DNA of 64,000 bases from contig NZ_BAAAWH010000001.1 of the NCBI RefSeq assembly GCF_039534975.1, positions 3,224,001 to 3,288,000 on the forward strand, written 5' to 3'. The notes below the pieces were generated by a model. It had not been told where the DNA came from. It saw nothing but the letters and a program-made list of their open reading frames with translations, and ran no database searches. Positions 1 to 64,000 of this stretch are shown in pieces (within the stretch, counting starts at the first letter, position 1; each line of letters opens with the position of its first letter). This DNA comes from Microbacterium terregens (GTDB lineage Bacteria; Actinomycetota; Actinomycetes; Actinomycetales; Microbacteriaceae). Position numbers and translations under genes: made by a program.

Positions 1-738
1 CTGGTCCGCATGACGCTCACCCCTGCCGTGATGGCGCTGCTCGGGGATCGCGCGTGGTGGCTGCCGAAGTGGCTGGACCGGGTCGTTCCCCACTTCGACA
101 TCGAGGGCGAGGCCGTCCAGCGCGAACTCGCGCTCACCGACTGGCCCGAACCGGGCTCTACGGCGGCGGTCGTCGCGGCCGACCTGTCCGTGAGTGCCGG
201 CGATGTCCACCTCGTCGACGGCGTCGGACTTCGCGTCGAGAAGGGCGGCGCCCTGATCGTGACCGCGAAGGACGCGCGCGGACCTCGTGCGCTGCTGCTC
301 GCCCTGGCGGGCCGCGCCCCGCTCGTAGGACGCGCCCGCGTCGGCGGGCACCTGCTGCCCGGCCGCGAGGCGTGGGTGCGGGCACACGTCGCCGTCGCGC
401 TGCTGGACGGCTCCGCGCAGCCGGTGCGCGACCTGCGCCGCGCCCTCGCCGGCGCACCCCGCATCCTGGTGATCGACGGCCTCGACGCCCTGACTCCGGC
501 TGCCGTGCACGATCAGGCCGCCGCAGCGCTGAGGGATGCCGCATCCGCCACCCCGGGAATGAGCCTTGTCGTCGCGTGCGCCCACCCCGACGCCGCTCGC
601 GCGCTGCTCGCGGACGCGGGCTGGCCGGACGCGCCGGTCCTCGACGTCACGGTGACCACGCGGGCTCACCCGGCGAGCTCCCTCGATTCGATCCCCCCGC
701 GGCCGACGGCCGTTCCCACGACAGAGGTGCACGCATGA
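1..738 (+). CDS. MMPL-family transporter, C-terminal part, fused to an ABC-like domain (5' end outside window)
   Basis: The reading frame is already open at base 1, so only the C-terminus is present. The first 40 or so residues, including PAVMALLG and RRAWWLP-like RAWWLPKWLDRVVP, look like the end of the last membrane domain of MMPL/RND transporters. The following 190 residues resemble an ABC ATPase: a P-loop position reading TAKDARGPRALLLALAG, then GHLLPG, and a Walker B-like RILVIDGLDAL. The P-loop lacks the GxxGxGK[ST] residues, so ATP hydrolysis by this domain is unlikely (inference). The stop overlaps the next start (ATGA), so it is translationally coupled to the YhgE/Pip gene. Substrate unknown; lipid or surface-component export is only a family-based guess. 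Confidence 0.75.
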   Translation: MVRMTLTPAVMALLGDRAWWLPKWLDRVVPHFDIEGEAVQRELALTDWPEPGSTAAVVAADLSVSAGDVHLVDGVGLRVEKGGALIVTAKDARGPRALLLALAGRAPLVGRARVGGHLLPGREAWVRAHVAVALLDGSAQPVRDLRRALAGAPRILVIDGLDALTPAAVHDQAAAALRDAASATPGMSLVVACAHPDAARALLADAGWPDAPVLDVTVTTRAHPASSLDSIPPRPTAVPTTEVHA

Positions 739-2714
739 CCCTCCACATCGAACGGGCGCGTTCGCGCCGCCCGATCACCTGGCTGACGCTCGTCGGCGTC
801 CTGCTGCTGCCGGTGCTGATCGGCGGCATCCTCGTCGCCGCCCTGTACAACCCGGCTGAGCGGCTCGACAGCATGAGCGCCGCGATCGTGAACGAGGACG
901 AGCCCGTCACGATCGATGACCAGTACATCCCGCTCGGGCGCCAGCTGACCGCGGGCCTGGTCGAGGGTTCCGACGAGATCGCCAGCAACCTCGACTGGTC
1001 GATCTCCAACTCCGAGGACGCGGCCGCGGGCCTCGCCGACGGCACGTACCAGGCGGTGGTGACGATCCCGCAGAACTTCTCGGCGGCCGCGACCTCCACC
1101 GCTCCCGGCGGCACCCCCGAGCAGGCCACCATCGAGGTGGCCACGCCCCCCGACTCCAAGGTCGTCGACGACGCCATCACTGCCCAGGTGACCTCGGCCG
1201 CGGCATCCATCATGGGCCAGCAGCTGTCGCAGGTGTACCTCGAGAACGTGTTCCTCGGCTTCACGACTCTCGGCGACCAGCTCGGCGAAGCGGCCGACGG
1301 GGCCACCCAGCTCGCGGACGGAGCCACCCAGGCGGCGTCCGGCGCCACCGCCCTCGCGGGCGGCACGGCGCAGCTGAGCAGCGGCGCGTCCGCCCTCGCA
1401 TCCGGCGCGAACGAGCTGGGGGCCGGACTCGACACGATCGCCGGCGGCATCCGCTCGGCGTCATCCGGCGCGACGCAGCTCGCCGACGGGGTGAACTCCG
1501 GCGCGGCGACGATCGAAGCCGACGGCATCGTCCCGCAGCAGCTCAGCGACCTGGCCGCCCAGTCGGCGGGCGCCACCTCGGGCGCAGCGAACCTCGCGGG
1601 CGGCGTCGCCGCCTCGGTCGGCGCGCTTGCCGCGCAATGCGCGACCGTCAGCACGGACACCGCGTTCTGCGAGAGCCTTGCGACCGCGGCGGCCGATGCG
1701 ACCGCGGCGGCGCAGACCGCGGGCGGCGCCGCGCAGGCCGCCGGTGGAACGTCGTACGCGCTGGGACAGTTCGACACCGCGGCCAGCGCGCAGTTCGCGT
1801 CGCAGTTCCGCACGATCGGGTCCAACGTCGGCGCGCTCTCGGGCGGGCTCGAGCAGCTCGCGGGCGGCACCGACCAGTCGGCTGCGGGGGCACGGCAACT
1901 GAGCTCGGGTGCGACGCAGCTCGCGGGAGGCATCGACGAGGCAGGGACGGGAGCGACCTCGCTCGCGGATGGCGTCGCCCAGCTGGCCAGCGGGACGGCG
2001 ACCCTCGCGGATGGCCTGGATCAGGCATCCGCCGCCGTTCCCTCGTACACCGACGCGGATGCGACCAGCCTCGCGACGGTCGTCTCGGATCCAGTGACGA
2101 CCGATGGCGTCGGCTCGTCGCTGTTCGGCGCGTCGGCGGTGCCTCTGCTGTCGACACTCGCGCTCTGGTTCGGCGGCCTCGGCACGTTCGTGGCCCTGCA
2201 GGCGGCATCGCGACGCGCTCTCACCTCGCGGTCGCCGTCCGGCCTGCTCGCGCTGCGCGGGCTCGCGCCGGCCGCGGTGCTCGGTGCCGTGCAGGGACTC
2301 CTCGTCGCGGGCGTCGTGCAACTGGCGGCGTCGTATGACTGGGGACAGTGGTCGATGTTCGCCGCGCTCTGCGTGATCGCCGGCATCGCCTTCGCCGCGG
2401 TCAACCAGGCTCTGGTCGCCGTGTTCGGTGGCGCAGGGCGGTGGCTGGCCGCCCTCGTCGGCGTGCTGGCGGTCGCGACCGGAGTGGTCTCGACGGTGCC
2501 GGGCGTACTGGCGGATACCGCAGCACTGCTGCCGACCGCCCCGGCGTACAACGGGATGCTGGCCGCATTGACGGATGCCGCGGGCCTCGGCGCCGGCATC
2601 GCGGGGCTTCTGATCTGGTCACTGCTCGCGTTCATCGCGACGACCCTCGCCGTGGCGCGGCGACGCGTGGCGAACGCGCGAGACCTGCTCGCGGCATCCC
2701 CCGCCCCCGCGTAG
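735..2714 (+). CDS. YhgE/Pip domain membrane protein
   Basis: A 659-residue protein starting at an ATG that overlaps the upstream stop. One membrane segment lies at about residues 17-38 (TLVGVLLLPVLIGGILVAAL), followed by a long external region and about five membrane segments in the last 190 residues. The external region is a low-complexity array of short motifs such as GATQLADG, GASALASG and GGTAQLSSG, typical of the YhgE/Pip family (phage infection protein, YueB relatives), where it forms an extended helical stalk. Family members are surface proteins and some assist type VII-like secretion. No ESX genes are visible here. Coupling to the MMPL gene suggests one export or envelope complex (inference). 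Confidence 0.85.
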   Translation: MTLHIERARSRRPITWLTLVGVLLLPVLIGGILVAALYNPAERLDSMSAAIVNEDEPVTIDDQYIPLGRQLTAGLVEGSDEIASNLDWSISNSEDAAAGLADGTYQAVVTIPQNFSAAATSTAPGGTPEQATIEVATPPDSKVVDDAITAQVTSAAASIMGQQLSQVYLENVFLGFTTLGDQLGEAADGATQLADGATQAASGATALAGGTAQLSSGASALASGANELGAGLDTIAGGIRSASSGATQLADGVNSGAATIEADGIVPQQLSDLAAQSAGATSGAANLAGGVAASVGALAAQCATVSTDTAFCESLATAAADATAAAQTAGGAAQAAGGTSYALGQFDTAASAQFASQFRTIGSNVGALSGGLEQLAGGTDQSAAGARQLSSGATQLAGGIDEAGTGATSLADGVAQLASGTATLADGLDQASAAVPSYTDADATSLATVVSDPVTTDGVGSSLFGASAVPLLSTLALWFGGLGTFVALQAASRRALTSRSPSGLLALRGLAPAAVLGAVQGLLVAGVVQLAASYDWGQWSMFAALCVIAGIAFAAVNQALVAVFGGAGRWLAALVGVLAVATGVVSTVPGVLADTAALLPTAPAYNGMLAALTDAAGLGAGIAGLLIWSLLAFIATTLAVARRRVANARDLLAASPAPA

Positions 2715-2808
2715 CGGCCCCGAGCCTCCGGGGCTCCCGTTGACCCCGGCCCGGGGGTTGGGGGAGTTCCCTGTCGTGCGGGCTCCCTGTTCCGGGGGTT
2801 GGGGCTCC

Positions 2809-3067
2809 CCTGTCACAACCTGCAACCCGCACCGGCACATTGCGACAGGCGAACCGATGGGCCGCACCCCGCGCCGCTCACCCCGCGCCCTACCCCGGGG
2901 GCTCCCCTTTCCCGGACCCTGGGGGCTCCACTGTCACAACCTGCGACCCACACCGGCACATTGCGACAGGCCAACCGATAGGCCGAACCCCGCGCCACTC
3001 ACCCAGACCTTCACCGCGGGGGCTCCCCTGTCGCAAGCTGCGACCCGCGCGGGCGTGTTGCGACAGG
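2809..3067. repeat. Intergenic array of three 41-bp inverted-repeat elements
   Basis: Fills most of the 492-base gap between two convergent genes; I see no gene in it. Three copies lie at 2809-2849, 2930-2970 and 3027-3067. Each has a left arm CCTGTCACAA (or ACTGTCACAA, CCTGTCGCAA), exactly 21 intervening bases, and a right arm TTGCGACAGG. The third copy has perfectly complementary arms. The copies sit in longer, similar C- and G-rich units containing gggggctcc and ccgatgggccg-like stretches. The same element recurs near 31.7-32.0 kb and 51.8-52.0 kb. Function unknown; protein-binding site, REP-like element or processed RNA hairpin are possible. Confidence 0.85.
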
Positions 3068-3206
3068 CGAGCTCTGAGAGCGACGGGCGAGGGATGCCGA
3101 GACCGCGGCAACCGGGACGAACGACCGCGCGACTCAGCACGCCACACCAACGACCGCGCGACTCAGCACCGCGCGACTCACCGCGCCACATGAACGACCG
3201 CGCGAC

Positions 3207-4283
3207 TCAGCTCAGGCCGGAGTACGCGTGCAGGCCCTTGAAGAACATGTTCACGATCGTGAAGTTGAACATCACGGCGGCGAAGCCGATGATCGACAGC
3301 CACGCCGACCGCGACCCGCGCCAGCCGCGCGTCGCGCGGGCGTGGATGTATCCGGCGTAGAGCACCCAGATGACGAAGGTCCACACTTCCTTCGTGTCGA
3401 AGCCCCAGTACCGACCCCAGGCGTCGTTGGCCCAGATCGACCCGGCGATGAGCGTGAAGGTCCAGAAGATGAAGCCGATGATCGCGAACCGGTACGCGAT
3501 CGACTCGAGGGCGTCGCTGCCGGGCAGCGTGCGAAGGAACCGCGGCCCCGTCTTCGGTACGGCGGCGTCGCCGGTCGCGGCATCCGCCATGCCGATCTTG
3601 CGCTCGCGACGCGCCTGCATCAGCTGCAGCACCGAGAGCCCGAAGGCCAGCGCGAACAGCGCCGTCGCCAGCGAGGCCACGAAGACGTGGATCACCAGCC
3701 AGATGCTCTTGAGCGGGTCCATCAGCGGCGAGATCTCGACATAGAACGCCAGCGCCGCGCCGCCCAGCAACAGCACCACCATGCCGGTGATGAACGAGCC
3801 GAGGAACCGCAGGTCGTAGCGCAGGAGCGAGACGAGGTACACCGCGACGATGAGCATGGTGCCCGTCAGGGCGAACTCGTACATGTTCGACCACGGAACG
3901 CGCGATGCCGCGATGCCGCGGGTGACGTCTCCGGCGACGTGGAAGAGGAAGCCGAGCACCGTCAGCGCAGTGCCGATGCGCGCCCAGATCAGCCGCGGGC
4001 GCTGGCTCGGACGCGCGGTGAACGCCCGCTCCGCGGCACGTTCCTGATCGCGCATCCGTGCACCGGCTGCCCGGCCGGCGGGTGCGGCGACGGATGCCGC
4101 GGCCGATGCCCCGACGGACACGAGCTCGCGCTCGCGGGTCGCCTCGTCCTGCGCGTCGACGGCGCTCGCGCCGCGGCGCGCCAGGTCGACGGCATAAGTG
4201 ATGAACGCGAGCGCGTAGATCGCGATCGCGGTCCACACGAGCAGCACGGAGACCGTGTCGAGCGAGAGGGGTGTGCCAGGCAT
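3207..4283 (-). CDS. ccsB: Cytochrome c biogenesis protein CcsB (heme delivery/ligation, System II)
   Basis: A 358-residue membrane protein that with ResB forms the System II cytochrome c synthetase, which exports heme and attaches it to apocytochrome c outside the membrane. Residues around 290-310 carry the tryptophan-rich heme motif (WANDAWGRYWGFDTKEVW), the WWD signature of CcsA/CcsB proteins. Several hydrophobic segments surround it. The N-terminal 100 residues contain a charged, alanine-rich insertion between the first and second membrane segments. It lies four bases after ResB. A box TAGACT at 4290-4295 is exactly six bases before the ATG, so it may also have its own leaderless promoter inside the end of resB. 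Confidence 0.93.
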   Translation of the reverse strand: MPGTPLSLDTVSVLLVWTAIAIYALAFITYAVDLARRGASAVDAQDEATRERELVSVGASAAASVAAPAGRAAGARMRDQERAAERAFTARPSQRPRLIWARIGTALTVLGFLFHVAGDVTRGIAASRVPWSNMYEFALTGTMLIVAVYLVSLLRYDLRFLGSFITGMVVLLLGGAALAFYVEISPLMDPLKSIWLVIHVFVASLATALFALAFGLSVLQLMQARRERKIGMADAATGDAAVPKTGPRFLRTLPGSDALESIAYRFAIIGFIFWTFTLIAGSIWANDAWGRYWGFDTKEVWTFVIWVLYAGYIHARATRGWRGSRSAWLSIIGFAAVMFNFTIVNMFFKGLHAYSGLS

Positions 4284-4287
4284 GGAT

Positions 4288-6204
4288 TCAGTCTACGCGG
4301 GGCGGATCGTCGGATCCCTGGGCGGACTGCGCCCCTGCGGAGGCGGAACCGGAGCCGGAGCCGGAACCGGAACCTGAGGCGGCGCCGGAGCCCGAAGCGA
4401 AACTGGAAGCGGCTCCGGAGCCGGAACCTCGCTCGCCCGCGGAACCCCCGCCGCGCCCGGCCGCAGGGCTCGGCTCGCCCGCCGGCGCGGACACCTGCTC
4501 GCGCAGCAGCGGCTCCAGCGAGGTGGTGTGCTTCACGACGATCTGGTCCAGCGCCGCGGCGATGGTCGGGTCCTCGCCGCGTGCGAGTCCGGCGTACTCG
4601 AGCCGCAGCGTGTGCCCGTCGGCGGTGGCCTTGACCCAGATCCGGCGGCGCGGGATGAACAGGGCGGCGAGCAGCCCCAGTACCGCGAGCACGGCGAAGG
4701 CGAGGACCCACGTGGCCGCGGCATCCCGATGGACCGACAACGACACGAATCGCTTGACGGACTGGTCGTAGCCCTCGGCGCCCGCGGGCGCCTCGTTCTC
4801 GAACGTGATCGTGCCCAGGCCGTCCGGCAGCTCGGCCGTCTGGCCGGGTGCGAGTTCGATCGACCCGACGTCGACGGCCCGCCCGGTGAGCTGGGTCATG
4901 CCGGTCGGGTCGAGGGTGTACACCGAGCGGGGCGTGCCATCGTCGATGCCGAGGTCGCCGGCGTAGACGTCGAGAGTGACGACCGGGTTGACGAGTGCGG
5001 GATACGCGGACGTGAACGCACCGGTGGTCAACGGCGCCTGTGTCGGGTAGAAGAAGCCGACGAGCCCCAGTTGTTCGGGCATGCCGTCGGGCACCTTGAT
5101 GACCCCGAGGGATGTCATGTTCGTGTCCTGCGGCAGGAAGGGCACCGACTCCGAGAACACGGTCGTGCCCGCGGCATCCCTGATCGTGATCGTCGGCGCG
5201 TATCCGTTGCCCATCAGGTAGACCCGGTCGCCCTCGATCTCGAGCGGATGGTTGACGCGCACCTCACCCTGCACCGGCTCCTGGCCCGCGAGCTGCGTCG
5301 TCAGATGCGCGATGAAGTCGCCCGCCTGACCCGCACCCTGCGTGCCCGAGGGCTGGTAGGTGACACTGAACTCGTCGAGGGTCATCGAGTACGGTGCGAG
5401 CTGCTCCTCGTCCACGAAGCGGCCCGGGTTGAACGAGGTGTAATCGAGCATCGTGTTGACGAAGGTGCCCCCCTCGACGATGACGCCCTGGCCCGTGTAG
5501 GTGTAGCCGCCCCCGAGCCCGACCGCGACCAGGACGCCGATCAGGGCGGTGTGGAAGACCAGGTTCCCGGTCTCGCGCGCGTAGCCGCGCTCGGCGGAGA
5601 CCGACAGCGTCCCGCGTGCGTCGTAGCGCTCGACCCGGTATCCCCCGCTGCGCAGCTGCGCGGCGGCGACATCGACCGCCGTCGCGGCGGCGGCCGCGGC
5701 ATCCGCTCCGGGCGCGAGCTCCACGGTCGCCGCACGGTGGTCGGCGAGCCGCTCCAGGCGGGCGGGCGTTCGGGGCGGACGCGCCCGCAGCGCCTTCCAG
5801 TGGTGGCGCGAGCGCGGAATCACGCATCCGATCAGCGAGACGAACAGCAGGATGTAGATCGACGAGAACCAGATGGACGAGTAGACGTCGAACAGCTGGA
5901 GGTTGTCCAGAATCGGCGCGAGATCGGGGTTGTCGGCGAAGTACTGCGTCACACCGTTGGGGTCCGCGCTGCGCTGCGGCACGATGGACCCCGGCACGGC
6001 GGCGATCGCCAGCAGCAGGAGCAGGACCAGCGCCGTCCGCATGCTCGTGAGCTGGCGCCATCCCCAGCGCAGCCAGCCGACCGGGCCGAGCGCGGGCTGG
6101 GCGATATCGGAGGATGCCGCGACCGAATCGGCGTGATCCGCGGGTCGCAGCGTCCCCTCGGTGGGCTCCGGGGTGCCGGCAGCCTCAGAGCGGGAGCGGG
6201 ACAC
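4288..6204 (-). CDS. resB: Cytochrome c biogenesis protein ResB (Ccs1)
   Basis: Large System II partner of CcsB. Membrane segments include TALVLLLLLAIAAVPGSIVP, SIYILLFVSLIGCVIP, a third near LVFHTALIGVLVAVGLGGG and a fourth near the C-terminus (VLAFAVLAVLGLLAALFIP), with a large extracytoplasmic domain between the last two. I prefer a GTG start at 6204: a GGGGG Shine-Dalgarno-like run precedes it, and the overlap with ccdA is only 20 bases. An upstream ATG at 6249 has no visible ribosome site and would overlap ccdA by 65 bases. The last 60 or so residues are a Gly-Ser-Ala low-complexity tail encoded by imperfect six-base repeats (about 4340-4440), unusual for the family and of unknown role. 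Confidence 0.9.
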   Translation of the reverse strand: MSRSRSEAAGTPEPTEGTLRPADHADSVAASSDIAQPALGPVGWLRWGWRQLTSMRTALVLLLLLAIAAVPGSIVPQRSADPNGVTQYFADNPDLAPILDNLQLFDVYSSIWFSSIYILLFVSLIGCVIPRSRHHWKALRARPPRTPARLERLADHRAATVELAPGADAAAAAATAVDVAAAQLRSGGYRVERYDARGTLSVSAERGYARETGNLVFHTALIGVLVAVGLGGGYTYTGQGVIVEGGTFVNTMLDYTSFNPGRFVDEEQLAPYSMTLDEFSVTYQPSGTQGAGQAGDFIAHLTTQLAGQEPVQGEVRVNHPLEIEGDRVYLMGNGYAPTITIRDAAGTTVFSESVPFLPQDTNMTSLGVIKVPDGMPEQLGLVGFFYPTQAPLTTGAFTSAYPALVNPVVTLDVYAGDLGIDDGTPRSVYTLDPTGMTQLTGRAVDVGSIELAPGQTAELPDGLGTITFENEAPAGAEGYDQSVKRFVSLSVHRDAAATWVLAFAVLAVLGLLAALFIPRRRIWVKATADGHTLRLEYAGLARGEDPTIAAALDQIVVKHTTSLEPLLREQVSAPAGEPSPAAGRGGGSAGERGSGSGAASSFASGSGAASGSGSGSGSGSASAGAQSAQGSDDPPRVD

Positions 6205-6997
6205 TGAGGAACACCCCCTGCAGCTGAGCCATGAGGAGGGTCCAGACACCGGAGACCATCAGGATGCCGAGGACGACGAGCAGCACGCCGCCGACGATGT
6301 TGACCGTGCGGATGTGGCGGCGCAGGAACCCGACCGAACGCGTCGCCCACCCGAAGCCCAAGGTGAGGAGGATGAACGGGATGCCGAGACCCAGCGAATA
6401 GGCCAGCCCGAGCAGCCCCGCCCGAACCGGGTCGCCGAAGTTCCACGACATGGCGAGGATCGCGCCGAGGGTGGGTCCGATGCAGGGCGCCCAGCCGATG
6501 CCGAGAGCCAGCCCGAGCAGGGGAGCCCCGATCAGGCCGACGTTCCCGCGCACCTGCGGCTTGAACGTGCGCTGCGCGAACCCGAAGAGCCCGATGAACA
6601 CGAGCCCGAGGAGGATCACGATCACGCCCATGACTCGCGTGATGGGGTCGGCGTATTCGAGGAAGAAGCGACCGACCGTACCGCCCAGGATGTTGACGGT
6701 CATGAAGACCACGGTGAATCCGGCGATGAACAGCAGCACGCCGACCAGAAGCCGGCCGCGACTGGGAGTCTCCGCGAGCAGGGTCGTGTCGGCTGGGGCG
6801 CCGGTCGTGCGCAGCGACGCGCGAGAGCCCGCGACGACCGGTTCCGGCCGCGGCGCGACGGAACCGCCGATGAATCCGAGGTACCCGGGAACGAGGGGCA
6901 GCACGCAGGGCGACAGGAACGACACGAGCCCGGCGAGCAGAGCGATCGGCAAGGCGAGCCAGAGCGCGCCGTCCGTGATGACCGCGCCGGGGTTCAC
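6185..6997 (-). CDS. ccdA: Thiol-disulfide interchange membrane protein CcdA
   Basis: A 270-residue, roughly six-segment membrane protein of the CcdA/DsbD family that passes reducing equivalents from cytoplasmic thioredoxin to extracytoplasmic thiol proteins. The two expected redox cysteines are present: one in SFLSPCVLPLVPGYLGF near residue 30 and one in GWAPCIGPTLGAI near residue 175. The first loop carries a longer, less conserved stretch. It overlaps the TlpA-like gene by four bases (ATGA) upstream and resB downstream, so the thiol-reduction step and heme ligation are made together. The likely target is the TlpA-like protein encoded just before it. Confidence 0.93.
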   Translation of the reverse strand: MNPGAVITDGALWLALPIALLAGLVSFLSPCVLPLVPGYLGFIGGSVAPRPEPVVAGSRASLRTTGAPADTTLLAETPSRGRLLVGVLLFIAGFTVVFMTVNILGGTVGRFFLEYADPITRVMGVIVILLGLVFIGLFGFAQRTFKPQVRGNVGLIGAPLLGLALGIGWAPCIGPTLGAILAMSWNFGDPVRAGLLGLAYSLGLGIPFILLTLGFGWATRSVGFLRRHIRTVNIVGGVLLVVLGILMVSGVWTLLMAQLQGVFLSVPLPL

Positions 6998-7608
6998 GAC
7001 GACTCCGCGAGCGCGTCGCGCACGAGGGCGGTCAGGATCGAGGCATCCGGAAGCTGGCCGATGATCCGGGCGGCGACGCGGCCGCCGGCGTCCAGGACCA
7101 GGGTCGTCGGCGTCGCTTGGATCGGGGTCTTCTCGGCGAAGGCCAGTTTGATCGCCGGCGTTTCGGATGCGATGGCGCTCGGGTACGTCACACCGTAGGT
7201 CTCGGCGAACGCCGCGGCCCCCTCGGCGGAATCGATGGTGTTGATGCCGAGGAACGCGACGTTCTCACCCTCGAAGGCGCCGTACGCCTTCTCGAGGTCG
7301 CCCGCCTCGGCGCGGCACGGACCGCACGCGGCGTACCAGAAGTTCACGACCAGCACGCCGCCGAGGTAGTCGTCGCTCTCGACAGTCGCCCCGGTCTCGG
7401 TGGTCGCCTCGAACACCACCGGTTCGGTGCGCTGGTCGGCGGGGATCTCCACGACGCGGAAGTCGCCCGCGATGTATCCCTTGTTCTCACCGGCCCGGTA
7501 CTGCTCGGCCAACGGGTCGTTCGCGCACGCGGCGAGCGAGAGCGCCAGGGCAGCCGTGAGCAGCGCGACGGCGGCACGCCGTGCACCGATGGCTTGGGGA
7601 GATCTCAT
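6994..7608 (-). CDS. TlpA/ResA-like thiol-disulfide lipoprotein
   Basis: A 204-residue thioredoxin-fold protein expected to keep the apocytochrome CxxCH motif reduced outside the cell. An N-terminal signal peptide ends in a lipobox (LSLAAC), so it should be membrane-anchored as a lipoprotein. The active site is CGPC in NFWYAACGPCRAEAG, followed by a cis-proline region in IQATPTTLV. The start ATG at 7608 overlaps the stop of the phosphatase gene (ATGA). An upstream in-frame extension to 7719 would read through the phosphatase in another frame and is not used. Operon position before ccdA, resB and ccsB supports a cytochrome c maturation role. Confidence 0.9.
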   Translation of the reverse strand: MRSPQAIGARRAAVALLTAALALSLAACANDPLAEQYRAGENKGYIAGDFRVVEIPADQRTEPVVFEATTETGATVESDDYLGGVLVVNFWYAACGPCRAEAGDLEKAYGAFEGENVAFLGINTIDSAEGAAAFAETYGVTYPSAIASETPAIKLAFAEKTPIQATPTTLVLDAGGRVAARIIGQLPDASILTALVRDALAESS

Positions 7609-8237
7609 CAGACGGCCCCCACATCGACGGCACCCTCGGTCGACGCCGGCTCGGCATAGTCGGTCTCGCGCCACACGTCGCCCACGAGTTCGAAGCTGGT
7701 CACGCTCGAAAGCGCGCACCGGCGTCGGCGGGGGTCGTGCCGCGCCGGCAATCCCGCCACGGCGAGGTGCGTCACCCAGATCGGAAGCTGGTGACTGACA
7801 ATGACCACGTCACCCGAATCGGTGCGGTGCCACGCCTCGCTCATCGCGTCCTGCATGCGCGTGACGACCTGCGCGTAGGGCTCGCCCCAGCTGGGGATCT
7901 CGGGTCGGGCGAGGTAGCGCCAGCTCGCCGGGTTGGCCAGTGCCCTGCTCATCCGCTTGCCCTCGAACACGTTGGTCGGCTCGATGACGCGCTCGTCGAT
8001 CACGGGGTCCATCCCGAACAGCTCGGTGAAAGGCTCCGCGGATTCGCGCGTGCGCTGCAGCGGCGAAGCGATGAGGGCGCCGACAGCGCGCTCGAGCCCC
8101 TGGACGTACTCGGCCGCCTGGCGGGCCATCCGTCGGCCGTCAGCGCTCAGGCCGAAGCCGGGAAGCCGCCCGTACAGCACCCGGCGAGGGTTGTGGACCT
8201 CTCCGTGGCGCACGAGATGAAGGCGGTCTGCGGGCAC
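7608..8237 (-). CDS. Histidine phosphatase family protein (phosphoglycerate mutase-like)
   Basis: A 209-residue protein with the branch-1 histidine phosphatase signature LVRHGE near residue 8, where His is the phospho-acceptor. A second conserved region is SPLQRTRESAEPF, and a C-terminal VSHQLP contains the second catalytic His. The real substrate cannot be told from sequence; phosphoglycerate mutase, cobalamin phosphatase and regulatory phosphatases share this fold. It is the first gene of the cytochrome c maturation operon and overlaps the next gene by ATGA, an arrangement common in Actinobacteria. A TAGACT box at 8244-8249 is exactly six bases before the GTG start, so the operon mRNA is probably leaderless. 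Confidence 0.88.
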   Translation of the reverse strand: MPADRLHLVRHGEVHNPRRVLYGRLPGFGLSADGRRMARQAAEYVQGLERAVGALIASPLQRTRESAEPFTELFGMDPVIDERVIEPTNVFEGKRMSRALANPASWRYLARPEIPSWGEPYAQVVTRMQDAMSEAWHRTDSGDVVIVSHQLPIWVTHLAVAGLPARHDPRRRRCALSSVTSFELVGDVWRETDYAEPASTEGAVDVGAV

Positions 8238-8315
8238 GGATCCAGTCTACGGTGACGCCGTTGTGTGCTCGCTGAGGCGGGCGCTTTCCGCGTCCGCCCG
8301 CGCTAGCGTGACGGT

Positions 8316-9254
8316 GTGATCGACGACGGTGCGCCTGGCGACCGCGCGCCCGGTGACCGTGCCATCGACGGCGGGCGCGAGGACGGGGCGCCTGGGGAGC
8401 ACGGGATGTACCAGGAGCTGCCCGTGCCCGCCGGGCTCGGGCAGGTCGTGGCGCGGCTGTGGATGCTCGAGGCGCATCCGCTGCGTCGGTTCGAGAAGAT
8501 CCTTCCGCTGCCCTCCGTGCATGTCATCGTGAACCTCTCGACCCCCTACCGGCTCTTCGACCGCTCCGGTGTGGCGACGCTCGTCTCCGACGCGTTCGTG
8601 TCCGGCATCCAGTCGGAATACCTCGTCATCGAGTCGCCGCCACGGATCCGCCACGTGGGAGCCGAACTGCTTCCCGCAGCGCTCCCGGCGGTGACGGATG
8701 CCGCTCCCCCGGACGTGGTCGGTCGCGTGCGGGATGCCGGGACGCTGTGGACCGGAGTGGACCGCCTCGTCTCGGACGTACGCTCGGCGCCGACGCCCGC
8801 TGCCGCGATCGATGTGCTCGCACGCTTCCTCCTCGCGCATCGCACCGGCCGCGTGACCGATCCTCTGGTCGCCGGCGCGGTTGCGGCGATCCATGCCGAA
8901 CCCTCCGGTCCGATCGCCGACCTTGCGGCCCGCGGCGGTGTGTCGCATCGCACGCTCATCGCTCGATTCCGCGCTGCGACCGGTCTCACGCCGAAGGCGT
9001 ACGCACAGATCTGGCGCTTCCACACGTTCGTGCAAACGGTGCACGAGCAGCCGGGCGCGCCGGATAGGGCACGATCGCCGGACTGGGCGGCGCTGGCCGC
9101 GGCATCCGGTTTCTCCGACCAGCCGCACGTGATTCGCGCGTTCCGACGGTTCAGCGGCTGGACGCCCGCGGACTACTACCGGCGCGTCGTCGAGTTCGGA
9201 CCGGATGCCGCGAGCTTCGTCCCGCTCGAGGACGTGCCGATCACGCGGGACTGA
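8316..9254 (+). CDS. AraC-family transcriptional regulator
   Basis: A 312-residue regulator. The first 190 residues are a sensor-like domain of the kind seen in actinobacterial AraC proteins, including LPLPSVHVIVNLSTPY. The last 100 residues hold two helix-turn-helix units: IADLAARGGVSHRTLIARFRA, then AAASGFSDQPHVIRAF followed by the family end motif GWTPADYYRR. The GTG start at 8316 is preceded by TAGCGT (8304-8309) with a six-base gap, so it is probably leaderless. It is divergent from the cytochrome operon (79 bases apart) and could control it, or a distant gene. Ligand unknown. Confidence 0.88.
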   Translation: MIDDGAPGDRAPGDRAIDGGREDGAPGEHGMYQELPVPAGLGQVVARLWMLEAHPLRRFEKILPLPSVHVIVNLSTPYRLFDRSGVATLVSDAFVSGIQSEYLVIESPPRIRHVGAELLPAALPAVTDAAPPDVVGRVRDAGTLWTGVDRLVSDVRSAPTPAAAIDVLARFLLAHRTGRVTDPLVAGAVAAIHAEPSGPIADLAARGGVSHRTLIARFRAATGLTPKAYAQIWRFHTFVQTVHEQPGAPDRARSPDWAALAAASGFSDQPHVIRAFRRFSGWTPADYYRRVVEFGPDAASFVPLEDVPITRD

Positions 9255-9313
9255 GGTGGCCCTGCTCAGGCGGGGAGGCCGCGCCCCGGGCGGCACCCCG
9301 ACGCTGAGCACCG

Positions 9314-9859
9314 TCACGCCACCTCGTACGCCTCGCGCAGCCACCGGACCAGCTCGGCGTCGATCTCGTCGGCCGACCCGACGTCGACCCGGTGCGTGCA
9401 CATACCGCCGGCCGCACGCAGCCGCCGGGTCGGCTCGGTGCCGCGCAGGTTCAGACCGATCTGCAGTCGCGTCGCGCTCGCCGCCTCGATCAGCGCGAAC
9501 TGCTTGCTGCGCCGCAACGACACGCTGGTCTTCTTCGGCGCGATCTCGACATCGTCGCCGAAACCGCCCACTTCCGAGATCAGGCGATCGTACAGCGGTC
9601 GCAACGCGGCCTTGCGGCCCGCGTACTGCGCCTCGACCAGGTCGCCGGCGGTCGTCGCCTGACCACGCGCAAGCGATCGGGCGGCGATCAGGTTGGCGAA
9701 ACCGTGCGAGACGCCGTACTCGCTCTTCAGGTGCGAGAGGATCTGCCCGTGCTTGTCGAACCCGGACGCATCGACCACCGCGAACCATTCATCCAGTCCT
9801 CGGCCGGTCTTGGCGGGCAGGTTGTCGATCATCGTCTGCGTTGCAGCGTCCACGTCCAT
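9314..9859 (-). CDS. DUF4287/DUF5655 domain protein
   Basis: A 181-residue soluble protein. The N-terminal 70 residues, with GRGLDEWFAVVDASGF and a helical SEYGVSHGFANLIAARSL, match the DUF4287 pattern. The C-terminal 110 residues, with YDRLISEVGGFGDDVEIAPKK and FALIEAASATRLQIGLNL, match DUF5655, which resembles DUF1801-type folds. Biochemical function is unknown; proteins of this kind are widespread in Actinobacteria as single genes. The start ATG follows a TAGCGT box (9866-9871) by exactly six bases, so a leaderless transcript is likely. It converges on the AraC gene with 59 bases between them. Confidence 0.8.
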   Translation of the reverse strand: MDVDAATQTMIDNLPAKTGRGLDEWFAVVDASGFDKHGQILSHLKSEYGVSHGFANLIAARSLARGQATTAGDLVEAQYAGRKAALRPLYDRLISEVGGFGDDVEIAPKKTSVSLRRSKQFALIEAASATRLQIGLNLRGTEPTRRLRAAGGMCTHRVDVGSADEIDAELVRWLREAYEVA

Positions 9860-9917
9860 GACCGCACGCTAGTGCGCGGGCTGCTCCGCGGATTGAACGT
9901 TCTTGACCCTGTCGGCG

Positions 9918-10352
9918 TCAGGGAACGCCCGCGGAGGCCATCGCCGCGCCGACGAACCAGCAGGCGATCACCAGCGGCGCGGCAACCAGCGGCACCCAGA
10001 AGGCGATCCGTCGCTTGACCAGCAGAACGATCGCGACCACGGCCGCGATGAGAAGGACCACCCAGGGCAGGCCGACAGCGGCCAGAACGCCGAGTCCGAT
10101 GAGGTCGGTGTTGCACTGCATGGTGCCGCCGCACGGATCCGAGGCCATGACCAGGAACAGCCCGAAGTACGAGGTCATCAGCGCCAGGATGCCGACCCCC
10201 ACGAGCAGGATGAGCGTGAGAACGATGTCCCACACGATCGCCGGTCGTTGCGGAGCCGGGGCGGGAGCCGCCATCGACACGGTGGCGGGCGGCTGACCGT
10301 AGGATGCGGCGGCGGGCGGTCCGGCGGGCGGAACAGGAGGAGGCGTGGTCAC
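9918..10352 (-). CDS. Small membrane protein, DUF6264-like
   Basis: A 144-residue protein with a Pro/Ala-rich N-terminus of about 38 residues, then three or four hydrophobic segments: IVLTLILLVGVGILALMTSYF, IGLGVLAAVGLPWVVLLIAAVVAIVLL, and FWVPLVAAPLVIACWFVG. Between the first two lies a short loop with two cysteines (DPCGGTMQCN) that could form an external disulfide. It resembles uncharacterised membrane proteins of Microbacteriaceae; I assign DUF6264 by memory of the pattern and with limited certainty. The GTG start follows TAAGCT (10359-10364) by six bases, indicating leaderless mRNA. No functional partner is evident nearby. Confidence 0.7.
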   Translation of the reverse strand: MTTPPPVPPAGPPAAASYGQPPATVSMAAPAPAPQRPAIVWDIVLTLILLVGVGILALMTSYFGLFLVMASDPCGGTMQCNTDLIGLGVLAAVGLPWVVLLIAAVVAIVLLVKRRIAFWVPLVAAPLVIACWFVGAAMASAGVP

Positions 10353-10498
10353 GCGTTCAGCTTAGGGAGGCTCGCTGCCGGGAGACGCCCGACCGGGTCT
10401 GCGGACACCGTCGACGACGGCGCCGCGACCGTGAGCCCCCGCGCGTCAGCGCTGCTGCGCCACATTGACCCGCAAGGGCTCAACTAGACTGTCCCCTC

Positions 10499-11842
10499 GT
10501 GAGTGAACGCGTTCTCGTCAAGCAGCTGCAGGCCCGATCCGATGGACCCGTTTCGGTGTCCGGATGGGTCGAAACCGTCCGTGATCAGAAGAAGGTGCAG
10601 TTCGTCATCCTTCGCGACGAGACCGGCGCCGTGCAGTTGGTGAACCCCGCGACCCGGTTCGACCCGGACGCGGCTGAACCGCAGAACGCCGAGGCGCTCG
10701 CGCTCACCGACACCATCTCGGCGCTGACTACCGGGACGTTCCTCACCGCACAGGGCGAGCTCAAGCACGACGAGCGCGTCAAGCTCGGCGGCGTCGAGAT
10801 CAAACTCAGCGGGCTCGAGATCGCCGCGGCGGCGCTCCCCGAGACGCCCATCGCCGCCGACAGCGCGCAGGACAAGCGGATGGACTGGCGCTTCCTCGAC
10901 CTGCGGCAGCGTCGCAACAACCTCATCTTCCGCGTGCAGACCACCCTCGAGCACGCGATGCGCACGTGGTGGATCGAGCGCGACTTCATCGAGATCCACT
11001 CCCCCAAGCTGATGAGCTCCGCCTCGGAGTCCAACGCGGAGCTGTTCGCCCTGGAGTACTTCGGGGAGCAGACTGCCTACCTGGCGCAGAGCCCCCAGTT
11101 CTTCAAGCAGATGGCGCAGTCGGCCGGCTTCGGCAAGATCTTCGAGATCGGCGACGTCTACCGCGCCGACCCGTCGTTCACCTCGCGGCACGCCACGGAG
11201 TTCACCAGCGTCGACGCCGAGATCTCGTGGATCGACTCGCACGAGGACGTCGCCCGCATGCAGGAGGAGCTTCTCGCCTTCGCGATCGGCGCTGTCCTGG
11301 AAAAGCACGGCGCCGAGATCGAGGAGCTGTTCGGCGTCACGCCGACCACCCCGACCATCCCGTTCCCCCGCATTCCGCTCGCCGAGGCCCGCGAGATCGT
11401 TGCGGCACGCGGCTACGAGATCCCTCGCACCGATGGTGACCTCGACCCCGAGGGCGAGCGCCAGATCTCGGCGCATGTCAAGGAGACCTATGGGCACGAC
11501 TTCGTGTTCATCACGGACTACCCGCACGAGATCCGCGCTTTCTACCACATGCGGGATGCCGAGACCGGCCTCACGAAGAGCTACGACCTGCTTTACAACG
11601 GCGTCGAGATCACGACCGGCGCCCAGCGCGAGCACCGCGTCGACATCCTCATCGAACAGGCCAAGCAGAAGGGCCTCGAGCCGGAACACCTCGACTTCTA
11701 CTTCGACTTCTTCCGGTACGGCGTGCCGCCGCACGGAGGCTTCGGCATGGGGCTGGCGCGCGTGCTGATGCTGCTGCTCGGCGAGTCCTCGATCCGCGAG
11801 GTCACGTACCTCTTCCGCGGTCCTACGCGCCTCTCGCCGTAA
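10499..11842 (+). CDS. aspS: Aspartyl-tRNA synthetase, archaeal/eukaryotic type (probably non-discriminating Asp-tRNA(Asn/Asp) ligase)
   Basis: A 447-residue class II synthetase. An N-terminal OB-fold anticodon domain (about 1-110, VSGWVETVRDQKKVQFVIL) is followed by the catalytic core: motif 2 with EIGDVYRADPSFTSRHATEF and motif 3 GFGMGLARVLMLLLG. The usual bacterial AspRS is about 590 residues and carries a GAD insertion between motifs 2 and 3. That insertion is absent here, as in archaeal and eukaryotic enzymes. Such enzymes often charge both tRNA(Asp) and tRNA(Asn), the latter then being amidated by GatCAB. A TAGACT box at 10485-10490 lies eight bases before the GTG start, so the 5' UTR is very short or absent. 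Confidence 0.92.
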   Translation: MSERVLVKQLQARSDGPVSVSGWVETVRDQKKVQFVILRDETGAVQLVNPATRFDPDAAEPQNAEALALTDTISALTTGTFLTAQGELKHDERVKLGGVEIKLSGLEIAAAALPETPIAADSAQDKRMDWRFLDLRQRRNNLIFRVQTTLEHAMRTWWIERDFIEIHSPKLMSSASESNAELFALEYFGEQTAYLAQSPQFFKQMAQSAGFGKIFEIGDVYRADPSFTSRHATEFTSVDAEISWIDSHEDVARMQEELLAFAIGAVLEKHGAEIEELFGVTPTTPTIPFPRIPLAEAREIVAARGYEIPRTDGDLDPEGERQISAHVKETYGHDFVFITDYPHEIRAFYHMRDAETGLTKSYDLLYNGVEITTGAQREHRVDILIEQAKQKGLEPEHLDFYFDFFRYGVPPHGGFGMGLARVLMLLLGESSIREVTYLFRGPTRLSP

Positions 11843-11849
11843 GGCGGGA

Positions 11850-12119
11850 CTACGCGCGGACGGCCCTGTCGTCCGGGACGTTCAGCGCGGCCCGCAGGCG
11901 GTCCGCGGACACCCGCCAGTGCGCGTGCAGCTCACCGTCGATGAGCACCACCGGGATCTTCTCCCACCAGAGCTCGTAGAGGGCGGGATCGTCCGCGATC
12001 GACAGCTCCTCGACGACGATCCGGTCCTCCGGAGCCTCCGAGACCACGACGTCGACGATTTCGCGCGCCACGGCGCAGAGGTGGCACCCGGGCTTGCCGA
12101 TCACGGTGACGGTGGTCAT
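11850..12119 (-). CDS. Glutaredoxin-family protein
   Basis: An 89-residue thioredoxin-fold protein with the dithiol motif CHLC in VIGKPGCHLCAVAREIV near residue 12 and the conserved cis-proline region KIPVVLIDGEL near residue 57. The length is that of a single glutaredoxin/DUF836 domain. Such proteins catalyse thiol-disulfide exchange in the cytoplasm; in Actinobacteria the electron donor may be mycothiol or a thioredoxin reductase, which cannot be decided here. The ATG at 12119 follows TAGGAT (12126-12131) by exactly six bases, so the transcript is probably leaderless. It converges closely on aspS, whose stop lies eight bases from its own stop. Confidence 0.88.
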   Translation of the reverse strand: MTTVTVIGKPGCHLCAVAREIVDVVVSEAPEDRIVVEELSIADDPALYELWWEKIPVVLIDGELHAHWRVSADRLRAALNVPDDRAVRA

Positions 12120-12169
12120 CGTCTCATCCTAAGCAGCGGATGGAGGGGGCGGACGCGTTCGCGTCGTCG

Positions 12170-12463
12170 TCAGCGCTCGACGGGGTAGCCGGACGAGACC
12201 CACTCGGCGGTACCGCCGTCGACGTTGGTGGCGTCGTAGCCCCGACCGGAGAGCGCCTCGACGACTCGTCCCGAACGCCCGCCGACCTGGCAGATCACGT
12301 CGAACGGTTCGGCGGGAAGCTGGTCGAGGTGCTCGCCCAGCGTCGACATGGGCAGGTTCACGGCGCCCGGCACATGACCGGTCGCGAACTCATCGGGTTC
12401 ACGCACGTCGATGAGCGGTGTGCCGGATCGCTCGCGGAGCTGAGCAGTGGTGATGGATTTCAT
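12170..12463 (-). CDS. Rhodanese-like domain protein
   Basis: A single rhodanese domain of 97 residues. It has the family opening LIDVREPDEFATGHVPGAVNLP and the active-site cysteine in DVICQVGGRSGRV, followed by the closing motif GGTAEWVSSGYPV. Single-domain rhodaneses move sulfane sulfur to acceptors such as cyanide, thioredoxin or tRNA-modifying proteins; the acceptor here is unknown. A ribosome site (AGAGAGG) precedes the ATG, so unlike several neighbours this mRNA has a leader. The upstream hairpin at 12520-12546 probably ends transcription from the bS22 gene before it reaches this one. Confidence 0.9.
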   Translation of the reverse strand: MKSITTAQLRERSGTPLIDVREPDEFATGHVPGAVNLPMSTLGEHLDQLPAEPFDVICQVGGRSGRVVEALSGRGYDATNVDGGTAEWVSSGYPVER

Positions 12464-12519
12464 GTCGGACCTCTCTGCGCGCCGGTGCCGGCCACGCAGG
12501 ACAGCGTGCGGGATGCACG

Positions 12520-12546
12520 AAGCGCCCGTCCACCGGACAGGCGCTT
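12520..12546 (-). terminator. Stem-loop terminator after the bS22 gene
   Basis: Two 12-base arms, AAGCGCCCGTCC and GGACAGGCGCTT, are complementary except for one G-T position and are separated by only three bases. The hairpin begins 14 bases past the stop of the bS22 gene on the minus strand. No long T tract follows, which is normal for GC-rich Actinobacteria. It separates bS22 from the rhodanese gene. Confidence 0.75.
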
Positions 12547-12559
12547 GGTGTGGTTGCCG

Positions 12560-12658
12560 CTACTTCTTGTTGCGGCGCTGGTGGCGAGTCTTGCGAAGCA
12601 GCTTGCGGTGCTTCTTCTTCGCCATGCGCTTGCGGCGCTTCTTGATGACTGAACCCAC
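12560..12658 (-). CDS. 30S ribosomal protein bS22 (AURKAIP1/COX24 domain), 32 residues
   Basis: A tiny, very basic protein of 32 residues: MGSVIKKRRKRMAKKKHRK, then LLRKTRHQRRNKK. This matches the actinobacterial bS22 family (M. tuberculosis Rv0500B begins almost identically). It binds the small ribosomal subunit near the decoding centre. The start is GTG at 12658. It is easily missed because of its length. In mycobacteria the order is proC, HTH protein, bS22; here the HTH gene lies 138 bases upstream and proC is nearby on the same strand, so the old neighbourhood survives with the trk genes and an ArsR gene inserted. Confidence 0.93.
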   Translation of the reverse strand: MGSVIKKRRKRMAKKKHRKLLRKTRHQRRNKK

Positions 12659-12796
12659 GGAAAACCTCACTAGATCGGGGTCTGGACGACCGACGCAGGC
12701 ATGCGACAACCGCCCGGGAACGGGCAAGAATCTGAAAGCCTGTCGTCAGTCTATCAGGCGCTGCCCACGGCCTTGCACGGAGGGGCGGATTCCTGG

Positions 12797-12988
12797 TCAG
12801 CCGACGTCGGCGATCGGGCGCTGCAGCGCCTCGGTGACAGCCGACTCGGGGACACGATAGCTGCGACCGAAGCGCACCGCGGGAAGTTCGCCGGCATGGA
12901 CCAGACGGTACACGGTCATCTTCGACACCCGCATGATGTCGGCGACCTCGGCGACCGTCAGAAAGCGCACATCAGGCAGCTCGGCCAT
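12797..12988 (-). CDS. Excisionase/BldC-like helix-turn-helix DNA-binding protein
   Basis: A 63-residue protein that is almost entirely a MerR-like winged HTH: FLTVAEVADIMRVSKMTVYRL, then VHAGELPAVRFGRSYRVPESAV. This is the pattern of the excisionase-family DNA-binding proteins that include BldC. In mycobacteria the orthologous position (Rv0500A) lies between proC and bS22, as approximately here, and this is a chromosomal housekeeping gene rather than a phage remnant. The ATG is preceded by a strong ribosome site (AAGGGGAG). Target genes unknown. Confidence 0.87.
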   Translation of the reverse strand: MAELPDVRFLTVAEVADIMRVSKMTVYRLVHAGELPAVRFGRSYRVPESAVTEALQRPIADVG

Positions 12989-13186
12989 GATCTCCCCTTC
13001 CGAGATGGTCTGCCATCACTCTATGGGGTGGCTGCGACACGTGTAAACCCATGTGGCCACTGGGAATGGATGCCGGCGGCACACGAAGACGCCGAGATCA
13101 GGCGCCGGGATGACGTGCGACGCGCTCTCGCGCCCCACGGACGGCTGTCCGCTGTGCCGGGAAGTCGCTTCTCGGCACAGGTCCGC

Positions 13187-13600
13187 TCAGCGTCCGGGAA
13201 GCTTCTTCAACGCAGACGCCACGGCGTGTTTGGCGGATGCCGCGGCGCGGCCGACCACCTCGGCGGCGTGCGCCGCGGAATCGGTGAGGGTGGTTGCTCC
13301 GGCCAGTTCTGACTCGGCATCCGCCCCATCGTCCAAGAACGGGATCAGCCAGTCATCGATCTCGTCCAACGGCGACGAGGACAGGCTGTAGTAACGGTGC
13401 TGGCCCTCTTCGCGGACCGACACCAGATGGGCCTCACGCAGGACCTTCAGGTGCTTGGAAACCGTCGGCTGGGACACGCCGAGCTGCTGCACGATATGCG
13501 ACACACTCGTCCCGCGCTCGCCGGCGGACGAACGATCGAGGAGGAGTTGCAGGATGTCGCGACGGGTGCCGTCCGCGATCACGTCGAAGATGTCCGCCAT
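13187..13600 (-). CDS. ArsR-family winged-helix transcriptional regulator
   Basis: A 137-residue regulator. The opening FDVIADGTRRDILQLLLDRS and the recognition region VSHIVQQLGVSQPTVSKHLKVLREAHLV, followed by the wing EEGQHRYYSLS, are those of ArsR/SmtB proteins. No CxCxxC metal-binding motif is visible, so it may not be a metal sensor. The C-terminal 40 residues are an alanine-rich helical tail. The ATG follows TAACCT (13607-13612) by six bases, so it is likely leaderless. It is divergent from trkH with 77 bases between starts and may regulate potassium uptake (inference). Confidence 0.87.
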   Translation of the reverse strand: MADIFDVIADGTRRDILQLLLDRSSAGERGTSVSHIVQQLGVSQPTVSKHLKVLREAHLVSVREEGQHRYYSLSSSPLDEIDDWLIPFLDDGADAESELAGATTLTDSAAHAAEVVGRAAASAKHAVASALKKLPGR

Positions 13601-13677
13601 GTGGATAGGTTAGCCGCGCACCCGCCGGAGTACCATGATGGACGTTCCGCCAGAGGGCCGCAGCAGGGAGGACGTGC

Positions 13678-15153
13678 ATGTCGCAGGGCAGGCGCGTCAC
13701 CGGTCGCGGTCGGCGTGATTCCGGGGAAGAGGACCGGTCTCCGTTCGTGACGCGAAGTGCGCCGCGGCGCGCCTTCGACTACATCCGCACGCGCACCACC
13801 TCATCGCCGGCGCGCTTCGCGGTCGTCGTGTTCGCGGCGCTGGTGCTGCTCTTCACGGCCCTGCTGTCACTGCCCGCGTCGGCCGCCGACGGCAAGCGCA
13901 CCGAGCTCGCCGACGCCCTCTTCACCGCCGTGTCCACGATCTGCGTCACCGGGCTGTCGACCGTCGACGTCGCCACGCATTTCTCGCCGTTCGGCAAGTT
14001 CCTCATCTTCATCGGCGTCAACATCGGCGGGATGGGCGTGCTCACGCTGGCCTCGATCCTCGGGCTGGTGATCTCCAAGCGCCTCGGGCTGCGGGCCAAG
14101 CTGATCGCGGCCAGCGACTCGAACCCGCTCCGCTCGCACGGGGGGCCGGTCAACGAAGGACAGACCGTCCGCCTCGGCGAGGTGGGTCAGCTGTTGCGCA
14201 CGGTGGCGCTGTCGACCCTGGTGATCGAGGGCGCGCTCGCGGTTCTGCTCTATCCGTCACTCGTGATCGCCGGTGTCGGCCCCCTCGAGGCCCTGTGGGA
14301 GGCCCCGTTCTACGCGGCGATGGCCTTCACCAACACCGGCTTCACCCCGAACGTCGGGGGGCTGCAGCCGTTCGCCGACGATTACCTTCTGCTGACCGTG
14401 CTGATGGTGGGCGTCTTCCTCGGCTCCATCGGGTTCCCGGTGATCTACACGCTGTGGAAGCACGTCTGGCACGTGCGCCGCTGGTCGCTGCACGCCAAGC
14501 TCACGCTCATCACGACCGTCATGCTGTTCTTCGCCGGAGCGGCCGCGTTCCTCATCCTGGAGTACAACAACCCGAAGACCTTCGGATCGCTCAGCGCGTG
14601 GGACACCACGTTCCAGGCCTTCTTCCTCTCCGCGATGACCCGTTCCGGGGGGTTCTCCGTCGTCCCGATCGGCGAACTGCACGGCTCCTCCCTCGTGGTC
14701 GGTTCGATGCTCATGTTCGTGGGCGGCGGCTCGGCCTCGACGGCCGGAGGCATCAAGGTGACGACCCTGGCCGTCCTCGCCCTCGCCGTCATCTCCGAAG
14801 CGAAGGGCCGCCAGTCCGTCGAGTCGTTCGGGCGCCGCATCCCCAGCGACGTCCAGCGCGTCGCCCTCTCGGTCGTCGCCTGGGGTGCCACGATCTGCGC
14901 ACTCGCGACGATCACGATCGCGCAGATCAGCCAGGCAGACGTCTCGGATGTCCTCTTCGACGTGATCTCCGCGTTCGGCACCGTCGGCCTGTCGACCGGG
15001 CTGACGGCCGAGCTGACCGACCCCGCCATCTACGTCATGGCCGTGACCATCTTCATGGGCCGCATTGGTACAGTGACACTCGCCGCGGCCGTGGCTGCGA
15101 CATCCCGTTCGCAGCTCTACTCGCTGCCAGTGGAAAGGCCGATCGTTGGTTGA
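13678..15153 (+). CDS. trkH: Potassium uptake channel subunit TrkH/KtrB
   Basis: A 491-residue membrane protein of the SKT family. The four pore loops are visible in order: STICVTGLSTVDV, MAFTNTGFTPNVGG, SAMTRSGGFSVVP and SAFGTVGLSTGLT, each with the filter glycine. The N-terminal 40 residues are charged and cytoplasmic. It conducts potassium inward, gated by the ring of RCK subunits encoded by the next gene, whose start overlaps this stop by eight bases. The length and the single paired RCK gene are more like KtrB than the longer proteobacterial TrkH. A good ribosome site (AGGGAGG) precedes the ATG. Confidence 0.93.
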   Translation: MSQGRRVTGRGRRDSGEEDRSPFVTRSAPRRAFDYIRTRTTSSPARFAVVVFAALVLLFTALLSLPASAADGKRTELADALFTAVSTICVTGLSTVDVATHFSPFGKFLIFIGVNIGGMGVLTLASILGLVISKRLGLRAKLIAASDSNPLRSHGGPVNEGQTVRLGEVGQLLRTVALSTLVIEGALAVLLYPSLVIAGVGPLEALWEAPFYAAMAFTNTGFTPNVGGLQPFADDYLLLTVLMVGVFLGSIGFPVIYTLWKHVWHVRRWSLHAKLTLITTVMLFFAGAAAFLILEYNNPKTFGSLSAWDTTFQAFFLSAMTRSGGFSVVPIGELHGSSLVVGSMLMFVGGGSASTAGGIKVTTLAVLALAVISEAKGRQSVESFGRRIPSDVQRVALSVVAWGATICALATITIAQISQADVSDVLFDVISAFGTVGLSTGLTAELTDPAIYVMAVTIFMGRIGTVTLAAAVAATSRSQLYSLPVERPIVG

Positions 15154-15817
15154 GCGCATCAGGGGCGACGCCCCTGTCCTGGTGATCGGACTCGGCAGGT
15201 TCGGCGCGGCTTGCGCGGGCGAGCTGGACCGGCTCGAACGCGAGGTGCTGGCCATCGACGAGAGCCTCGACCTCGTGCAGAAGTGGTCGGAGCGGGTGAC
15301 GCATACCGTGCAGGCCGACGGCCGCAACATCGACGCCCTCAAACAGGTGGGCGCACAGGACTTCCAGGTCGCGGTGGTCGCCGTCGGCTCCTCGATCGAG
15401 GCATCCGTTCTCATCACGGCGAACCTCGTCGACCTCAAGGTCCCGCAGATCTGGGCCAAGGCCGTCACCCAGTCGCACGGCAAGATCCTCGCCCGGGTCG
15501 GCGCCAACCACGTCATCTACCCCGAGCGAGAGGCCGGCGAACGCGTCGCGCACCTCGTGAGCGGACGGATGCTGGACTTCATCCGCTTCGACGACGACTT
15601 CGCGATCGCCAAGATGTATCCGCCGAAGTTCATCCGCGGCGTGGGCCTGAACGAGTCCGGTGTCCGGACGAAGTACAACGTGACGGTCGTCGGCGTGAAG
15701 AGTCCCGGCAAGCCCTTCCGCTACGCGGAGGCGAACACGGTCGTCACCAACCACGACCTGATCATCGTCTCCGGCACCAACAGCGACATCGAGCGCTTCG
15801 CCTCCCTCGACCGTTGA
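15146..15817 (+). CDS. trkA: Potassium uptake regulatory subunit TrkA/KtrA (RCK domain)
   Basis: A 223-residue cytoplasmic protein. Residues 10-130 form an RCK-N Rossmann domain opening with VLVIGLGRFGAACAGELDR (nucleotide-binding GxGxxG), with acidic residues ending strand 2 (LAIDES). Residues 145-223 form the RCK-C domain. It gates the TrkH/KtrB pore in response to nucleotide binding; in KtrA proteins ATP opens and ADP closes. The TTG start at 15146 lies inside the end of trkH, so translation is coupled. A small hairpin follows before the convergent proC gene. Confidence 0.92.
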   Translation: MVERIRGDAPVLVIGLGRFGAACAGELDRLEREVLAIDESLDLVQKWSERVTHTVQADGRNIDALKQVGAQDFQVAVVAVGSSIEASVLITANLVDLKVPQIWAKAVTQSHGKILARVGANHVIYPEREAGERVAHLVSGRMLDFIRFDDDFAIAKMYPPKFIRGVGLNESGVRTKYNVTVVGVKSPGKPFRYAEANTVVTNHDLIIVSGTNSDIERFASLDR

Positions 15818-15845
15818 GTCGCGGCGCAGCCGCGTACCGAGACCG

Positions 15846-15863
15846 CGGTGTCCTTCGACACCG
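15846..15863. terminator. Short hairpin between convergent trkA and proC
   Basis: CGGTGTC and GACACCG form a perfect 7-bp stem with a CTTC loop, placed between the trkA stop at 15817 and the proC stop at 15870. It could act in both directions. No T tract is present, so efficiency is uncertain. Confidence 0.5.
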
Positions 15864-15869
15864 AGCGTG

Positions 15870-16715
15870 CTACTCCCCCGCGGCGAGCTCCTTGGCACGG
15901 ACGAGCGCCGCGTCCGTCGCCGCGGCGAACACCTCGTCGAGGCGTGCACTCTGCAGCACCGCGATCGCGCGCTCGGTGGTGCCCTTCGGGCTTGTGACGC
16001 GCCGCCGCAGCTCCGCCGGGTCCGTGTCGGAGGCCTGCAGAAGGGCGGCCGCGCCGATGAAGGTCTGCTCGGCCATCACGCGTGCCTCCGCCTCGGCGAA
16101 GCCCTTGCCGACGGCCGCTTTCGTGAACTCCTCGACCAGCAGGAAGAAGTAGGCCGGACCCGACCCCGAGATCGTCGAGAGCGCGTCGATCTGGGACTCG
16201 GGCACCTCGATCACGGTTCCGACCGTCTCGAACAGCGCGCGCGTGACCGCGACGTCATCAGTCGACGCGCCGGCGCCGGCCGCCAGCCCGGTGACGGCCG
16301 CGCGCACCACCGCGGGAGTGTTCGGCATGGACCGCAGGACCGCGACATCGCTCCCGAGGATCGACTCGAACGTCGCGATCGGAACGCCGGCCGCGAGACT
16401 GACCACGATGGTTCCGGACGCGAGGTGCGGCGCGATCTCACGCAGCAGGTCGGGCACCATCGCCGGCTTGACACCCACCAGCACGATCCGAGCGGATGCC
16501 GCGGCCTCGGCGTTGGCGTTCGGCCGGTCTTCGAGCGCGACGCTGGTGACTCCCTCGAGATCAGCCAGCGCAGCGGCCTTGCCGGGGGTGCGGTTGGTCA
16601 CCGTGACACCACCGGTCGCGATGCCGGAGCGCACCAGCCCCTGCAGGATCGCGCCACCCATCGATCCCGCTCCGAGGATCGCGATGGGCGGGAGCGTGAC
16701 GGCGTCGGTGGGCAT
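15870..16715 (-). CDS. proC: Pyrroline-5-carboxylate reductase
   Basis: A 281-residue enzyme catalysing the last step of proline synthesis, NAD(P)H-dependent reduction of pyrroline-5-carboxylate. The N-terminal Rossmann motif is IAILGAGSMGGAILQGL. The C-terminal dimerisation and substrate region contains SGSGPAYFF near residue 175 and TSPKGTTERAI near residue 245, both diagnostic. Length is as usual for ProC. A TAGGAT box (16723-16728) lies seven bases before the ATG, again suggesting little or no 5' leader. It is convergent with the trk genes. Confidence 0.95.
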   Translation of the reverse strand: MPTDAVTLPPIAILGAGSMGGAILQGLVRSGIATGGVTVTNRTPGKAAALADLEGVTSVALEDRPNANAEAAASARIVLVGVKPAMVPDLLREIAPHLASGTIVVSLAAGVPIATFESILGSDVAVLRSMPNTPAVVRAAVTGLAAGAGASTDDVAVTRALFETVGTVIEVPESQIDALSTISGSGPAYFFLLVEEFTKAAVGKGFAEAEARVMAEQTFIGAAALLQASDTDPAELRRRVTSPKGTTERAIAVLQSARLDEVFAAATDAALVRAKELAAGE

Positions 16716-16832
16716 GGCGAATATCCTACGGCCGCGCCTGACCTGAAAGCCCGTTCATGTCTCCGGGCGGCGGGACTATAGTCGAGGAATCGCGGGCGCC
16801 GGCGCCCCCGATTCGACAGCGAAGGACCCGAC

Positions 16833-17945
16833 ATGACCCTCTTCGACGGCATCACGGCCCGCCTCATCGAGACGCCCGGATTGAACGTCAACATCCTCGA
16901 GCGCGAGGGCGACGATCCGGACACTCCCCCCGAGCGGACCGTGGTCCTCATCCACGGGAACCTGTCATCGTCCCTGTTCTGGCAGGAGACCATGCTCGAC
17001 CTGCCGCACGACCTGCGCGTCCTCGGCATCGACCTGCGCGGTTTCGGAGGCACGGAGCACGCTCCCGTCGACGCGACTCGCGGGGTACGCGACTTCAGCG
17101 ACGACGTCGCGGCGACCCTCGAAGAACTCGGCATTCCCACCGCGCACCTGGTGGGCTGGTCGATGGGCGGCGGCGTGGTGATGCAGTATGCGCTCGATCA
17201 CCCGGTCCTCAGCCTCACGCTGCTCTCGCCCATCTCGCCCTTCGGCTTCGGCGGTACGCGGCGCGACGGCTCCCGCCTGACCGAGGACGATGCCGGCACC
17301 GGCGCCGGCGGTGTGAATCCGGACTTCATCCAGCGGCTCATCGACCACGACATGACAACCGACGCTCCGACATCCCCGCGCAGCGTCTTCCGCGCCAGCT
17401 ACGTCGCCCCCGGGTACAGCAGCCCGCACGAGGACGTGTGGATCGAGTCGATGCTGACGACCTCGACGGCCACGGGAAACTACCCCGGCGAGGCGGTCCC
17501 CAGCGAGAACTGGCCGGGGTTCGCCCCGGGCGCGACCGGTGTTCTCAACACGATGGCGCCGAAGTACTTCAACGTCTCCGGCATCGTCGACCTCGACCCG
17601 AAGCCGCCGATCGCGTGGGTGCACGGCGCACTGGACGTGATCGTCTCGGACACTTCCTTCTACGACCTGAACCAGCTCGGCAAGCTGGGCATCGTCCCCG
17701 GCTGGCCGGGCGAGGAGATCGCCCCGCCGCAGGAGATCGTCTCGCAGACCCGCGACGTCCTCGACGCCTACGCGGCGGCCGGCGGAGACGTCACGGAGGT
17801 CAGCTTGGAGGGCGTCGGCCACACGGCCAACCTGGAGTCGCCGGCAGAGTTCCGACACGCACTGCTGTCGGTCATCGGCTACGTCGGAACCCCGGTCGAT
17901 CCGGCGCCGCCCACGGAGACGATCATCCTGAAGTCCGAGGACTGA
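16833..17945 (+). CDS. Alpha/beta hydrolase
   Basis: A 370-residue protein with the alpha/beta hydrolase fold. The oxyanion region is VVLIHGNLSSSLFW, the nucleophile elbow is GWSMGG (Ser nucleophile) near residue 112, an acid lies in HGALDVIVS, and the catalytic His is in GVGHTANLE near residue 330. A cap region of about 120 residues (150-270) separates the core halves, which makes the protein longer than the usual 260-300. The substrate is unknown; esterase, haloperoxidase-like and epoxide hydrolase activities share this architecture. It has a clear ribosome site (AAGGA) and appears to be a single-gene unit. Confidence 0.85.
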   Translation: MTLFDGITARLIETPGLNVNILEREGDDPDTPPERTVVLIHGNLSSSLFWQETMLDLPHDLRVLGIDLRGFGGTEHAPVDATRGVRDFSDDVAATLEELGIPTAHLVGWSMGGGVVMQYALDHPVLSLTLLSPISPFGFGGTRRDGSRLTEDDAGTGAGGVNPDFIQRLIDHDMTTDAPTSPRSVFRASYVAPGYSSPHEDVWIESMLTTSTATGNYPGEAVPSENWPGFAPGATGVLNTMAPKYFNVSGIVDLDPKPPIAWVHGALDVIVSDTSFYDLNQLGKLGIVPGWPGEEIAPPQEIVSQTRDVLDAYAAAGGDVTEVSLEGVGHTANLESPAEFRHALLSVIGYVGTPVDPAPPTETIILKSED

Positions 17946-17965
17946 GGCACCCCACGTCTGCCACC

Positions 17966-17993
17966 TTGATCCGCGCGTCGTCGACCCTACACT
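17966..17993 (+). promoter_or_regulatory. Sigma-70-type promoter of the CDF transporter gene
   Basis: TTGATC at 17966-17971 and TACACT at 17988-17993 are 16 bases apart. The expected transcription start falls on or beside the ATG at 18001, seven bases after the -10 box, so the mRNA should be leaderless. Confidence 0.6.
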
Positions 17994-18000
17994 CGACTGC

Positions 18001-18966
18001 ATGAGTGCATCCGGTGGCAGCAAGGCGATCATTGCGGCGTTCCTGGCGAACATGGGCATCGCGATCGCGAAGTTCGCCGCCTGGCTGATCTCCGGATCCG
18101 CGTCGATGCTCGCCGAGGCGATCCACTCGGTCGCCGACTCCGGCAACCAGCTGCTCCTGCTGCTCGGCGGGCGCCGCGCCCGCCGAGCAGCAGACTCCGA
18201 GCACCCGTTCGGCTATGGCCGCGAGCGCTACGTCTACGCCTTCGTCGTCTCGATCATCCTGTTCTCGGTGGGTGGCCTGTTCTCGATCTACGAAGGCGTC
18301 GACAAGCTGACCCATCCGCACGAGATCACCAACTTCTGGATCCCCCTCGTCGTCCTCGCCATCGCCATCGTGCTGGAGTCGTTCTCCTTGCGCACCGCGG
18401 TCAGGGAGAGCAACCTGGTCCGCGCGAAGGGCCAGTCGTGGGTTGCGTTCATCCGGCATTCGAAGGCGCCAGAGCTGCCCGTGGTCCTGCTCGAGGACAT
18501 CGCCGCGCTGACGGGTCTCGTGTTCGCCATGTTCGGCGTCGGCATGACCGCGATCACCGGGAATCCGATCTTCGACGCGATCGGCACGCTCATGATCGGA
18601 ACGCTCCTGATCCTCGTGGCGATCACGCTCGGGATCGAGACGAAGAGCCTGCTCGTCGGCGAGGGTGCGACGGACGCCGATCACAAGAAGATCGTCGCCG
18701 CGATCACCGAAGGCCCAGAGGTCGAGCACCTCATCCACATCAAGACGCTGTACCTGGGCCCGGACGAGCTTCTTGTCGCAGCGAAGCTCGCGTTCGCCGG
18801 CGATCGACCCCTCGCCGACGTCGCCGCGGACATCGACATCGTCGAGGCGCGCATCCGCAGGGCCGTCCCGACCGCGCGGGCGATCTACCTCGAACCCGAC
18901 ATCTTGCACGCCGGCGGATCGGCTTCGCCGCCGACAGAAGAAGTCGTCATCCGGTCCGTGGACTGA
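18001..18966 (+). CDS. Cation diffusion facilitator family transporter
   Basis: A 321-residue membrane protein of the CDF family (divalent metal efflux coupled to protons). The N-terminal transmembrane domain contains the family motif SGSASMLAEAIHSVADSGNQ and HPFGYGRERY. The second metal-site helix reads LLEDIAALTGLVFA, where other members have a His/Asp pair, so metal selectivity may differ. The C-terminal 90 residues form the cytoplasmic dimer domain. Zinc, iron or manganese are all possible. There is no ribosome site; the promoter box at 17988-17993 implies a leaderless start. The LLM oxidoreductase gene follows 30 bases later. Confidence 0.88.
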   Translation: MSASGGSKAIIAAFLANMGIAIAKFAAWLISGSASMLAEAIHSVADSGNQLLLLLGGRRARRAADSEHPFGYGRERYVYAFVVSIILFSVGGLFSIYEGVDKLTHPHEITNFWIPLVVLAIAIVLESFSLRTAVRESNLVRAKGQSWVAFIRHSKAPELPVVLLEDIAALTGLVFAMFGVGMTAITGNPIFDAIGTLMIGTLLILVAITLGIETKSLLVGEGATDADHKKIVAAITEGPEVEHLIHIKTLYLGPDELLVAAKLAFAGDRPLADVAADIDIVEARIRRAVPTARAIYLEPDILHAGGSASPPTEEVVIRSVD

Positions 18967-18996
18967 GGCCGCCTCCCGCGCTGCGAGACTGGGTCG

Positions 18997-19926
18997 ATGG
19001 AGTACTGCACCTTCACCGAGCCGCAACAGGGATTCAGCTACGAGGAACAACTCGCGTTCGCCCTGGCAACCGAACGCGCGGGCTTCGACGGCTTCTTCCG
19101 GTCCGACCACTACATGCGGATGGGATCCGGCGATCCCCTCCCCGGGCCCACGGATGCCTGGACCACGCTCGCCGGTCTGGCGCGCGAGACGCGTCGAATC
19201 CGCCTCGGCACGCTGGTCTCCTCGGCAACGCATCGGGTGCCGGCGGTCCTCGCGATACAGGTCGCCCAGGTGGACGACATGTCGGGCGGGCGCATCGAGC
19301 TCGGGCTGGGCACCGGCTGGTTCGATGCGGAACACCAGGCATACGGCATCCCCTTCCCTGCGAAGAGGTTCGGGATCCTGGAGGAGCAGCTCGCGGTGGT
19401 GACGGGTCTGTGGGCCACACCCGTCGGCGAGACGTTCGACTTCACTGGCGAGCATTACACGCTCGTCGGCGCACCGGCGCTGCCGAAGCCGAGGCAGAAG
19501 CACGTGCCGGTGATCATCGGCGGGAACGGGCCGCGACGGACGCCGGAGCTCGCGGCCCGCTTCGCCACCGAATTCAACATCGGATTCCGCCCGGAGCCCG
19601 AGATCGCGGACGCGTTCGCCCGCGTGCGCGCGGCCTGCGAACGGATCGGGCGAGACCCGGACACCCTGAAGCTCTCGGTCGCGCTGCCGACGATCGCCGC
19701 GCCGGATGAGCAGACACTGCGTCGGCGCGCCGAGGCCACCGGGCGACCGCTGGATCAGTTCCGCGACGGTACGAACATCTGCGGCGGCGCGGACGAGATC
19801 ACCGCGAAGGTCGATCGGCTCGTCTCGCTCGGCGCTCAGCGGATCTACTTCCAAACGGTCGACATGCGCGACCTCGAACAGACCGCCTACCTCGGCGAGG
19901 AGGTCCTGCCTGGGCTGCCCCGTTGA
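18997..19926 (+). CDS. LLM-class (F420-dependent type) oxidoreductase
   Basis: A 309-residue TIM-barrel protein of the luciferase-like monooxygenase family. Diagnostic stretches are AERAGFDGFFRSDHY-like residues near 27-35, RIRLGTLVSSATHRVP near 67, GGRIELGLGTGWFDAEH near 95 and KHVPVIIGGNGPRRTPELAARFA near 165. Many actinobacterial members use coenzyme F420 and carry TIGR-class F420 signatures, but the cofactor cannot be proved from this sequence alone. The substrate is unknown. It follows the CDF gene closely and may be co-transcribed with it, without an obvious functional link. Confidence 0.85.
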   Translation: MEYCTFTEPQQGFSYEEQLAFALATERAGFDGFFRSDHYMRMGSGDPLPGPTDAWTTLAGLARETRRIRLGTLVSSATHRVPAVLAIQVAQVDDMSGGRIELGLGTGWFDAEHQAYGIPFPAKRFGILEEQLAVVTGLWATPVGETFDFTGEHYTLVGAPALPKPRQKHVPVIIGGNGPRRTPELAARFATEFNIGFRPEPEIADAFARVRAACERIGRDPDTLKLSVALPTIAAPDEQTLRRRAEATGRPLDQFRDGTNICGGADEITAKVDRLVSLGAQRIYFQTVDMRDLEQTAYLGEEVLPGLPR

Positions 19927-19935
19927 GGCGGGCGC

Positions 19936-19968
19936 TTCGAGTCGAGCGAGCTAGCGGCGCGACTCGAA
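19936..19968. terminator. Inverted repeat between convergent LLM and tadA genes
   Basis: TTCGAGTCG (19936-19944) and CGACTCGAA (19960-19968) are perfectly complementary 9-base arms around 15 bases. The right arm runs into the last codons of tadA. The position between two convergent stops suggests a bidirectional terminator. Confidence 0.55.
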
Positions 19969-20418
19969 GAAACGCCGCAGGAGATCGGAGGCCTCGTCCT
20001 CACGAACCCCGCCGATGACCTCCGCACGGTACGGCAGTCGACGGTCGCGCACGACGTCGTATTGGGAACCGGCAGCGCCGGCCTTCTCATCCCACGCGCC
20101 GAACACGAGCCGCGACACACGCGCCTGAAGGAGCGCCCCCGCGCACATCAGACACGGTTCGAGAGTCACGACCAAGGTGCACCCCTCGAGGTTCCATGAG
20201 CCGATCGCGGCGGCCGCCTGCCGCAACGCGACCACTTCAGCGTGGGCCGTCGGATCGTGCGTCAGCTCCCGCAGGTTGCGCCCTTCGCCGATCACCACCC
20301 CCGCGGCATCCGACACCAGCGCCCCGACCGGGACGTCACCGGCCTGGCCCGCGTCCGCCGCGAGGACCAGGGCCCGCGCCATCAGCGCAGCGTCGCGTTC
20401 GGATGCCGAGAGTGCCAC
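19951..20418 (-). CDS. tadA: tRNA-specific adenosine deaminase TadA
   Basis: A 155-residue zinc deaminase that converts A34 to inosine in tRNA(Arg). The zinc site and catalytic residue are visible as PTAHAEVVAL (HAE, catalytic Glu) near residue 58 and the double cysteine EPCLMCAGAL near residue 90. FGAWDEKAGAAGS matches the bacterial TadA anticodon-binding region. I choose the GTG at 20418 rather than an in-frame ATG at 20472. TACGCT at 20425-20430 sits exactly six bases before this GTG, and the shorter form has the usual family length. The gene is divergent from upp, with promoters back to back. Confidence 0.93.
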   Translation of the reverse strand: MALSASERDAALMARALVLAADAGQAGDVPVGALVSDAAGVVIGEGRNLRELTHDPTAHAEVVALRQAAAAIGSWNLEGCTLVVTLEPCLMCAGALLQARVSRLVFGAWDEKAGAAGSQYDVVRDRRLPYRAEVIGGVREDEASDLLRRFFESRR

Positions 20419-20483
20419 GAGCCCAGCGTAGGCCCGGCGTTCTCGGGCCCGCGCCGGCGCCGCGAGTGTCATAGCCTGTGCGT

Positions 20484-21116
20484 ATGCGCCTGCACGTCGC
20501 GGATCACCCGCTCATCACCCACAAGCTCACGGTCCTGCGCGACGAGAACACCCCCTCGCCGGTCTTCCGCCAGCTCACCGAAGAGCTCGTCACGCTGCTC
20601 GCCTACGAGGCGACCCGCAACGTGCGCGTGAGCCCGCACGAGATCCGCACACCGGTCACGGCGACGACCGGAGTCAAGATCAGCGAGCCGCGTCCGCTGG
20701 TGGTCCCGATCCTGCGCGCCGGGCTGGGGATGCTGGACGGCATGGTCAAACTCCTCCCCAGCGCCGAGGTCGGCTTCCTCGGCATGGCGCGCAACGAGGA
20801 GACGCTGGAGCCGACGACCTACGCGGAGCGCCTGCCCGAGGACCTCAGCGATCGACAGTGCTTCGTGCTGGACCCCATGCTCGCGACCGGCGGGTCACTC
20901 GGCGCGGCGATGGAGTTCCTCTTCAACCGGGGCGCCCGCGACGTCACGGCGATCTGCCTGCTCGGCGCCCCCGAGGGCGTCGCCGCGATCGAGAAGCAGG
21001 TCGAGGGCAGGGACGTCACCCTGGTACTCGGCGCACTCGACGAGCGCCTCAATGAGAAGGGCTACATCGTCCCCGGTCTGGGCGACGCCGGCGATCGCCT
21101 GTACGGCACGGTGTGA
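20484..21116 (+). CDS. upp: Uracil phosphoribosyltransferase
   Basis: A 210-residue pyrimidine salvage enzyme that makes UMP from uracil and PRPP. The PRPP-binding loop is [18 protein letters not shown] near residue 130, and the uracil region is [19 protein letters not shown] at the C-terminus. A flexible loop with [11 protein letters not shown] lies near residue 78. The ATG at 20484 follows TAGCCT (20472-20477) by exactly six bases, so it is chosen over the GTG two codons upstream; the mRNA should be leaderless. The gene is followed by a tandem direct repeat. Confidence 0.95.
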
Positions 21117-21118
21117 CC

Positions 21119-21236
21119 GCGCGCGGAGAGGGGTGGCCGCCTCGACCGCAGACGGCCGCGGCATCCACCATGCCCTTGCCGCGCTCCGCGCGGAGAGGGG
21201 TGGCCGCCTCGACCGCAGACGGCCGCGGCATCCACC
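21119..21236. repeat. 50-bp direct repeat downstream of upp
   Basis: The block beginning CGCGCGGAGAGGGGTGG and ending CGCGGCATCCACC occurs at 21119-21168 and again at 21187-21236, a 68-base period with essentially no mismatches. Each copy contains a self-complementary GCCGC..GCGGC region. The remaining 126 bases up to the DUF3467 stop contain no gene I can support. The repeat may serve as a tandem terminator for upp or be a recent duplication. Confidence 0.8.
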
Positions 21237-21362
21237 CCTCGCCGAACGGATGCCGCGGCCCGCGCCTATGGTGGGGCGCTTGGTCAGGTTACGTGCCGGA
21301 CCGCGCACACCCAACGGGGTTGACAGGGCGCGGCGGGCGGTCTACCGGTTCGGCGTCGGGGC

Positions 21363-21677
21363 CTATCCGTCCATCATGGGGTCGGTCGGCGGGCGGCGCC
21401 CGGTCTCCTGCTCCCAGAACTCCAGCTGCTGCGTCAGCGCCTTCGCGAGCTCGAAGACCTGCTCGGGAGGAATGCGCACACGGCTGACGACCCGGGCGGG
21501 AACGATCGTGCGATTCTCGCCCGTCTCGTCGTCGACGATCTCGACCGGCGGCTTGGCCAGCGTCAGGAAGTCCATGATGAACACCGTGGAGGTGTGCCAC
21601 ACGTTGGCGAAGTCCGCGTAGGCGCCTGCGATGAGCTCGGGGGGCAAGTCGATCTCGAACTGCCGCTCATCGGGCAT
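21363..21677 (-). CDS. DUF3467 family protein
   Basis: A 104-residue protein that begins with a hydrophilic RQFEIDLPPELIAGAYADFANVWHT and continues with a conserved core (FIMDFLTLAKPP, VVSRVRIPPEQVFELAKALTQQLEFWE). This is the pattern of DUF3467, small proteins of unknown role found in bacteria and archaea. A gene-proximal ribosome site (GAGGAGACGG) precedes the ATG. It lies between upp and the nuclease-helicase gene but is on the helicase strand, 75 bases downstream of that gene's stop on the minus strand's opposite side, so linkage is uncertain. Confidence 0.85.
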   Translation of the reverse strand: MPDERQFEIDLPPELIAGAYADFANVWHTSTVFIMDFLTLAKPPVEIVDDETGENRTIVPARVVSRVRIPPEQVFELAKALTQQLEFWEQETGRRPPTDPMMDG

Positions 21678-21752
21678 GGCCGTCTCCTCCGTTGTCTGCC
21701 GCGAGTCTACGCGGACAGAGTCAGCCGCTCGCGGGGTGCGGGACCGTGTGCC

Positions 21753-24700
21753 TCAGGCCTCACCGATGAGCCGGGCGAACCCGCTCAGCCGCACCACACC
21801 CTCGGGGGTGTAGGGCAGGTCATCGAGCAGGCCGGGCGAGGACAGCAGGTACGCGGTGTGCATCGCGCGGGAGACGGCCACGTTGAGGCGATTCCGCAGC
21901 AGCAGGAACTCGAGTCCTCGCGGCGCGTCGCGGCCCGAAGAGGCTGCCAGTGAGACGATCGCCACCGCCGCCTCCTGACCTTGGAAGCGGTCGACGGTGC
22001 CCACGGGGACGCTCGGGAAACCGGCATCCGCCAGCGCCTCCTCCACGGCGACCTGCTGCGCGTTGTACGGGGTCACGACGATGATGTCGCTCTCCTGCAG
22101 CGGACGCGGCTCCAGCAGGGTCGTCTCGCCCGCGTCGCCGATCAGGATGCCGGTCCACGCTCGCCCGACGAGGTCGCGGACGATCTCCACGACCACCGCC
22201 GCCTCTTCGAGGGATTGCGTCGCGTTGCCGTGGTGCCGCACAGACACGGGGATCAGGCCGGGCTGCACTCCCGCCAGTTCGCGCATCGCGGTGGATGGAT
22301 GCGCCGCGAGCTCGCCGCTGTACGACAGTCGCGATACCGGCGCAGCCACCTGCGGGTGCATGCGCCACGTGCGTGCAAGGAAGTATCCGTACTCCGCCGG
22401 GATGACGTCGGCGCCGTCGATGATCCACCCGAGCGCGGAGGTGTCGACCGGCTCGGGGTGAGTTCCCTGGCTGACCTGCGGCAGCTGCTGCGGATCGCCG
22501 AGCAGCAGCAGGCGTGACGCGGCAAGCGAGACGGCGATGGTGGAGGCCAGCGAGAACTGTCCGGCCTCGTCGATGACGAGAAGGTCGAGACTGCCTCTCG
22601 GGATACGGCCCTCGTGCGCGAAGTCCCACGCCGTCCCGCCGATCACGTACCCGCTCCCGGCGTGCTCGGCCGTGAACGCAGCGACGCCGTTCTTGGAGAT
22701 CGGCGTGAAGGTCAGGCCTGTGGCGGTCGGATCCTTCGGCGCCTTGGCGACGAGGTCACTCGGCACGCCCGCGGCGACGATCCGATCGAGCATGTTCTCG
22801 ATGACGGCGTGGGACTGTGCCACCACCCCTACCTTGAAGCCGAGCTCGCGCACGAGCCGCGCGATGACGTGAGACCCGACGTAGGTCTTGCCGGTGCCTG
22901 GGGGCCCCTGGACGGCCAGGTAGCTGCGGTCCAGGTCGACGAGGGTGCGCACGATCGCGTCGACGTCATCGCCCGTGGAGGCGGCGAGCGCGCCGCTCCG
23001 GGTGCGGGGCGGAACGCGGCGCAGGATGTCGGTGGCCGGGTCGGCCGGCAGGTGTGGAGCGGCGGACAGGACGGCATCAGCCCAGGCATCGATCGCGACC
23101 TGCTGGTTGAGGGCGCGCGGCGGCGGGGACGGCGTCAGAGCGATGGGCAGCTCGGACCACGTGCGGCCGTCGACGGCGTTCTCCTCGACCACGGCCCCGT
23201 CATCGAGCACCTCGATCACGGTGACGCGGTGATCGGCGTGGATCCACCGCGGCGACGGCTCGAAGGGGAACGGCGCCGGAAGGTCGTACAGCGCGAACGG
23301 ATTCGACCCCTCGCTGAGGCGAGTACCGGGGGCGAGCTCGCCACGAAGCTCCAGAACGCGTCGATCCGTCCGGGCGCCTTCGGGGCGGTGCCAGTCCTCG
23401 ACGAGCCGGCAGCGCGTCGAGTCGAGCACCACGACATCGCGCGTGTCCTCCCAGAGCGACACAGGTTCGCGCAACCGCAGGAAGTGCGTCGCCCAGAAGG
23501 TCTTCGCTTCGCGCGCGTAGTAGTCGATACCCGCCGCGCCGAGACGGAGAGCCATCGCATCCGCGGAGTCCTCGGGGTGCTCGCGCGCGAGATCCGCCAG
23601 GGCCAGAGCACGCGGCGAGGGCTCGTAGACGTTCTCGCCGGGCTCGGGGTTCGGTGACGGGCGCAGCCCTGCGGCGCGCGCGCGATCCACGAGCCAGTCG
23701 CGCAAGCGCCTCGTCGACACGCAGTCATAGCGGTTGTAGTCGGCGAGATCCTCGAGGATCTCGCGTGCCTGCATCTCTGCGCCGTCTTCGAGGAGCGCCC
23801 GCGCTTCGACGTACTTGACGATCGAATCGTCGCCCTTCTGGACGTCGCTGGTGCGCACCTCGTCGCCCATGTACAGCGGCTCGAGCTTCTTGATCGAATA
23901 CGACCGCGATCCGACCCGCAGCGCGCGCCGCACGATCGGGTACAGATCCACGAAGACGCCGTCGCGCAGCAGCCGGTCCACGTCCGCCTCGCGGACACCG
24001 TGCCGCGCGGCCATGGTCAGCAGATGCGTCGGCTCGTAGGGGGCGTAGTGGTAGATGTGCATATCCGGATGCTGTGCCCGATGCAGGTTCACGATGTCGA
24101 GGAACCGTTCCAGGGCATCGCGCTCCTCGTCGAACGAGTGCGCCCACAGAGCGCTGTACTGCTCGCGGATGTCCACCCAGCCGAACAGGTAGTCGATTCC
24201 CCAGACGGTGGCCTCACCCTCCGTGTAGAGCGGGTCGCCCTCGAAGTCGAAGAAGAGGTCGCCCGCGTCGGGGCGCGGCAGGGCGCCGAGCGCCTTCGGT
24301 GCGACCACTTCGTAGGGCGGTATCGCCGGCGCCTCATCCGGGTTCACCGATGCGGTCTCGCCGGTTCCCGCCGGCGCGGTGAGCTGCAGGCGGGCCTGCG
24401 TGCGGAGCATCGCGAATGTGTCGGGATTCATGCGACTCGGGGCGACGGTGGCCTGGACCAGCGCGTCGATGGTCGTGATCCCGCCGGTGCGCAGTCGATC
24501 GCGCTGCACCGGTCGCATGCCGGCCACCAGGAGCAGATCGCGGGACGCGACGACCTCGGAATCGCAGGTCGCGCACCGCCCGCAGGCCACGACGCCGAGC
24601 TCTCCGCGAGGATCTCCCCACGCGATCGCCGGCCACTCCAGCCCGAGGTCCAGGCGGCGGTCGGCGATCAGAGCGCGCAACCGAGCCCGGCGCAGCGCGA

Positions 24701-25268
24701 AGACCGGAAGGAGCTCGTCGGCCAGGTGCACACTGGTGGTGCCGTCACCGAGGAGCAGCTCCACACGGTCGGAACGAGGAACACCGAGCCGGTCGAGCTG
24801 GTCGACGTATGCCGACAGCTGCATGAGCGCGGTGACACGCGCGCGGCGGGCGAGCTTGCTGTCCTGGACGACCCACCGGCCCACCTCGTCGCGTACCAGG
24901 AAGTCGGCGAACCCGACGAACTCGTCGGTCGCGAACGCGGCCTGATAGATGACGTCGGCGTCGGAGGCGAGGGCCGCCTCCGTCAGGGCGACGGCCTGTT
25001 CCAGGCCCGCGCTGTTCGACGAGAAGGTATCGGGGATCTCCATCACGCCCACCCCGAACCGCGCCCGGTACGCGGCCAGCACGCGCTGCTCGTGCTCGCC
25101 GCCGAGGCGGCCGGCTCGCTCCAGCGTGGCGTCCTCGGGCTCCTCCACCGCGGCGATCCGCCCGATCCGAGAATCGATCCCTCGCAGCCACGCGAACTCG
25201 CACTCGGCGGCCGCCTTGAGGTCGCTCGCACTCCAGATCACGCGCGCCTCTGCCGGGATATATCGCAA
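21753..25268 (-). CDS. TM0106-family RecB-like nuclease fused to a superfamily 1 helicase
   Basis: An 1171-residue protein. The N-terminal 520 residues form a RecB-like/RNase H-like putative nuclease region of the TM0106 type. They include four cysteines in VVACGRCATCDSEV-like arrangement near residue 230 (possible Zn or Fe-S site), DLFFDFEGDPLYTEG near 345 and YNRYDCVSTRRLRDWL near 520. Residues about 760-1150 are a UPF1/DNA2-like helicase with Walker A GPPGTGKT (Lys794), Walker B LLVIDEAGQ, and later motifs TVDRFQGQEA and RNRLNVAVSRA. A TTG start with a good ribosome site (AAGGGGA) is used. Such proteins are presumed to act in DNA repair or defence, but no member of this type has a role I can state firmly. 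Confidence 0.88.
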   Translation of the reverse strand: MRYIPAEARVIWSASDLKAAAECEFAWLRGIDSRIGRIAAVEEPEDATLERAGRLGGEHEQRVLAAYRARFGVGVMEIPDTFSSNSAGLEQAVALTEAALASDADVIYQAAFATDEFVGFADFLVRDEVGRWVVQDSKLARRARVTALMQLSAYVDQLDRLGVPRSDRVELLLGDGTTSVHLADELLPVFALRRARLRALIADRRLDLGLEWPAIAWGDPRGELGVVACGRCATCDSEVVASRDLLLVAGMRPVQRDRLRTGGITTIDALVQATVAPSRMNPDTFAMLRTQARLQLTAPAGTGETASVNPDEAPAIPPYEVVAPKALGALPRPDAGDLFFDFEGDPLYTEGEATVWGIDYLFGWVDIREQYSALWAHSFDEERDALERFLDIVNLHRAQHPDMHIYHYAPYEPTHLLTMAARHGVREADVDRLLRDGVFVDLYPIVRRALRVGSRSYSIKKLEPLYMGDEVRTSDVQKGDDSIVKYVEARALLEDGAEMQAREILEDLADYNRYDCVSTRRLRDWLVDRARAAGLRPSPNPEPGENVYEPSPRALALADLAREHPEDSADAMALRLGAAGIDYYAREAKTFWATHFLRLREPVSLWEDTRDVVVLDSTRCRLVEDWHRPEGARTDRRVLELRGELAPGTRLSEGSNPFALYDLPAPFPFEPSPRWIHADHRVTVIEVLDDGAVVEENAVDGRTWSELPIALTPSPPPRALNQQVAIDAWADAVLSAAPHLPADPATDILRRVPPRTRSGALAASTGDDVDAIVRTLVDLDRSYLAVQGPPGTGKTYVGSHVIARLVRELGFKVGVVAQSHAVIENMLDRIVAAGVPSDLVAKAPKDPTATGLTFTPISKNGVAAFTAEHAGSGYVIGGTAWDFAHEGRIPRGSLDLLVIDEAGQFSLASTIAVSLAASRLLLLGDPQQLPQVSQGTHPEPVDTSALGWIIDGADVIPAEYGYFLARTWRMHPQVAAPVSRLSYSGELAAHPSTAMRELAGVQPGLIPVSVRHHGNATQSLEEAAVVVEIVRDLVGRAWTGILIGDAGETTLLEPRPLQESDIIVVTPYNAQQVAVEEALADAGFPSVPVGTVDRFQGQEAAVAIVSLAASSGRDAPRGLEFLLLRNRLNVAVSRAMHTAYLLSSPGLLDDLPYTPEGVVRLSGFARLIGEA

Positions 25269-25406
25269 TGGTTCCCCTTCGTCTCCCCGATCGTACGGGC
25301 GGCCGCGGACACCACACCGCCACGGGCGCTACCTGGCACCGCATCGACGACGTGCCTAGTGTGGTCGTCGGCCGAGTGATCCGTGCGGAGCAAGGTGAGG
25401 TTCGAA

Positions 25407-25864
25407 ATGGCCAGCAGCGAGAACGACCCGAGTCCCGCACCGCCATGGTTGCGGGATGCCATGACCGGCAGAGCAAGCCCTGCGAAGGCGGCTGTCGGCG
25501 ACAAACCGGTCTTCGCCTACATCGCCAGTCTTCCCCAGCCGCAGCGTGGCCTCGCCGAGGCCGTCGATGCACTGGCTGCCGCGACCCTGCCCAACCTCCA
25601 GCGAGCCGTGAAGTGGGGCATGGCGTACTACGGCGTCGGTGACGGATGGTGCTTCAGCTGCGGCGGTTCACCGCCGACGTCAAACTCATGTTCGTCAACG
25701 GAGCGACCCTGCTCGATCCGGTGCCTCCGGTGACTCCGGTGGGGATGGGCAAGACGACCCGAGGCGTGGAACTCAAGAGCATCGACGACCTCGACAGCGA
25801 CCAGGTCTCGGCATGGATGAGACAGATCACCTCCGTGCCCGGTATCGGCGGCAGGAGGCGTTAG
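25407..25864 (+). pseudogene. DUF1801 domain protein, frameshifted
   Basis: The first frame starts at ATG 25407 after a good ribosome site (AGGTGAGG) and encodes a DUF1801/YdhG-like N-terminus (KPVFAYIASLPQPQRGLAEAV, KWGMAYYGVGDGWCFSCGG). After SCGG, at about 25660, this frame turns into unrelated Ser/Pro-rich residues and stops at 25733. The expected continuation (FTADVKLMFVNGATLLDP, then GKTTRGVELKSIDDLD) is found immediately in another frame and runs to 25864. A single missing base in the GGCGG/TTC region would restore one protein of about 152 residues. It is either a recent pseudogene or a sequencing error; nothing suggests programmed frameshifting. Confidence 0.8.
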
Positions 25865-25877
25865 GCCTGCCGGTCGT

Positions 25878-26357
25878 TCACCCGGCGCGCCGATCGCCGC
25901 CGGGTTCGAAGGACGCCGCGAGAGCCTCGAGCGTGGCGGCGCGCTCCTTCTTCGCGATCCTGCGGAGTATCGGCGTTGCCAGCCGGTACATCCCGTAGGT
26001 GTGCACTTTGGCGTTGTGACGAACGAGCGTCGTGTGATCATCGCTCGCTTCGAGCCGGTAGGCGGGCCACCCTTCGACTCTGAGCCGGCCCGCCTTGGAC
26101 CTGATCCACCAGTGATACACGAGCGTGCGGGGCGGCTGGAACGCCGAGATCTCGCCGGGCGTCGGGCCGAAAGACGTCTCATCGAGGTACGTCGTCCCGA
26201 GGGCCGGTGCTCCCGGGGAGGTCAGCTGAGTGCGGCGGAGCATGCTTCCGTGATCCGGCATCCAGTCGTTGTACCCGCTGATGTCGGCCAGACGAGCGAA
26301 GACCTCTGGGATGCCGGCATGAACCGTGCGGGTCAGGTCGAACTCGATGACGCCCAT
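25878..26357 (-). CDS. SRPBCC-family (polyketide cyclase-like) protein
   Basis: A 159-residue protein with the START/Bet v1-like pattern: an opening beta strand EFDLTRTVHAGIPEVFARLADISGYNDWMP, a middle LGTTYLDETSFGP and RTLVYHWWIRSKAGRLRVEGW, and a C-terminal helix (ATPILRRIAKKERAATLEALAASFEPG). The fold gives a hydrophobic cavity for a lipid or polycyclic ligand. Ligand and role are unknown. The ATG follows TAATCT (26364-26369) by exactly six bases, so the transcript is likely leaderless. The gene converges on the broken DUF1801 gene. Confidence 0.85.
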   Translation of the reverse strand: MGVIEFDLTRTVHAGIPEVFARLADISGYNDWMPDHGSMLRRTQLTSPGAPALGTTYLDETSFGPTPGEISAFQPPRTLVYHWWIRSKAGRLRVEGWPAYRLEASDDHTTLVRHNAKVHTYGMYRLATPILRRIAKKERAATLEALAASFEPGGDRRAG

Positions 26358-26532
26358 GAGATCAGATTACGACTGACCGCCCGTCCGATCGGCCTCGCCG
26401 GCATCGATGCTCCGACGCCGACGCTGCGATTCACCCCCTCCGGCGACCCGGCTCCGTTCCTACCGAGCCGTCCGTGGGATGACCACGCGGTTGCGCTGCA
26501 CCGTACCGGCGACGTGCTGACAGACTGGGCGC

Positions 26533-28614
26533 ATGAGCCTTCCGTTCGAGAGCGCGTACCGACACGGATTCGCCCGTATCGCGGCCTGCACGATTCCCGT
26601 CTCGATCGCCGATCCCTCGGCGAATGCGGATGCCGTGCTCGCCGCCGCGCGCGAGTGCGACGCGGATGCGGTCGCCGTCGCGGTCTTCCCCGAGCTGTGC
26701 CTGACCGGCTATGCGATCGACGATCTCGTGATGCAGGATGCCGTGCTCGACGCGGTCGAGACGGCCATCGCACGGTTGGTGGAGGAGTCTGAGGAGCTGC
26801 TCCCGATGCTCGTGGTGGGTGCACCGCTGCGCCACCGCAACCGGTTGTACAACTGCGCCGTCGTCATCCACCGCGGTGAACTGCTGGGGGTGGTTCCGAA
26901 GTCGTACCTGCCCACGTATCGCGAGTTCTATGAGCGCCGCTGGTACGCCCCGGGTGACGACCAGGTCGGCCAGGACATCCGCGTCGGCGATCTGGAGGCC
27001 CCGTTCGGACCCGACCTGCTGTTCGAGGCGCTGGATGTGCCCGGCCTGGTCGTCCACGCAGAGGTGTGCGAAGACGTGTGGGTGCCGATTCCACCGTCAT
27101 CGTCGGCAGCGCTTGCGGGGGCGACCGTGCTGCTGAACCTTTCCGGCAGCCCGATCACGATCGCGCGGGCGGACGATCGCAAGATCCTGTGCCAGTCGCA
27201 GTCGCTGCGATGCCTGGCTGCCTACGCGTACGCGGCGGCCGGCGCCGGCGAGTCGACGAACGACCTCTCGTGGGACGGCCAGACCATGATCTACGAGGCC
27301 GGCGCACTGCTGACCGAGACCGAGCGGTTCCCGGACGGTCCGCGCAGCTCGATCGCCGACGTGGATCTCGACCGACTGCGTCAGGACCGCCTGCGTCAGG
27401 GCACGTTCGACGACAACCGCCGCGCGGAGCATGCCGATGCGATGTTCCGCACCGTGCATTTCCTCCTCGACCCTCCCGCCCGCGACGTCGGCTTGCGGCG
27501 CGCACTGGACCGGTTCCCGTTCGTTCCCGACGACCCGGCACGGCTCGCCCAGGACTGCTACGAGGCCTTCAACATCCAGGTATCGGGTCTCGTGCAGCGC
27601 ATGCAGGCGATCGGCGGACCGAAGCCGGTCCTGGGCGTCAGCGGCGGCCTGGACTCCACGCACGCCCTGCTCGTCATCGCCCGCGCGATGGACCGCATGG
27701 GCCGGCCGCGCAGCGACATCCTGACGTACACGATGCCGGGGTTCGCGACATCCGATCACACGAAGGCGAATGCGATCGCGCTGGCCGAATCGATCGGCGC
27801 ATCGATCGAGACCATCGACATCCGGCCGGCCGCGACGGAGATGTTCGAGAAGATCGGACACCCGTTCGCGGACGGTGAGCCGGTGCACGACATAACGTTC
27901 GAGAACGTTCAGGCCGGGCTGCGCACCGACTACCTGTTCCGGCTGGCCAACCAGAACGGTGGGATGGTCATCGGCACGTCGGACCTCTCCGAGCTCGCGC
28001 TCGGCTGGTCCACGTACGGCGTCGGCGATCAGATGAGCCACTACGCGGTCAATGCCGGCGTGCCCAAGACACTCATCCAGCACGTCATCCGGTGGGTGAT
28101 CGCCGATGATTCGACACCGCTGCACGCCGGGGCGACCGAGCTCAGCGCTCACGCGAAGGACGTGCTGCAGGCCGTGCTGGATACGGAGATCAGCCCCGAG
28201 CTGGTGCCGGTCGGGCAGGACGGCAAGATGCAGTCCACTCAGGACCGCATCGGGCCGTACGCGCTCCACGACTTCACGCTGTTCCACATCCTGCGCTTCG
28301 GCATGCGGCCCTCGAAGATCGCGTTCCTCGCCGAGCGCGCATGGGCCGACCCCGAACAGGGAGCCTGGCCGCCCGGATTCCCGCCCGAGGATCGTTTCGC
28401 CTACGACCTTCCGACCGTCACGAAGTGGCTGCGCGTCTTCTTGCAGCGATTCTTCGCGTTCGCGCAGTTCAAGCGCTCGGCCATCCCGAACGGGCCGAAG
28501 GTGTCATCCGCCGGCTCGCTGTCCCCCCGAGGGGACTGGCGTGCGCCATCGGACGGGAACGCCACCGCATGGCTCGCCGAATTGGATGCCGCGCTGCCCG
28601 AGACCGCGTCCTAG
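26533..28614 (+). CDS. nadE: Glutamine-dependent NAD+ synthetase
   Basis: A 693-residue two-domain enzyme making NAD from deamido-NAD, ATP and glutamine. The N-terminal nitrilase-type amidase has the triad: Glu54 in VFPELCLTGY, Lys near 124 in VVPKSYLPTYREFYE, and Cys near 178 in HAEVCEDVWVP. The C-terminal synthetase carries the ATP-PPi loop GVSGGLDSTHAL near residue 366 and GTSDLSELALGWSTYGVGD near 480. Length matches the actinobacterial type (M. tuberculosis NadE is of similar size). CAGACT precedes the ATG by six bases, a weaker version of the local leaderless pattern. Confidence 0.96.
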   Translation: MSLPFESAYRHGFARIAACTIPVSIADPSANADAVLAAARECDADAVAVAVFPELCLTGYAIDDLVMQDAVLDAVETAIARLVEESEELLPMLVVGAPLRHRNRLYNCAVVIHRGELLGVVPKSYLPTYREFYERRWYAPGDDQVGQDIRVGDLEAPFGPDLLFEALDVPGLVVHAEVCEDVWVPIPPSSSAALAGATVLLNLSGSPITIARADDRKILCQSQSLRCLAAYAYAAAGAGESTNDLSWDGQTMIYEAGALLTETERFPDGPRSSIADVDLDRLRQDRLRQGTFDDNRRAEHADAMFRTVHFLLDPPARDVGLRRALDRFPFVPDDPARLAQDCYEAFNIQVSGLVQRMQAIGGPKPVLGVSGGLDSTHALLVIARAMDRMGRPRSDILTYTMPGFATSDHTKANAIALAESIGASIETIDIRPAATEMFEKIGHPFADGEPVHDITFENVQAGLRTDYLFRLANQNGGMVIGTSDLSELALGWSTYGVGDQMSHYAVNAGVPKTLIQHVIRWVIADDSTPLHAGATELSAHAKDVLQAVLDTEISPELVPVGQDGKMQSTQDRIGPYALHDFTLFHILRFGMRPSKIAFLAERAWADPEQGAWPPGFPPEDRFAYDLPTVTKWLRVFLQRFFAFAQFKRSAIPNGPKVSSAGSLSPRGDWRAPSDGNATAWLAELDAALPETAS

Positions 28615-28686
28615 GACCTCCGGCGGGCGGGACCTCCATCGGGTCACGTCCTGCGCGGTCGCTCCCCGCGATGGGAGGATGACGGC

Positions 28687-30150
28687 ATGGCCAGGCGCGC
28701 GACCATCGTCGGCAGCGGGCCCAACGGGCTCGCCGCGGCCGTCACCCTTGCCCGCGTCGGCTACCAGGTGCACGTGCTCGAGGCGTCGGCCACGGCAGGT
28801 GGCGGCGTTCGCACCGCAGAGCTGACGTTGCCCGGCTTTCACCACGACATCGGCTCGGCGGTGCACCCCGCGGCACTGACATCGCCGTTCTTCCGGGCCT
28901 TCGGCCTGCGCGACAAGCTCACCTGGATCTCTCCCGAGATCTCGTACGCGCACCCCCTCGAGGGCGGACGCGCTGCGATCGCGTGGCGCGACATCGCACG
29001 GACCGCACGCGATCTGGGCCGCGACGAGAAGCGGTGGCTCGCGCTTCTGCGCCCGCTCAGCGCGCACCTGGACGACGTCGTGGACTTCACCGGTTCACAG
29101 CTGCTGCGGATGCCGCGGCATCCGCTCGCGGCGGTGCGCTACGGGCTTCGCGTGCTGCAGTCGGGCTCGCCGTTCGGGCGATGGGCCTTCGCTGCTCCGG
29201 AGGCGCGGGCCCTGCTGTCCGGGGTGCTGGCACACGCGAACACCCGCCTGCCCTCCGTAGGGTCGGCGGCATCCGGTCTTCTCCTGGCCGCGCACGCGCA
29301 CGCCGGCGACGGCTGGGCATATCCCCGCGGCGGTGCGCAGCAGATCGCCGACGCGCTGATCGCGGATCTGCGCGCGCACGGCGGCGAGGTCAGCACCGGG
29401 GTGCTCGTGACCTCCCTCGCCGACCTCGACTGGGGAGATCCCGCGGCCGGCGATCTGCTGCTGCTGGACACATCCCCGCGATTGATGCTCACACACCCCG
29501 ACGTGCCGGCCGGATACGCGCGCGCGGTGGCGCGCTATCGGTACGGTCCGGGAGCGGCCAAGGTCGACTTCGCCCTCGACGGACCCGTGCCATGGCTGCA
29601 TCCGGATGTCGCGCGCTCCCCCACCGTGCACCTGGGCGGCACCGCGGCGCAGGTCGCGGCGAGCGAGAACGCCGTTGCGCGCGGATCCGTCAGCGAGCAC
29701 CCGTATGTCCTCGTGGTGCAGCCTTCGGTGCTCGATCCGACCCGGGCGCCGCCGGGCAAGCAGGTGCTCTGGGCGTACATCCATGTCCCGGCCGGCTCGG
29801 TGCTGGACCCGACCGAGTCGGTCATCCGGCAGCTGGAGAGGTTCGCGCCGGGCGTGCGTGACAGCATCCTGGCCTCGGCGGCGATGACCGCCGCCGAGCG
29901 CGTGTCGTTCAATCCCTCGGACGTCGGCGGCGACATCCTGGGCGGCGCCTTCACGCTCGCGCAGGCGATTCGTCGGCCGGTCCTCTCGCCGACGCCATGG
30001 CGGACACCGCTGCGGGGCGTGTATCTGGCATCGGCGGCGACCCCGCCCGGGCCGGGTGTGAACGGCATGCCGGGCTGGTACGCCGCCCGTCAGGCGCTGC
30101 GTGACACGCTCGGCCTGCGACTGCAACCTTCGGACCTCCTCAGGACATGA
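28687..30150 (+). CDS. FAD-dependent oxidoreductase, phytoene-desaturase-like
   Basis: A 487-residue flavoprotein of the CrtI/NAD(P)-binding Rossmann type. The N-terminal dinucleotide motif is ATIVGSGPNGLAAAVTLARVGYQVHVLEAS followed by GGGVRTAELTLPGF. The middle has YPRGGAQQIADALI, the second FAD contact. The C-terminus ends in the CrtI-like PGPGVNGMPGWYAARQAL. Carotenoid genes are not nearby, and many such proteins act on other substrates, so a desaturase activity is not assured. It precedes the lipase maturation factor gene by five bases, implying one transcript. Confidence 0.85.
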   Translation: MARRATIVGSGPNGLAAAVTLARVGYQVHVLEASATAGGGVRTAELTLPGFHHDIGSAVHPAALTSPFFRAFGLRDKLTWISPEISYAHPLEGGRAAIAWRDIARTARDLGRDEKRWLALLRPLSAHLDDVVDFTGSQLLRMPRHPLAAVRYGLRVLQSGSPFGRWAFAAPEARALLSGVLAHANTRLPSVGSAASGLLLAAHAHAGDGWAYPRGGAQQIADALIADLRAHGGEVSTGVLVTSLADLDWGDPAAGDLLLLDTSPRLMLTHPDVPAGYARAVARYRYGPGAAKVDFALDGPVPWLHPDVARSPTVHLGGTAAQVAASENAVARGSVSEHPYVLVVQPSVLDPTRAPPGKQVLWAYIHVPAGSVLDPTESVIRQLERFAPGVRDSILASAAMTAAERVSFNPSDVGGDILGGAFTLAQAIRRPVLSPTPWRTPLRGVYLASAATPPGPGVNGMPGWYAARQALRDTLGLRLQPSDLLRT

Positions 30151-30154
30151 CGCG

Positions 30155-31639
30155 ATGGACGGGTTCGCGGCGGTCGACTTCGAGTTCGCTCGGCAGGTGC
30201 TGCAGCGCGGGATCGCCGCGCTCTACCTGATCGCCTTCGTCTCGACGCTGAACCAGTTCCGGCCGCTTCTCGGCGAGCACGGGCTCCTGCCGGCGACAGA
30301 CCTGCTGCAGTGGGCGGCTTCGTCCCCGCGGGCTCGCCGGCTCCACGGTCCCACCGTGTTCCGGTGGGGGCGTTACACGGATCGACGCCTGGTCGCGCTG
30401 TGCACGGGCGGCATCGTGCTCTCCGCGACGCTGGTCTGCGGCATCCCCCAACTCGCCCCGCCTTGGGTGCCGATGCTGGTCTTTCTCGTGCTGTGGTTCG
30501 GGTACATGTCGATCACGAGCATCGGCCAGACGTTCTACTCCTTCGGCTGGGAGATGCTGCTTCTGGAGGCGGGATTTCTCGCGGCGTTCCTCGGGTCGGA
30601 CGCGCAGCCGCCGTCGACCGTCGTGATCGTGCTGTTCTGGTGGCTTCTGTTCCGGCTCGAGTTCGGGGCCGGCCTGATCAAGATCAGGGGCGGGCGCGAG
30701 TGGCGCGATCTGACCGCACTCACCTACCACCACGAGACCCAGCCGATGCCGGGACCCCTCAGCCGGCAAGCGCACCTGCTGCCCCGCTGGTTCCACAAGG
30801 GCGAGGTACTCGGCAACCACTTCGCCCAACTCGTCGTGCCGTGGTTCCTGTTCGCGCCCGTCCTGGGGCTCTGGATTCCCGGTCCCGTCCCGGCTCTCGT
30901 CGGCGCGACCGCGGCCGGCGTGGTCCTGGCGACACAGCTGTGGCTCGTCGCGACGGGCAACTTCGCCTGGCTGAACTGGGCGACGATCGTGATCGCCTTC
31001 GCAGCGGTGGGCATCCCCGGAATCGGAGCGCCCTCGCAGCGGGCGCGCGATGAGCCGCCGTGGCTGATCGACGGCATCGCGCTCCCCTGGCTCGTCGCCA
31101 CGTCGCTGCTCGGCGTCGCGTACGTTCTGCTCAGCTGGCCGGCCCTGCGCAACCTGTTCGCGCACCGGCAGTTGATGAACGCGAGCTTCAACCGCTGGCA
31201 GCTGGCGAACGCGTACGGTGCGTTCGGCACGGTCACGAAAGTGCGCATCGAGATCGTGGTCGAGGGCACGAGGGATCACAACCCGGATGCCGCGACCTGG
31301 CACGAATACGCCTTCAAGGGCAAGCCGGGCGATCTCACCCGGATCCCCCGCCAGTTCGCTCCGTACCACCTCAGGCTCGACTGGCTGATGTGGTTCCTGC
31401 CCCTCGGGCGCTCGCTCGATGAGTGGTTCACCGCGTTCCTGGTCCGGCTGCTGGAGGCTGACCGGCCGACGCTGCGCCTGCTCGCCGCAGATCCGTTCGC
31501 CGGAGAGCAGCCGCGCTGGGTACGCGCCGTGTCGTACCGCTACCGCTTCACGACGCGCGCCGAATTCCGCGAGAGCCGTGCGCGGTGGCGGCGCGATCAG
31601 CGTCGCGTCGTCCTGGGTCCGGTGGGGCTCCACCGCTGA
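30155..31639 (+). CDS. Lipase maturation factor family membrane protein
   Basis: A 494-residue integral membrane protein. The N-terminus (YLIAFVSTLNQFRPLLGEHGLLPA) and the conserved FYSFGWEMLLLEAGFLAAFLG, FRLEFGAGLIKIRGG.EWRDLTALTYHHETQPMP and the C-terminal region with the LPLGRSLDEWF-like end belong to the LMF1/LMF2 family (DUF1222). In animals such proteins fold lipases in the ER; bacterial members are uncharacterised. I count eight or more hydrophobic segments. A ribosome site (AGGA) lies nine bases before the ATG. It is probably co-transcribed with the FAD oxidoreductase, with no known link. Confidence 0.87.
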   Translation: MDGFAAVDFEFARQVLQRGIAALYLIAFVSTLNQFRPLLGEHGLLPATDLLQWAASSPRARRLHGPTVFRWGRYTDRRLVALCTGGIVLSATLVCGIPQLAPPWVPMLVFLVLWFGYMSITSIGQTFYSFGWEMLLLEAGFLAAFLGSDAQPPSTVVIVLFWWLLFRLEFGAGLIKIRGGREWRDLTALTYHHETQPMPGPLSRQAHLLPRWFHKGEVLGNHFAQLVVPWFLFAPVLGLWIPGPVPALVGATAAGVVLATQLWLVATGNFAWLNWATIVIAFAAVGIPGIGAPSQRARDEPPWLIDGIALPWLVATSLLGVAYVLLSWPALRNLFAHRQLMNASFNRWQLANAYGAFGTVTKVRIEIVVEGTRDHNPDAATWHEYAFKGKPGDLTRIPRQFAPYHLRLDWLMWFLPLGRSLDEWFTAFLVRLLEADRPTLRLLAADPFAGEQPRWVRAVSYRYRFTTRAEFRESRARWRRDQRRVVLGPVGLHR

Positions 31640-31728
31640 CCCCGCGGCCGCGCGGTCGCTGTGCCCGCGTCCGCCCCACCCCGCTCGCGGCCTCCGCACC
31701 CCGCTCGCCTGGCGCCCCACCCCGCTCG

Positions 31729-32007
31729 CCTGTCACAACACGCCGAGCGCGGCCGCAGATCGCGACAGCAGAACCACATGCCCGCAGGTCCCGCGCACTC
31801 CCCCGCCCGCGGAGCACTCCCCCGGCCCCTCGGAGCGCGGCGCCCCACCCCGCTCGCCTGTCACAACACGCCGAGCGCGGCCGCAGATCGCGACAGCAGA
31901 ACCCCATGCCCGCAGGTCCCGCGCACTCGCCCCCGCCCCTCGGAGCGCGGCGCCCCACCCCCCTCGCCTGTCACAACACGCCGAGCGCGGCCGCAGATCG
32001 CGACAGG
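31729..32007. repeat. Second intergenic array of three 41-bp inverted-repeat elements
   Basis: Occupies most of the 438-base gap after the lipase maturation factor gene; no gene is visible. Copies lie at 31729-31769, 31859-31899 and 31967-32007. Each has the left arm CCTGTCACAA, exactly 21 bases, then a right arm TCGCGACAGC or TCGCGACAGG. The spacer (cacgccgagcgcggccgc and three bases more) is identical in all three, and flanking sequence such as gcagaacc..catgcccgcaggtcc is also shared, so this array grew by local duplication. It is the same element as at 2.8 kb and 51.8 kb. Confidence 0.87.
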
Positions 32008-32077
32008 CGAACCCCAGCGCCGGCCCGCACACGACCCAGCGGCGCGAGGTGCCTCGGCGGCCTGGAAGGATAGACCG

Positions 32078-32677
32078 GTGAAACTTCTCGTCGCAGCGCT
32101 CGAATCCGAACTCGTCGCCTTCCCTCCCGTCCTCACCGGATTCGACCGTCTCGTCACCGGGCCCGGCAAGCTCCAGGCGACGTACGCGCTCACCCGCGCT
32201 CTGGACGCGGCGCGCTACGACGAGATCGTGGTCGTGGGGACCGCCGGCGCAATCGACGAACGACTGGACGGGACCGTCTACGAGATCGACGCCGCGATCC
32301 AGCACGACGTGACCGACATCGACGGGATCGTCGGCCAGCACGTCTCGCTGCCCATGCGGGTCGAACTCGGCGCGATCCCGACCGAGCCCGACCCGAGGCA
32401 GGAGAAGCTCGGCGGCGAGAGTGTCACCATCGCGACCGGCGACTCCTTCGTGGACGATTCCGATGCGGTGGCGGGGATTCGGCTGCTCGGCGCGGGGCTG
32501 GTCGATATGGAGACCTACGCCTACGCGTGGGTCGCCGAGCGGTTCGGCATCCCCATCCGGGTGCTCAAGGCCGTCTCCGACCGCGCCGAGGACGACGCGA
32601 TCACCGACTGGCGGACCACGGTCACCGCGTGCAGCGCACAGCTGCGCGAGCGCGTGCGCGCGGACTACGGCGTCTGA
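32078..32677 (+). CDS. Nucleosidase of the MTA/SAH nucleosidase type
   Basis: A 199-residue phosphorylase-superfamily protein starting at GTG 32078 after GAAGGA. Family signs are LVTGPGKLQATYALTRAL, the base-binding IATGDSFVDD near residue 118 and LVDMETYAYAWVAERF near residue 138, where Met and Glu contact the ribose. It is shorter than the 230-residue MTA/SAH nucleosidase because the usual N-terminal MEEE helix is reduced. It probably cleaves a purine nucleoside such as methylthioadenosine or S-adenosylhomocysteine (family knowledge); exact substrate uncertain. Confidence 0.83.
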   Translation: MKLLVAALESELVAFPPVLTGFDRLVTGPGKLQATYALTRALDAARYDEIVVVGTAGAIDERLDGTVYEIDAAIQHDVTDIDGIVGQHVSLPMRVELGAIPTEPDPRQEKLGGESVTIATGDSFVDDSDAVAGIRLLGAGLVDMETYAYAWVAERFGIPIRVLKAVSDRAEDDAITDWRTTVTACSAQLRERVRADYGV

Positions 32678-32693
32678 GGCCCGACCGGGGCGA

Positions 32694-32882
32694 TCAGGAC
32701 TCGGAGTCGTCGCTGCGGGCGAACACGGCCCGCAGGACGAGGAACACGATGACCGCGACGATGGCCACGACCAGAAGCTTGATGAAGAAGGCCACCACCG
32801 AGAAGAGCACGTTGACGAGGAACCACGCGATGACGATCGCCGCGATGACGCCGACGATGGTCCAGACTGTGCCCTTGTTCAC
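32694..32882 (-). CDS. Small single-pass or hairpin membrane protein
   Basis: A 62-residue protein that is mostly hydrophobic: VWTIVGVIAAIVIAWFLVNVLF followed by FFIKLLVVAIVAVIVFLVLRAVF, then a short acidic tail (ARSDDSES). Two adjacent membrane segments with a Val/Ile-rich composition suggest a helical hairpin. I do not recognise a family. The GTG start follows TAGGCT (32889-32894) by exactly six bases, which supports the gene as real and leaderless. It converges with the nucleosidase gene. Confidence 0.8.
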   Translation of the reverse strand: MNKGTVWTIVGVIAAIVIAWFLVNVLFSVVAFFIKLLVVAIVAVIVFLVLRAVFARSDDSES

Positions 32883-32935
32883 TCCCCCAGCCTAAGACCG
32901 GATGAGTCGGTGCGCCGCGCCGGGGCGACTCCCGT

Positions 32936-35900
32936 TCAGCGGACGACGGCACCTTCCTGGCGGATGACACTGGGACCCTGCGCCGTCGCCTCGACCAGAA
33001 GCTGGGCGGGGAGCTGCTCCTTCATCGCCGCGACATGGCTGATGAGGCCGACGGTGCGCCCTCCCTGGCGGAGTTCGTCGAGGGTGCGCATCGCGAGCTC
33101 GAGGGTGTCCTCATCGAGAGATCCGAACCCTTCGTCGATGAACAGCGTGTCGAGGGTGACCCCGCCGGCGCGGGCGGTGACCACCTCGGCGAGCCCCAGT
33201 GCGAGGGCGAGCGACGCAAGGAAGGTCTCTCCGCCCGACAGGGATTGGGCGGGCCGGGCCTGACCGGTGTGCGCGTCCATGATCTGCAGGCCGAGTCCGG
33301 ATGCCGCGCCCCGCGCCGCGCGGGCATCGGAATGCTGCAGCCGGTAACGACCCGAGGACATGTCGTCCAGCCGGAGGTTCGCCGCCTCGACGATCTCCTC
33401 GAGCTCGGCGGCGAGCACGAACGACTCCAACGTCATGCGGTGAGTGTTCGGGGCTTTCCCCGCGACCGTGTTGGCCAGGCGCGCGACCACCGCGTGCTCG
33501 TCCGACAGGTCGGCGATCTTCGCGTGCGCCGCGGCGGCGCGCTCCAGGAGGTCGCGCAGTCGCGCCACCGTCTGTGCGGCGTGCGCCGCGGCATCCACCG
33601 TGGTGCTCCACCGTTCGCGGGCGCCCGCGAGCTCGCCGGCGGTGGCATCCAGATCGATGAGACTCTCGGAAGCACCGGCCAGCTCGAGTTCGAGGTCGCG
33701 CAGCCGGTCGCGCTCGGTGCGCAGCGCAGCGTCATGGTCCCGGATGCGTTCGTCCAGGACGGCGCGCGTCGAGGCGTCCCGCAGCGCGTCGGTCGCCTCA
33801 TCGACGGACGCGAACACGGATGCCGCGACCCGCGTATCGAGATCGGCCGCCGCGTCGCGCGCTGCCGCGTCGCGCACGGCGGCATCGGCGTGGGCGTCGG
33901 CGAGCGTCCGGGCGAGCCGGCGACGAGAGGTCGCGTCGGCGATCCGTTCGGCGACCGTGACGAAGCTGCCGCGGGCGGCGTCGACCGCGCGGCGCGCGGA
34001 CGTCGTCTGCTCGATCAGTGCCGCCAGCGACTCGCGTGCTCCCGCAAGATCGGCGGCCAGGCCGTCGCGCTCCGCGACGGCTGCCGCATCCGTCTCCACG
34101 AGCTGCTGCCGTCGCGCAGCGAGCCGGTCCCGGTCTGAGACGGCGGCTTCTGCGGTGTGCACCGCCTTCTCGGCCAGGCCGTGGCCTTCGGCGAGGATCG
34201 CGATCTCGGCGCCACCCGCTCGGGCTGCGGCGTCCGCGTGGGCGACCCGTGCGCTGCGGGCGCGGTCGGCGGCGGCCCGCTCGGCGGCGGCCGCGGCATC
34301 CTTGACCTCTTCGGCAGTCGCGAGATGCCCATCGGTGACCGGCTCGTCCGTCGCATCCGCCGGGTGCGGGTGCTGGACGGACCCGCACACCGCGCAGGGC
34401 TCACCGTCGACCAGTGCCGCGGCGAGCTCGGCCGCATGACCGGCCAATCGCCGTCGCAGCAGGACGGTGACGGCGGATGCCGCGTGCTCGAGCGCGGCGA
34501 GCGCGTCCGCGTGGGCGGACTCGGCCTGCCGTTGCGCCGCGGCGAGACGCTCCGCCTCGCGGGCGGCCTCGAGGCGGCTGGTGGCGTCCTGCAGACCGGT
34601 CCGTGCGGCATCGAGCGCTGCCGCCGCGGCGGTGTGCACCGCGAGCTCGGCGTCCAGCTCGGCCAGGTGCTCCGGAAGACCCGCGCGCGCGGCATCGATG
34701 CGGCCCAGAAGCGCCTCGAACTCCTCGATGCGGGCGCGGGCCGAGGCCAGTGCCCTCTCGCCCTCCTCGAGTCGGCGCTCCTCGGCAGTGGCTGCGGTCG
34801 CGACGGCGAGGTCGCCGGTGAGCTCCTCGATCCGCCGGGCCAGGCCCGCGGTGTCGGCACCTTCGCCCGCTGCAGCCCACGCGACCCGCGCGACGTCTTC
34901 GGTGTCGGCGGCAGCAGCGGCGGCGAGCCAGGCGCGCGCAGTGGACTCGATCGGTGCACGCAGCGCCTCGGCGGCGGCCGCGCGCGTCAGCGTCTCGCGG
35001 TCTGTGACGATGAACGCAGCGCGCTCCTCGAGCGCCGCCAGCGCGGCGCGCGAGCGCGTGCGGTGCTCCTGCTTGTCGCGCATCGACGTGGCCGCGGCGT
35101 GCGCGGCTTCGGCGGCACGATGCGCGGCATCGGCGGCGTCCCGCTCTCGTGCAAGGGTGTCGGCGCGGTACGCCAGCCGTTGGATGGCGCGCTCGCCCGC
35201 TTCGAAGCGGACGGCGATCGGAGGCACGTCCTCGGCGGCGCCCGGGACGCCGGTGGCGCTCGATGTGCCGCCATCGGTGCCGTCGCCGACGAGCGCGTCG
35301 CCGTCGATGAGACGCTCGGCCTCGCCGACCAGCATTGCGACGCCGTCGTCCGCCGCCGCGAGCGCGCGCTCGGCGTCTTTGCGACGCTGCTCCAGCGCAT
35401 TCTGGTAGTCCTCGTACGTGCGCGTGCCGAAGAGCTTGCGCAGCAGGCGCTGGCGGTCGTCGTTCTTGGCCAGCAGGAACTCCGCGAAGCGCCCCTGGGC
35501 GAGGAGGATGACCTGAAGGAACTGCTGCTGGTTGAGCCCCAGGATCTCGTCCAGGTCGCGGGCGACGTCGACCGGGCGGGCGGCGCGGCCGCGCCACGAC
35601 CCGTCGACGAGCTCGTCGAGCTGCGCGCGGTGCGGTTCGGTCGTCCACCCCGAGCCCCGCTGCTTGGGCCGCTCGTACTCCGGCGAGCGGGTGACCCGCC
35701 ACCGTTTTCCGGCGGCGCTGAACTCCACGGCCACGCTCGTCGGGTCGTCGGGGGCGCAGTGGTCGCTGCGCAGCCGCTTCTCGGCTCCGTCGTACCGGGG
35801 CGCGCCGCCGTACAGCGCGAAGCACACGCCGTCCAGCACGCTCGACTTGCCGGCGCCCGTGCGACCCGCGATGAGGAAGATGCCGTCCGCGGCGAACGCG

Positions 35901-35968
35901 TCGAAGTCGACGACCTGCCGCTCGCGGAACGGTCCGAACCCCTCCAGCTCGAGCCGGTGCAGCCTCAC
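32936..35968 (-). CDS. sbcC: Exonuclease subunit SbcC (SMC-like ATPase)
   Basis: A 1010-residue protein of the Rad50/SbcC family that with SbcD processes DNA hairpins and double-strand ends. Walker A is AGRTGAGKSS (Lys41). Long alanine- and arginine-rich coiled coils flank a central zinc hook CAVC (Cys525 and Cys528) where two molecules join. The ABC signature is AQSLSGGETF near residue 910 and Walker B is DTLFIDEGFGSLDEDTL. The start overlaps the sbcD stop (ATGA). Coils are rich in rarely changed Ala/Asp-Ala repeats, which produce many overlapping shadow frames. Confidence 0.95.
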   Translation of the reverse strand: MRLHRLELEGFGPFRERQVVDFDAFAADGIFLIAGRTGAGKSSVLDGVCFALYGGAPRYDGAEKRLRSDHCAPDDPTSVAVEFSAAGKRWRVTRSPEYERPKQRGSGWTTEPHRAQLDELVDGSWRGRAARPVDVARDLDEILGLNQQQFLQVILLAQGRFAEFLLAKNDDRQRLLRKLFGTRTYEDYQNALEQRRKDAERALAAADDGVAMLVGEAERLIDGDALVGDGTDGGTSSATGVPGAAEDVPPIAVRFEAGERAIQRLAYRADTLARERDAADAAHRAAEAAHAAATSMRDKQEHRTRSRAALAALEERAAFIVTDRETLTRAAAAEALRAPIESTARAWLAAAAAADTEDVARVAWAAAGEGADTAGLARRIEELTGDLAVATAATAEERRLEEGERALASARARIEEFEALLGRIDAARAGLPEHLAELDAELAVHTAAAAALDAARTGLQDATSRLEAAREAERLAAAQRQAESAHADALAALEHAASAVTVLLRRRLAGHAAELAAALVDGEPCAVCGSVQHPHPADATDEPVTDGHLATAEEVKDAAAAAERAAADRARSARVAHADAAARAGGAEIAILAEGHGLAEKAVHTAEAAVSDRDRLAARRQQLVETDAAAVAERDGLAADLAGARESLAALIEQTTSARRAVDAARGSFVTVAERIADATSRRRLARTLADAHADAAVRDAAARDAAADLDTRVAASVFASVDEATDALRDASTRAVLDERIRDHDAALRTERDRLRDLELELAGASESLIDLDATAGELAGARERWSTTVDAAAHAAQTVARLRDLLERAAAAHAKIADLSDEHAVVARLANTVAGKAPNTHRMTLESFVLAAELEEIVEAANLRLDDMSSGRYRLQHSDARAARGAASGLGLQIMDAHTGQARPAQSLSGGETFLASLALALGLAEVVTARAGGVTLDTLFIDEGFGSLDEDTLELAMRTLDELRQGGRTVGLISHVAAMKEQLPAQLLVEATAQGPSVIRQEGAVVR

Positions 35969-37119
35969 GCGGACGCCTCGACGAGCGACCGTTCCTCGAT
36001 CACGTCACGGAGCACGCCGATTTCGCGCTCGGAAGCCCCTTCGCCGTCCCGCACGTGGGTCAGGAAGGCGTCGACCAGTTCCACGTCGTTGCGCGCGGCG
36101 CGGACGCGCCGCGAGTAGGTCAGCCCGTCGGGTCCGCGCACGCCTTCGGGCGTGTGCATCACCGTCGCGCAGTAGCCGAAGCGCGCCTGCAGTCGCCGCA
36201 TCGGGTCGAGCTGGGGCGTGGGGTCGGTGTACTGCGCGCAGACCCAGGCGTCCTCGTGCTCGGTGAAGCGCGCGTCGTTCAGCAACTCGTCCAAGGTGCC
36301 GCGCAGCGTCTTCAACCGTCGCGGAACGGGCAGGTCGAGCCAGGCGACGGATGCGAGCCCTGCCGAATCGAGGTCGACCAGCCAGGACCCGCGGGGCTTG
36401 TCCGCCTCGCCGAAGCTGTAGTGCAGGGGCGCACCCGCGTATCGCACCCGCTCGGACAGCTGCTGCCGGCCGTGGATGTGACCGAGCGCCACATAGTCGG
36501 GACCCTCGAACGCGCCCAGAGGCACCACGTCGAGACTCCCCTGCCGGATCTCCCGCTCCACACCGGGTGTCGCCTCGACGCCCGCGGCGAAGCAGTGGGC
36601 GATCGCGACCGACCGGCCGCCCCGACCGGCGTGGTCGGCGCGCACCAGTCCCATGACGTGTGCGATCGTCGCGTGCTGCGAACGAAGCTCGGCCTCCGGC
36701 CACAGGTGGCGGACCAGCGCCGGTTCGAGGAATGGGATGCCGTAGAAGTGGACGGGCCCGTGCTCGTCGTCGATCGTGATCGGCGTGCCCGCGGACAACG
36801 GGTCGGTCACGACATGGATGCCGTCGCGCAGCAGCCCGGATTGGAATCCGAGCCGCGCCGCCGAGTCGTGGTTGCCGGTTGTGACGATGATGCGGGTGCC
36901 TGCTTCCGACAGCGCGCGGAGAGCATCGGAGAGGACGGTGTAGCAGGCAGCCGCCGGTGCGGCCGAGTCGAAGACATCCCCCGCGATGATCACCACGTCG
37001 ACGTCGTTCTCGCGGACCTGCGCGGCGAGGGTGTCGAGCACGCCCCGCAGCGCATCGAGCGTGGCGTGGCCGTGGAACGACCGCCCGATGTGCCAGTCCG
37101 AGGTGTGCAGGATGCGCAT
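35965..37119 (-). CDS. sbcD: Exonuclease subunit SbcD (Mre11-like nuclease)
   Basis: A 384-residue calcineurin-like phosphoesterase. The metal ligands appear in order: ILHTSDWHIG at the N-terminus, GDVFDSA near residue 50, TGNHDS near 84, and GHIHGRQ near 215. The C-terminal third is the SbcC-binding part. I start at ATG 37119: TAGCGT at 37126-37131 is exactly six bases upstream, and the sequence then begins MRILHTSDWH as in other SbcD proteins. A GTG two codons earlier would lie inside that six-base gap. Coupled to sbcC by an ATGA overlap; the operon order sbcD-sbcC is conserved in bacteria. Confidence 0.95.
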   Translation of the reverse strand: MRILHTSDWHIGRSFHGHATLDALRGVLDTLAAQVRENDVDVVIIAGDVFDSAAPAAACYTVLSDALRALSEAGTRIIVTTGNHDSAARLGFQSGLLRDGIHVVTDPLSAGTPITIDDEHGPVHFYGIPFLEPALVRHLWPEAELRSQHATIAHVMGLVRADHAGRGGRSVAIAHCFAAGVEATPGVEREIRQGSLDVVPLGAFEGPDYVALGHIHGRQQLSERVRYAGAPLHYSFGEADKPRGSWLVDLDSAGLASVAWLDLPVPRRLKTLRGTLDELLNDARFTEHEDAWVCAQYTDPTPQLDPMRRLQARFGYCATVMHTPEGVRGPDGLTYSRRVRAARNDVELVDAFLTHVRDGEGASEREIGVLRDVIEERSLVEASA

Positions 37120-37188
37120 GCTCACACGCTACGTGCGCCGTGCGACATCACCGTCGAGGCGTGCGGAGGGTTCGCTCCTCGCGAAGCC

Positions 37189-38736
37189 TCAGCGTTCCTT
37201 CTTGCGTCGCCGCGAACTCAGATCGATGACCGAGATGACGAATGCCAGCGCGATGAAGACCGCGACAGCGGTCATGCCGTACGCGTAGGCGTCGTGGTAC
37301 ACCTCCAGCTCACTGGCGGTGCCGCCCTCCTCGCGATAGATGGTCGCGTAGAACAGCGACAGCGCGACGGCGGTGCCGATGGAGGTTCCGATCCGCTGGC
37401 CGAGCTGACCGATGGATCCGGCGATGCCCCCCTGCTTGACCGGGATGTCGGCGAGCGTCAGTGTCTGGTTGGGCGAGAGCACCAGCCCGCCCCCCGCGCC
37501 GCCGACGACCATGATGCCCGCCATCACCCACACGACCGCGTCCGCGGGCACGAACAGGGCCGCGGCGGCGAGACCGAGGACGGCGACCAGCACCCCGACC
37601 AGGCCCCAGACGACGATGGTGCGACCGTATGTGCCGACGAGATTTCCGCCGATCCATGAGAACAGCGCGTTCGCGAGTGCGAATCCGATCGTGACCATAC
37701 CCGCGAACACCGGCGCCAGCCCCAGGCCGGTCTGCAGGAACAGGGTGGTCAGCAGGAACAGCGCAGGGATCGCGGTGAAGTACGCCGCGATCAGGAACGT
37801 TCCGTTGCGGAACGACGAGATCCGGAACAGGCCGAACCGGATCAGGGGCTGCTTGCCGCGCGACTCGTAGTGCCGCTCCCATGCCACGAACGCCCCGGCG
37901 AACAGGACGAAGGCCACCAGAAGCCACCACCGCTGCGGATTGTCGTCCGGCGAGCCGGTCGTGAACAGGAACGGCCACATGAGGGAGAGCACGGCCAAGC
38001 CGAAGAGGAAGACTCCGAACAGGTCGAACGAGAGCGCCCGGTGCGAGCGGGTCCGGGTTCCGGGCAGGACCCAGACGGCCAGGGCGATCGCGATCAGGCA
38101 CAGCGGGACGTTCATCCAGAAGATCCAGCGCCAGCCGTCGGTCGGGCCGCCGATCAGGATCAGCAGTCCGCCGAGCGTGGGACCGAATGCGGTGGCGATC
38201 CCGACCGTGGCGCCGAAGAGGCCGAACGCGCGCCCGCGCTCCTTGCCCTGGAACAGCTGCTGGATGAGCCCCAGCACCTGTGGCATCTGAATGCCGGCCG
38301 CAACGCCCTGCAGGAGCCGGCCGACCAGCAGCATGACGGGACTGATCGCGAGCGCACACACCAGGCTGGTCACCGTGAACAGCGAGAGCCCGACGATGAA
38401 GAGCCCGCGACGCGATCGCTGGTCGCCGAGTCGGCCCATGGGCACCAGCACCAGCCCGAACGTCAGCACGTAGCCCGCCACGATGAGCTGCAGCTCGGTC
38501 GAGCCGGCGCCGAGCGCGGATTCGATGGACGGCAGCGCGACGTTGACCTTCGACAGGTCGAGGATCGTGATCGCCGCGACGGTGACGCAGACCCAGAACG
38601 CGCGCCAGCGCTGCGGCGAGGTCAGTGCGATGTCGGTCGTCGGCGGGTGCGCGCCGCCGACGGGACGGGCCGCGCCGGCCGTGGTCGTCGTCGCCGCCGG
38701 GGCGGCCGCGGCGCTCGGAGAGATGGAATCCGACAT
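37189..38736 (-). CDS. MFS transporter, DHA2-like drug/proton antiporter
   Basis: A 515-residue transporter with about 14 membrane segments. The signature between segments 2 and 3 is GRLGDQRSRRGLFIVG, and motif C in segment 5 is visible as AFGPTLGGLLILIGG. The N-terminal 45 residues are a soluble Ala/Thr-rich extension. The C-terminus ends in basic residues (RRRKKER). The family exports drugs and toxic compounds using the proton gradient; the substrate here is unknown. TAGCCT (38744-38749) precedes the ATG by seven bases, suggesting no 5' leader. It lies just upstream of sbcDC but with a 63-base gap and no evident link. Confidence 0.88.
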   Translation of the reverse strand: MSDSISPSAAAAPAATTTTAGAARPVGGAHPPTTDIALTSPQRWRAFWVCVTVAAITILDLSKVNVALPSIESALGAGSTELQLIVAGYVLTFGLVLVPMGRLGDQRSRRGLFIVGLSLFTVTSLVCALAISPVMLLVGRLLQGVAAGIQMPQVLGLIQQLFQGKERGRAFGLFGATVGIATAFGPTLGGLLILIGGPTDGWRWIFWMNVPLCLIAIALAVWVLPGTRTRSHRALSFDLFGVFLFGLAVLSLMWPFLFTTGSPDDNPQRWWLLVAFVLFAGAFVAWERHYESRGKQPLIRFGLFRISSFRNGTFLIAAYFTAIPALFLLTTLFLQTGLGLAPVFAGMVTIGFALANALFSWIGGNLVGTYGRTIVVWGLVGVLVAVLGLAAAALFVPADAVVWVMAGIMVVGGAGGGLVLSPNQTLTLADIPVKQGGIAGSIGQLGQRIGTSIGTAVALSLFYATIYREEGGTASELEVYHDAYAYGMTAVAVFIALAFVISVIDLSSRRRKKER

Positions 38737-38807
38737 CGCACCCAGGCTAGTCGGGCGAGCGGATGCCGTCAGCAAGGGTTTTCGGTGAGCGACGCCGATC
38801 TGTCGGG

Positions 38808-39224
38808 TCAGTCCTCCCCGCCGGGTACAGACGGCGACGGCGCTACCCGGATGAGCCGGAACTCGCGCCGGCGCAGCAGGCGGAGGATCGTCGAGCGCAG
38901 CGGTCCGTAGGCGGCGAGGCCGTCCGCCGCCGGAAGCGGCTCGACCGACAGGATCCGGTAAGTGCGCCCACGGTGCACGATCTGCCCGCCGCCGCGGACG
39001 ATGTTCCGGTACCAGTTCACCTGATCGCCGTACGTCAGCTCCGCGACCAGCCCGTTCGACGAGTCGGCCAGGATCACCGGCGTCTCGAACGTCCGGCCGC
39101 TCTTGCGGCCGATGTGACGGATGAGAGAGAACGGCCCCCGTCCGCGCTTGGCGAGGCGGACCGCGAGCGGGTTGAGCGTGCGGTTGAGCACGTCCAGATA
39201 TGCGCTCTTGAAACGCCCCATCAT
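38808..39224 (-). CDS. Nitroreductase/quinone reductase family protein (deazaflavin-dependent type)
   Basis: A 138-residue split-barrel protein. The conserved core LIRHIGRKSGRTFETPVILADSSNG, followed by TYGDQVNWYRNIVRGGGQIVHRG, is the signature of the small DDN-like family (PF04075), several members of which bind F420. The N-terminus is basic. The substrate is unknown; activation of nitro compounds and quinone reduction are known for mycobacterial relatives. A ribosome site GGAAGGG precedes a double ATG, so the start could be either. Together with the LLM enzyme at 18997 it hints that this organism makes F420 (inference). Confidence 0.82.
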   Translation of the reverse strand: MMGRFKSAYLDVLNRTLNPLAVRLAKRGRGPFSLIRHIGRKSGRTFETPVILADSSNGLVAELTYGDQVNWYRNIVRGGGQIVHRGRTYRILSVEPLPAADGLAAYGPLRSTILRLLRRREFRLIRVAPSPSVPGGED

Positions 39225-39313
39225 CGCCCTTCCCGAGTCGACGGCCCCGGTGAACCCAGTCTGGCGGCTCTGCCACGGTGGGGACAGCGGTGCCGTACAG
39301 ATAGCCTCTACCG

Positions 39314-40057
39314 GTGAGCGACATCGCGTACTTCTCCCACGGGGGAGCGACGCTCGTGGCGGAGACCAGCGTCAGCCGGGCGACGCGAGCCGAGTCCCCC
39401 GTCTTCGTGTTGATCCACGGCATCGGCATGGGCCGGAGCGTCTTCGCGGACCTGATCGAACATCTCGACGCTCCGACGATCGCCGTCGATCTGCCCGGAT
39501 ACGGTGAGGCGCCAGAGCCGCCACGCATCCTCACGGTGGAGCGCACCGCCGATCTGGTGGCCGCATACCTGCGCAGCCTCGACCCCGCACGGTTCGTCCT
39601 GGTCGGGCACTCGATGGGTGCGCAGGTGGCCGGAGAGGTCGCGGCGCGGCATCCTGACCTGGTCGACCGTGTCGTCCTCATCGGGCCGACGGTCAATGCG
39701 CGCGAGCGCACCGCCATGGGTCAGCTGCTGCGGATGGGACAGGACCTGGCGGTGGAGAGTCCCCGCGTGATCGTCGTCGGGGCGCGCGAATACCTTCGCG
39801 CCGGACCCCACCTGCGCGGAAAGTTCCAGGCCATGCTGGCGCACCGCCCGGAGCAGACGTATGCGCATATCCGGGCCCGCGTTCTGGTGCTCCGGGGCGA
39901 GAACGACTACGTCAGTTCCCGGGACTGGTGCCGGATCGTGGTCGCGTCGCTGCGGCACGCACGACTCGCCGAGGTGCCCGGCCACGGGCACGAGACGATG
40001 ATCCGGGATGCCGCGCCGGCCGCGACCCTGATCCGGGAGTTCGCGCAACCGGGCTGA
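39314..40057 (+). CDS. Alpha/beta hydrolase
   Basis: A 247-residue alpha/beta hydrolase. The oxyanion stretch is VFVLIHGIGMGRSVF, the nucleophile elbow is VGHSMGAQ with Ser near residue 98, an aspartate lies in LRGENDYVSSR near 200, and the histidine is in VPGHGHETMI near 225, giving a complete triad. The family spans esterases, lipases and C-C hydrolases; substrate unknown. The GTG start follows TAGCCT (39302-39307) by exactly six bases, a clear leaderless arrangement. It stands alone between the reductase and a small conserved gene. Confidence 0.87.
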   Translation: MSDIAYFSHGGATLVAETSVSRATRAESPVFVLIHGIGMGRSVFADLIEHLDAPTIAVDLPGYGEAPEPPRILTVERTADLVAAYLRSLDPARFVLVGHSMGAQVAGEVAARHPDLVDRVVLIGPTVNARERTAMGQLLRMGQDLAVESPRVIVVGAREYLRAGPHLRGKFQAMLAHRPEQTYAHIRARVLVLRGENDYVSSRDWCRIVVASLRHARLAEVPGHGHETMIRDAAPAATLIREFAQPG

Positions 40058-40211
40058 GACCTCGCTCGCGCGGAGATCCGGAATCGGCCCGCGGAGCGCG
40101 CCGTCGTGCACGGATTCCCGCCCGCGATGCGCCGAATCCTGCCAACCGCGCCGGGCCGAGCAATGTCGGAACCCCTCCGTACGTTGGAGTCATCGGATCC
40201 TAGGAGGAATC

Positions 40212-40460
40212 ATGCTCTCGATCGTTCACGCAGCCGAAGCGCAGTTCCATCACGAGGTCGAAATGCGCCAGCGCGAACTCGCACTTCTCGCCTCGATCCG
40301 GGAACGGCGCGCCGCGCAGACCGAGCTCGTCGCGCCCCGGGTCGTGGCCGCTGCTCGCCTCACCCCCCGCGAGGAGGCCCGCCGCACCGCGGTACGCGCG
40401 GCATGGCCACGGCCGATCGGGATTCACGACAGTCCGGCGACGGTGTGCGCCGTCGCCTGA
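40212..40460 (+). CDS. Small hydrophilic protein of unknown function
   Basis: An 82-residue, charged protein, MLSIVHAAEAQFHHEVEMRQ followed by a Glu/Arg-rich helix and a basic middle (RLTPREEARRTAVRAAW). I do not recognise a domain. The first 35 residues are predicted amphipathic helix. A strong ribosome site (AGGAGGAATC) precedes the ATG, and a perfect 14-bp stem-loop follows the stop by six bases, so this is a discrete, well-expressed transcription unit and not a shadow frame. No functional link to the flanking hydrolase is visible. Confidence 0.75.
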   Translation: MLSIVHAAEAQFHHEVEMRQRELALLASIRERRAAQTELVAPRVVAAARLTPREEARRTAVRAAWPRPIGIHDSPATVCAVA

Positions 40461-40466
40461 ACCTGA

Positions 40467-40507
40467 GTCCGGACGTGGGCTGACCGCCGGGTCGCCCACG
40501 TCCGGAC
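40467..40507 (+). terminator. Strong terminator-like stem-loop (perfect 14-bp arms)
   Basis: GTCCGGACGTGGGC (40467-40480) and GCCCACGTCCGGAC (40494-40507) are perfectly complementary around a 13-base loop, starting six bases after the stop of the small gene at 40212-40460. The stem is one of the strongest in the window. No T tract follows. Confidence 0.8.
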
Positions 40508-40592
40508 CCGTGCAGGATCGCCCGCGTCTCCGGCTGGTGCCCCGCGGTAAGCGCGCGTCGGACACCGCGTCAGGCGCGTCGACCCCGCGTTT

Positions 40593-40970
40593 TCAGACGC
40601 CGCCGCCGCCGGAGCGGGGATTGACGTCACCGGCGAGGCGTTGCCGATCCTCGTCGGTCATCTCGATGCCGGAGTCCACGAAGCGCTGGCGCAGCACCTC
40701 CGCATAGCGCTCGTCGGTCTCGCCGCCGAGGTCGACGCGCGTCTGCGCGACGATCCCGTCGATCTTCTCCTGCCGCGTGGCCTGATTCTGAGCGAGCACC
40801 GGCTCGTCCTGCGTCTCCTCGCCCCGCGGCGCGTCATCCGACCGGTTCACGGCGCCGCCCACGCCCGCATCGCTGCGCTGCTCGGCCGGCGCAGGCTGCA
40901 CGCCCTCCGTGTCCTTCCGGTCGGGGTGGTTCGCCCCGGGGTTCTCGAACTCGTTCGCCGTGCCCGACAT
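40593..40970 (-). CDS. Hydrophilic, probably disordered protein of unknown function
   Basis: A 125-residue acidic, Gln/Glu/Asp/Gly-rich protein (SGTANEFENPGANHPDRKDTEG..., ending VNPRSGGGGV). Its only ordered-looking part is residues 60-110, with QEKIDGIVAQTRVDLGGETDERYAEVLRQRFVDSGIE, predicted helical. No catalytic motif. The ATG overlaps the stop of the neighbouring gene (ATGA), so the two are translated together. I do not recognise a family; the second domain resembles short helical segments in small actinobacterial stress proteins (weak). Confidence 0.72.
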   Translation of the reverse strand: MSGTANEFENPGANHPDRKDTEGVQPAPAEQRSDAGVGGAVNRSDDAPRGEETQDEPVLAQNQATRQEKIDGIVAQTRVDLGGETDERYAEVLRQRFVDSGIEMTDEDRQRLAGDVNPRSGGGGV

Positions 40971-41242
40971 CAGGAGTCGCCCTCGGCGAGGTCGTCGTCC
41001 GTGATCAGGTCGGGGTCAGACCCCTGGCCGGCCGCGTCGCCCTCGACGGTGCCCGGCGTGTCCGCCGTGGCGTCGGTGCCGTCGGGCGCATTCGGCGGAA
41101 GCCCCGAGTCGCTCAGCGACGGCGAGTCGATCGCATCGACATTGCGGGCAGCCGTCTCGCGGTCGGCGACCTCGCCGCTTTCCCACCCGCCGGGCGGGTC
41201 CGCGTTCACGACAGCCTCCGGTAGATATCCATCCGTGCTCAT
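40970..41242 (-). CDS. Small acidic disordered protein, coupled to the next gene
   Basis: A 90-residue protein rich in Asp, Glu, Gly, Pro, Ser and Thr (DIDSPSLSDSGLPP, DGTDATADTPGTVEGDAAG, ending DLITDDDLAEGDS). It has no predicted fold. A strong ribosome site (AAGGAGACGTC) precedes the ATG, and its stop overlaps the start of the next gene (ATGA). The bicistron is transcribed alone between two intergenic gaps. Function unknown; proteins like this occur in desiccation and general stress responses, but nothing here proves it. Confidence 0.75.
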   Translation of the reverse strand: MSTDGYLPEAVVNADPPGGWESGEVADRETAARNVDAIDSPSLSDSGLPPNAPDGTDATADTPGTVEGDAAGQGSDPDLITDDDLAEGDS

Positions 41243-41335
41243 GACGTCTCCTTATCGACGCCTCCTACACTCTCCTGCGGACGCGGATCGTTCCAAGGGG
41301 TTGACGCGCACGCACACCCGCGAGTACGCAATCGG

Positions 41336-41764
41336 CTACGACGCCGCTGTTCCGTCGGTGGCACCTGCCGCCCTCCGGTCTTTGGCGATCGCGCGCCCGA
41401 TCAGCTGGCCGCCGCTGGTGGTCAGCGCGCGACGCCACGGCAGTACGCCTTCGATCTCGATCTGGATCGACATCGACAGGATGGTCCGGATCACGACGAT
41501 GATCCCCAAAATCACCGCGTCTTCCAGCGACGGCTTTGAGGTGATCGTGCGGATCAGGTCGGCGGCGACGAGCACTTCCAGCCCGAGGAGGATCGCCGCA
41601 CCCAGGGTGTTCCGCAGCACGGAGAACGCGGTGCTGCCGCCCTCGCCGCGGCGCAGCGAGCGCCAGCCCAGCGCCAGTGCGATGACGAACCCGACGATCA
41701 TCGACAACGCGCCGATGGCCTCGAACGTCAGAGCGACGTAGGTGAAGACGGTCTCGAAGTCCAC
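41336..41764 (-). CDS. DUF1622 family membrane protein
   Basis: A 142-residue protein with three hydrophobic segments: TYVALTFEAIGALSMIVGFVIAL, NTLGAAILLGLEVLVAADLIRT and VILGIIVVIRTILSMSIQIEIEG. The conserved EVLVAADLIRTI and RTILSMSIQIEIEG stretches match DUF1622, uncharacterised small membrane proteins common in bacteria. The GTG start follows TACACT (41771-41776) by exactly six bases. It is followed by a tandem-repeat region before the acetyltransferase gene. Confidence 0.85.
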   Translation of the reverse strand: MDFETVFTYVALTFEAIGALSMIVGFVIALALGWRSLRRGEGGSTAFSVLRNTLGAAILLGLEVLVAADLIRTITSKPSLEDAVILGIIVVIRTILSMSIQIEIEGVLPWRRALTTSGGQLIGRAIAKDRRAAGATDGTAAS

Positions 41765-41783
41765 GGGCTCAGTGTAGGTGCGA

Positions 41784-41937
41784 GTTCAGCGCAACGGGGG
41801 TTTGGGGCGGAGCCCCATTGAGAGCTGCGCGTTCAGCGCAACGGGGGTGTGGGGCGGAGCCCCATTGAGAGCTGCGCGTTCAGCGCAACGGGGGTGTGGG
41901 GCGGAGCCATTAAGAGCTGCGCGTTCCGCGCAACGGG
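41784..41937. repeat. Three tandem 47-bp repeats with hairpin cores
   Basis: Unit gttcagcgcaacgggggtgt... begins at 41784, 41831 and 41878 (periods 47 and 47), with a partial fourth at 41923. Each unit contains GGGGCGGAGCCCC, a perfect 5-bp stem with a GGA loop; the third copy has lost two C residues there. The region fills the gap between two minus-strand genes and holds no gene. It could act as a tandem terminator or be slippage-prone. Confidence 0.88.
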
Positions 41938-41940
41938 TGC

Positions 41941-42240
41941 CTACGCGGTGGCGCGGTGCTGCAGGATGCCGCCGCGCTCGGGGTGCTCCGCGAACCAGTC
42001 CGCGACGTACCAGCACACCGGGATCACCTGTCGGTTCTGCTGGCCCTCCAAGAGCGTGACCGCGCGATCGACCAGCTCGCCGGCATAGCCGTGACCTCGG
42101 AACCCGGGCACGGTGTAGGCGCGGGTCATCGCGACCGTGCGGCCGTCATCGCGGTAGTCCAGCACGCTGACGAGGTCATCGCCGCGGTGCAGGGTGTAGC
42201 GCGAGGCGTCGGGTTCGTGGGTGAAGGTCAGCGAAGTCAC
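41941..42240 (-). CDS. GNAT-like N-acetyltransferase (short, YidJ type)
   Basis: A 99-residue protein with an acetyl-CoA-binding stretch [18 protein letters not shown] (Q/RxxGxG/A-like) and a following [17 protein letters not shown]. This is the short GCN5-related form (GNAT_acetyltransf_2/YidJ type) that lacks one or more of the usual strands. The GTG start follows TACCCT (42247-42252) by exactly six bases, within the 3' end of the beta-glucosidase gene, so it has its own promoter although it overlaps that gene by four bases. Substrate unknown. Confidence 0.78.
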
Positions 42241-43748
42241 GTCGATAGGGTACTTCCGATCACTGGCTCCGGGCGCGTAGGCGCCTGGGCGTTCCCTGGA
42301 CCCGGCAGAGCACCCGTCGTCGCCAGCTCGCGGAACCACAGGCCGGAATCCTTGACGGTCCGTTCGAGGGTGTCGAAGTCGACGCGGACGATGCCGAACC
42401 GCTTGGCATACCCATAGCCCCACTCGAAGTTGTCCAGCAGCGACCACACGAAATAGCCCCGCAGGTCGACCCCTCGCCCGATGGCTCGGTGGGCGGCGGT
42501 GAAGTGGCGACGCAGGTAGTCGAGGCGTTCGGGATCGGGCACCGAGCCGTCGGTGGCGACCGTATCGTCGAACGCGGCGCCGTTCTCGGTGATCATGAGC
42601 GGCTGGTCCGGGAACTCCGCCGAGATGTTCAGCAAGAGCTCCTCCAGACCCTCGGGGGCGATGTTCCATCCCATCGCGGTGTACGGGCCCGGCTGCTCGA
42701 CGAATTCGACCGCGCGGTCGCTGCCCGGCCACGCCGTGCCGCCCGCGGTCGTCTTGTGCCCGTCGTTGTGCTGGCGCGGCGAGACGCCGTCCCACATCCG
42801 CACGGTCGCGGTGGAGTAATAGTTCACGCCCAGCACGTCGATCGGCTGGTGGATCGAGGCGAGGTCACCGTCCTGCACGAACGACCAATCGGTGACGGAT
42901 GCCGTGTCCTCCAGCAGGTCCGCCGGATACGCCCCGTGCAGCATGGGTCCGGTGAACGCCCGGTTCGCCAGTGCGTCGATCCGACGCGTCGCCTCGGCCG
43001 CGGCATCCCCCAGCCCGCGCAGGACGTGGAAGTTGAGCGTCACGGAGTACTCGGGGGCACCGGTGGAGGTCGCCCGCAGCGCCTGGAGGGCACGGCCGTG
43101 CGCGAGGTTCAGGTGGTGGACCGCGGCGAGAGCGGCGGCCGGCTCGTGCCGACCGGGCGCGTGTCCGCCCTGCCCGTATCCGAGGTACGCGGAGCACCAG
43201 GGCTCGTTCAGAGTGGTCCAGGTGTGGACGCGGTCGCCCAGTGCCGCGCCCATGATCGCGGCGTAATCCGCGAACGCATCGGCCGTGGCCCGGACCGGCC
43301 AGCCGCCGGCGTCCTCGAGCGGCTGCGGCAGATCCCAGTGGTACAGGGTCGCGACGGGCTTGATGCCGCGTTCGAGCAGCCCGTCGACCAGCCGCGAATA
43401 GAAGTCGATGCCGGCCTGGTTCACCGCACCGGTACCGGTGGGCTGGATGCGCGGCCACGCGATCGAGAACCGGTACGCGTCCAGCCCCAGGTCCTTCATG
43501 AGGTCCAGATCGCTCTCTACCCGATGATAGTGATCGCACGCGATGTCGCCGGTGTCGCCGTTCCACACCTTGCCGGGTGTCTTGCTGAACGTGTCCCAGA
43601 TCGACGGCCCGCGCCCGTCCTCGGCTGCGGCACCCTCGACCTGGTACGACGCGGTGGCGGAGCCGAAAGTGAATCCGGGAGGAAACACCAGACCGCTGTC
43701 CCGATAGTCCGGACTGCCCTCGGTGTGCGTCGTCTTCACGAGACTCAC
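42237..43748 (-). CDS. Beta-glucosidase, glycoside hydrolase family 1
   Basis: A 503-residue GH1 enzyme of the (beta/alpha)8 type. Both catalytic glutamates are in their expected motifs: Glu182 in TLNEPW (acid/base) and Glu388 in ITENG (nucleophile). The opening [19 protein letters not shown] and the closing [17 protein letters not shown] are typical. It removes terminal beta-glucosyl (or beta-galactosyl) residues from the non-reducing end of oligosaccharides, in the cytoplasm, as no signal peptide is present. The GTG start overlaps the alpha-xylosidase stop (GTGA), and the gene is last in the LacI-regulated sugar operon. Confidence 0.95.
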
Positions 43749-45982
43749 CTTGTCACCTCCGCGAGGTCGACGGCGAACGTCTCCGCTGCGCCTTCGGGTG
43801 TCGTGACGGTCACCGTGGCGGTGCCCGTCCCACCCGGGAATACCCGCAATCGCAGGCCGTCGAGGTAGTCGTAGTCGGGGCGGTCGCTGCGCGCACCCCA
43901 CGGGATGACCGCACCCGGTCGCACATACAGCGGAAGCGAGGTGAACCCGTGCCGCTCGCGTCGCCAGGTGCCGCCGGTGACCTCGTCGCCGGTGAGCAGA
44001 TGGGTCCAGGTGCCCGCGGGCAGGTAGAACTCCACGTCGCCGTCGGCCGTGAACACCGGCGCGACGAGGATGTCGGCTCCCAGCATGTACTGCCTGTCCA
44101 GATGGGCCACCGCCGGGTCGTCGGGGAACTCCAGCTGCATGGGCCGCATGATCGGCGCGCCCTTCTCGGCCGCCTCGAGGCTCGCGGCGAACAGGTACGG
44201 CATGAGCCGCATCTTCAGGTGCGTGAAGACACGGGTGACCTCCACCGCTTCCTCGTCGAACGCCCACGGCACGCGGTAGGAGCTGGAGCCGTGGAAGCGG
44301 CTGTGCGAGCCGAGCAGGCCGAAGGCGGTCCAGCGTTTGAAGACCGCGGCATCCGGGGTTCCCTCGAAACCGCCGATGTCGTGGCTCCAATGCGCGAACC
44401 CGCTCATCGCGAGCGAAAGGCCGCCGCGCAGCGTCTCAGCCATCGACTCGAAGGTCGAGGTGGAATCGCCGCCCCAGTGGACCGGCATCGCCTGGCCGCC
44501 GGTGGTCGCCGACCGCGCGAACAGCACCGCTTCGCCGGCGCCCTTCGCCTCGACGAGGACCTCGTGCACGGCCTTGTTGTACAGCTGCGTGTAGAGGTTG
44601 TGCATGCGGGACGGGTCGGATCCGTCGAAGTACTCCACCTCGAGCGGGATCCGCTCGCCGAAGTCGGTCTTGAAGCAATCCACTCCCTGATCGACCAGGG
44701 CCCGAAGCTTTCCCTGGTACCAGGCGGTCGCGTCCGGGTTCGTGAAATCGACCAGACCCATGCCCGCCTGCCAGAGATCCCACTGCCACACCGCTCCGTC
44801 CGGACGTTTCACCAGATACCCGGATGCCGCGGCTTCGGCGAACAGCGGCGATCGCTGCGCGATATACGGGTTGATCCACACGCACACCCGCAGATCCTTC
44901 TCGCGGAGCCGAGCGAGCATGCCGTCCGGATCGGGGAACACCCGCGGATCCCACTCGAAGTCGCACCAGTTGAACTCGCGCATCCAGAAGCAGTCGAAGT
45001 GGAACACCGACACCGGCAGCTCGCGGCGGGCCATCTCGTCGACGAACGAGGTCACGGTGGCTTCGTCGTAGTCGGTGGTGAACGAGGTCGACAGCCACAG
45101 TCCGTACGACCACGCGGGCACGATCGGCGGACGGCCGGTGAGGGCGGTGTAGCGATCGAGGACCTGCTTGGGTGTGGGGCCCGCGATCACGAAATACTCC
45201 AGCACCTCACCGGGAACGGAGAACTGGACGCGCTCGACCGCTTCCGACCCGATCTCGTACGACACGTGGCCGGGGTCGTTGACGAGCACCCCGTAGCCCC
45301 GGTTCGACAGGTAGAAGGGGATGTTCTTGTACGCCTGCTCGCTGGAGGTGCCGCCGTCGGCGTTCCAGATGTCGACAGACTGCCCGTTCTTCACCAACGG
45401 TCCGAAGCGCTCACCCAGCCCGTAGATGAACTCGCCGACACCCAGATCGAGCTGCTCGCGCACGAACGCGTGGGCGCTGGGCGCAGCCGCACCCGTGCGT
45501 GCGTTGCCGACGACGCCGTGGCTGAGCTGGGTCTCGTCGGCGACGTTCAGGTACGCCTGGGCTTTGAGACCGCTGCCGGTCACACGCGTGCCGTCGACCT
45601 CGAACGAGAGATCCCACGGTGCGCCCGCGGCGATCCTCGCGGTCAGGGCTCCGCTCTCGAGCACTCCCCCGCGGTCTGTGACCGATACCGCGCCCGCTCC
45701 GCCGGCGACGGCCCCGGGCAGATCGAACCCGCCGTGCCAGGGCCCCCCGGTGTGATGGGCGACCCGGACGCGCACGACGCCCTCCATCGGCGAGGACAGC
45801 GACACGGTCAGCACCGGGCGGTTGAGCACGTCGCCGCGCCTGGCGATGACGGAAGTCGGGGCGGTGATCTGCAGTCCGGCGCCATCGTCTTCGGCATCCA
45901 TCTGCCAGATGTCGTAGGCCTCTTGCGAGTAGAGCGCGGTGACCCCGGGGCGGAGCTGCCAGAACCCGTCGGTGAACTTCAT
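43745..45982 (-). CDS. yicI: Alpha-xylosidase, glycoside hydrolase family 31
   Basis: A 745-residue GH31 enzyme. The nucleophile is Asp440 in KTDFGE and the acid/base is Asp506 in HWGGDST. The 66-residue distance and both motifs are the same as in E. coli YicI (Asp416 and Asp482), an alpha-xylosidase acting on isoprimeverose. The [13 protein letters not shown] and FHFDCFWM stretches also fit. Cytoplasmic. The start at 45982 overlaps the permease stop (TTA on the plus strand), so translation is coupled. With the beta-glucosidase it could degrade xyloglucan oligosaccharides: xylosidase first, glucosidase next. Confidence 0.94.
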
Positions 45983-46893
45983 TACTTGACTGCTCCTGCC
46001 GTGATGCCCCGTGTGAGGGTGCGTTGGAAGATGAGGAAGAAGATGAGCGTGGGGATCAGGCCCAGCAGGGCCGACGCGCTGGTGGTGGTGACATCCATCA
46101 GGCGGTCGCCCTGCAGCACGCTGATCGCGACGGGCACGGTCTGGTTCGCATTGGAGACCAGGAACGTGAGCGGGATGAGGAACTCGTTCCACGTCCAGAT
46201 GAAGAAGAAGATCAGCAGGACCGACAGGGTGGGACGGCTGATCGGGAAGATCACGCGCCACAGGATCTGCCAGCGAGTAGCGCCGTCGATCGCGGCGGCC
46301 TCGAGAACCTCCTTGGGGAATGTGCCGTAGACGGCCGAGAGCAGATACGTGCCGAAGGCCGCCTGGATGACGGTGAAGATGATGATCACCGACCACACGT
46401 TGTTGTACAGCCCGACCGCCTTGAACATGTAGTACAGCGGGTACAGCAGCGCCTCCTGCGGCAGCAGGTTCGCGAGCAGGAACAGCAGGACGATCCAGGA
46501 CCGGCCCTTGATGCGGCCGATGCCGATCGCGAAGGCGTTCAGTACCGAGATGAGCACCGCGAGCACCGCCACCATGCCGGAGATGAAGATCGAGTTCCAG
46601 ATCTTCTCGGGGAAGTTGACGCGGTTCCAGAAGTTTGCGATGCCGTCGAAATAGAACGACGTGGGCAGCGACAGCGGTCCGCCGTTGGAGTAGTCCGCGG
46701 GGGATTTGAACGAGTTCACGAGGATCAGGTAGAACGGCGCGATGATCAGGATCGCGGCGACGACCACGAATGCGAGCATCAGCCAGTCCACGCCGCGCGG
46801 ACGCGACATGCCCCCGCGCCGCCGCCGCTGCTTCGTCGGCTTGGTCGGCTTCGTCGGCTTCGTGTCGACGGCGATAGCGGTTCCGGCGACCAT
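45982..46893 (-). CDS. Carbohydrate ABC transporter permease (MalG type)
   Basis: A 303-residue permease with six hydrophobic segments. The inner-membrane EAA motif near residue 210 reads EAAAIDGATRWQILWRVIFPISRP, the ATPase docking site. An N-terminal basic extension (TKPTKPTKPTKQRRRRGG) is unusual and Thr-Lys-Pro repetitive. It overlaps the partner permease by ATGA upstream and the alpha-xylosidase by one base downstream. As with most actinobacterial sugar importers, no ATPase gene is encoded here; a shared MsiK-type ATPase is the likely energiser (inference). Confidence 0.94.
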   Translation of the reverse strand: MVAGTAIAVDTKPTKPTKPTKQRRRRGGMSRPRGVDWLMLAFVVVAAILIIAPFYLILVNSFKSPADYSNGGPLSLPTSFYFDGIANFWNRVNFPEKIWNSIFISGMVAVLAVLISVLNAFAIGIGRIKGRSWIVLLFLLANLLPQEALLYPLYYMFKAVGLYNNVWSVIIIFTVIQAAFGTYLLSAVYGTFPKEVLEAAAIDGATRWQILWRVIFPISRPTLSVLLIFFFIWTWNEFLIPLTFLVSNANQTVPVAISVLQGDRLMDVTTTSASALLGLIPTLIFFLIFQRTLTRGITAGAVK

Positions 46894-47876
46894 CACAGAC
46901 CCGCCCTTTCCTTGCGCTCCGACGCGTTCTGAGCGCGGATGAACAGAATGGAGACGATCGCGATCACGATCGTGAGGGCCGTCGCGATCGTCGCGCCGTA
47001 CCCGACCTGCTGTGCCTGGAAGAACTCGGTGTACGCGTAGTAGGCCGGGACGATCGTCGATGTACCGGGACCGCCGCGGGTGAGCACGTAGACCGGGCCG
47101 AACACCTTCAGCGCCGCGATCGTGCAGGTCAGGGTGACCACGTAGATCTCGGGCCGGATGATGCTGACCGTGATGGCGCTGAAGCGCTGGAACCAGTTCG
47201 CGCCGTCGAGCTCGGCGGCTTCGTAGAGCTCGGGGTCGACTCGCTGCAGCGCCGCCATGAACACGACGACGGGATAGCCGATCTGGATCCAGACCAGGAC
47301 GACCATGATGCTCGCCAGCGCGGTGTCGGGGCTGCCGAGCCAGTTGTGGGTCAGCGCACCGAGGCCGATGTTCTCGAGGATCTGGTTCAGTGCGCCATCG
47401 CCGGGCCGCAGGATCCATCCGATCACGATGCCGGCGATCACCGCAGGCAGGATCTGCGGAAGGTAGTAGGTGGCGCGCAGGAAGCTCGCGAGCTTACCGC
47501 CGTACTTGCGCCCGATGACGTCGAACAGCAGGGCGGCGAGGATCAGGCCGACGGTGGTGGGCACGATCACCATCGCGACGATCATCCAGATGCTGTTGCC
47601 GAACGACGTCCAGAACTTCGCGTCGCCCATCAGCTCGACCCAGTTGTCCAGCCCGATCCACTCCGGGGGCTTGATCCCGCGCCACTCGGTGAACGTCAGG
47701 TAGAAGTTCCAGAACAGCGGAATGATGACGACGATCGTCAGCAGGACGAGGCCGGGGATGAGGTACAGCCAGTAGGCCGCCGCGCTTCCTCGCCCGCGCT
47801 GCGGGATCAGTGGCTCCTCGGGGGGCAGTTTCGCTCGCGACGCCTTTGGCGGTCGGACGAAGGGAACAGCGGTCAT
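46893..47876 (-). CDS. Sugar ABC transporter permease (MalF type)
   Basis: A 327-residue permease with an EAA motif near residue 225 (ELYEAAELDGANWFQRFSAI) and six or more membrane segments. The start ATG 47876 is chosen because AGGAG lies eight bases upstream; more upstream ATGs at 47894 and 47924 have no ribosome site. Together with the MalG-type gene it forms the membrane channel for the sugar taken up by the binding protein encoded upstream. A hairpin separates it from the binding-protein gene. Confidence 0.93.
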   Translation of the reverse strand: MTAVPFVRPPKASRAKLPPEEPLIPQRGRGSAAAYWLYLIPGLVLLTIVVIIPLFWNFYLTFTEWRGIKPPEWIGLDNWVELMGDAKFWTSFGNSIWMIVAMVIVPTTVGLILAALLFDVIGRKYGGKLASFLRATYYLPQILPAVIAGIVIGWILRPGDGALNQILENIGLGALTHNWLGSPDTALASIMVVLVWIQIGYPVVVFMAALQRVDPELYEAAELDGANWFQRFSAITVSIIRPEIYVVTLTCTIAALKVFGPVYVLTRGGPGTSTIVPAYYAYTEFFQAQQVGYGATIATALTIVIAIVSILFIRAQNASERKERAGL

Positions 47877-47934
47877 GGCCGGCTCCTGTGTCATGCGGAA
47901 GAGAGAAGGGGGATGCCGCGGCATCCGGAGCGAG

Positions 47935-47973
47935 CTGGGCGGCCCCGACCTCGATCGGGACGAGGCCGCCCAG
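47935..47973 (-). terminator. Intercistronic stem-loop between the binding-protein and permease genes
   Basis: CTGGGCGGCC (47935-47944) and GGCCGCCCAG (47964-47973) are perfectly complementary 10-base arms around a 19-base loop, beginning 14 bases after the binding-protein stop on the minus strand. A 16-base palindrome GGATGCCGCGGCATCC lies next to it at 47911-47926. Such stem-loops in sugar operons protect the upstream message and lower expression of the permeases relative to the binding protein. Confidence 0.75.
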
Positions 47974-47986
47974 GATCAGGCGAGTG

Positions 47987-49303
47987 TCAGCGGAAGTCCG
48001 AGACGTACGACTCGTATTCGTCGCCGAGCGCCTTCTGCACGTCGGCAGACGACTTGGTGCCGTTCACGAGCTCCTGCAGTTCGGCGACGAGCGTGTCGTA
48101 GAACGTCGGGGTCGGCCAGTCGGGATAGAACGACAGTCCGTCCTTCTCGTTGACGGCGTTGAACGCCTCGATCAGCTCGAGGCTCTTCGCGTCGGTGATG
48201 TCGGCAGTGTCGGCGGCGACGGGCAGGCCGCCGTTGTTGCCGATCAGCGCCTGGATCTCGGGGCGCATCGTGATGTCGATGAACTCGTACGCGAGCTCCT
48301 TGTTCGCGGCGCGCTCCGGCACGACCCACAGGTTGCCCGAGGAACCGAGGCTGAGGTCGCTGTCCGGGAACGGGAAGATGCCGAAGTCGAAGTCGGTGAT
48401 CTCGTTGACGAACCGGCCGTACCACCAGCTGCCCGACACGAAGATCGGGGCGGTGCCGTTGATGAACGAGACGCCCGCGTCTTCGGCCTTGACACCGGAC
48501 ACGTCCGGATCGATGTAGCCCTTGTCGACGTAGTCCAGCAGAGTCTCGGTCGCGTACGTGATCTCTTCGCCCTGCCAGTCGACCGGGTTCTCGTACAGCT
48601 GGTAGTCGTTCACGAACTGGCGGTCGGCCTGGCTCAATGCGAGCTGGTACCAGAGCTGACCGAGGGGGTACTCCAGCCCGGCCTCGGCGAGCGGCGTGAT
48701 GCCCTGCTCGACGAACGCGTCGAGCACCGCGGTGAACTCGTCGTAGGTGGTCGGGATCTCCAGACCTGCCGCGGCGAACGCATCCTTGTTGTAGTAGACG
48801 GTGACGAACTCGCCGTAGTTCGGGACGCCGAACCAGGAGCCGGAGCCCATGACGCCATCCTCGTTGTACGTGGCGGTGGTCTGCAGCGCGGGGGCGAGCT
48901 TCTCGTCCCAGCCGTACTCACCGACCGCGTCGGTGATGTCCGTGAGCAGCCCCTGGCTCGCGAGCAGGCCGGCGGTGGCGTTGCCCTTGTTGAACTCCAT
49001 GATGTCGGGGGCTTCGTCGGAGTTGAGGACCTGGCTCGCCGTCGAGCGGATCTGCTCGAAGCTCTTCTCCTCGAACTCGACCGTCGCGCCGGTCTCCTCT
49101 TCGAAGACCTTGATCGCTTCGGCCCACGCGATTCCCATGGCGCTGTCCGCGCCCTCGTAGTGCCAGAGCTTCAGGGTGTCGCCGGCTTCTCCGCCGGAGT
49201 CGGACGATCCGCCTGAGCAGGCGGCGAGCGCGAGGCCGGCGATCGTCAGCGAACTGACGAGGGCGATTCCCCGCTTGGCGTTTGTTCGGATAGTGCGTGC
49301 CAT
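47987..49303 (-). CDS. Extracellular sugar-binding lipoprotein of an ABC transporter
   Basis: A 438-residue solute-binding protein of the MalE-like family. An N-terminal basic and hydrophobic signal sequence ends in a lipobox (LALAAC) near residue 28, so it is anchored outside the membrane. The mature protein begins with a glycine/serine linker (SGGSSDSGGEAGD) and continues with LKLWHYEGADSAMGIAWAEAIKVFEEETG, typical of the family. I start at ATG 49303, nine bases after AAGAAAGGA; an ATG three codons upstream is too close to that site. It is the first gene of the operon under a LacI operator. Confidence 0.93.
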   Translation of the reverse strand: MARTIRTNAKRGIALVSSLTIAGLALAACSGGSSDSGGEAGDTLKLWHYEGADSAMGIAWAEAIKVFEEETGATVEFEEKSFEQIRSTASQVLNSDEAPDIMEFNKGNATAGLLASQGLLTDITDAVGEYGWDEKLAPALQTTATYNEDGVMGSGSWFGVPNYGEFVTVYYNKDAFAAAGLEIPTTYDEFTAVLDAFVEQGITPLAEAGLEYPLGQLWYQLALSQADRQFVNDYQLYENPVDWQGEEITYATETLLDYVDKGYIDPDVSGVKAEDAGVSFINGTAPIFVSGSWWYGRFVNEITDFDFGIFPFPDSDLSLGSSGNLWVVPERAANKELAYEFIDITMRPEIQALIGNNGGLPVAADTADITDAKSLELIEAFNAVNEKDGLSFYPDWPTPTFYDTLVAELQELVNGTKSSADVQKALGDEYESYVSDFR

Positions 49304-49358
49304 CAGTGGCATTCCTTTCTTGGTGACCGGCAGTGGTCGGGACGGATGATCTGGGTAT

Positions 49359-49372
49359 TGAAGCGCTTCGAC
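49359..49372. promoter_or_regulatory. LacI-type operator upstream of the sugar operon
   Basis: The palindrome TGAAGCGCTTCGA (core GAAGCGCTTC at 49360-49369) lies 57 bases upstream of the binding-protein start. The same 10-base core occurs upstream of the divergent-side regulator gene. LacI-family repressors bind such symmetrical sites, so the sugar operon is probably repressed by the adjacent LacI protein until the sugar is present. Confidence 0.82.
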
Positions 49373-49406
49373 GATCGGCGAAGGAAAAGAGCGGTGACGG
49401 AGGGGA

Positions 49407-50477
49407 TCAGTGCACCGCCTCCTCGCGGTGGATATCCGAATCCGTGGCGGGGCCCGGCTCGGGCGCGCGGTGGACCGATGCGACCGACCCGTGCGACTCG
49501 TAGGTGGGAGGGATGAGCCGAAGTCCCGGTTCCGGACGATCGTCGCCAAGGCTGCGGATCGCCAGCGAGACGGCCAGATCGCAGGACGCCTCCGGCACGA
49601 GCGGGATCGAATCGACGGGAGTCGCGAGGGCACCGGTGTCGAACGAGGCGCCCACCGAGACGACCGAGACGTCGCCGGGGACGTTCAGGCCGCGCTCGGC
49701 CAGCTCGGCGAGGACGACCGCATGGGCCTCTTCGGTGCAGTGCAGGACGAACGCAGTCGCCCCGGCATCCAGCAGTTGAGAGACCGTGCGCCGTGTCGCG
49801 GTGCGGCTCGTTCGCTTGGTGCCCGTGGTTCCGAAGGCGGCCTGGAGGCCTCGTCTCTCTGCCGTGGCCTCGAAGGCGGAACGCACGCGCGGCGGGAAGT
49901 TGGACTTCGCGTAACTCACGTCAGGCTGGCCGACCAGTCCGAGCGACGTGTGACCGGCATCCGCGAGCCGATCCACCGCGAGCGCGGCGGCGGCGGCGAA
50001 GTCGAGGTCGACGCAGACCAGCCCGTCGGAGTCGTCGGGCACACCGATGAAGATCGTCGGCGTCGAGATGGCCCGGGCGAGCACGACCCGTTCGTCGTCG
50101 GGCGCGACGTCGAGGACGAGAATCGCGTCGACCAGCCCGTTCGCGGCCACCCGGCTCATGCCGGCCTTCGCGTCTTCGTCGGTGAGCAGGAGGATGTCAT
50201 AATCGCTGCGCCGGGCGGCGACCGCGGTCGCGAGGACGAACGCCATGTGTGTCGGCGCGTGCGTGTCTCGACGGAGCGGCTCGGTGAGGGCGAAGATCTG
50301 CGTCCGACTGCCCGCGAGCATGCGGGCACCGGCGTTGGGGCTGTAGCCGAGCGTGCGGACCGCTTCTTCGATGCGGCGTCGCGTGGCGGGCGAGATCGGT
50401 CGTTTGCCGCTCAGCGCGTACGAGACGGTGCTGATGGACACGCCGGCAGCCGCAGCCACCTCGTTGATCTTCACCAT
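49407..50477 (-). CDS. LacI-family transcriptional repressor of the sugar operon
   Basis: A 356-residue repressor. The N-terminal helix-turn-helix is INEVAAAAGVSISTVSYALSGKRPIS with the hinge helix to about residue 60. The following periplasmic-binding-like domain has the usual ligand-binding stretches (ILLLTDEDAKAGM, VDAILVLDVAPDD, VVSVGASFDTGALATPVDSIP). It sits directly upstream of the sugar operon on the same strand, and matching GAAGCGCTTC palindromes lie before both. The start is ATG 50477, with a GTG one codon later as an alternative. The ligand is probably a sugar or sugar phosphate released from the oligosaccharide. Confidence 0.92.
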   Translation of the reverse strand: MVKINEVAAAAGVSISTVSYALSGKRPISPATRRRIEEAVRTLGYSPNAGARMLAGSRTQIFALTEPLRRDTHAPTHMAFVLATAVAARRSDYDILLLTDEDAKAGMSRVAANGLVDAILVLDVAPDDERVVLARAISTPTIFIGVPDDSDGLVCVDLDFAAAAALAVDRLADAGHTSLGLVGQPDVSYAKSNFPPRVRSAFEATAERRGLQAAFGTTGTKRTSRTATRRTVSQLLDAGATAFVLHCTEEAHAVVLAELAERGLNVPGDVSVVSVGASFDTGALATPVDSIPLVPEASCDLAVSLAIRSLGDDRPEPGLRLIPPTYESHGSVASVHRAPEPGPATDSDIHREEAVH

Positions 50478-50538
50478 GCCAGCACCATGCCAACTCCGTC
50501 GTGTGCATTCGCGAACCGTCTGATCATATGCAGATCAT

Positions 50539-50562
50539 CGAAGCGCTTCGCGGAAACGCTTC
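50539..50562. promoter_or_regulatory. Two adjacent LacI-type operators before the repressor gene
   Basis: CGAAGCGCTTCG (50539-50550) is a perfect 12-base palindrome. GAAACGCTTC follows at 50553-50562, one mismatch from the core GAAGCGCTTC. Their centres are 13 bases apart. They lie about 62-85 bases upstream of the repressor start, so the repressor probably controls its own synthesis. The 575-base gap between 50477 and 51053 also holds the leader-peptide promoter and gene listed below. Confidence 0.8.
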
Positions 50563-50724
50563 GATGGAGATACTAAGCGCAGTTCTGCGAGGAGTGCAAG
50601 GGGTTTGGTGGATTGGCCAACATATGACGCGCAGACACTTTGCCGCACCCGACCGCCGTCGGCCCGGAGTCGACTGAGCAATCTGTAACATTCCGTCACG
50701 CGCGCCCCGCGTGGAGTGTGCGAT

Positions 50725-50754
50725 TTGACGCACGAGGACGCAGTCGGACATAAT
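50725..50754 (+). promoter_or_regulatory. Consensus-like promoter of the cysteine-rich leader gene
   Basis: TTGACG (50725-50730) and CATAAT (50749-50754) are 18 bases apart, the best -35/-10 pair I found in the window. The transcription start should fall at about 50761-50762, that is, on the A of the leader-peptide ATG. Confidence 0.78.
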
Positions 50755-50761
50755 CGGGCAC

Positions 50762-50860
50762 ATGACTGACAACGCGCGTTCTCTGTCCGCCTGGGAGGCG
50801 AACGGGACTGCCGGCATGATGGCCGGCCGCATCGTCATGTGTTGTCGAATGTGTCGCTGA
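50762..50860 (+). CDS. Cysteine-rich leader peptide, 32 residues, probably leaderless
   Basis: A 33-codon reading frame begins at the predicted transcription start and ends in ...GRIVMCCRMCR before TGA. Three cysteine codons fall in the last six sense codons (CC-R-M-C-R). The mRNA would have no 5' leader, so translation starts at the first base. In Actinobacteria short leaderless upstream ORFs with cysteine clusters are known to attenuate downstream sulfur-metabolism genes when cysteine is plentiful, by letting the ribosome finish the peptide. The arrangement here, promoter to peptide to an inverted repeat to a regulator gene 193 bases downstream, fits that model. This interpretation is inference. 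Confidence 0.72.
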   Translation: MTDNARSLSAWEANGTAGMMAGRIVMCCRMCR

Positions 50861-50876
50861 CACGGTGACCCCCGCC

Positions 50877-50913
50877 GGATCCTCCCGCAGCTTCTGAACG
50901 CCGCGCAGGATCC
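50877..50913 (+). promoter_or_regulatory. Inverted repeat after the leader peptide (possible attenuator)
   Basis: GGATCCT (50877-50883) and AGGATCC (50907-50913) are perfectly complementary, with 23 bases between them, starting 17 bases after the leader stop. A second short stem, GGCCC..GGGCC, lies further downstream in the same leader region, near 50970. Alternative pairing between these could switch transcription or translation of the regulator. Only the pairing is seen; the switch is inferred. Confidence 0.45.
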
Positions 50914-51052
50914 CCGAGCATCCACAAGCGCGTCGATCACGCGCACGTCGGACGCCTCGCACCCCAGGCCCGCCATCGGGGCCGATCAGCAGCACAGCCG
51001 AACCCGCTCCACGTCGATCACGGCCAGGGTTCCATCGCAAGGACCACATCTC

Positions 51053-51790
51053 ATGTCGAACACCGCTCTCCTCGAACGTCCCGCGGCCGCGCGTCACCTT
51101 CGCGCCGTCCCGACGGCCCCGACCGCCGAAGCTCTGGCGCCGGCTCCCGTCGACGCCGCCCCCTCACCGCGGCACCTGCCACCGGGCACCGCGCCGCGCG
51201 GCTTCGCCCTCTACGTCGGCATCGATGAGGCGAAGGCCGCGGCATCCGGAGTCTCGCTCGGAGTGCTGGTCGACGCGCTGCGCCGCACCCTCGCCGAACT
51301 CGCCCCGGATGCCGAGACCTATGCGACCGTCGCGCTGGCGCCGGTCGGCGCCGGTGGCCGGGACGTCGACGTCGTACGCCTGGCCCTGCACGAGCCGTCC
51401 GCGATCGCCCGGACCAAGCAGGACGAGCCCGAGGACGAAGACCGCCTGCACGGTGGAGTCGTCGTGGACATCTCGCGCAAGCGTGTGCTGATCGACGGCG
51501 AATCCGCCGCGTTCACCTTCAAGGAGTTCGAGCTGCTGCAGTACCTGGTGCTGCGGGAGGGACGCACGATCGAGCGGACCGAGCTCGTCGGATCGCTCTG
51601 GCAGGGCGTCACCGAGGACGAGTCTCCAGGCGAGCGCACGATCGACGTGCACGTGCGGCGTCTGCGGGCCAAGCTCGGCCGGTACGAAGACATCGTGCGG
51701 ACGGTGCGCGGGGTGGGCTACCGCTTCGACCGCCACGCCGACGTGTCGATCCGCTACGGCCACGGCACCCCCTCGCCCGACCGCTTCTGA
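51053..51790 (+). CDS. Winged-helix (OmpR/PhoB-type) DNA-binding protein without receiver domain
   Basis: A 245-residue regulator. The C-terminal 95 residues form an OmpR/PhoB-type winged helix: FTFKEFELLQYLVLREGRTIERTELV, then ERTIDVHVRRLRAKLGRYEDIVRTVRGVGYRFD. The N-terminal 140 residues are not a phospho-receiver. They start with a Pro/Ala-rich stretch of about 45 residues, then a short domain (GFALYVGIDEAKAAASGVSLGVLVDALRRTL) I do not recognise. So the protein does not receive a phosphate signal from a partner kinase by the usual means. The ribosome site is AAGGA, eleven bases upstream. Its only upstream partner is the cysteine-rich leader, suggesting control by cysteine availability. Confidence 0.82.
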   Translation: MSNTALLERPAAARHLRAVPTAPTAEALAPAPVDAAPSPRHLPPGTAPRGFALYVGIDEAKAAASGVSLGVLVDALRRTLAELAPDAETYATVALAPVGAGGRDVDVVRLALHEPSAIARTKQDEPEDEDRLHGGVVVDISRKRVLIDGESAAFTFKEFELLQYLVLREGRTIERTELVGSLWQGVTEDESPGERTIDVHVRRLRAKLGRYEDIVRTVRGVGYRFDRHADVSIRYGHGTPSPDRF

Positions 51791-51840
51791 GCCACCGGCC
51801 GCCTGCGCCCGCGCCGCGCGCCCCGCGCGCCCCGCCCCGC

Positions 51841-51959
51841 TCCCCTGTCACAACACGCCGACTCGGCGCGCACATTGCGACAGGGGAGCAACACGACGCC
51901 CGTCCGCCCCCCCGCTCGCCTGTCGCAACACGCCGATGCGGGGCGCCGGTTGCGACAGG
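51841..51959. repeat. Third intergenic array: two 41-bp inverted-repeat elements
   Basis: Copies at 51844-51884 and 51919-51959 share the arms CCTGTC(A/G)CAA and TTGCGACAGG and the same 21-base spacing as the arrays at 2.8 and 31.7 kb. In the first the match extends outward to TCCC...GGGA, giving 13-base arms with one G-T pair; in the second the arms are perfect over 11 bases. The array lies between the winged-helix gene and the glycosylase gene, with no gene inside. Confidence 0.87.
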
Positions 51960-51999
51960 GGAACGACGGATGTCCGGACCCGCCGCGTAACCTGGGCGC

Positions 52000-52959
52000 A
52001 TGACGATCGCGGAGGTCCGGCGCGAAACGCGCTCCGACGCCGCGAGACCGTTGGAGACCGAGTACCGGCCGCGGCATCCGCTCGACCTCGGGCGGACCGT
52101 GCTGTATCAGCGACACGGTCGCGGGGACCCCACCATGCAGGTCTCGGGGGCAGTGATCTGGCGCACCAGCCGCACCCCCGCGGGCACGGCGACGCTGGCT
52201 CTGCGCGAGGTCTCCCCGGGCGTGATCCGCGCGGCGGCGTGGGGCGCCGGCGCCGCCTGGGCGCTCGAGCAGCTTCCCGCGCTCTGCGGGGCTGAGGACG
52301 ATCCGGGCGACTTCGATGCGGGCCGGCATCCGCTCATCGCGGCGGCGCACCATCGCAACCCCGGCGTACGCATCAGTCGCACCGACCTGTTCTTCGATGC
52401 CCTGGCCAGCGCGATCATCGAGCAGAAGGTCACCGGCATGCAGGCGTTCGCCGCCTGGCGGAGCATCGTCACGTGGCACGGCGAGCGGGCACCCGGCCCC
52501 ACTCCGCGACCGATGTACGCGCCCCCGAGCATCGAGGGTTGGCGTCTGGTGCCGTCCTGGTCGTGGCACCGGGCGGGGCTCGAGCCGCCGCAGGCGCGCA
52601 CCGTGGTCGAGGCAGCACGGTGCGGCGAGGTGATCGGCCGCACATTCCTGTCCGCGGCCGACGGCGAGGCGCGTGATCGCGTGCTCATCAGCCAGCGCGG
52701 GATCGGCCCGTGGACCTCAGCCGAAACCCGGATCCGCGCCGTCGGCGACGCCGATGCGGTGAGCGTCGGGGACTTCCATCTCGCGCACGAAGTCGGCTAC
52801 GCCCTCTCCGGAACGCGCGTCGACGACGACGGGATGCTGGAGCTGCTCGCCCCTTGGGCAGGCCAGCGCCAGCGCGTGATCCGGCTCATCGGGGCCAGCG
52901 GCATCCGGGAGCCGCGCCGCGGCCCGCGACTGCACCCCGAGGATCACCGCGGCCGCTGA
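52000..52959 (+). CDS. DNA-3-methyladenine glycosylase (AlkA-type HhH-GPD)
   Basis: A 319-residue base-excision repair enzyme. The HhH-GPD core starts near residue 125 with TDLFFDALASAIIEQKVTGMQAFAAWRS and continues with the hairpin SQRGIGPWTSAETRIRAVGDADAVSVGDFHLAHEV, which holds the GPW and catalytic Asp (VGD) region typical of AlkA. It removes alkylated purines from DNA. The N-terminal 100 residues correspond to the AlkA N-domain. The ATG follows TAACCT (51988-51993) by exactly six bases: a leaderless start. Confidence 0.88.
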   Translation: MTIAEVRRETRSDAARPLETEYRPRHPLDLGRTVLYQRHGRGDPTMQVSGAVIWRTSRTPAGTATLALREVSPGVIRAAAWGAGAAWALEQLPALCGAEDDPGDFDAGRHPLIAAAHHRNPGVRISRTDLFFDALASAIIEQKVTGMQAFAAWRSIVTWHGERAPGPTPRPMYAPPSIEGWRLVPSWSWHRAGLEPPQARTVVEAARCGEVIGRTFLSAADGEARDRVLISQRGIGPWTSAETRIRAVGDADAVSVGDFHLAHEVGYALSGTRVDDDGMLELLAPWAGQRQRVIRLIGASGIREPRRGPRLHPEDHRGR

Positions 52960-53149
52960 CGTTCCAGCGCCGAGCGATCGCCCTCCGCCGGACCGCGCAC
53001 CGACCCATTGCGGATGTCGGGGGCCCCGACGACACTGTGATCTGCCGCGGGCGCGCCCGACGGCATTGCCTCTACCGAACGCCTCGCGCCGCCGAATGGG
53101 GTTCCGTGTAAAAGACCCGGCGCACACGCGCCCCAATCCGGGAGTAGAC

Positions 53150-53563
53150 ATGCCCACCCTCAACCCGTATCTCTCGTTTCAGAATCAGGCCCGCGCCGCG
53201 ATGGAGTTCTACCAGAGCGTGTTCGGAGGCGACCTCGAGATCTCGACGTTCGGCTCGTACGAGGGGATGGTGCAGGACCCGAGCGAGAACGACCTCGTCA
53301 TGCACGCGCAGCTGACCAGCCCCGACGGAATGGTCCTGATGGCTTCGGATACACCCTCGGGTATGCCGTACACGCCGCCGGCGGGCATCTCGGTCTCGGT
53401 GAGCGGCGACGATGAGCCGCTGCTCGAGGGGCTCTGGAACGCGCTGGTCGATGGCGGGGCCGTCACGATGCCGTTCGAGGTGCCGCCGTGGGGCGGACGA
53501 TTCGGAATGCTGCGCGACAAGTTCGGCATCGACTGGATGGTCGCGTACAGCCCGGAGTCCTGA
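53150..53563 (+). CDS. VOC/PhnB-like glyoxalase-superfamily protein
   Basis: A 137-residue protein of the PhnB-like subgroup of the vicinal oxygen chelate superfamily: LNPYLSFQNQARAAMEFYQSVFGGDLEISTFGSYEG, then ISVSVSGDDEPLLEGLWNALVDGGAVTMPFEVPPWGGRFGMLRDKFGIDWMVA. Two beta-alpha-beta-beta-beta modules are visible. Many such proteins lack obvious catalytic metal ligands and have no known activity. The ATG at 53150 is preceded by GGGAG; upstream in-frame codons do not show family similarity. The 190-base gap before it has no recognisable feature. Confidence 0.87.
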   Translation: MPTLNPYLSFQNQARAAMEFYQSVFGGDLEISTFGSYEGMVQDPSENDLVMHAQLTSPDGMVLMASDTPSGMPYTPPAGISVSVSGDDEPLLEGLWNALVDGGAVTMPFEVPPWGGRFGMLRDKFGIDWMVAYSPES

Positions 53564-53611
53564 CGCCCGGGCCGGATCCTCACCCCCGCGCGACGGTCGT
53601 ATGCTGAGCGC

Positions 53612-53836
53612 ATGTCTGAACCTCGCAGCGGCTGGCCCAAGGGGCGCGTCCAGTGGCTTCTCGGAACGGTGCTGATCCTCGCCCTCGGCGTGCTGTTCGG
53701 CCTCATCTGGGGACAACTCTGGCTCGGCCTCATTCTGGCGTTCGCGTTGTCGATCGGATGGCTCATCGCCTACGAATCGTGGCGCGGTCGACATGTGGGC
53801 CTGAACGACCCCGACGACAACGGCGCGCAGCTGTAG
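53612..53836 (+). CDS. Small two-segment membrane protein
   Basis: A 74-residue protein with two hydrophobic segments: VQWLLGTVLILALGVLFGLIWG and LWLGLILAFALSIGWLIAY, followed by a short charged tail (ESWRGRHVGLNDPDDNGAQL). No family recognised. The ATG follows TATGCT (53600-53605) by exactly six bases, which supports it as a real, leaderless gene. The NAD(P)-binding gene starts 15 bases after its stop and may share the transcript. Confidence 0.78.
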   Translation: MSEPRSGWPKGRVQWLLGTVLILALGVLFGLIWGQLWLGLILAFALSIGWLIAYESWRGRHVGLNDPDDNGAQL

Positions 53837-53850
53837 CCGGCGGTCACGCC

Positions 53851-54615
53851 GTGAGAATCGCCGTCGCCGGTGGGACCGGACACGTGGGCACCCATGTGGC
53901 GGAGCAGGCGCGCGTGCGCGGGCACGAGGTCATCGTCCTCGCGCGCAGTGCCGGCGTGGACCTCGCGGCGGACGCCGGGCTGACCGAGACGCTGCGGGGT
54001 GTGGATGCCGTGATAGACGTGGTGAATGTCACGACGCTGGACGCCGATGAGGCCGTCAGGTTCTTCGAAGCGACCACGCACACGCTGCTGGCAGCGGAAC
54101 GTGAGGCCGGCGTCGGTCACCATGTCGCTCTGTCGATCGTCGGTGTCGACCGGGCACCCTATGGCTATTACGCCGGCAAGCTGGCCCAGGAGCGTGCGAT
54201 CGCGCGCGGCGATGTGCCCTGGACGGTTGTTCGCGCCACGCAGTTTCACGAGTTCGCCGAGCAGATCTACGAACGCGCGAAGATCGGCCCGGTCCACGTC
54301 GCGCCGATGATGCGCACGCAGCCGATCGCCGCCCGCGAGGTCGCCGCGCACCTCGTCACGCTTGCCGAGGGTGCGCCGGCGGGACGCGCACCAGATCTCG
54401 CCGGCCCCCGCGAAGAGCGGCTTGCGGACATGGTGCGGGGTTTCGCCCGCAAGAACGGGTCACGCGCCTGGATTCCCGCCGTCCCGCTGCCCGGCCCGTC
54501 CGGGCGCGCCCAGCGCGATGGCTCGCTCCTGCCCGGCCCCGGCGCTCTGCTCGGGACGCAGACGTACGCTGAGTGGCTGACGTCGCTGCCTGCGCAACAG
54601 CGACGAAGGCGGTAG
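53851..54615 (+). CDS. NAD(P)H-binding protein, NmrA/SDR-like
   Basis: A 254-residue Rossmann-fold protein that opens with RIAVAGGTGHVGTHVAEQARVRGHEVIVLAR (GxxGxxG), followed by VDAVIDVVNVTTLDADEAVRFF and HHVALSIVGVDRAPYGYYAGKLAQE with the extended-SDR YxxxK in YYAGK. NmrA-like proteins often sense or alter redox state rather than act as classical dehydrogenases. The C-terminus reaches FAR...PLPGPSGRA. Start GTG 53851 follows the small membrane gene. Substrate unknown. Confidence 0.85.
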   Translation: MRIAVAGGTGHVGTHVAEQARVRGHEVIVLARSAGVDLAADAGLTETLRGVDAVIDVVNVTTLDADEAVRFFEATTHTLLAAEREAGVGHHVALSIVGVDRAPYGYYAGKLAQERAIARGDVPWTVVRATQFHEFAEQIYERAKIGPVHVAPMMRTQPIAAREVAAHLVTLAEGAPAGRAPDLAGPREERLADMVRGFARKNGSRAWIPAVPLPGPSGRAQRDGSLLPGPGALLGTQTYAEWLTSLPAQQRRRR

Positions 54616-54664
54616 CCGCCGCGGCATCCGGAGCCGCCCCGACATTCGGGTCCGCCGCGACCTC

Positions 54665-54699
54665 GCCGGTCATCGCCTCAACCGAGGCGAGAAGCCGGC
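54665..54699. terminator. Hairpin between convergent NmrA-like and aldo/keto reductase genes
   Basis: TCGCCTC (54673-54679) and GAGGCGA (54684-54690) pair around AACC, and outer arms GCCGG (54665-54669) and CCGGC (54695-54699) also pair, giving a two-part stem. It ends two bases before the aldo/keto reductase stop and probably terminates both convergent genes. Confidence 0.7.
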
Positions 54700-54700
54700 A

Positions 54701-55534
54701 CTACATCTCCTCGTGGGTGTCGGGGTCGCCGCCCCAGAGTCGCCCACGCTCAAGCGACGAGATCGCGTCGACCTCGTCGGGAGTGAGCGCGAAGTCGAAC
54801 ACGTCCGCGTTCTCGCGCTGGCGGTCGGCATCCGCAGACATCGGAATGGGCGTGCTGTCCAGTTGGACGTGCCAGCGCAGGACGATCTGCGTAGGTGTCA
54901 CGCCGTAGATCTCGGAGAGCTCCTGCAGCACCTGCTCGTGCAGAAGCTCGGAGCGTCGGGCCAGCGGACTCCAGCTCTCGGTGCGGATGCCGTGCTCCGC
55001 GTGGAACGCCCGCAGTTCGGCCTGCGGGAAGTACGGATGCATCTCGACCTGGTTCACCGCGGGCGTGACGCCGGTCTCGTCCACCAGGCGTGTGAGCATC
55101 GCCGGGGTGAAGTTCGAGACGCCGAGCGAGCGGATGAGCCTCTTTTCGCGCATGTCGATCATGGCGCGCCACGTGTCGACGTACTTGTCCACGCGCGGGT
55201 TGGGCCAGTGGATCATCGACAGATCTATCCACTCCAGACCGAGGACGGCCAAAGAGACGTTCGTGCTCTCGACGGCCTCGTCGTACCCGTGGCTGCGGCC
55301 GGGAATCTTCGTCGTCACCAGCATCTTGCGGCGATCCACGCCGCTGTCGCGCACGGCTTGCCCCACCTCGCGCTCGTTCTCGTAGTTGACTGCGGTGTCA
55401 AGCAACCGGTAGCCCGTCTCGATCGCTGAGACGATCGCGGCCACGCCGTCCGGTCCGCGAAGGTTGTATGTTCCGAAGCCGACTTCGGGGAACTCGCTCT
55501 TGTCATTCAGTGTCGCGGTGGGGATGTTGAGCAT
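54701..55534 (-). CDS. Aldo/keto reductase
   Basis: A 277-residue TIM-barrel oxidoreductase. The catalytic tetrad is visible: Asp in RLLDTAVNYENEREVGQAV, Lys in MLVTTKIPGR, Tyr of the VNYENE segment, and His in SMIHWPNP. The cofactor end has SADADRQRENADVFDF and TPDEVDAISSLE. NADPH is the usual cofactor. Start ATG 55534 is chosen because the family begins near LNIPTATLNDKSEFPEVGFGTY; the long upstream in-frame extension has no such similarity. CAGGAT precedes it by six bases, similar to local leaderless promoters. Substrate unknown. Confidence 0.9.
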   Translation of the reverse strand: MLNIPTATLNDKSEFPEVGFGTYNLRGPDGVAAIVSAIETGYRLLDTAVNYENEREVGQAVRDSGVDRRKMLVTTKIPGRSHGYDEAVESTNVSLAVLGLEWIDLSMIHWPNPRVDKYVDTWRAMIDMREKRLIRSLGVSNFTPAMLTRLVDETGVTPAVNQVEMHPYFPQAELRAFHAEHGIRTESWSPLARRSELLHEQVLQELSEIYGVTPTQIVLRWHVQLDSTPIPMSADADRQRENADVFDFALTPDEVDAISSLERGRLWGGDPDTHEEM

Positions 55535-55651
55535 GCTCCCATCCTGCCCAGGACGCGCCGCGCGAACCAGGCCGTGCGCGTGATGCTCTCTCGTCCTGCG
55601 CTGAGTCGGCAAGGCTGCACCGGCGTCGCGGATATACGACACAATGACCAG

Positions 55652-57043
55652 ATGCCGCTGAATTCGCCTGATCTGCTGAGGGAGCGCGCGCACTTCAGCC
55701 GTGCCGAGTCCCGCGAGCTGGGCAAGAGCCTGCGACGCGTGATCGCCCGCTCCGAGTTGGCGGAACGCCGCCCGCCCCGGCGCGACGCCGTCGCTCACCT
55801 CCGCGCGCAGAACGAGACCCGCGTGCCGGACCTCGTTCCGGTTCGGATGGCACGCATGCTCGCGAGCCCGTTCGCCTTCTACCGGGGGACGGCGGGTCTG
55901 ATGGCGCTGGACCTCGGACGCGACCCGCACTCGGGCATCATGGTGGCGGCGTGCGGGGACGCGCACATCAGCAACTTCGGCTTCTACGCCTCACCCGAAC
56001 GCCAACTCGTGTTCGACCTGAACGACTTCGACGAGGCGGCCGTCGCGCCGTGGGAGTGGGACGTCAAGCGCCTCCTGACCAGCGTCGTGGTGGGCGGGCG
56101 CGAAGCGGGGTACGACGAATCGGACATCCGCCGCATCGCCGCGCGCGCGTTCGCGCAATACGTCTCGCTCCTTCGCCGGCTCGTCGAGCTCAGCCCCGCA
56201 GAGCGCTACTTCATGCATCTGAACATCGAGTCCGCCCGGCGGCAGCTCAGCACGGAGGGTCGACGCGTGCTGAAGGCGGCGCTCAGTGCCGCCGAACGCC
56301 GCACGTCGGCGCGGGCGATCCATCGCACGACCGAGCGCGATCCGGACGGCAAGCTGCGGTTCGTGGCGAACCCGCCGACGATGGTGCGTTTTCGTCTCGA
56401 CGACGCGGTACCGGTGGATCCCTCCGAGCACCCCGCATCCATACACGCGCTGTTCGCGCAATATCGCGACACCGTGGGCATCGACATCGACACGGTGCTC
56501 GCGCAGTACGAGCCCACCGACCTCGCTCGGCGCGTCGTCGGTGTCGGCAGCGTGGGTACCCGGTGCTACCTCCAACTCCTGCAGGGCGCCGATGAGGACG
56601 CGCTCCTGCTCCAGGTGAAGGAGGCAGGTGAATCGGTCCTCGCGCAGTACGGCGGCATCGCGCAGCCCAGTCGCATCACCGCCGGGGTCGCCACCCACGG
56701 TCAGGGCTTCCGCGTCGTGGGCATGCAGCGCGTGCTCCAAGCCGTCACAGATCCGTTCGTCGGGCATCTGCGAGCGAACGGCCGCGACTTCTACGTCCGG
56801 CAGTTCCACGACATGAAGGGCTCGGTCGAGCTCGATGCCCTCTCGGTGGGCGCCTTCAGCGACTACGTCGCCTCATGCGCCGGCCTCCTCGGCCGCGCGC
56901 ACGCGCAGAGCCCGACCGCGGGTCAGGTGCTGGGCTACATCGGCCGGTCGGACTCCGCCGCTCGCGCCCTCATCGACTGGTCGGTCGCGTACGCCGACCA
57001 GTCGATGAGCGATTTCGAGGCGGCCACGTCAGCGGAGTGGTGA
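55652..57043 (+). CDS. DUF2252 family protein
   Basis: A 463-residue protein. The conserved N-terminal stretch with LVPVRMARMLASPFAFYRG and the central CGDAHISNFGFYASPERQLVFDLNDFDEA followed by WEWDVKRLLTSVVVGGRE are the hallmarks of DUF2252. The GDAHxxNFG and DxNDFDE pattern resembles the catalytic and metal-binding loops of aminoglycoside-phosphotransferase-like kinases, so a kinase fold is likely (inference). The C-terminus contains YVRQFHDMKGSVELDAL. Function unknown. The ATG 55652 lies six bases after CACAAT. A composite hairpin follows the stop. Confidence 0.87.
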   Translation: MPLNSPDLLRERAHFSRAESRELGKSLRRVIARSELAERRPPRRDAVAHLRAQNETRVPDLVPVRMARMLASPFAFYRGTAGLMALDLGRDPHSGIMVAACGDAHISNFGFYASPERQLVFDLNDFDEAAVAPWEWDVKRLLTSVVVGGREAGYDESDIRRIAARAFAQYVSLLRRLVELSPAERYFMHLNIESARRQLSTEGRRVLKAALSAAERRTSARAIHRTTERDPDGKLRFVANPPTMVRFRLDDAVPVDPSEHPASIHALFAQYRDTVGIDIDTVLAQYEPTDLARRVVGVGSVGTRCYLQLLQGADEDALLLQVKEAGESVLAQYGGIAQPSRITAGVATHGQGFRVVGMQRVLQAVTDPFVGHLRANGRDFYVRQFHDMKGSVELDALSVGAFSDYVASCAGLLGRAHAQSPTAGQVLGYIGRSDSAARALIDWSVAYADQSMSDFEAATSAEW

Positions 57044-57079
57044 CGCCGTCACCGCCAGGGTTTCCCTGCTGCGACGGCG
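57044..57079. terminator. Composite hairpin after the DUF2252 gene
   Basis: Outer arms CGCCGTC (57044-57050) and GACGGCG (57073-57079) pair, and inside them CAGGG-TTT-CCCTG forms a second 5-bp stem. The structure lies exactly between the DUF2252 stop and the stop of the convergent DUF4097 gene, so it probably terminates both. Confidence 0.78.
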
Positions 57080-57083
57080 CGCG

Positions 57084-57962
57084 CTACCGGGCGCTGGTGA
57101 TCGTGGCGGAGCCGGCCGAGACGGTGACGTTGACGACGTTCCGAGCACCCGCATCGGTGCGCAGTTCGTTGTGGAACTCACCCGCCGACACGTCCGACTG
57201 GACGTCGTACGAGCCGTCAGGCAGCCGCAGATCGAGCGAGCCGGCGCTGACGTCGACCGTCACCGTCCGCGGCGGCGATCCCTCCAGCCGCGCATCGATC
57301 GTCCCGGCGCTCACCGTGAACTCGGCCTCCGCCACGTCGGTGAGGTCGATGTCCGCTCCGCCGGCGCTGAGGTCGGCGAGAAGCGTCTTCGCGGATCCGT
57401 CGACGGTGAGCGAGCCCGCGCTGACCTCGATGTCGAGGGCACCGAAGTCTCCGTCGACAGTGAGGTCGCCCGCGGACAGGTCGAGGTCGGCATCCAGAGT
57501 CGCACCCTCGATGTCCCGCGGGAGTGTCAGGGTCGCCTTCACGTCCTCGCCGAAGAAGAACCATCCGGGACCGAATCTGCGTGGTGATTCGACGTTCAAT
57601 TCGTCGCCGTCGCGCTCCAGGGTCCAGGGGCCGACGCCGGCGCCGCTGGTCACCTCGAGGGTCGCCTCCACGACGTCGTCGAACTCGATCCGCAGGGCTG
57701 CCCCATTGACGGAGATGTCCAAATCGGTGACGCCGGCCGCGTCGATCGACTGCGACTCGGTGTGCACGCTCGCGGCGGCGATCGTCGAGAACGTCGCGGA
57801 GCCGATTGCGCCGAGCACGACCGCCCCGCCGAGTGCGATGGTCAGGATGGCCACGACCCGCGATGCGCCCCGCGTCTCACGGTTCTGCGGCGGAGTGGGC
57901 GTCACCGGGCGCGCGGCGTCCGGCGGATAGGTCGGGCGGGCGGGGTCGGTCGGGGTGCTCAT
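57084..57962 (-). CDS. DUF4097 family membrane-anchored beta-repeat protein
   Basis: A 292-residue protein with a proline-rich cytoplasmic start (about 25 residues), one membrane segment VVAILTIALGGAVVLGAIGSATF, and a long extracytoplasmic part made of repeated beta-strand units: LDISVNGAALRIEF, LDADLDLSAGDLTVDG, LDIEVSAGSLTVDG, FTVSAGTIDARLEG, VDVSAGSLDLRLPDG, SDVSAGEFHNEL. This is the DUF4097 (putative adhesin) pattern. Gene order histidine kinase, response regulator, DUF4097 with four-base overlap suggests that the kinase pair reports cell-envelope state and that this protein is either an output or a sensor partner. Confidence 0.88.
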   Translation of the reverse strand: MSTPTDPARPTYPPDAARPVTPTPPQNRETRGASRVVAILTIALGGAVVLGAIGSATFSTIAAASVHTESQSIDAAGVTDLDISVNGAALRIEFDDVVEATLEVTSGAGVGPWTLERDGDELNVESPRRFGPGWFFFGEDVKATLTLPRDIEGATLDADLDLSAGDLTVDGDFGALDIEVSAGSLTVDGSAKTLLADLSAGGADIDLTDVAEAEFTVSAGTIDARLEGSPPRTVTVDVSAGSLDLRLPDGSYDVQSDVSAGEFHNELRTDAGARNVVNVTVSAGSATITSAR

Positions 57963-58636
57963 GAAGGTGCTCCTGCCTGCGGCTGTCCGCCGCCGTATTC
58001 GAGGTGGACGAGCGCTGCGAGCACTCGTCTGTTGCCGGATTCGTCCGGTTCGAGATCGAGCTTCTGGAAGATCGCGGTGATGTACTTCTCGACGCTGGCC
58101 TCAGAGACGAACAGCGTCGAGGCGATCGCCTGGTTGGATTTTCCTTCGGCGATGAGCGCGAGCGTCGACGCTTCGCGATCGGTGAGACGACGCATCCGTT
58201 CGTCCTGCGGTCGCCGGCTCAGCAGTTGCGCGACGACTTCGGGGTCGAGCACGGTCGCGCCTTCGCTGATCCGGGTGATCGCGTCGAGGAAGTCGGTCAC
58301 GTCGGCGACCCGGTCCTTGAGCAGGTAGCCGAGCGCACCTCCCTGTGCCGTGATGAGGTCGGTGGCGTAGCGCTCTTCGACGTATTGCGACAGCACGACC
58401 ACCGGAAGCGCCGGGTGCTGCGCGCGCAGCCGGAGTGCGGCACGGATTCCCTCATCGGTGAAGGTGGGCGGCAGTCTCACATCGAGGATGCACAGATCCG
58501 GCGAGGTGTCGGCGACCGTCTGGTCGAGCAGCGTCGCATCCGGCAGTGCCGCGACCACGATGTGCTTGGCATCCTCCAGCAGCCGCACCAGACCTTCGCG
58601 CAGCAGGACCGAGTCCTCGCAGATCAGGATGCGCAC
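57959..58636 (-). CDS. Response regulator, NarL/LuxR type
   Basis: A 225-residue regulator. The receiver domain has the phospho-acceptor Asp52 in DLCILDVRLPP and the acidic pair at residues 7-8 (ICEDS). The C-terminal LuxR-type HTH is LTDREASTLALIAEGKSNQAIASTLFVSEASVEKYITAIFQKL. It accepts phosphate from the histidine kinase whose gene overlaps its start by 13 bases, and its stop overlaps the DUF4097 gene, so all three are translationally coupled. The LiaR-like pairing with an envelope-type output is noted. Confidence 0.94.
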   Translation of the reverse strand: MRILICEDSVLLREGLVRLLEDAKHIVVAALPDATLLDQTVADTSPDLCILDVRLPPTFTDEGIRAALRLRAQHPALPVVVLSQYVEERYATDLITAQGGALGYLLKDRVADVTDFLDAITRISEGATVLDPEVVAQLLSRRPQDERMRRLTDREASTLALIAEGKSNQAIASTLFVSEASVEKYITAIFQKLDLEPDESGNRRVLAALVHLEYGGGQPQAGAPS

Positions 58637-59919
58637 GGGACGCTCACCTCCAGGGATGTGGGTCCGCCCTGTGGGCTGTCCAGCCGCACCGTGCCGCGGG
58701 CCGCGAGGATGCGGTTCGAGATGCCGTCCAGTCCTCCGCCGGCGATGACCTGCGCGCCGCCGATGCCGTTGTCCTCCACGCGCGCCCAGAGCGTTCCGCC
58801 CTCCCGCTGGCGCACGATGACCCGGCAGTCAGTGGCGCGGGAGTGCTTGGCCGCGTTGGTGAGCGTCTCGGCGATCGCGAAGTACACGGCCGCTTCGGCG
58901 TCACGGCTGCAGCGGGAGTCGAGCCGTACGTCCAGGTGGACCGGGATGTGGGATCGTCCGGCGAGGGCTGAGAGGGCGGCATCCAGACCCCGGTCATCCA
59001 GGACGGACGCATGGATGCCGCGGGCGAGTTGTCGCAGTTCGGTGATCGCCGCTTTGGTGGAGGTGTGCGCCTCGGCCAGCAGCGCCTTGGCCGCTGCCGG
59101 GTCGTCGTCCATCTTCTGCTGCGCCAGGCCGAGGGTCATGCCGACCGACACCAGTCGGGGCTGTACGCCGTCGTGGAGGTCACGCTCGATGCGCGTGCGC
59201 TCTACCTCGGACGCGCGGAGGGCGCCGGCGCGCTGGGCATCGGAGGTCCGAGCCTGCTCCGTCAGCTGCGCCTCGCGGGTGGGCACCACGATCACGCGCG
59301 CCAGCACACCGTGCAGCAGCGCGATGCCGACGACAGCGGCGAGCGCGACCACGGCCGCGAGCACTCCCACGATCGACGCCCACGCCACGGGCACCTCGAA
59401 CGACGTGGCCGCGAGTCGCACGGCGCCGCTGCGGGCGAACAGCGGCGCGAAGGCGAGGACGATGCCCGACGCGAAGATCGAGATCAGTGGCAACACGACC
59501 AGCCCGAGGATGGTGGAGATCGCGGCGCTGGCGATGGCGCGCCACATCGACGGGTCGATGAACTGGTGCCAGACCATCCGCAGGAACCCACCGAAACCGG
59601 GACGCGTGCGAGCGCGTGGCCGCAGACCCGGCAGTCCGAGCGAGTACAGACCGTCGACGCGTGCCGTCTCCAGCCAACCCAAGCCGTAAAGGCCGTAGAT
59701 GAAGCCGAGCAGCAGCGCGAGACCGATTCCGAGTACCGGGACCAATCCCAGCCCGACGCCCAGCAGCGTGGCGAGCACGGTGAAGACGATGGGACCGATG
59801 ATCCCGAGCGCGGCCAGTTGCGCGATGGCGCCGGCGACACGCAGCGGGGCGGCGAGGGTGGGGGGACGCTGTACTGCCGACGACGGTTCGACGGGTCGCG
59901 TCAAGGTCTGAGAGGTCAT
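58624..59919 (-). CDS. Sensor histidine kinase (DesK/LiaS-like)
   Basis: A 431-residue membrane kinase. The N-terminal 220 residues contain four or more membrane segments with a sensor-domain pattern (putative sensor). The phospho-accepting His249 lies in RTRIERDLHDGVQPRLVSVGM (HisKA_3 type). The ATP-binding HATPase_c domain has the N-box ETLTNAAKHS and G-box DNGIGG. The kinase controls the response regulator next to it. TACCGT (59926-59931) is exactly six bases before the ATG, so the operon transcript is leaderless. The signal sensed is probably in the membrane. Confidence 0.94.
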   Translation of the reverse strand: MTSQTLTRPVEPSSAVQRPPTLAAPLRVAGAIAQLAALGIIGPIVFTVLATLLGVGLGLVPVLGIGLALLLGFIYGLYGLGWLETARVDGLYSLGLPGLRPRARTRPGFGGFLRMVWHQFIDPSMWRAIASAAISTILGLVVLPLISIFASGIVLAFAPLFARSGAVRLAATSFEVPVAWASIVGVLAAVVALAAVVGIALLHGVLARVIVVPTREAQLTEQARTSDAQRAGALRASEVERTRIERDLHDGVQPRLVSVGMTLGLAQQKMDDDPAAAKALLAEAHTSTKAAITELRQLARGIHASVLDDRGLDAALSALAGRSHIPVHLDVRLDSRCSRDAEAAVYFAIAETLTNAAKHSRATDCRVIVRQREGGTLWARVEDNGIGGAQVIAGGGLDGISNRILAARGTVRLDSPQGGPTSLEVSVPCAS

Positions 59920-59988
59920 GACTCCACGGTACGGTCGTGCCTCTCGCGACGCCCCCCGGTGGACCCGACTCCTGGGTTCGGGTTATCC

Positions 59989-60906
59989 CTACGACAGCGC
60001 CGGCCCCGGCGAGGGCTCTGCGGAGTCCTCGAGCGGAGCGACGTCGACCGAGACCCGCAGAGTCGAATTCTTGGCCTCCGTGAAGATCACGCCCTTCACC
60101 GGTGGAACGTCCCCGTAGTCACGGCCCCATGCCACGGTGACGTGCCGGTCCGAGACCCACTGGTCGTTGGTCGGATCGAAGGCGAGCCATTGGTCCGAGC
60201 CCGGCAGCCACGCCGCGACCCACGCGTGCGACGCATCCGCGCCGACCAGGCGCGGCGTTCCCGTTGCCGGGCGGGTCGCGAGATAGCCGCTGACGTATCT
60301 GGCCGCGATGCCGTGACTGCGCAGACACGCAAGAGCGAGGTGCGCGAAGTCCTGACACACGCCCGCCCGCTTCTCGAAGACGTCCGCCACCGTGCTCGTG
60401 ACCGTGGTGGCTGTCTTGTCGTAGTGGAAGTCGGCCTTGATGCGATGCATGAGATCGGTGACGGCGTCACCGATCGGCCGGCCGGGCGCGAAGGACGCGG
60501 CGCCATACTCCCGCGCGGCGCCGATGTGCCGCACTTTGGGCGATTCGAGCGCGAACTCCGTCGCCGCCCAACTGCGCGGTGAGGCGGTGGGTTTCGCCAG
60601 CGGTCGCGCGCTCTCCCATGCTCCGGCGAGCGCCTCGGTGTCGTAGACGGTCGGCAGGACGGTCACCTCGCTGGTCGCATCGATGGTGAGCTGCGTGTGC
60701 GGCTGGCTCACATGGAAGTACGAGACGACATTGCCGTAGCAATCGATGTCCTCGGTGATGTCACCGGGAACCGGATCGATCACGACCGTGCGAGCGGCGA
60801 CCTGCTGCCACGGCAGTTCCCGCGGTCGCAGGTGGGCCAGGCCGAAGCTGCTCGCGACGTCCTCGTCGTACGCGTACGTCGTGCGATGGGTGACCCGGTA
60901 CCTCAC
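59989..60906 (-). CDS. Transglutaminase-like protein
   Basis: A 305-residue cytoplasmic protein with an N-terminal beta domain (VRYRVTHRTTYAYDEDVASSFGLAHLRPRE) and a transglutaminase-like core. The catalytic triad is Cys184 in AGVCQDFAHL, His in ADASHAWVAAWL near 225, and Asp in LAFDPTND near 240. In Actinobacteria such proteins are always found with circularly permuted ATP-grasp and alpha-E proteins (M. tuberculosis Rv2566-Rv2569c region). The GTG start overlaps the ATP-grasp fusion gene (GTGA). The system is proposed to add or remove a peptide or amino group (literature on the ATP-grasp/transglutaminase module), but the substrate is unknown. Confidence 0.9.
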   Translation of the reverse strand: MRYRVTHRTTYAYDEDVASSFGLAHLRPRELPWQQVAARTVVIDPVPGDITEDIDCYGNVVSYFHVSQPHTQLTIDATSEVTVLPTVYDTEALAGAWESARPLAKPTASPRSWAATEFALESPKVRHIGAAREYGAASFAPGRPIGDAVTDLMHRIKADFHYDKTATTVTSTVADVFEKRAGVCQDFAHLALACLRSHGIAARYVSGYLATRPATGTPRLVGADASHAWVAAWLPGSDQWLAFDPTNDQWVSDRHVTVAWGRDYGDVPPVKGVIFTEAKNSTLRVSVDVAPLEDSAEPSPGPALS

Positions 60907-63446
60907 CTCGTCACCTCCGACGACGGGGCTGCCGCCTGTGCCGTCACTTCGGTCAGCGACAGCGACGAGAGCGGCTGCGGATGGGGTCCGCCCCCGAAGT
61001 GCAGGTGGGTGATGGCATCGCCCAGCCGCTGCAGCTGCGCGTGCGTCTCGCTGAGGAACGCCCCGAGCCCGGGGCGGGTGTCTTCCTCGGAGACCGCGAG
61101 CTCGACGCGATCGGTCTGCTCGAGCGACTCCTCGAGGTGTTCGATCAGCCGCTCCGGCCGGGTCGACCCGCTGGAGCCGGCCAGCTGCGACAGGTGGACG
61201 CGTACGCGCTCGAGCGAGAACGCCAGCGAGCGGGGGTTGTCGGGGTCGGCGAGCAGCAGTTCCAGCACGTCGGCAGCGCGGACGCCGCCCCGGAACCGAC
61301 GCCGGTGCGTGACCGAGCTCTCCGCCGCCATCAGCACACCGCCGAGCACCGCGCGTTCCGTGCCCGCCCCCGAGACGGTGGTCGTGGCGCCGAGCAGCGT
61401 GCACACCTGCAGCGCCCGCTCCAGGTAGCGCCCCGCCTCGATGGCGTGCCAGCCGTCGTCGCGCATCATGTTCGCGGTGACTCCGTGCAGGGACAGGATG
61501 CCGCCCAGCATCCGACTCGCGGACTCGGCGATCTGCGGTCGGCGAGATGCACGCAGTGCCTTCATCGCGCGGTCGGTGCTGCCGAAGGCGCGCCAGGTAT
61601 CGCCCGAGAGCTGGTCGCGCACGCCCTCGAGCGCATCACGCAGGCGTTCCAGGGAGTGCGCCGCCGAGCCGGGCCGATCCGCATCGACCAGCAGCGAGCG
61701 CTGCTCGAGATCGGGGTCGGGCCAACGCGATCCGCCGAGACGCTGAAGCACTCCGAGAAGTGCGCCCAGTGCCGCGCCACCCTGTGTCGTCGAGGTGAAG
61801 TCGAGCTGCTCCGCGTAGGCGCTGACGGTGATGACGAGACGCACGAGGTCTTCGGCGCGCTCCGTGTACCGGCCGGACCAGAACATGTCCTCGACGGCCC
61901 GCGGGGACAGGACCGGAACGGCGCGGGACAGCGGGACGGGCGCCACCTCGACCAGACCCTGGTCCGGGTCACCCGGCGAGGCCTTGAGCACCCACACGTC
62001 CTTCGTGCGCAGGGCGGCCGTGCGGCCGTCGACGAGCGTCGCCAAGCCTCCGACGAGCGGCCGGTAGATCGCACCGTCGCGCACCGTGAATGCGCGCAGC
62101 ACGAGCGGCTGGGGCTGCACCCGCCCCGACACGCGGCCGGTCTCGCCCCAGGCCGGCGCCTGCGACAGGGGCACGCGCGCCTGCCCGACGAATCGGTGCG
62201 GTGCCGCGAGGATCCGGGCTCGAAGGGATGCCGGGTCCAGAGCGGACAGATCGGCGGCGCGTCCGTCGATCTCACGCACGATCATCTCCGAGGAGTGATC
62301 GGCCACCGCCTCCAGCACCGTCGCCAGCTCATCGGGGTCGCCGCACCATCGGGTGGGCACCGATGGGAGCCGCAGCTGCTCGCCGAGCAGCCGCTCGCAG
62401 ACGGCCGGCATGAACGGCATGAGCCCGGGGTTCTCCAGCACGCCCTCGCCGAGCCCGTTCACGAGGCGCACGCGCCCGCGGCGCACCACCTCGGTGAGAC
62501 CGGCGACACCCAGTTGCGACCCGGCGCGCAGTTCGAGCGGGTCGCACCATTCGGCGTCCACACGGCGCAGGACCACATCCACGCGTTCGTGCGGCTGCTG
62601 CTGCGGAAAGCCGGCAGGTTTGAGCCACACCCATCCGTCCTGCACCACGAGGTCCTCGCCCTGCACCAGCGGGAATCCCAGGATGTTGGCCAGAAAGGCC
62701 TGGTCGTACGCGGTCTCCGAGTGCGTCCCGGGCGAGAGCACGACGACGCGCGGGTCGACGGCCGCCGCGTGGGCGGCCTGCAGCAGGGCAGCGCGCAACA
62801 CCGAGAAATACGGCTCCATACGGTGCAGCCCGGCCTCTTCGTACAGCTCGGGGAGCACCCGCGAGAGGACCCGGCGGTTCTCCATGGCGTAGCCGAGTCC
62901 CGACGGCGCCTGGACACGGTCGGTCAGCACGCGCCACTCCCCCGCGGCATCGCGCCCCAGGTCGGTGCTGGAGAGAATCAGCGGGTTCGCGTCGAAACCG
63001 CGTCGACGCGCGATCGGGCGGATGAATCCGGAGTGGCCGAACACGACTGCGGCGGGGATCACACCCTCGGCGAGCAGCCGCTGGTCGCCGTAGATGTCGG
63101 CGAGCAGCGCGTTGAGCAGCTCGGTCCGCTGCGCCAGCCCGACCTCGAGACGTGCCCAGGTCGCGGCATCCAACACCAGGGGCATGGGGTCGAGCTGCCA
63201 CGGCTGCGAACCGGCGTCGCCGCTGCCGTACGTCGCACCGTCGTCGGCCAGCAGAGTGGTGATCTCGGTGTCGATCCGGTCCACCTCGGCCGGAGTCAAC
63301 TCGACGGCGATCGTCGCCATGCCCTTCCACGCCGGTCGCAGCGCGCCGTCGGGCCCGACCACCTCGTCGAACCTCGCGCCGTTGCCGGGCGGGAGCGGAA
63401 GAGTCGGCTGCGCGAGCCCCGCCGCGTAGTCGCGGAGAACGCTCAT
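60903..63446 (-). CDS. Circularly permuted ATP-grasp (DUF407) fused to an alpha-E domain (DUF403)
   Basis: An 847-residue two-domain protein. Residues 1-480 are the circularly permuted ATP-grasp domain: RVVVLSPGTHSETAYDQAFLANILGF, LVQGEDLVVQDGWVWLK and RRVDAEWCDPLEL are its conserved parts, and ASLRARILAAPHRFVGQARVPLS is an ATP-grasp end. Residues 510-830 form the helical alpha-E domain (SPRAVEDMFWSGRYTERAEDLVRLV, WHAIEAGRYLERALQVCTLL). In many genomes these are two genes; here they are one chain. It precedes the transglutaminase-like gene and overlaps it. The module is predicted to be an ATP-dependent peptide ligase system, cytoplasmic. Confidence 0.92.
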   Translation of the reverse strand: MSVLRDYAAGLAQPTLPLPPGNGARFDEVVGPDGALRPAWKGMATIAVELTPAEVDRIDTEITTLLADDGATYGSGDAGSQPWQLDPMPLVLDAATWARLEVGLAQRTELLNALLADIYGDQRLLAEGVIPAAVVFGHSGFIRPIARRRGFDANPLILSSTDLGRDAAGEWRVLTDRVQAPSGLGYAMENRRVLSRVLPELYEEAGLHRMEPYFSVLRAALLQAAHAAAVDPRVVVLSPGTHSETAYDQAFLANILGFPLVQGEDLVVQDGWVWLKPAGFPQQQPHERVDVVLRRVDAEWCDPLELRAGSQLGVAGLTEVVRRGRVRLVNGLGEGVLENPGLMPFMPAVCERLLGEQLRLPSVPTRWCGDPDELATVLEAVADHSSEMIVREIDGRAADLSALDPASLRARILAAPHRFVGQARVPLSQAPAWGETGRVSGRVQPQPLVLRAFTVRDGAIYRPLVGGLATLVDGRTAALRTKDVWVLKASPGDPDQGLVEVAPVPLSRAVPVLSPRAVEDMFWSGRYTERAEDLVRLVITVSAYAEQLDFTSTTQGGAALGALLGVLQRLGGSRWPDPDLEQRSLLVDADRPGSAAHSLERLRDALEGVRDQLSGDTWRAFGSTDRAMKALRASRRPQIAESASRMLGGILSLHGVTANMMRDDGWHAIEAGRYLERALQVCTLLGATTTVSGAGTERAVLGGVLMAAESSVTHRRRFRGGVRAADVLELLLADPDNPRSLAFSLERVRVHLSQLAGSSGSTRPERLIEHLEESLEQTDRVELAVSEEDTRPGLGAFLSETHAQLQRLGDAITHLHFGGGPHPQPLSSLSLTEVTAQAAAPSSEVTR

Positions 63447-63504
63447 CGGGGCAGACTCTCCGGGGCGGCTGTCACTGGCACGTGGAACACTCTCGCACGT
63501 GCCG

Positions 63505-63526
63505 GGCCGCGTCGAAGGACGCGGCC
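63505..63526 (-). terminator. Terminator of the PLP-enzyme gene
   Basis: GGCCGCGTC (63505-63513) and GACGCGGCC (63518-63526) are a perfect 9-bp stem with a four-base loop, 15 bases after the stop at 63541 on the minus strand. A second stem, GGCACGTG/CACGTGCC (63477-63484 and 63496-63503), follows at once. Together they separate this gene from the ATP-grasp operon. Confidence 0.78.
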
Positions 63527-63540
63527 TGCGCGGGCGGAGG

Positions 63541-64000
63541 TCAGCGGGCGTCGACGAACGGTGCCGCGGTGGCGGCATCCGTGAGCGTGGCGGTCTCCGC
63601 CGCGGCGAGCGCCACCATCACGTCGTCGGTCAGATCGTCGATGTGCTCGAGTCCGATGGACAGCCGGACGACGCCGGCACCGGGCTTGGCCGGCCCCGCG
63701 ACCGGTCGGTGCGTGAGCGAGGCCGGATGCTGCACGAGCGAGTCGATGCCGCCGAGCGAGACCGCGTGCTCGATGAGCTCGCACGACTCGGTGAACCTCG
63801 CCGCCGCGTCGTACCCGCCTGCGAGTTCCACCGCGATGATCGAGCCCGGTCCTTCGAGCTGGCGACCGAGAAGCCCCTGGGGATCCTGGCCGGGGAGCCC
63901 GGGGTAGAAGACGCGGGCGACGGCGTGGTGCGCGCTGATCCGCTCGGCGAGCACCTGCGCGGTCGCCTGCTGCGCGCGCACCCGAAGAGGCAGGGTGCGC
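63541..64000 (-). CDS. Cys/Met-metabolism PLP-dependent enzyme (cystathionine gamma-synthase/lyase-like), C-terminal part
   Basis: Only the last 153 or so residues are in the window; the reading frame is open to base 64000. The visible start RTLPLRVRAQQATAQVLAERI, then VARVFYPGLPGQDPQGL, IIAVELAGGYDAARFTESCELIEHAVSLGGIDSLVQHPASLTH and VRLSIGLEHIDDLTDDV are the C-terminal hallmarks of the trans-sulfuration enzymes (MetB/MetC/MetY fold type I). The pyridoxal lysine lies upstream, outside the window. Cystathionine gamma-synthase or lyase, or homocysteine synthase, cannot be told apart from this part. Gene continues beyond the right edge. Confidence 0.88.
   Translation of the reverse strand, partial: RTLPLRVRAQQATAQVLAERISAHHAVARVFYPGLPGQDPQGLLGRQLEGPGSIIAVELAGGYDAAARFTESCELIEHAVSLGGIDSLVQHPASLTHRPVAGPAKPGAGVVRLSIGLEHIDDLTDDVMVALAAAETATLTDAATAAPFVDAR

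Follow-up and report, generated by a model that had tools for sequence, protein, structure and literature searches.

We propose that a small open reading frame (ORF) of Microbacterium terregens is a sulfur-amino-acid-responsive leader, similar in kind to the polycysteine leaders of mycobacteria, and that it controls a starvation regulator encoded downstream of it; we would put the probability of this reading at about 0.6. What is already supported is the conservation of the leader, its frame, the spacing of its promoter, the constraint on its codons, its richness in methionine and cysteine, and the exclusion of these two residues from the regulator. Also supported are the enrichment of a segment complementary to the cysteine codons (anti-Cys) and the pairing, kept with changed arms, of a hairpin preceding the Shine-Dalgarno (SD) sequence of the regulator. 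The transcription start site, translation, stalling, the direction of the response, the RNA switch and the regulon belong to the part of the explanation that we infer.

The window, i.e. the whole stretch of DNA that was analysed, comprises 64,000 nt of contig NZ_BAAAWH010000001.1 (3,224,001-3,288,000, forward strand); all coordinates below refer to it, and features lie on its plus strand unless marked (-). The first-pass annotation had placed the best promoter of the window in front of a 32-residue frame with a cysteine-rich end, and this proved correct on both counts. A promoter scan found a -35 box TTGACG (50725-50730) and, 18 nt further, a -10 box CATAAT (50749-50754), so that the promoter spans 50725-50754; with 10 of 12 matches it is the best of the three sigma-70-like sites passing the scan (9/12 for the other two). 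The ORF scan together with conservation delimits the leader at 50762-50860, encoding MTDNARSLSAWEANGTAGMMAGRIVMCCRMCR of 32 residues before the stop and ending CCRMCR. The number of sigma-70-like sites is in itself close to chance (one in 20 kb vs 1.3 in shuffled sequences; one between 49000 and 53000 vs 0.2), and it is its conservation in all usable loci of the same and of other genera that takes the position of this promoter beyond chance. In no fewer than 111 of the 132 loci, a TTGAC-like sequence starts 35-38 nt 5′ of the leader ATG, the script having used the last match, by which 18 other loci fell on second matches, and three having no match. The leader ATG at 50762 starts 8 nt after the -10 box and is not preceded by an SD sequence. 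Given this short distance and the missing SD, a leaderless start is plausible; the leader ORF is thus probably leaderless, and transcription is predicted to start at its ATG or adjoining it.

About 25 nt 5′ of the -35 box lies a direct-repeat-like element, GTAACATTCCGTCAC (50685-50699; GTMAC-N5-GTMAC), which recurs in many of the genus loci and which their comparison brought out as a candidate regulator site. Its pattern, GTMACANNNCGTMAC, has a single occurrence in the genome of the window and was found in 10 of 69 genus genomes, in nine of them at the leader locus by coordinates (the other case is in genome G046), and on these counts no regulon is ascribed to it. Further upstream, there is a divergent gene for a LacI-type regulator (49407-50477, -), which in 10 genus loci was recovered as a neighbour of the leader, with most of the fetched flanks too short to judge, and a gene whose translation reads as a sugar-binding ABC protein (47987-49633, -).

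The leader is present in all 61 usable same-genus loci, always before the same winged-helix regulator, and, in a scan based on its Cys-Arg-Met (CRM) end, in all 60 loci taken from 55 other genera of Microbacteriaceae, a family found in soil and on plants (59 of the same 60 passed a cysteine-based scan). The same-genus set was made of 62 fetched loci out of 67 with a strong match (G016, G023, G030, G055 and G064 were left out), and one of these, L016, is cut by a contig end; 11 further same-genus loci also carry the leader. As L138, L140 and L141 were fetched again from genomes that the count already includes, the set of 132 loci stands for 129 genomes, the set of 117 (132 minus 15 loci without a recognised regulator start) for 114, and the genus set of 70 for 67. 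An independent named collection had the leader in 50 of its first 64 loci, drawn from the best 80 of 591 relatives (L227 is doubtful). It was not found in the other 14, of which 12 are Micrococcaceae-type, Agrococcus or Rhodoluna records, and two are L210, with 46 nt upstream, and one Microbacteriaceae MAG; the ten Micrococcaceae-type misses include Kocuria, Micrococcus, Nesterenkonia, Rothia, Citricoccus, Yaniella and two Arthrobacter. L151 lacks the leader as well, and the upstream DNA of L148 is too short to judge. Two hits in other families that we inspected (L177 from G085 and L178 from G090) gave no leader-like ORF, and a search of the window's genome for second copies found TGYTGYCGNATGTGY once.

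In a test that was not conditioned on the frame, the promoter-proximal ATG was in frame with the TGYCGAATG core in all 144 distinct placeable cases. The stop codons differ among relatives (TGA, TAG or TAA), indels preserve the frame, and pN/pS across 56 distinct genus leaders is 0.49. Across genera, the peptide is conserved over most of its length (LTSxEAxGxAGMMMP...CRM), and it is much shortened in L090, L098, L104 and L126. The conserved leader bears the marks of a leaderless, translated ORF and has a conserved link to the regulator. A chance ORF is ruled out by the conservation within and outside the genus and by the frame test. A literature search judged by titles gave no report that we recognised as this leader or its regulator.

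The leader had been taken for a candidate cysteine-responsive attenuator with a terminal cysteine cluster, a reading that the absence of conserved C-terminal cysteines upstream of orthologous regulators was to refute; across the genus and the other genera, these cysteines are indeed conserved. However, the conserved element is TGY CGA ATG (Cys-Arg-Met; 50843-50851, with CGA at 50846-50848), and some leaders have a single cysteine. The Cys before Arg, the CGA codon and the ATG are each found in 132 of 132 loci, while another Cys directly precedes the core Cys in 124 (the remaining 8 are without the first Cys of the pair) and another directly follows the core in 128. CGA is a rare codon, which the regulator genes use for 63 of their 2,388 Arg (about 3%). 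It was found in 85 of 86 distinct other-genus leaders, and the lone exception, L212, fits a misaligned row, with a second Arg present and its own TGCCGAATG. Clavibacter leaders keep one Cys only, ending SCRMSA or SCRMPA; contiguous Cys codons near the ORF end, present in the window as CC, are absent from them and from some others. These one-Cys leaders and the 8 loci without the first Cys imply that the cysteine run is not essential, and its dispensability in Clavibacter weakens a simple cysteine-cluster picture and is to us the main unexplained fact. Natural variants occur also as Cys-to-Pro in L002 (MPCRMC), as Cys-to-Arg in L021 (MRCRMC) and in several Curtobacterium leaders (MRCRMCA), and all of these may serve as natural tests of the number of cysteines required.

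Other codons are fixed against usage too, namely ACT in column 2 (51 of 79 Thr), TCC in column 10 (57/60 Ser), GGG in column 21 (56/64 Gly) and ACT in column 22 (29/38 Thr), and together with CGA they indicate that the nucleotide sequence of the leader is constrained beyond the peptide. Cysteine as the hallmark of the leader therefore stands only in part: the end is rich in it, but methionine is equally prominent and the codon constraint extends outside the cysteines. Plain cysteine sensing would give no account of the constraint on the CGA, GGG and ACT codons. The invariant CGA raises the question of how codon identity, beyond the amino acid, sets what the leader senses.

Methionine and cysteine make up 23.9% of leader residues, with the start Met excluded (132 loci), and 116 of the 132 leaders have three Cys within their last 8 residues. 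The regulator has the opposite composition: 113 of 117 orthologues are without internal Met and 116 without Cys, and among the best 120 of 7,087 database homologues the respective numbers are 118 and 120. Winged-helix domains are Met/Cys-poor in general; of 20 OmpR-type paralogues from the genus, whose starts were picked by length, none is free of Cys and 17 contain internal Met. Met or Cys account for 0 of 516 variant residue types of the regulator in the genus and for 3 of 866 in the family, as compared with 46 of 957 in an AlkA-like neighbour, taken from 68 loci, and 8 of 396 in the LacI gene, taken from 10; the binomial P for 0/516 is 9e-12 or 3e-5 depending on the yardstick, with variant types being non-independent draws. 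By heuristic gene calls, 2 of 31 genes in the window are free of both internal Met and Cys, the other one (57087-57965, -; 292 aa) reading as a secreted-looking repeat protein.

In 18 aligned regulators, the residue after the initiator Met is Ser or Thr, and thus this Met is expected to be removed; as only the initiator Met and no Cys are needed, the regulator should be makeable during sulfur starvation. We read this composition as the outcome of selection for a protein that can still be synthesised under a shortage of sulfur amino acids, and as such it lends independent support to a role in sulfur starvation. Sulfur sparing is described for Rhodococcus qingshengii IGTS8 (PMC8557817). The likeness to that case lies in the low Met/Cys content of proteins made under sulfur limitation, and the difference is that here we deal with a transcription regulator and with a near-total exclusion across a family.

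The regulator gene itself (51053-51790) encodes an OmpR/PhoB-type winged-helix protein without internal Met and without Cys (PF00486, 71.5 bits), which bears out the DNA-binding protein gene that had been noted downstream of the leader. A Pfam search gave PF00486 only, with no receiver domain, and the listed NCBIfam matches are to the C-terminal part. The AlphaFold model is confident in the C-terminal winged helix, which is of the OmpR/PhoB kind, and of low confidence in the N-terminal half. At E<=1e-30, 240 of the 249 family genomes have a match to the regulator, as do 84 of the 85 genera, with a single match in 237 of these genomes and two in 3; at a loose cut, which lets paralogues in, its family was matched in 118 of 118 relatives. 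We know of no sulfur regulator assigned in these genera, and the protein may be regarded as a near-universal candidate for one (240/249 family genomes), with an input that can be tested.

Several RNA elements might connect the leader with this gene. A hairpin within the leader, GCCGGC-ATGATG-GCCGGC (50810-50827), is formed with GGC/GCC or GGG/CCC arms by two groups of relatives; a third group has GGC/CCC arms and lacks one of the pairs. The inverted repeat reported after the leader (GTGTC-GCT-GACAC, 50851-50863) is present at the leader end but is not kept as such among relatives. The spacer (50861-51052), whose length had been given as 193 bases and is in fact 192 nt, is C-rich and G-poor (C 43%, G 26%); C exceeds G in 117 of 117 loci (on average 43% vs 24%), and the DNA 5′ of the promoter is balanced. 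A terminator scan found no intrinsic-terminator-like site in this spacer, and an intrinsic terminator was rejected as the switch for want of a candidate there. With a C-rich, G-poor spacer free of such a site, Rho-dependent control could operate beside translational control.

A hairpin in the spacer, GCGCGT-CGATC-ACGCGC (50928-50944), keeps its pairing with changed arms in L002. Further downstream is the anti-Cys segment GCAGCACA (50989-50996), complementary to UGUGUUGU and recognised by enrichment over shuffles; in the alignment, GCARCAC, the complement of Cys codons, stands directly 5′ of the pre-SD hairpin. Of the 70 genus loci, 28 contain GCARCAC (mean 2.3, maximum 7 in 60 shuffles), and of the 47 loci from other genera, 21 contain CARCAC (shuffle mean 6.2, maximum 11). 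These counts are inflated by relatedness and overlap, as control hexamers also exceed shuffles: CRCACA (29 vs 12.5 in the genus, 17 vs 7.8 in other genera) and GARCAC (22 vs 9.1 in the genus). A change from ATG-TGT to ACG-TGC in L056 and L057 is matched by one from CAGCACA to CAGCACG; L055 has the ACG without the matching change, and one genus clade of the alignment is missing the segment. The pre-SD hairpin, GAACCC...GGGTTC (51000-51032), stops some 20 nt short of the regulator ATG and is followed by the SD sequence AAGGA (51039-51043), an AGGA-like site preceding the ATG in the alignment too. Its arms in the 70 genus loci, found with a script that favoured matching arms, are GAACC/GGTTC in 37, GAGCC/GGCTC in 16, GATCC/GGATC in 3 and imperfect in 6, and none were found in 8.

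In terms of energy, duplexes between Cys segment and spacer are similar to shuffles (mean z -0.30 over 121 loci; 11 within 5 of 100 shuffles), pre-SD stems do not surpass shuffles in strength (7 of 70 and 5 of 47 vs 5.1 and 3.4 expected), and leader plus spacer of the window do not fold with unusual stability (z +0.26). The leader alone has an average z of -0.53 in the genus and of -1.37 in other genera, being slightly better than shuffles in the latter. Local folding was rejected as the sole cause of the nucleotide conservation, the consensus being moderate within the genus (-12.4) and weak outside it (-2.8). A known structured RNA was rejected as well: in five loci no Rfam family reached the gathering score, and two weak hits were far below it.

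The nearest known kind is the polycysteine leaderless short ORFs which, as reportedly described by Canestrari et al. in 2020, act as attenuators in mycobacteria. Such leaders typically control genes of cysteine or sulfur metabolism, which is a typical rather than a defining feature. Our leader shares with them that it is short, that it lies where the mRNA presumably begins, that Cys codons stand towards its end, and that a separately started gene and RNA complementary to the Cys codons follow downstream. Unlike them, it precedes a PF00486 regulator nearly free of Met and Cys and not a cysteine or sulfur metabolism gene, its core, TGY-CGA-ATG, contains a rare codon that never varies while the Cys run can be lost, it is rich in Met, and both peptide and nucleotides are conserved across a non-mycobacterial family.

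In the scenario that we favor, transcription would start at, or directly beside, the ATG of the leader, about one in four of whose residues is Met or Cys, and progress of the ribosome over the UGY-CGA-AUG end, with its Cys, rare Arg and Met codons, would report the supply of sulfur amino acids. If these were short, the ribosome would stall at the end of the leader, and might then prevent pairing between the RNA of the Cys codons and the anti-Cys segment beside the pre-SD hairpin, and/or keep Rho off the C-rich spacer; by either route, the regulator would be made when sulfur amino acids are short. A broader proposition, which we hold to be evenly balanced between true and false, is that Microbacteriaceae and a part of Micrococcaceae share an unrecognised sulfur-starvation switch, consisting of a leaderless leader loaded with Met and Cys, a compulsory CGA after Cys, and a single-copy, Met/Cys-free master regulator, with selection behind their opposite sulfur composition. 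What looks new is the combination of an invariant Cys-CGA-Met, a Met/Cys-rich leader, a regulator excluding both residues, and near-universality in the family. That leader and regulator are opposite in Met/Cys content also gives a sequence signature for which other genomes could be searched.

It had been regarded as unusual that the controlled gene is a regulator; the downstream gene does encode one, but a regulator under an upstream ORF (uORF) is not unprecedented, as whiB7/wblC shows. According to PMC11550727, whiB7/wblC is a transcription factor of Actinobacteria under uORF attenuation with a Rho-independent terminator, also induced by amino-acid starvation. Our locus resembles that system in having a uORF before a transcription factor gene in Actinobacteria, and differs from it in that the spacer at 50861-51052 has no such terminator and that the protein is a winged-helix one (only PF00486 matched) and not WhiB-like. 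A general translation-stress attenuator in the manner of whiB7/wblC, in which any slow translation of the leader, whether due to antibiotics or to shortage of any amino acid, would induce the regulator with the rare CGA as a slow codon, would agree with the precedent, with the invariance of CGA and with the existence of one-Cys leaders. Still, we consider it improbable: the leader, with 24% Met+Cys, precedes a regulator nearly devoid of both, and a terminator-like site of the kind described for whiB7/wblC is missing.

Sulfur-amino-acid sensing is also favoured by the related leaders, with CGA kept, of the Micrococcaceae, whose regulator homologues show 43-49% identity, this identity being the basis on which a part of the loci were labelled Micrococcaceae. 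Their leaders have a different body and a similar end (RCCRMHA, CCCRMQP, CGCRMQA). In the Micrococcaceae-type set, the core was found in 11 of 17 loci, with CGA in each, and a cysteine scan gave a short ORF ending there in 9. Homologues of this type contain 1.19 Met+Cys with the leader core (n=21) vs 2.2 without it (n=15), with a one-sided P, ignoring relatedness, of 0.018 without L230 and of 0.017 or 0.027 with L230 on either side. These leaders bear on the idea of nascent-peptide arrest, in which the peptide in the exit tunnel would stall at C-R(CGA)-M upon a ligand or state such as thiol, and would in this way control the regulator. The invariance of CRM and the conservation of most of the peptide across genera speak for it; yet the Micrococcaceae leaders have only the CRM end in common, the peptide is much shortened in the four loci named above, and much of the conservation is at the nucleotide level, which a peptide alone would not need, so that we think this rather less probable than general translation stress.

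Two genes beyond the regulator, locus L063 of the Micrococcaceae carries a disulfide-reductase-like gene (PF07992/PF02852). This gene, looked for and seen at that locus only, would suit a regulator of oxidation or thiol stress, from which oxidisable Met and Cys would be excluded and whose leader would report thiol damage or loss of Cys-tRNA under oxidants. The contrast between a Met/Cys-rich leader and a Met/Cys-poor regulator would suit it as well, but a Met-rich leader is not predicted by it in itself, and we take it to be quite unlikely. That the small ORF is a working micropeptide (e.g. a metal-binding one) placed before the regulator incidentally would be consistent with pN/pS and the kept frame, but is very hard to believe, with the same gene downstream in every usable same-genus and other-genus locus, constrained synonymous sites, and Clavibacter managing with one Cys.

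As for further neighbours, no sulfur genes were seen adjoining the regulator in annotated neighbourhoods. In two annotated Micrococcaceae loci, the regulator is followed by a gene for a SixA-like phosphatase, and in the genus by one which reads as AlkA-like from its translation, with no family match. Directly after the regulator, at 51819-51967, an imperfect palindrome of 74 nt (CCTGTCRCAACACGC...TTGCGACAGGGG) stands twice in the window, head to tail. The 15-nt core of this palindrome occurs, with at most one mismatch, 46 times in the genome vs 0 for the reversed control, making it a member of a genome-wide repeat family.
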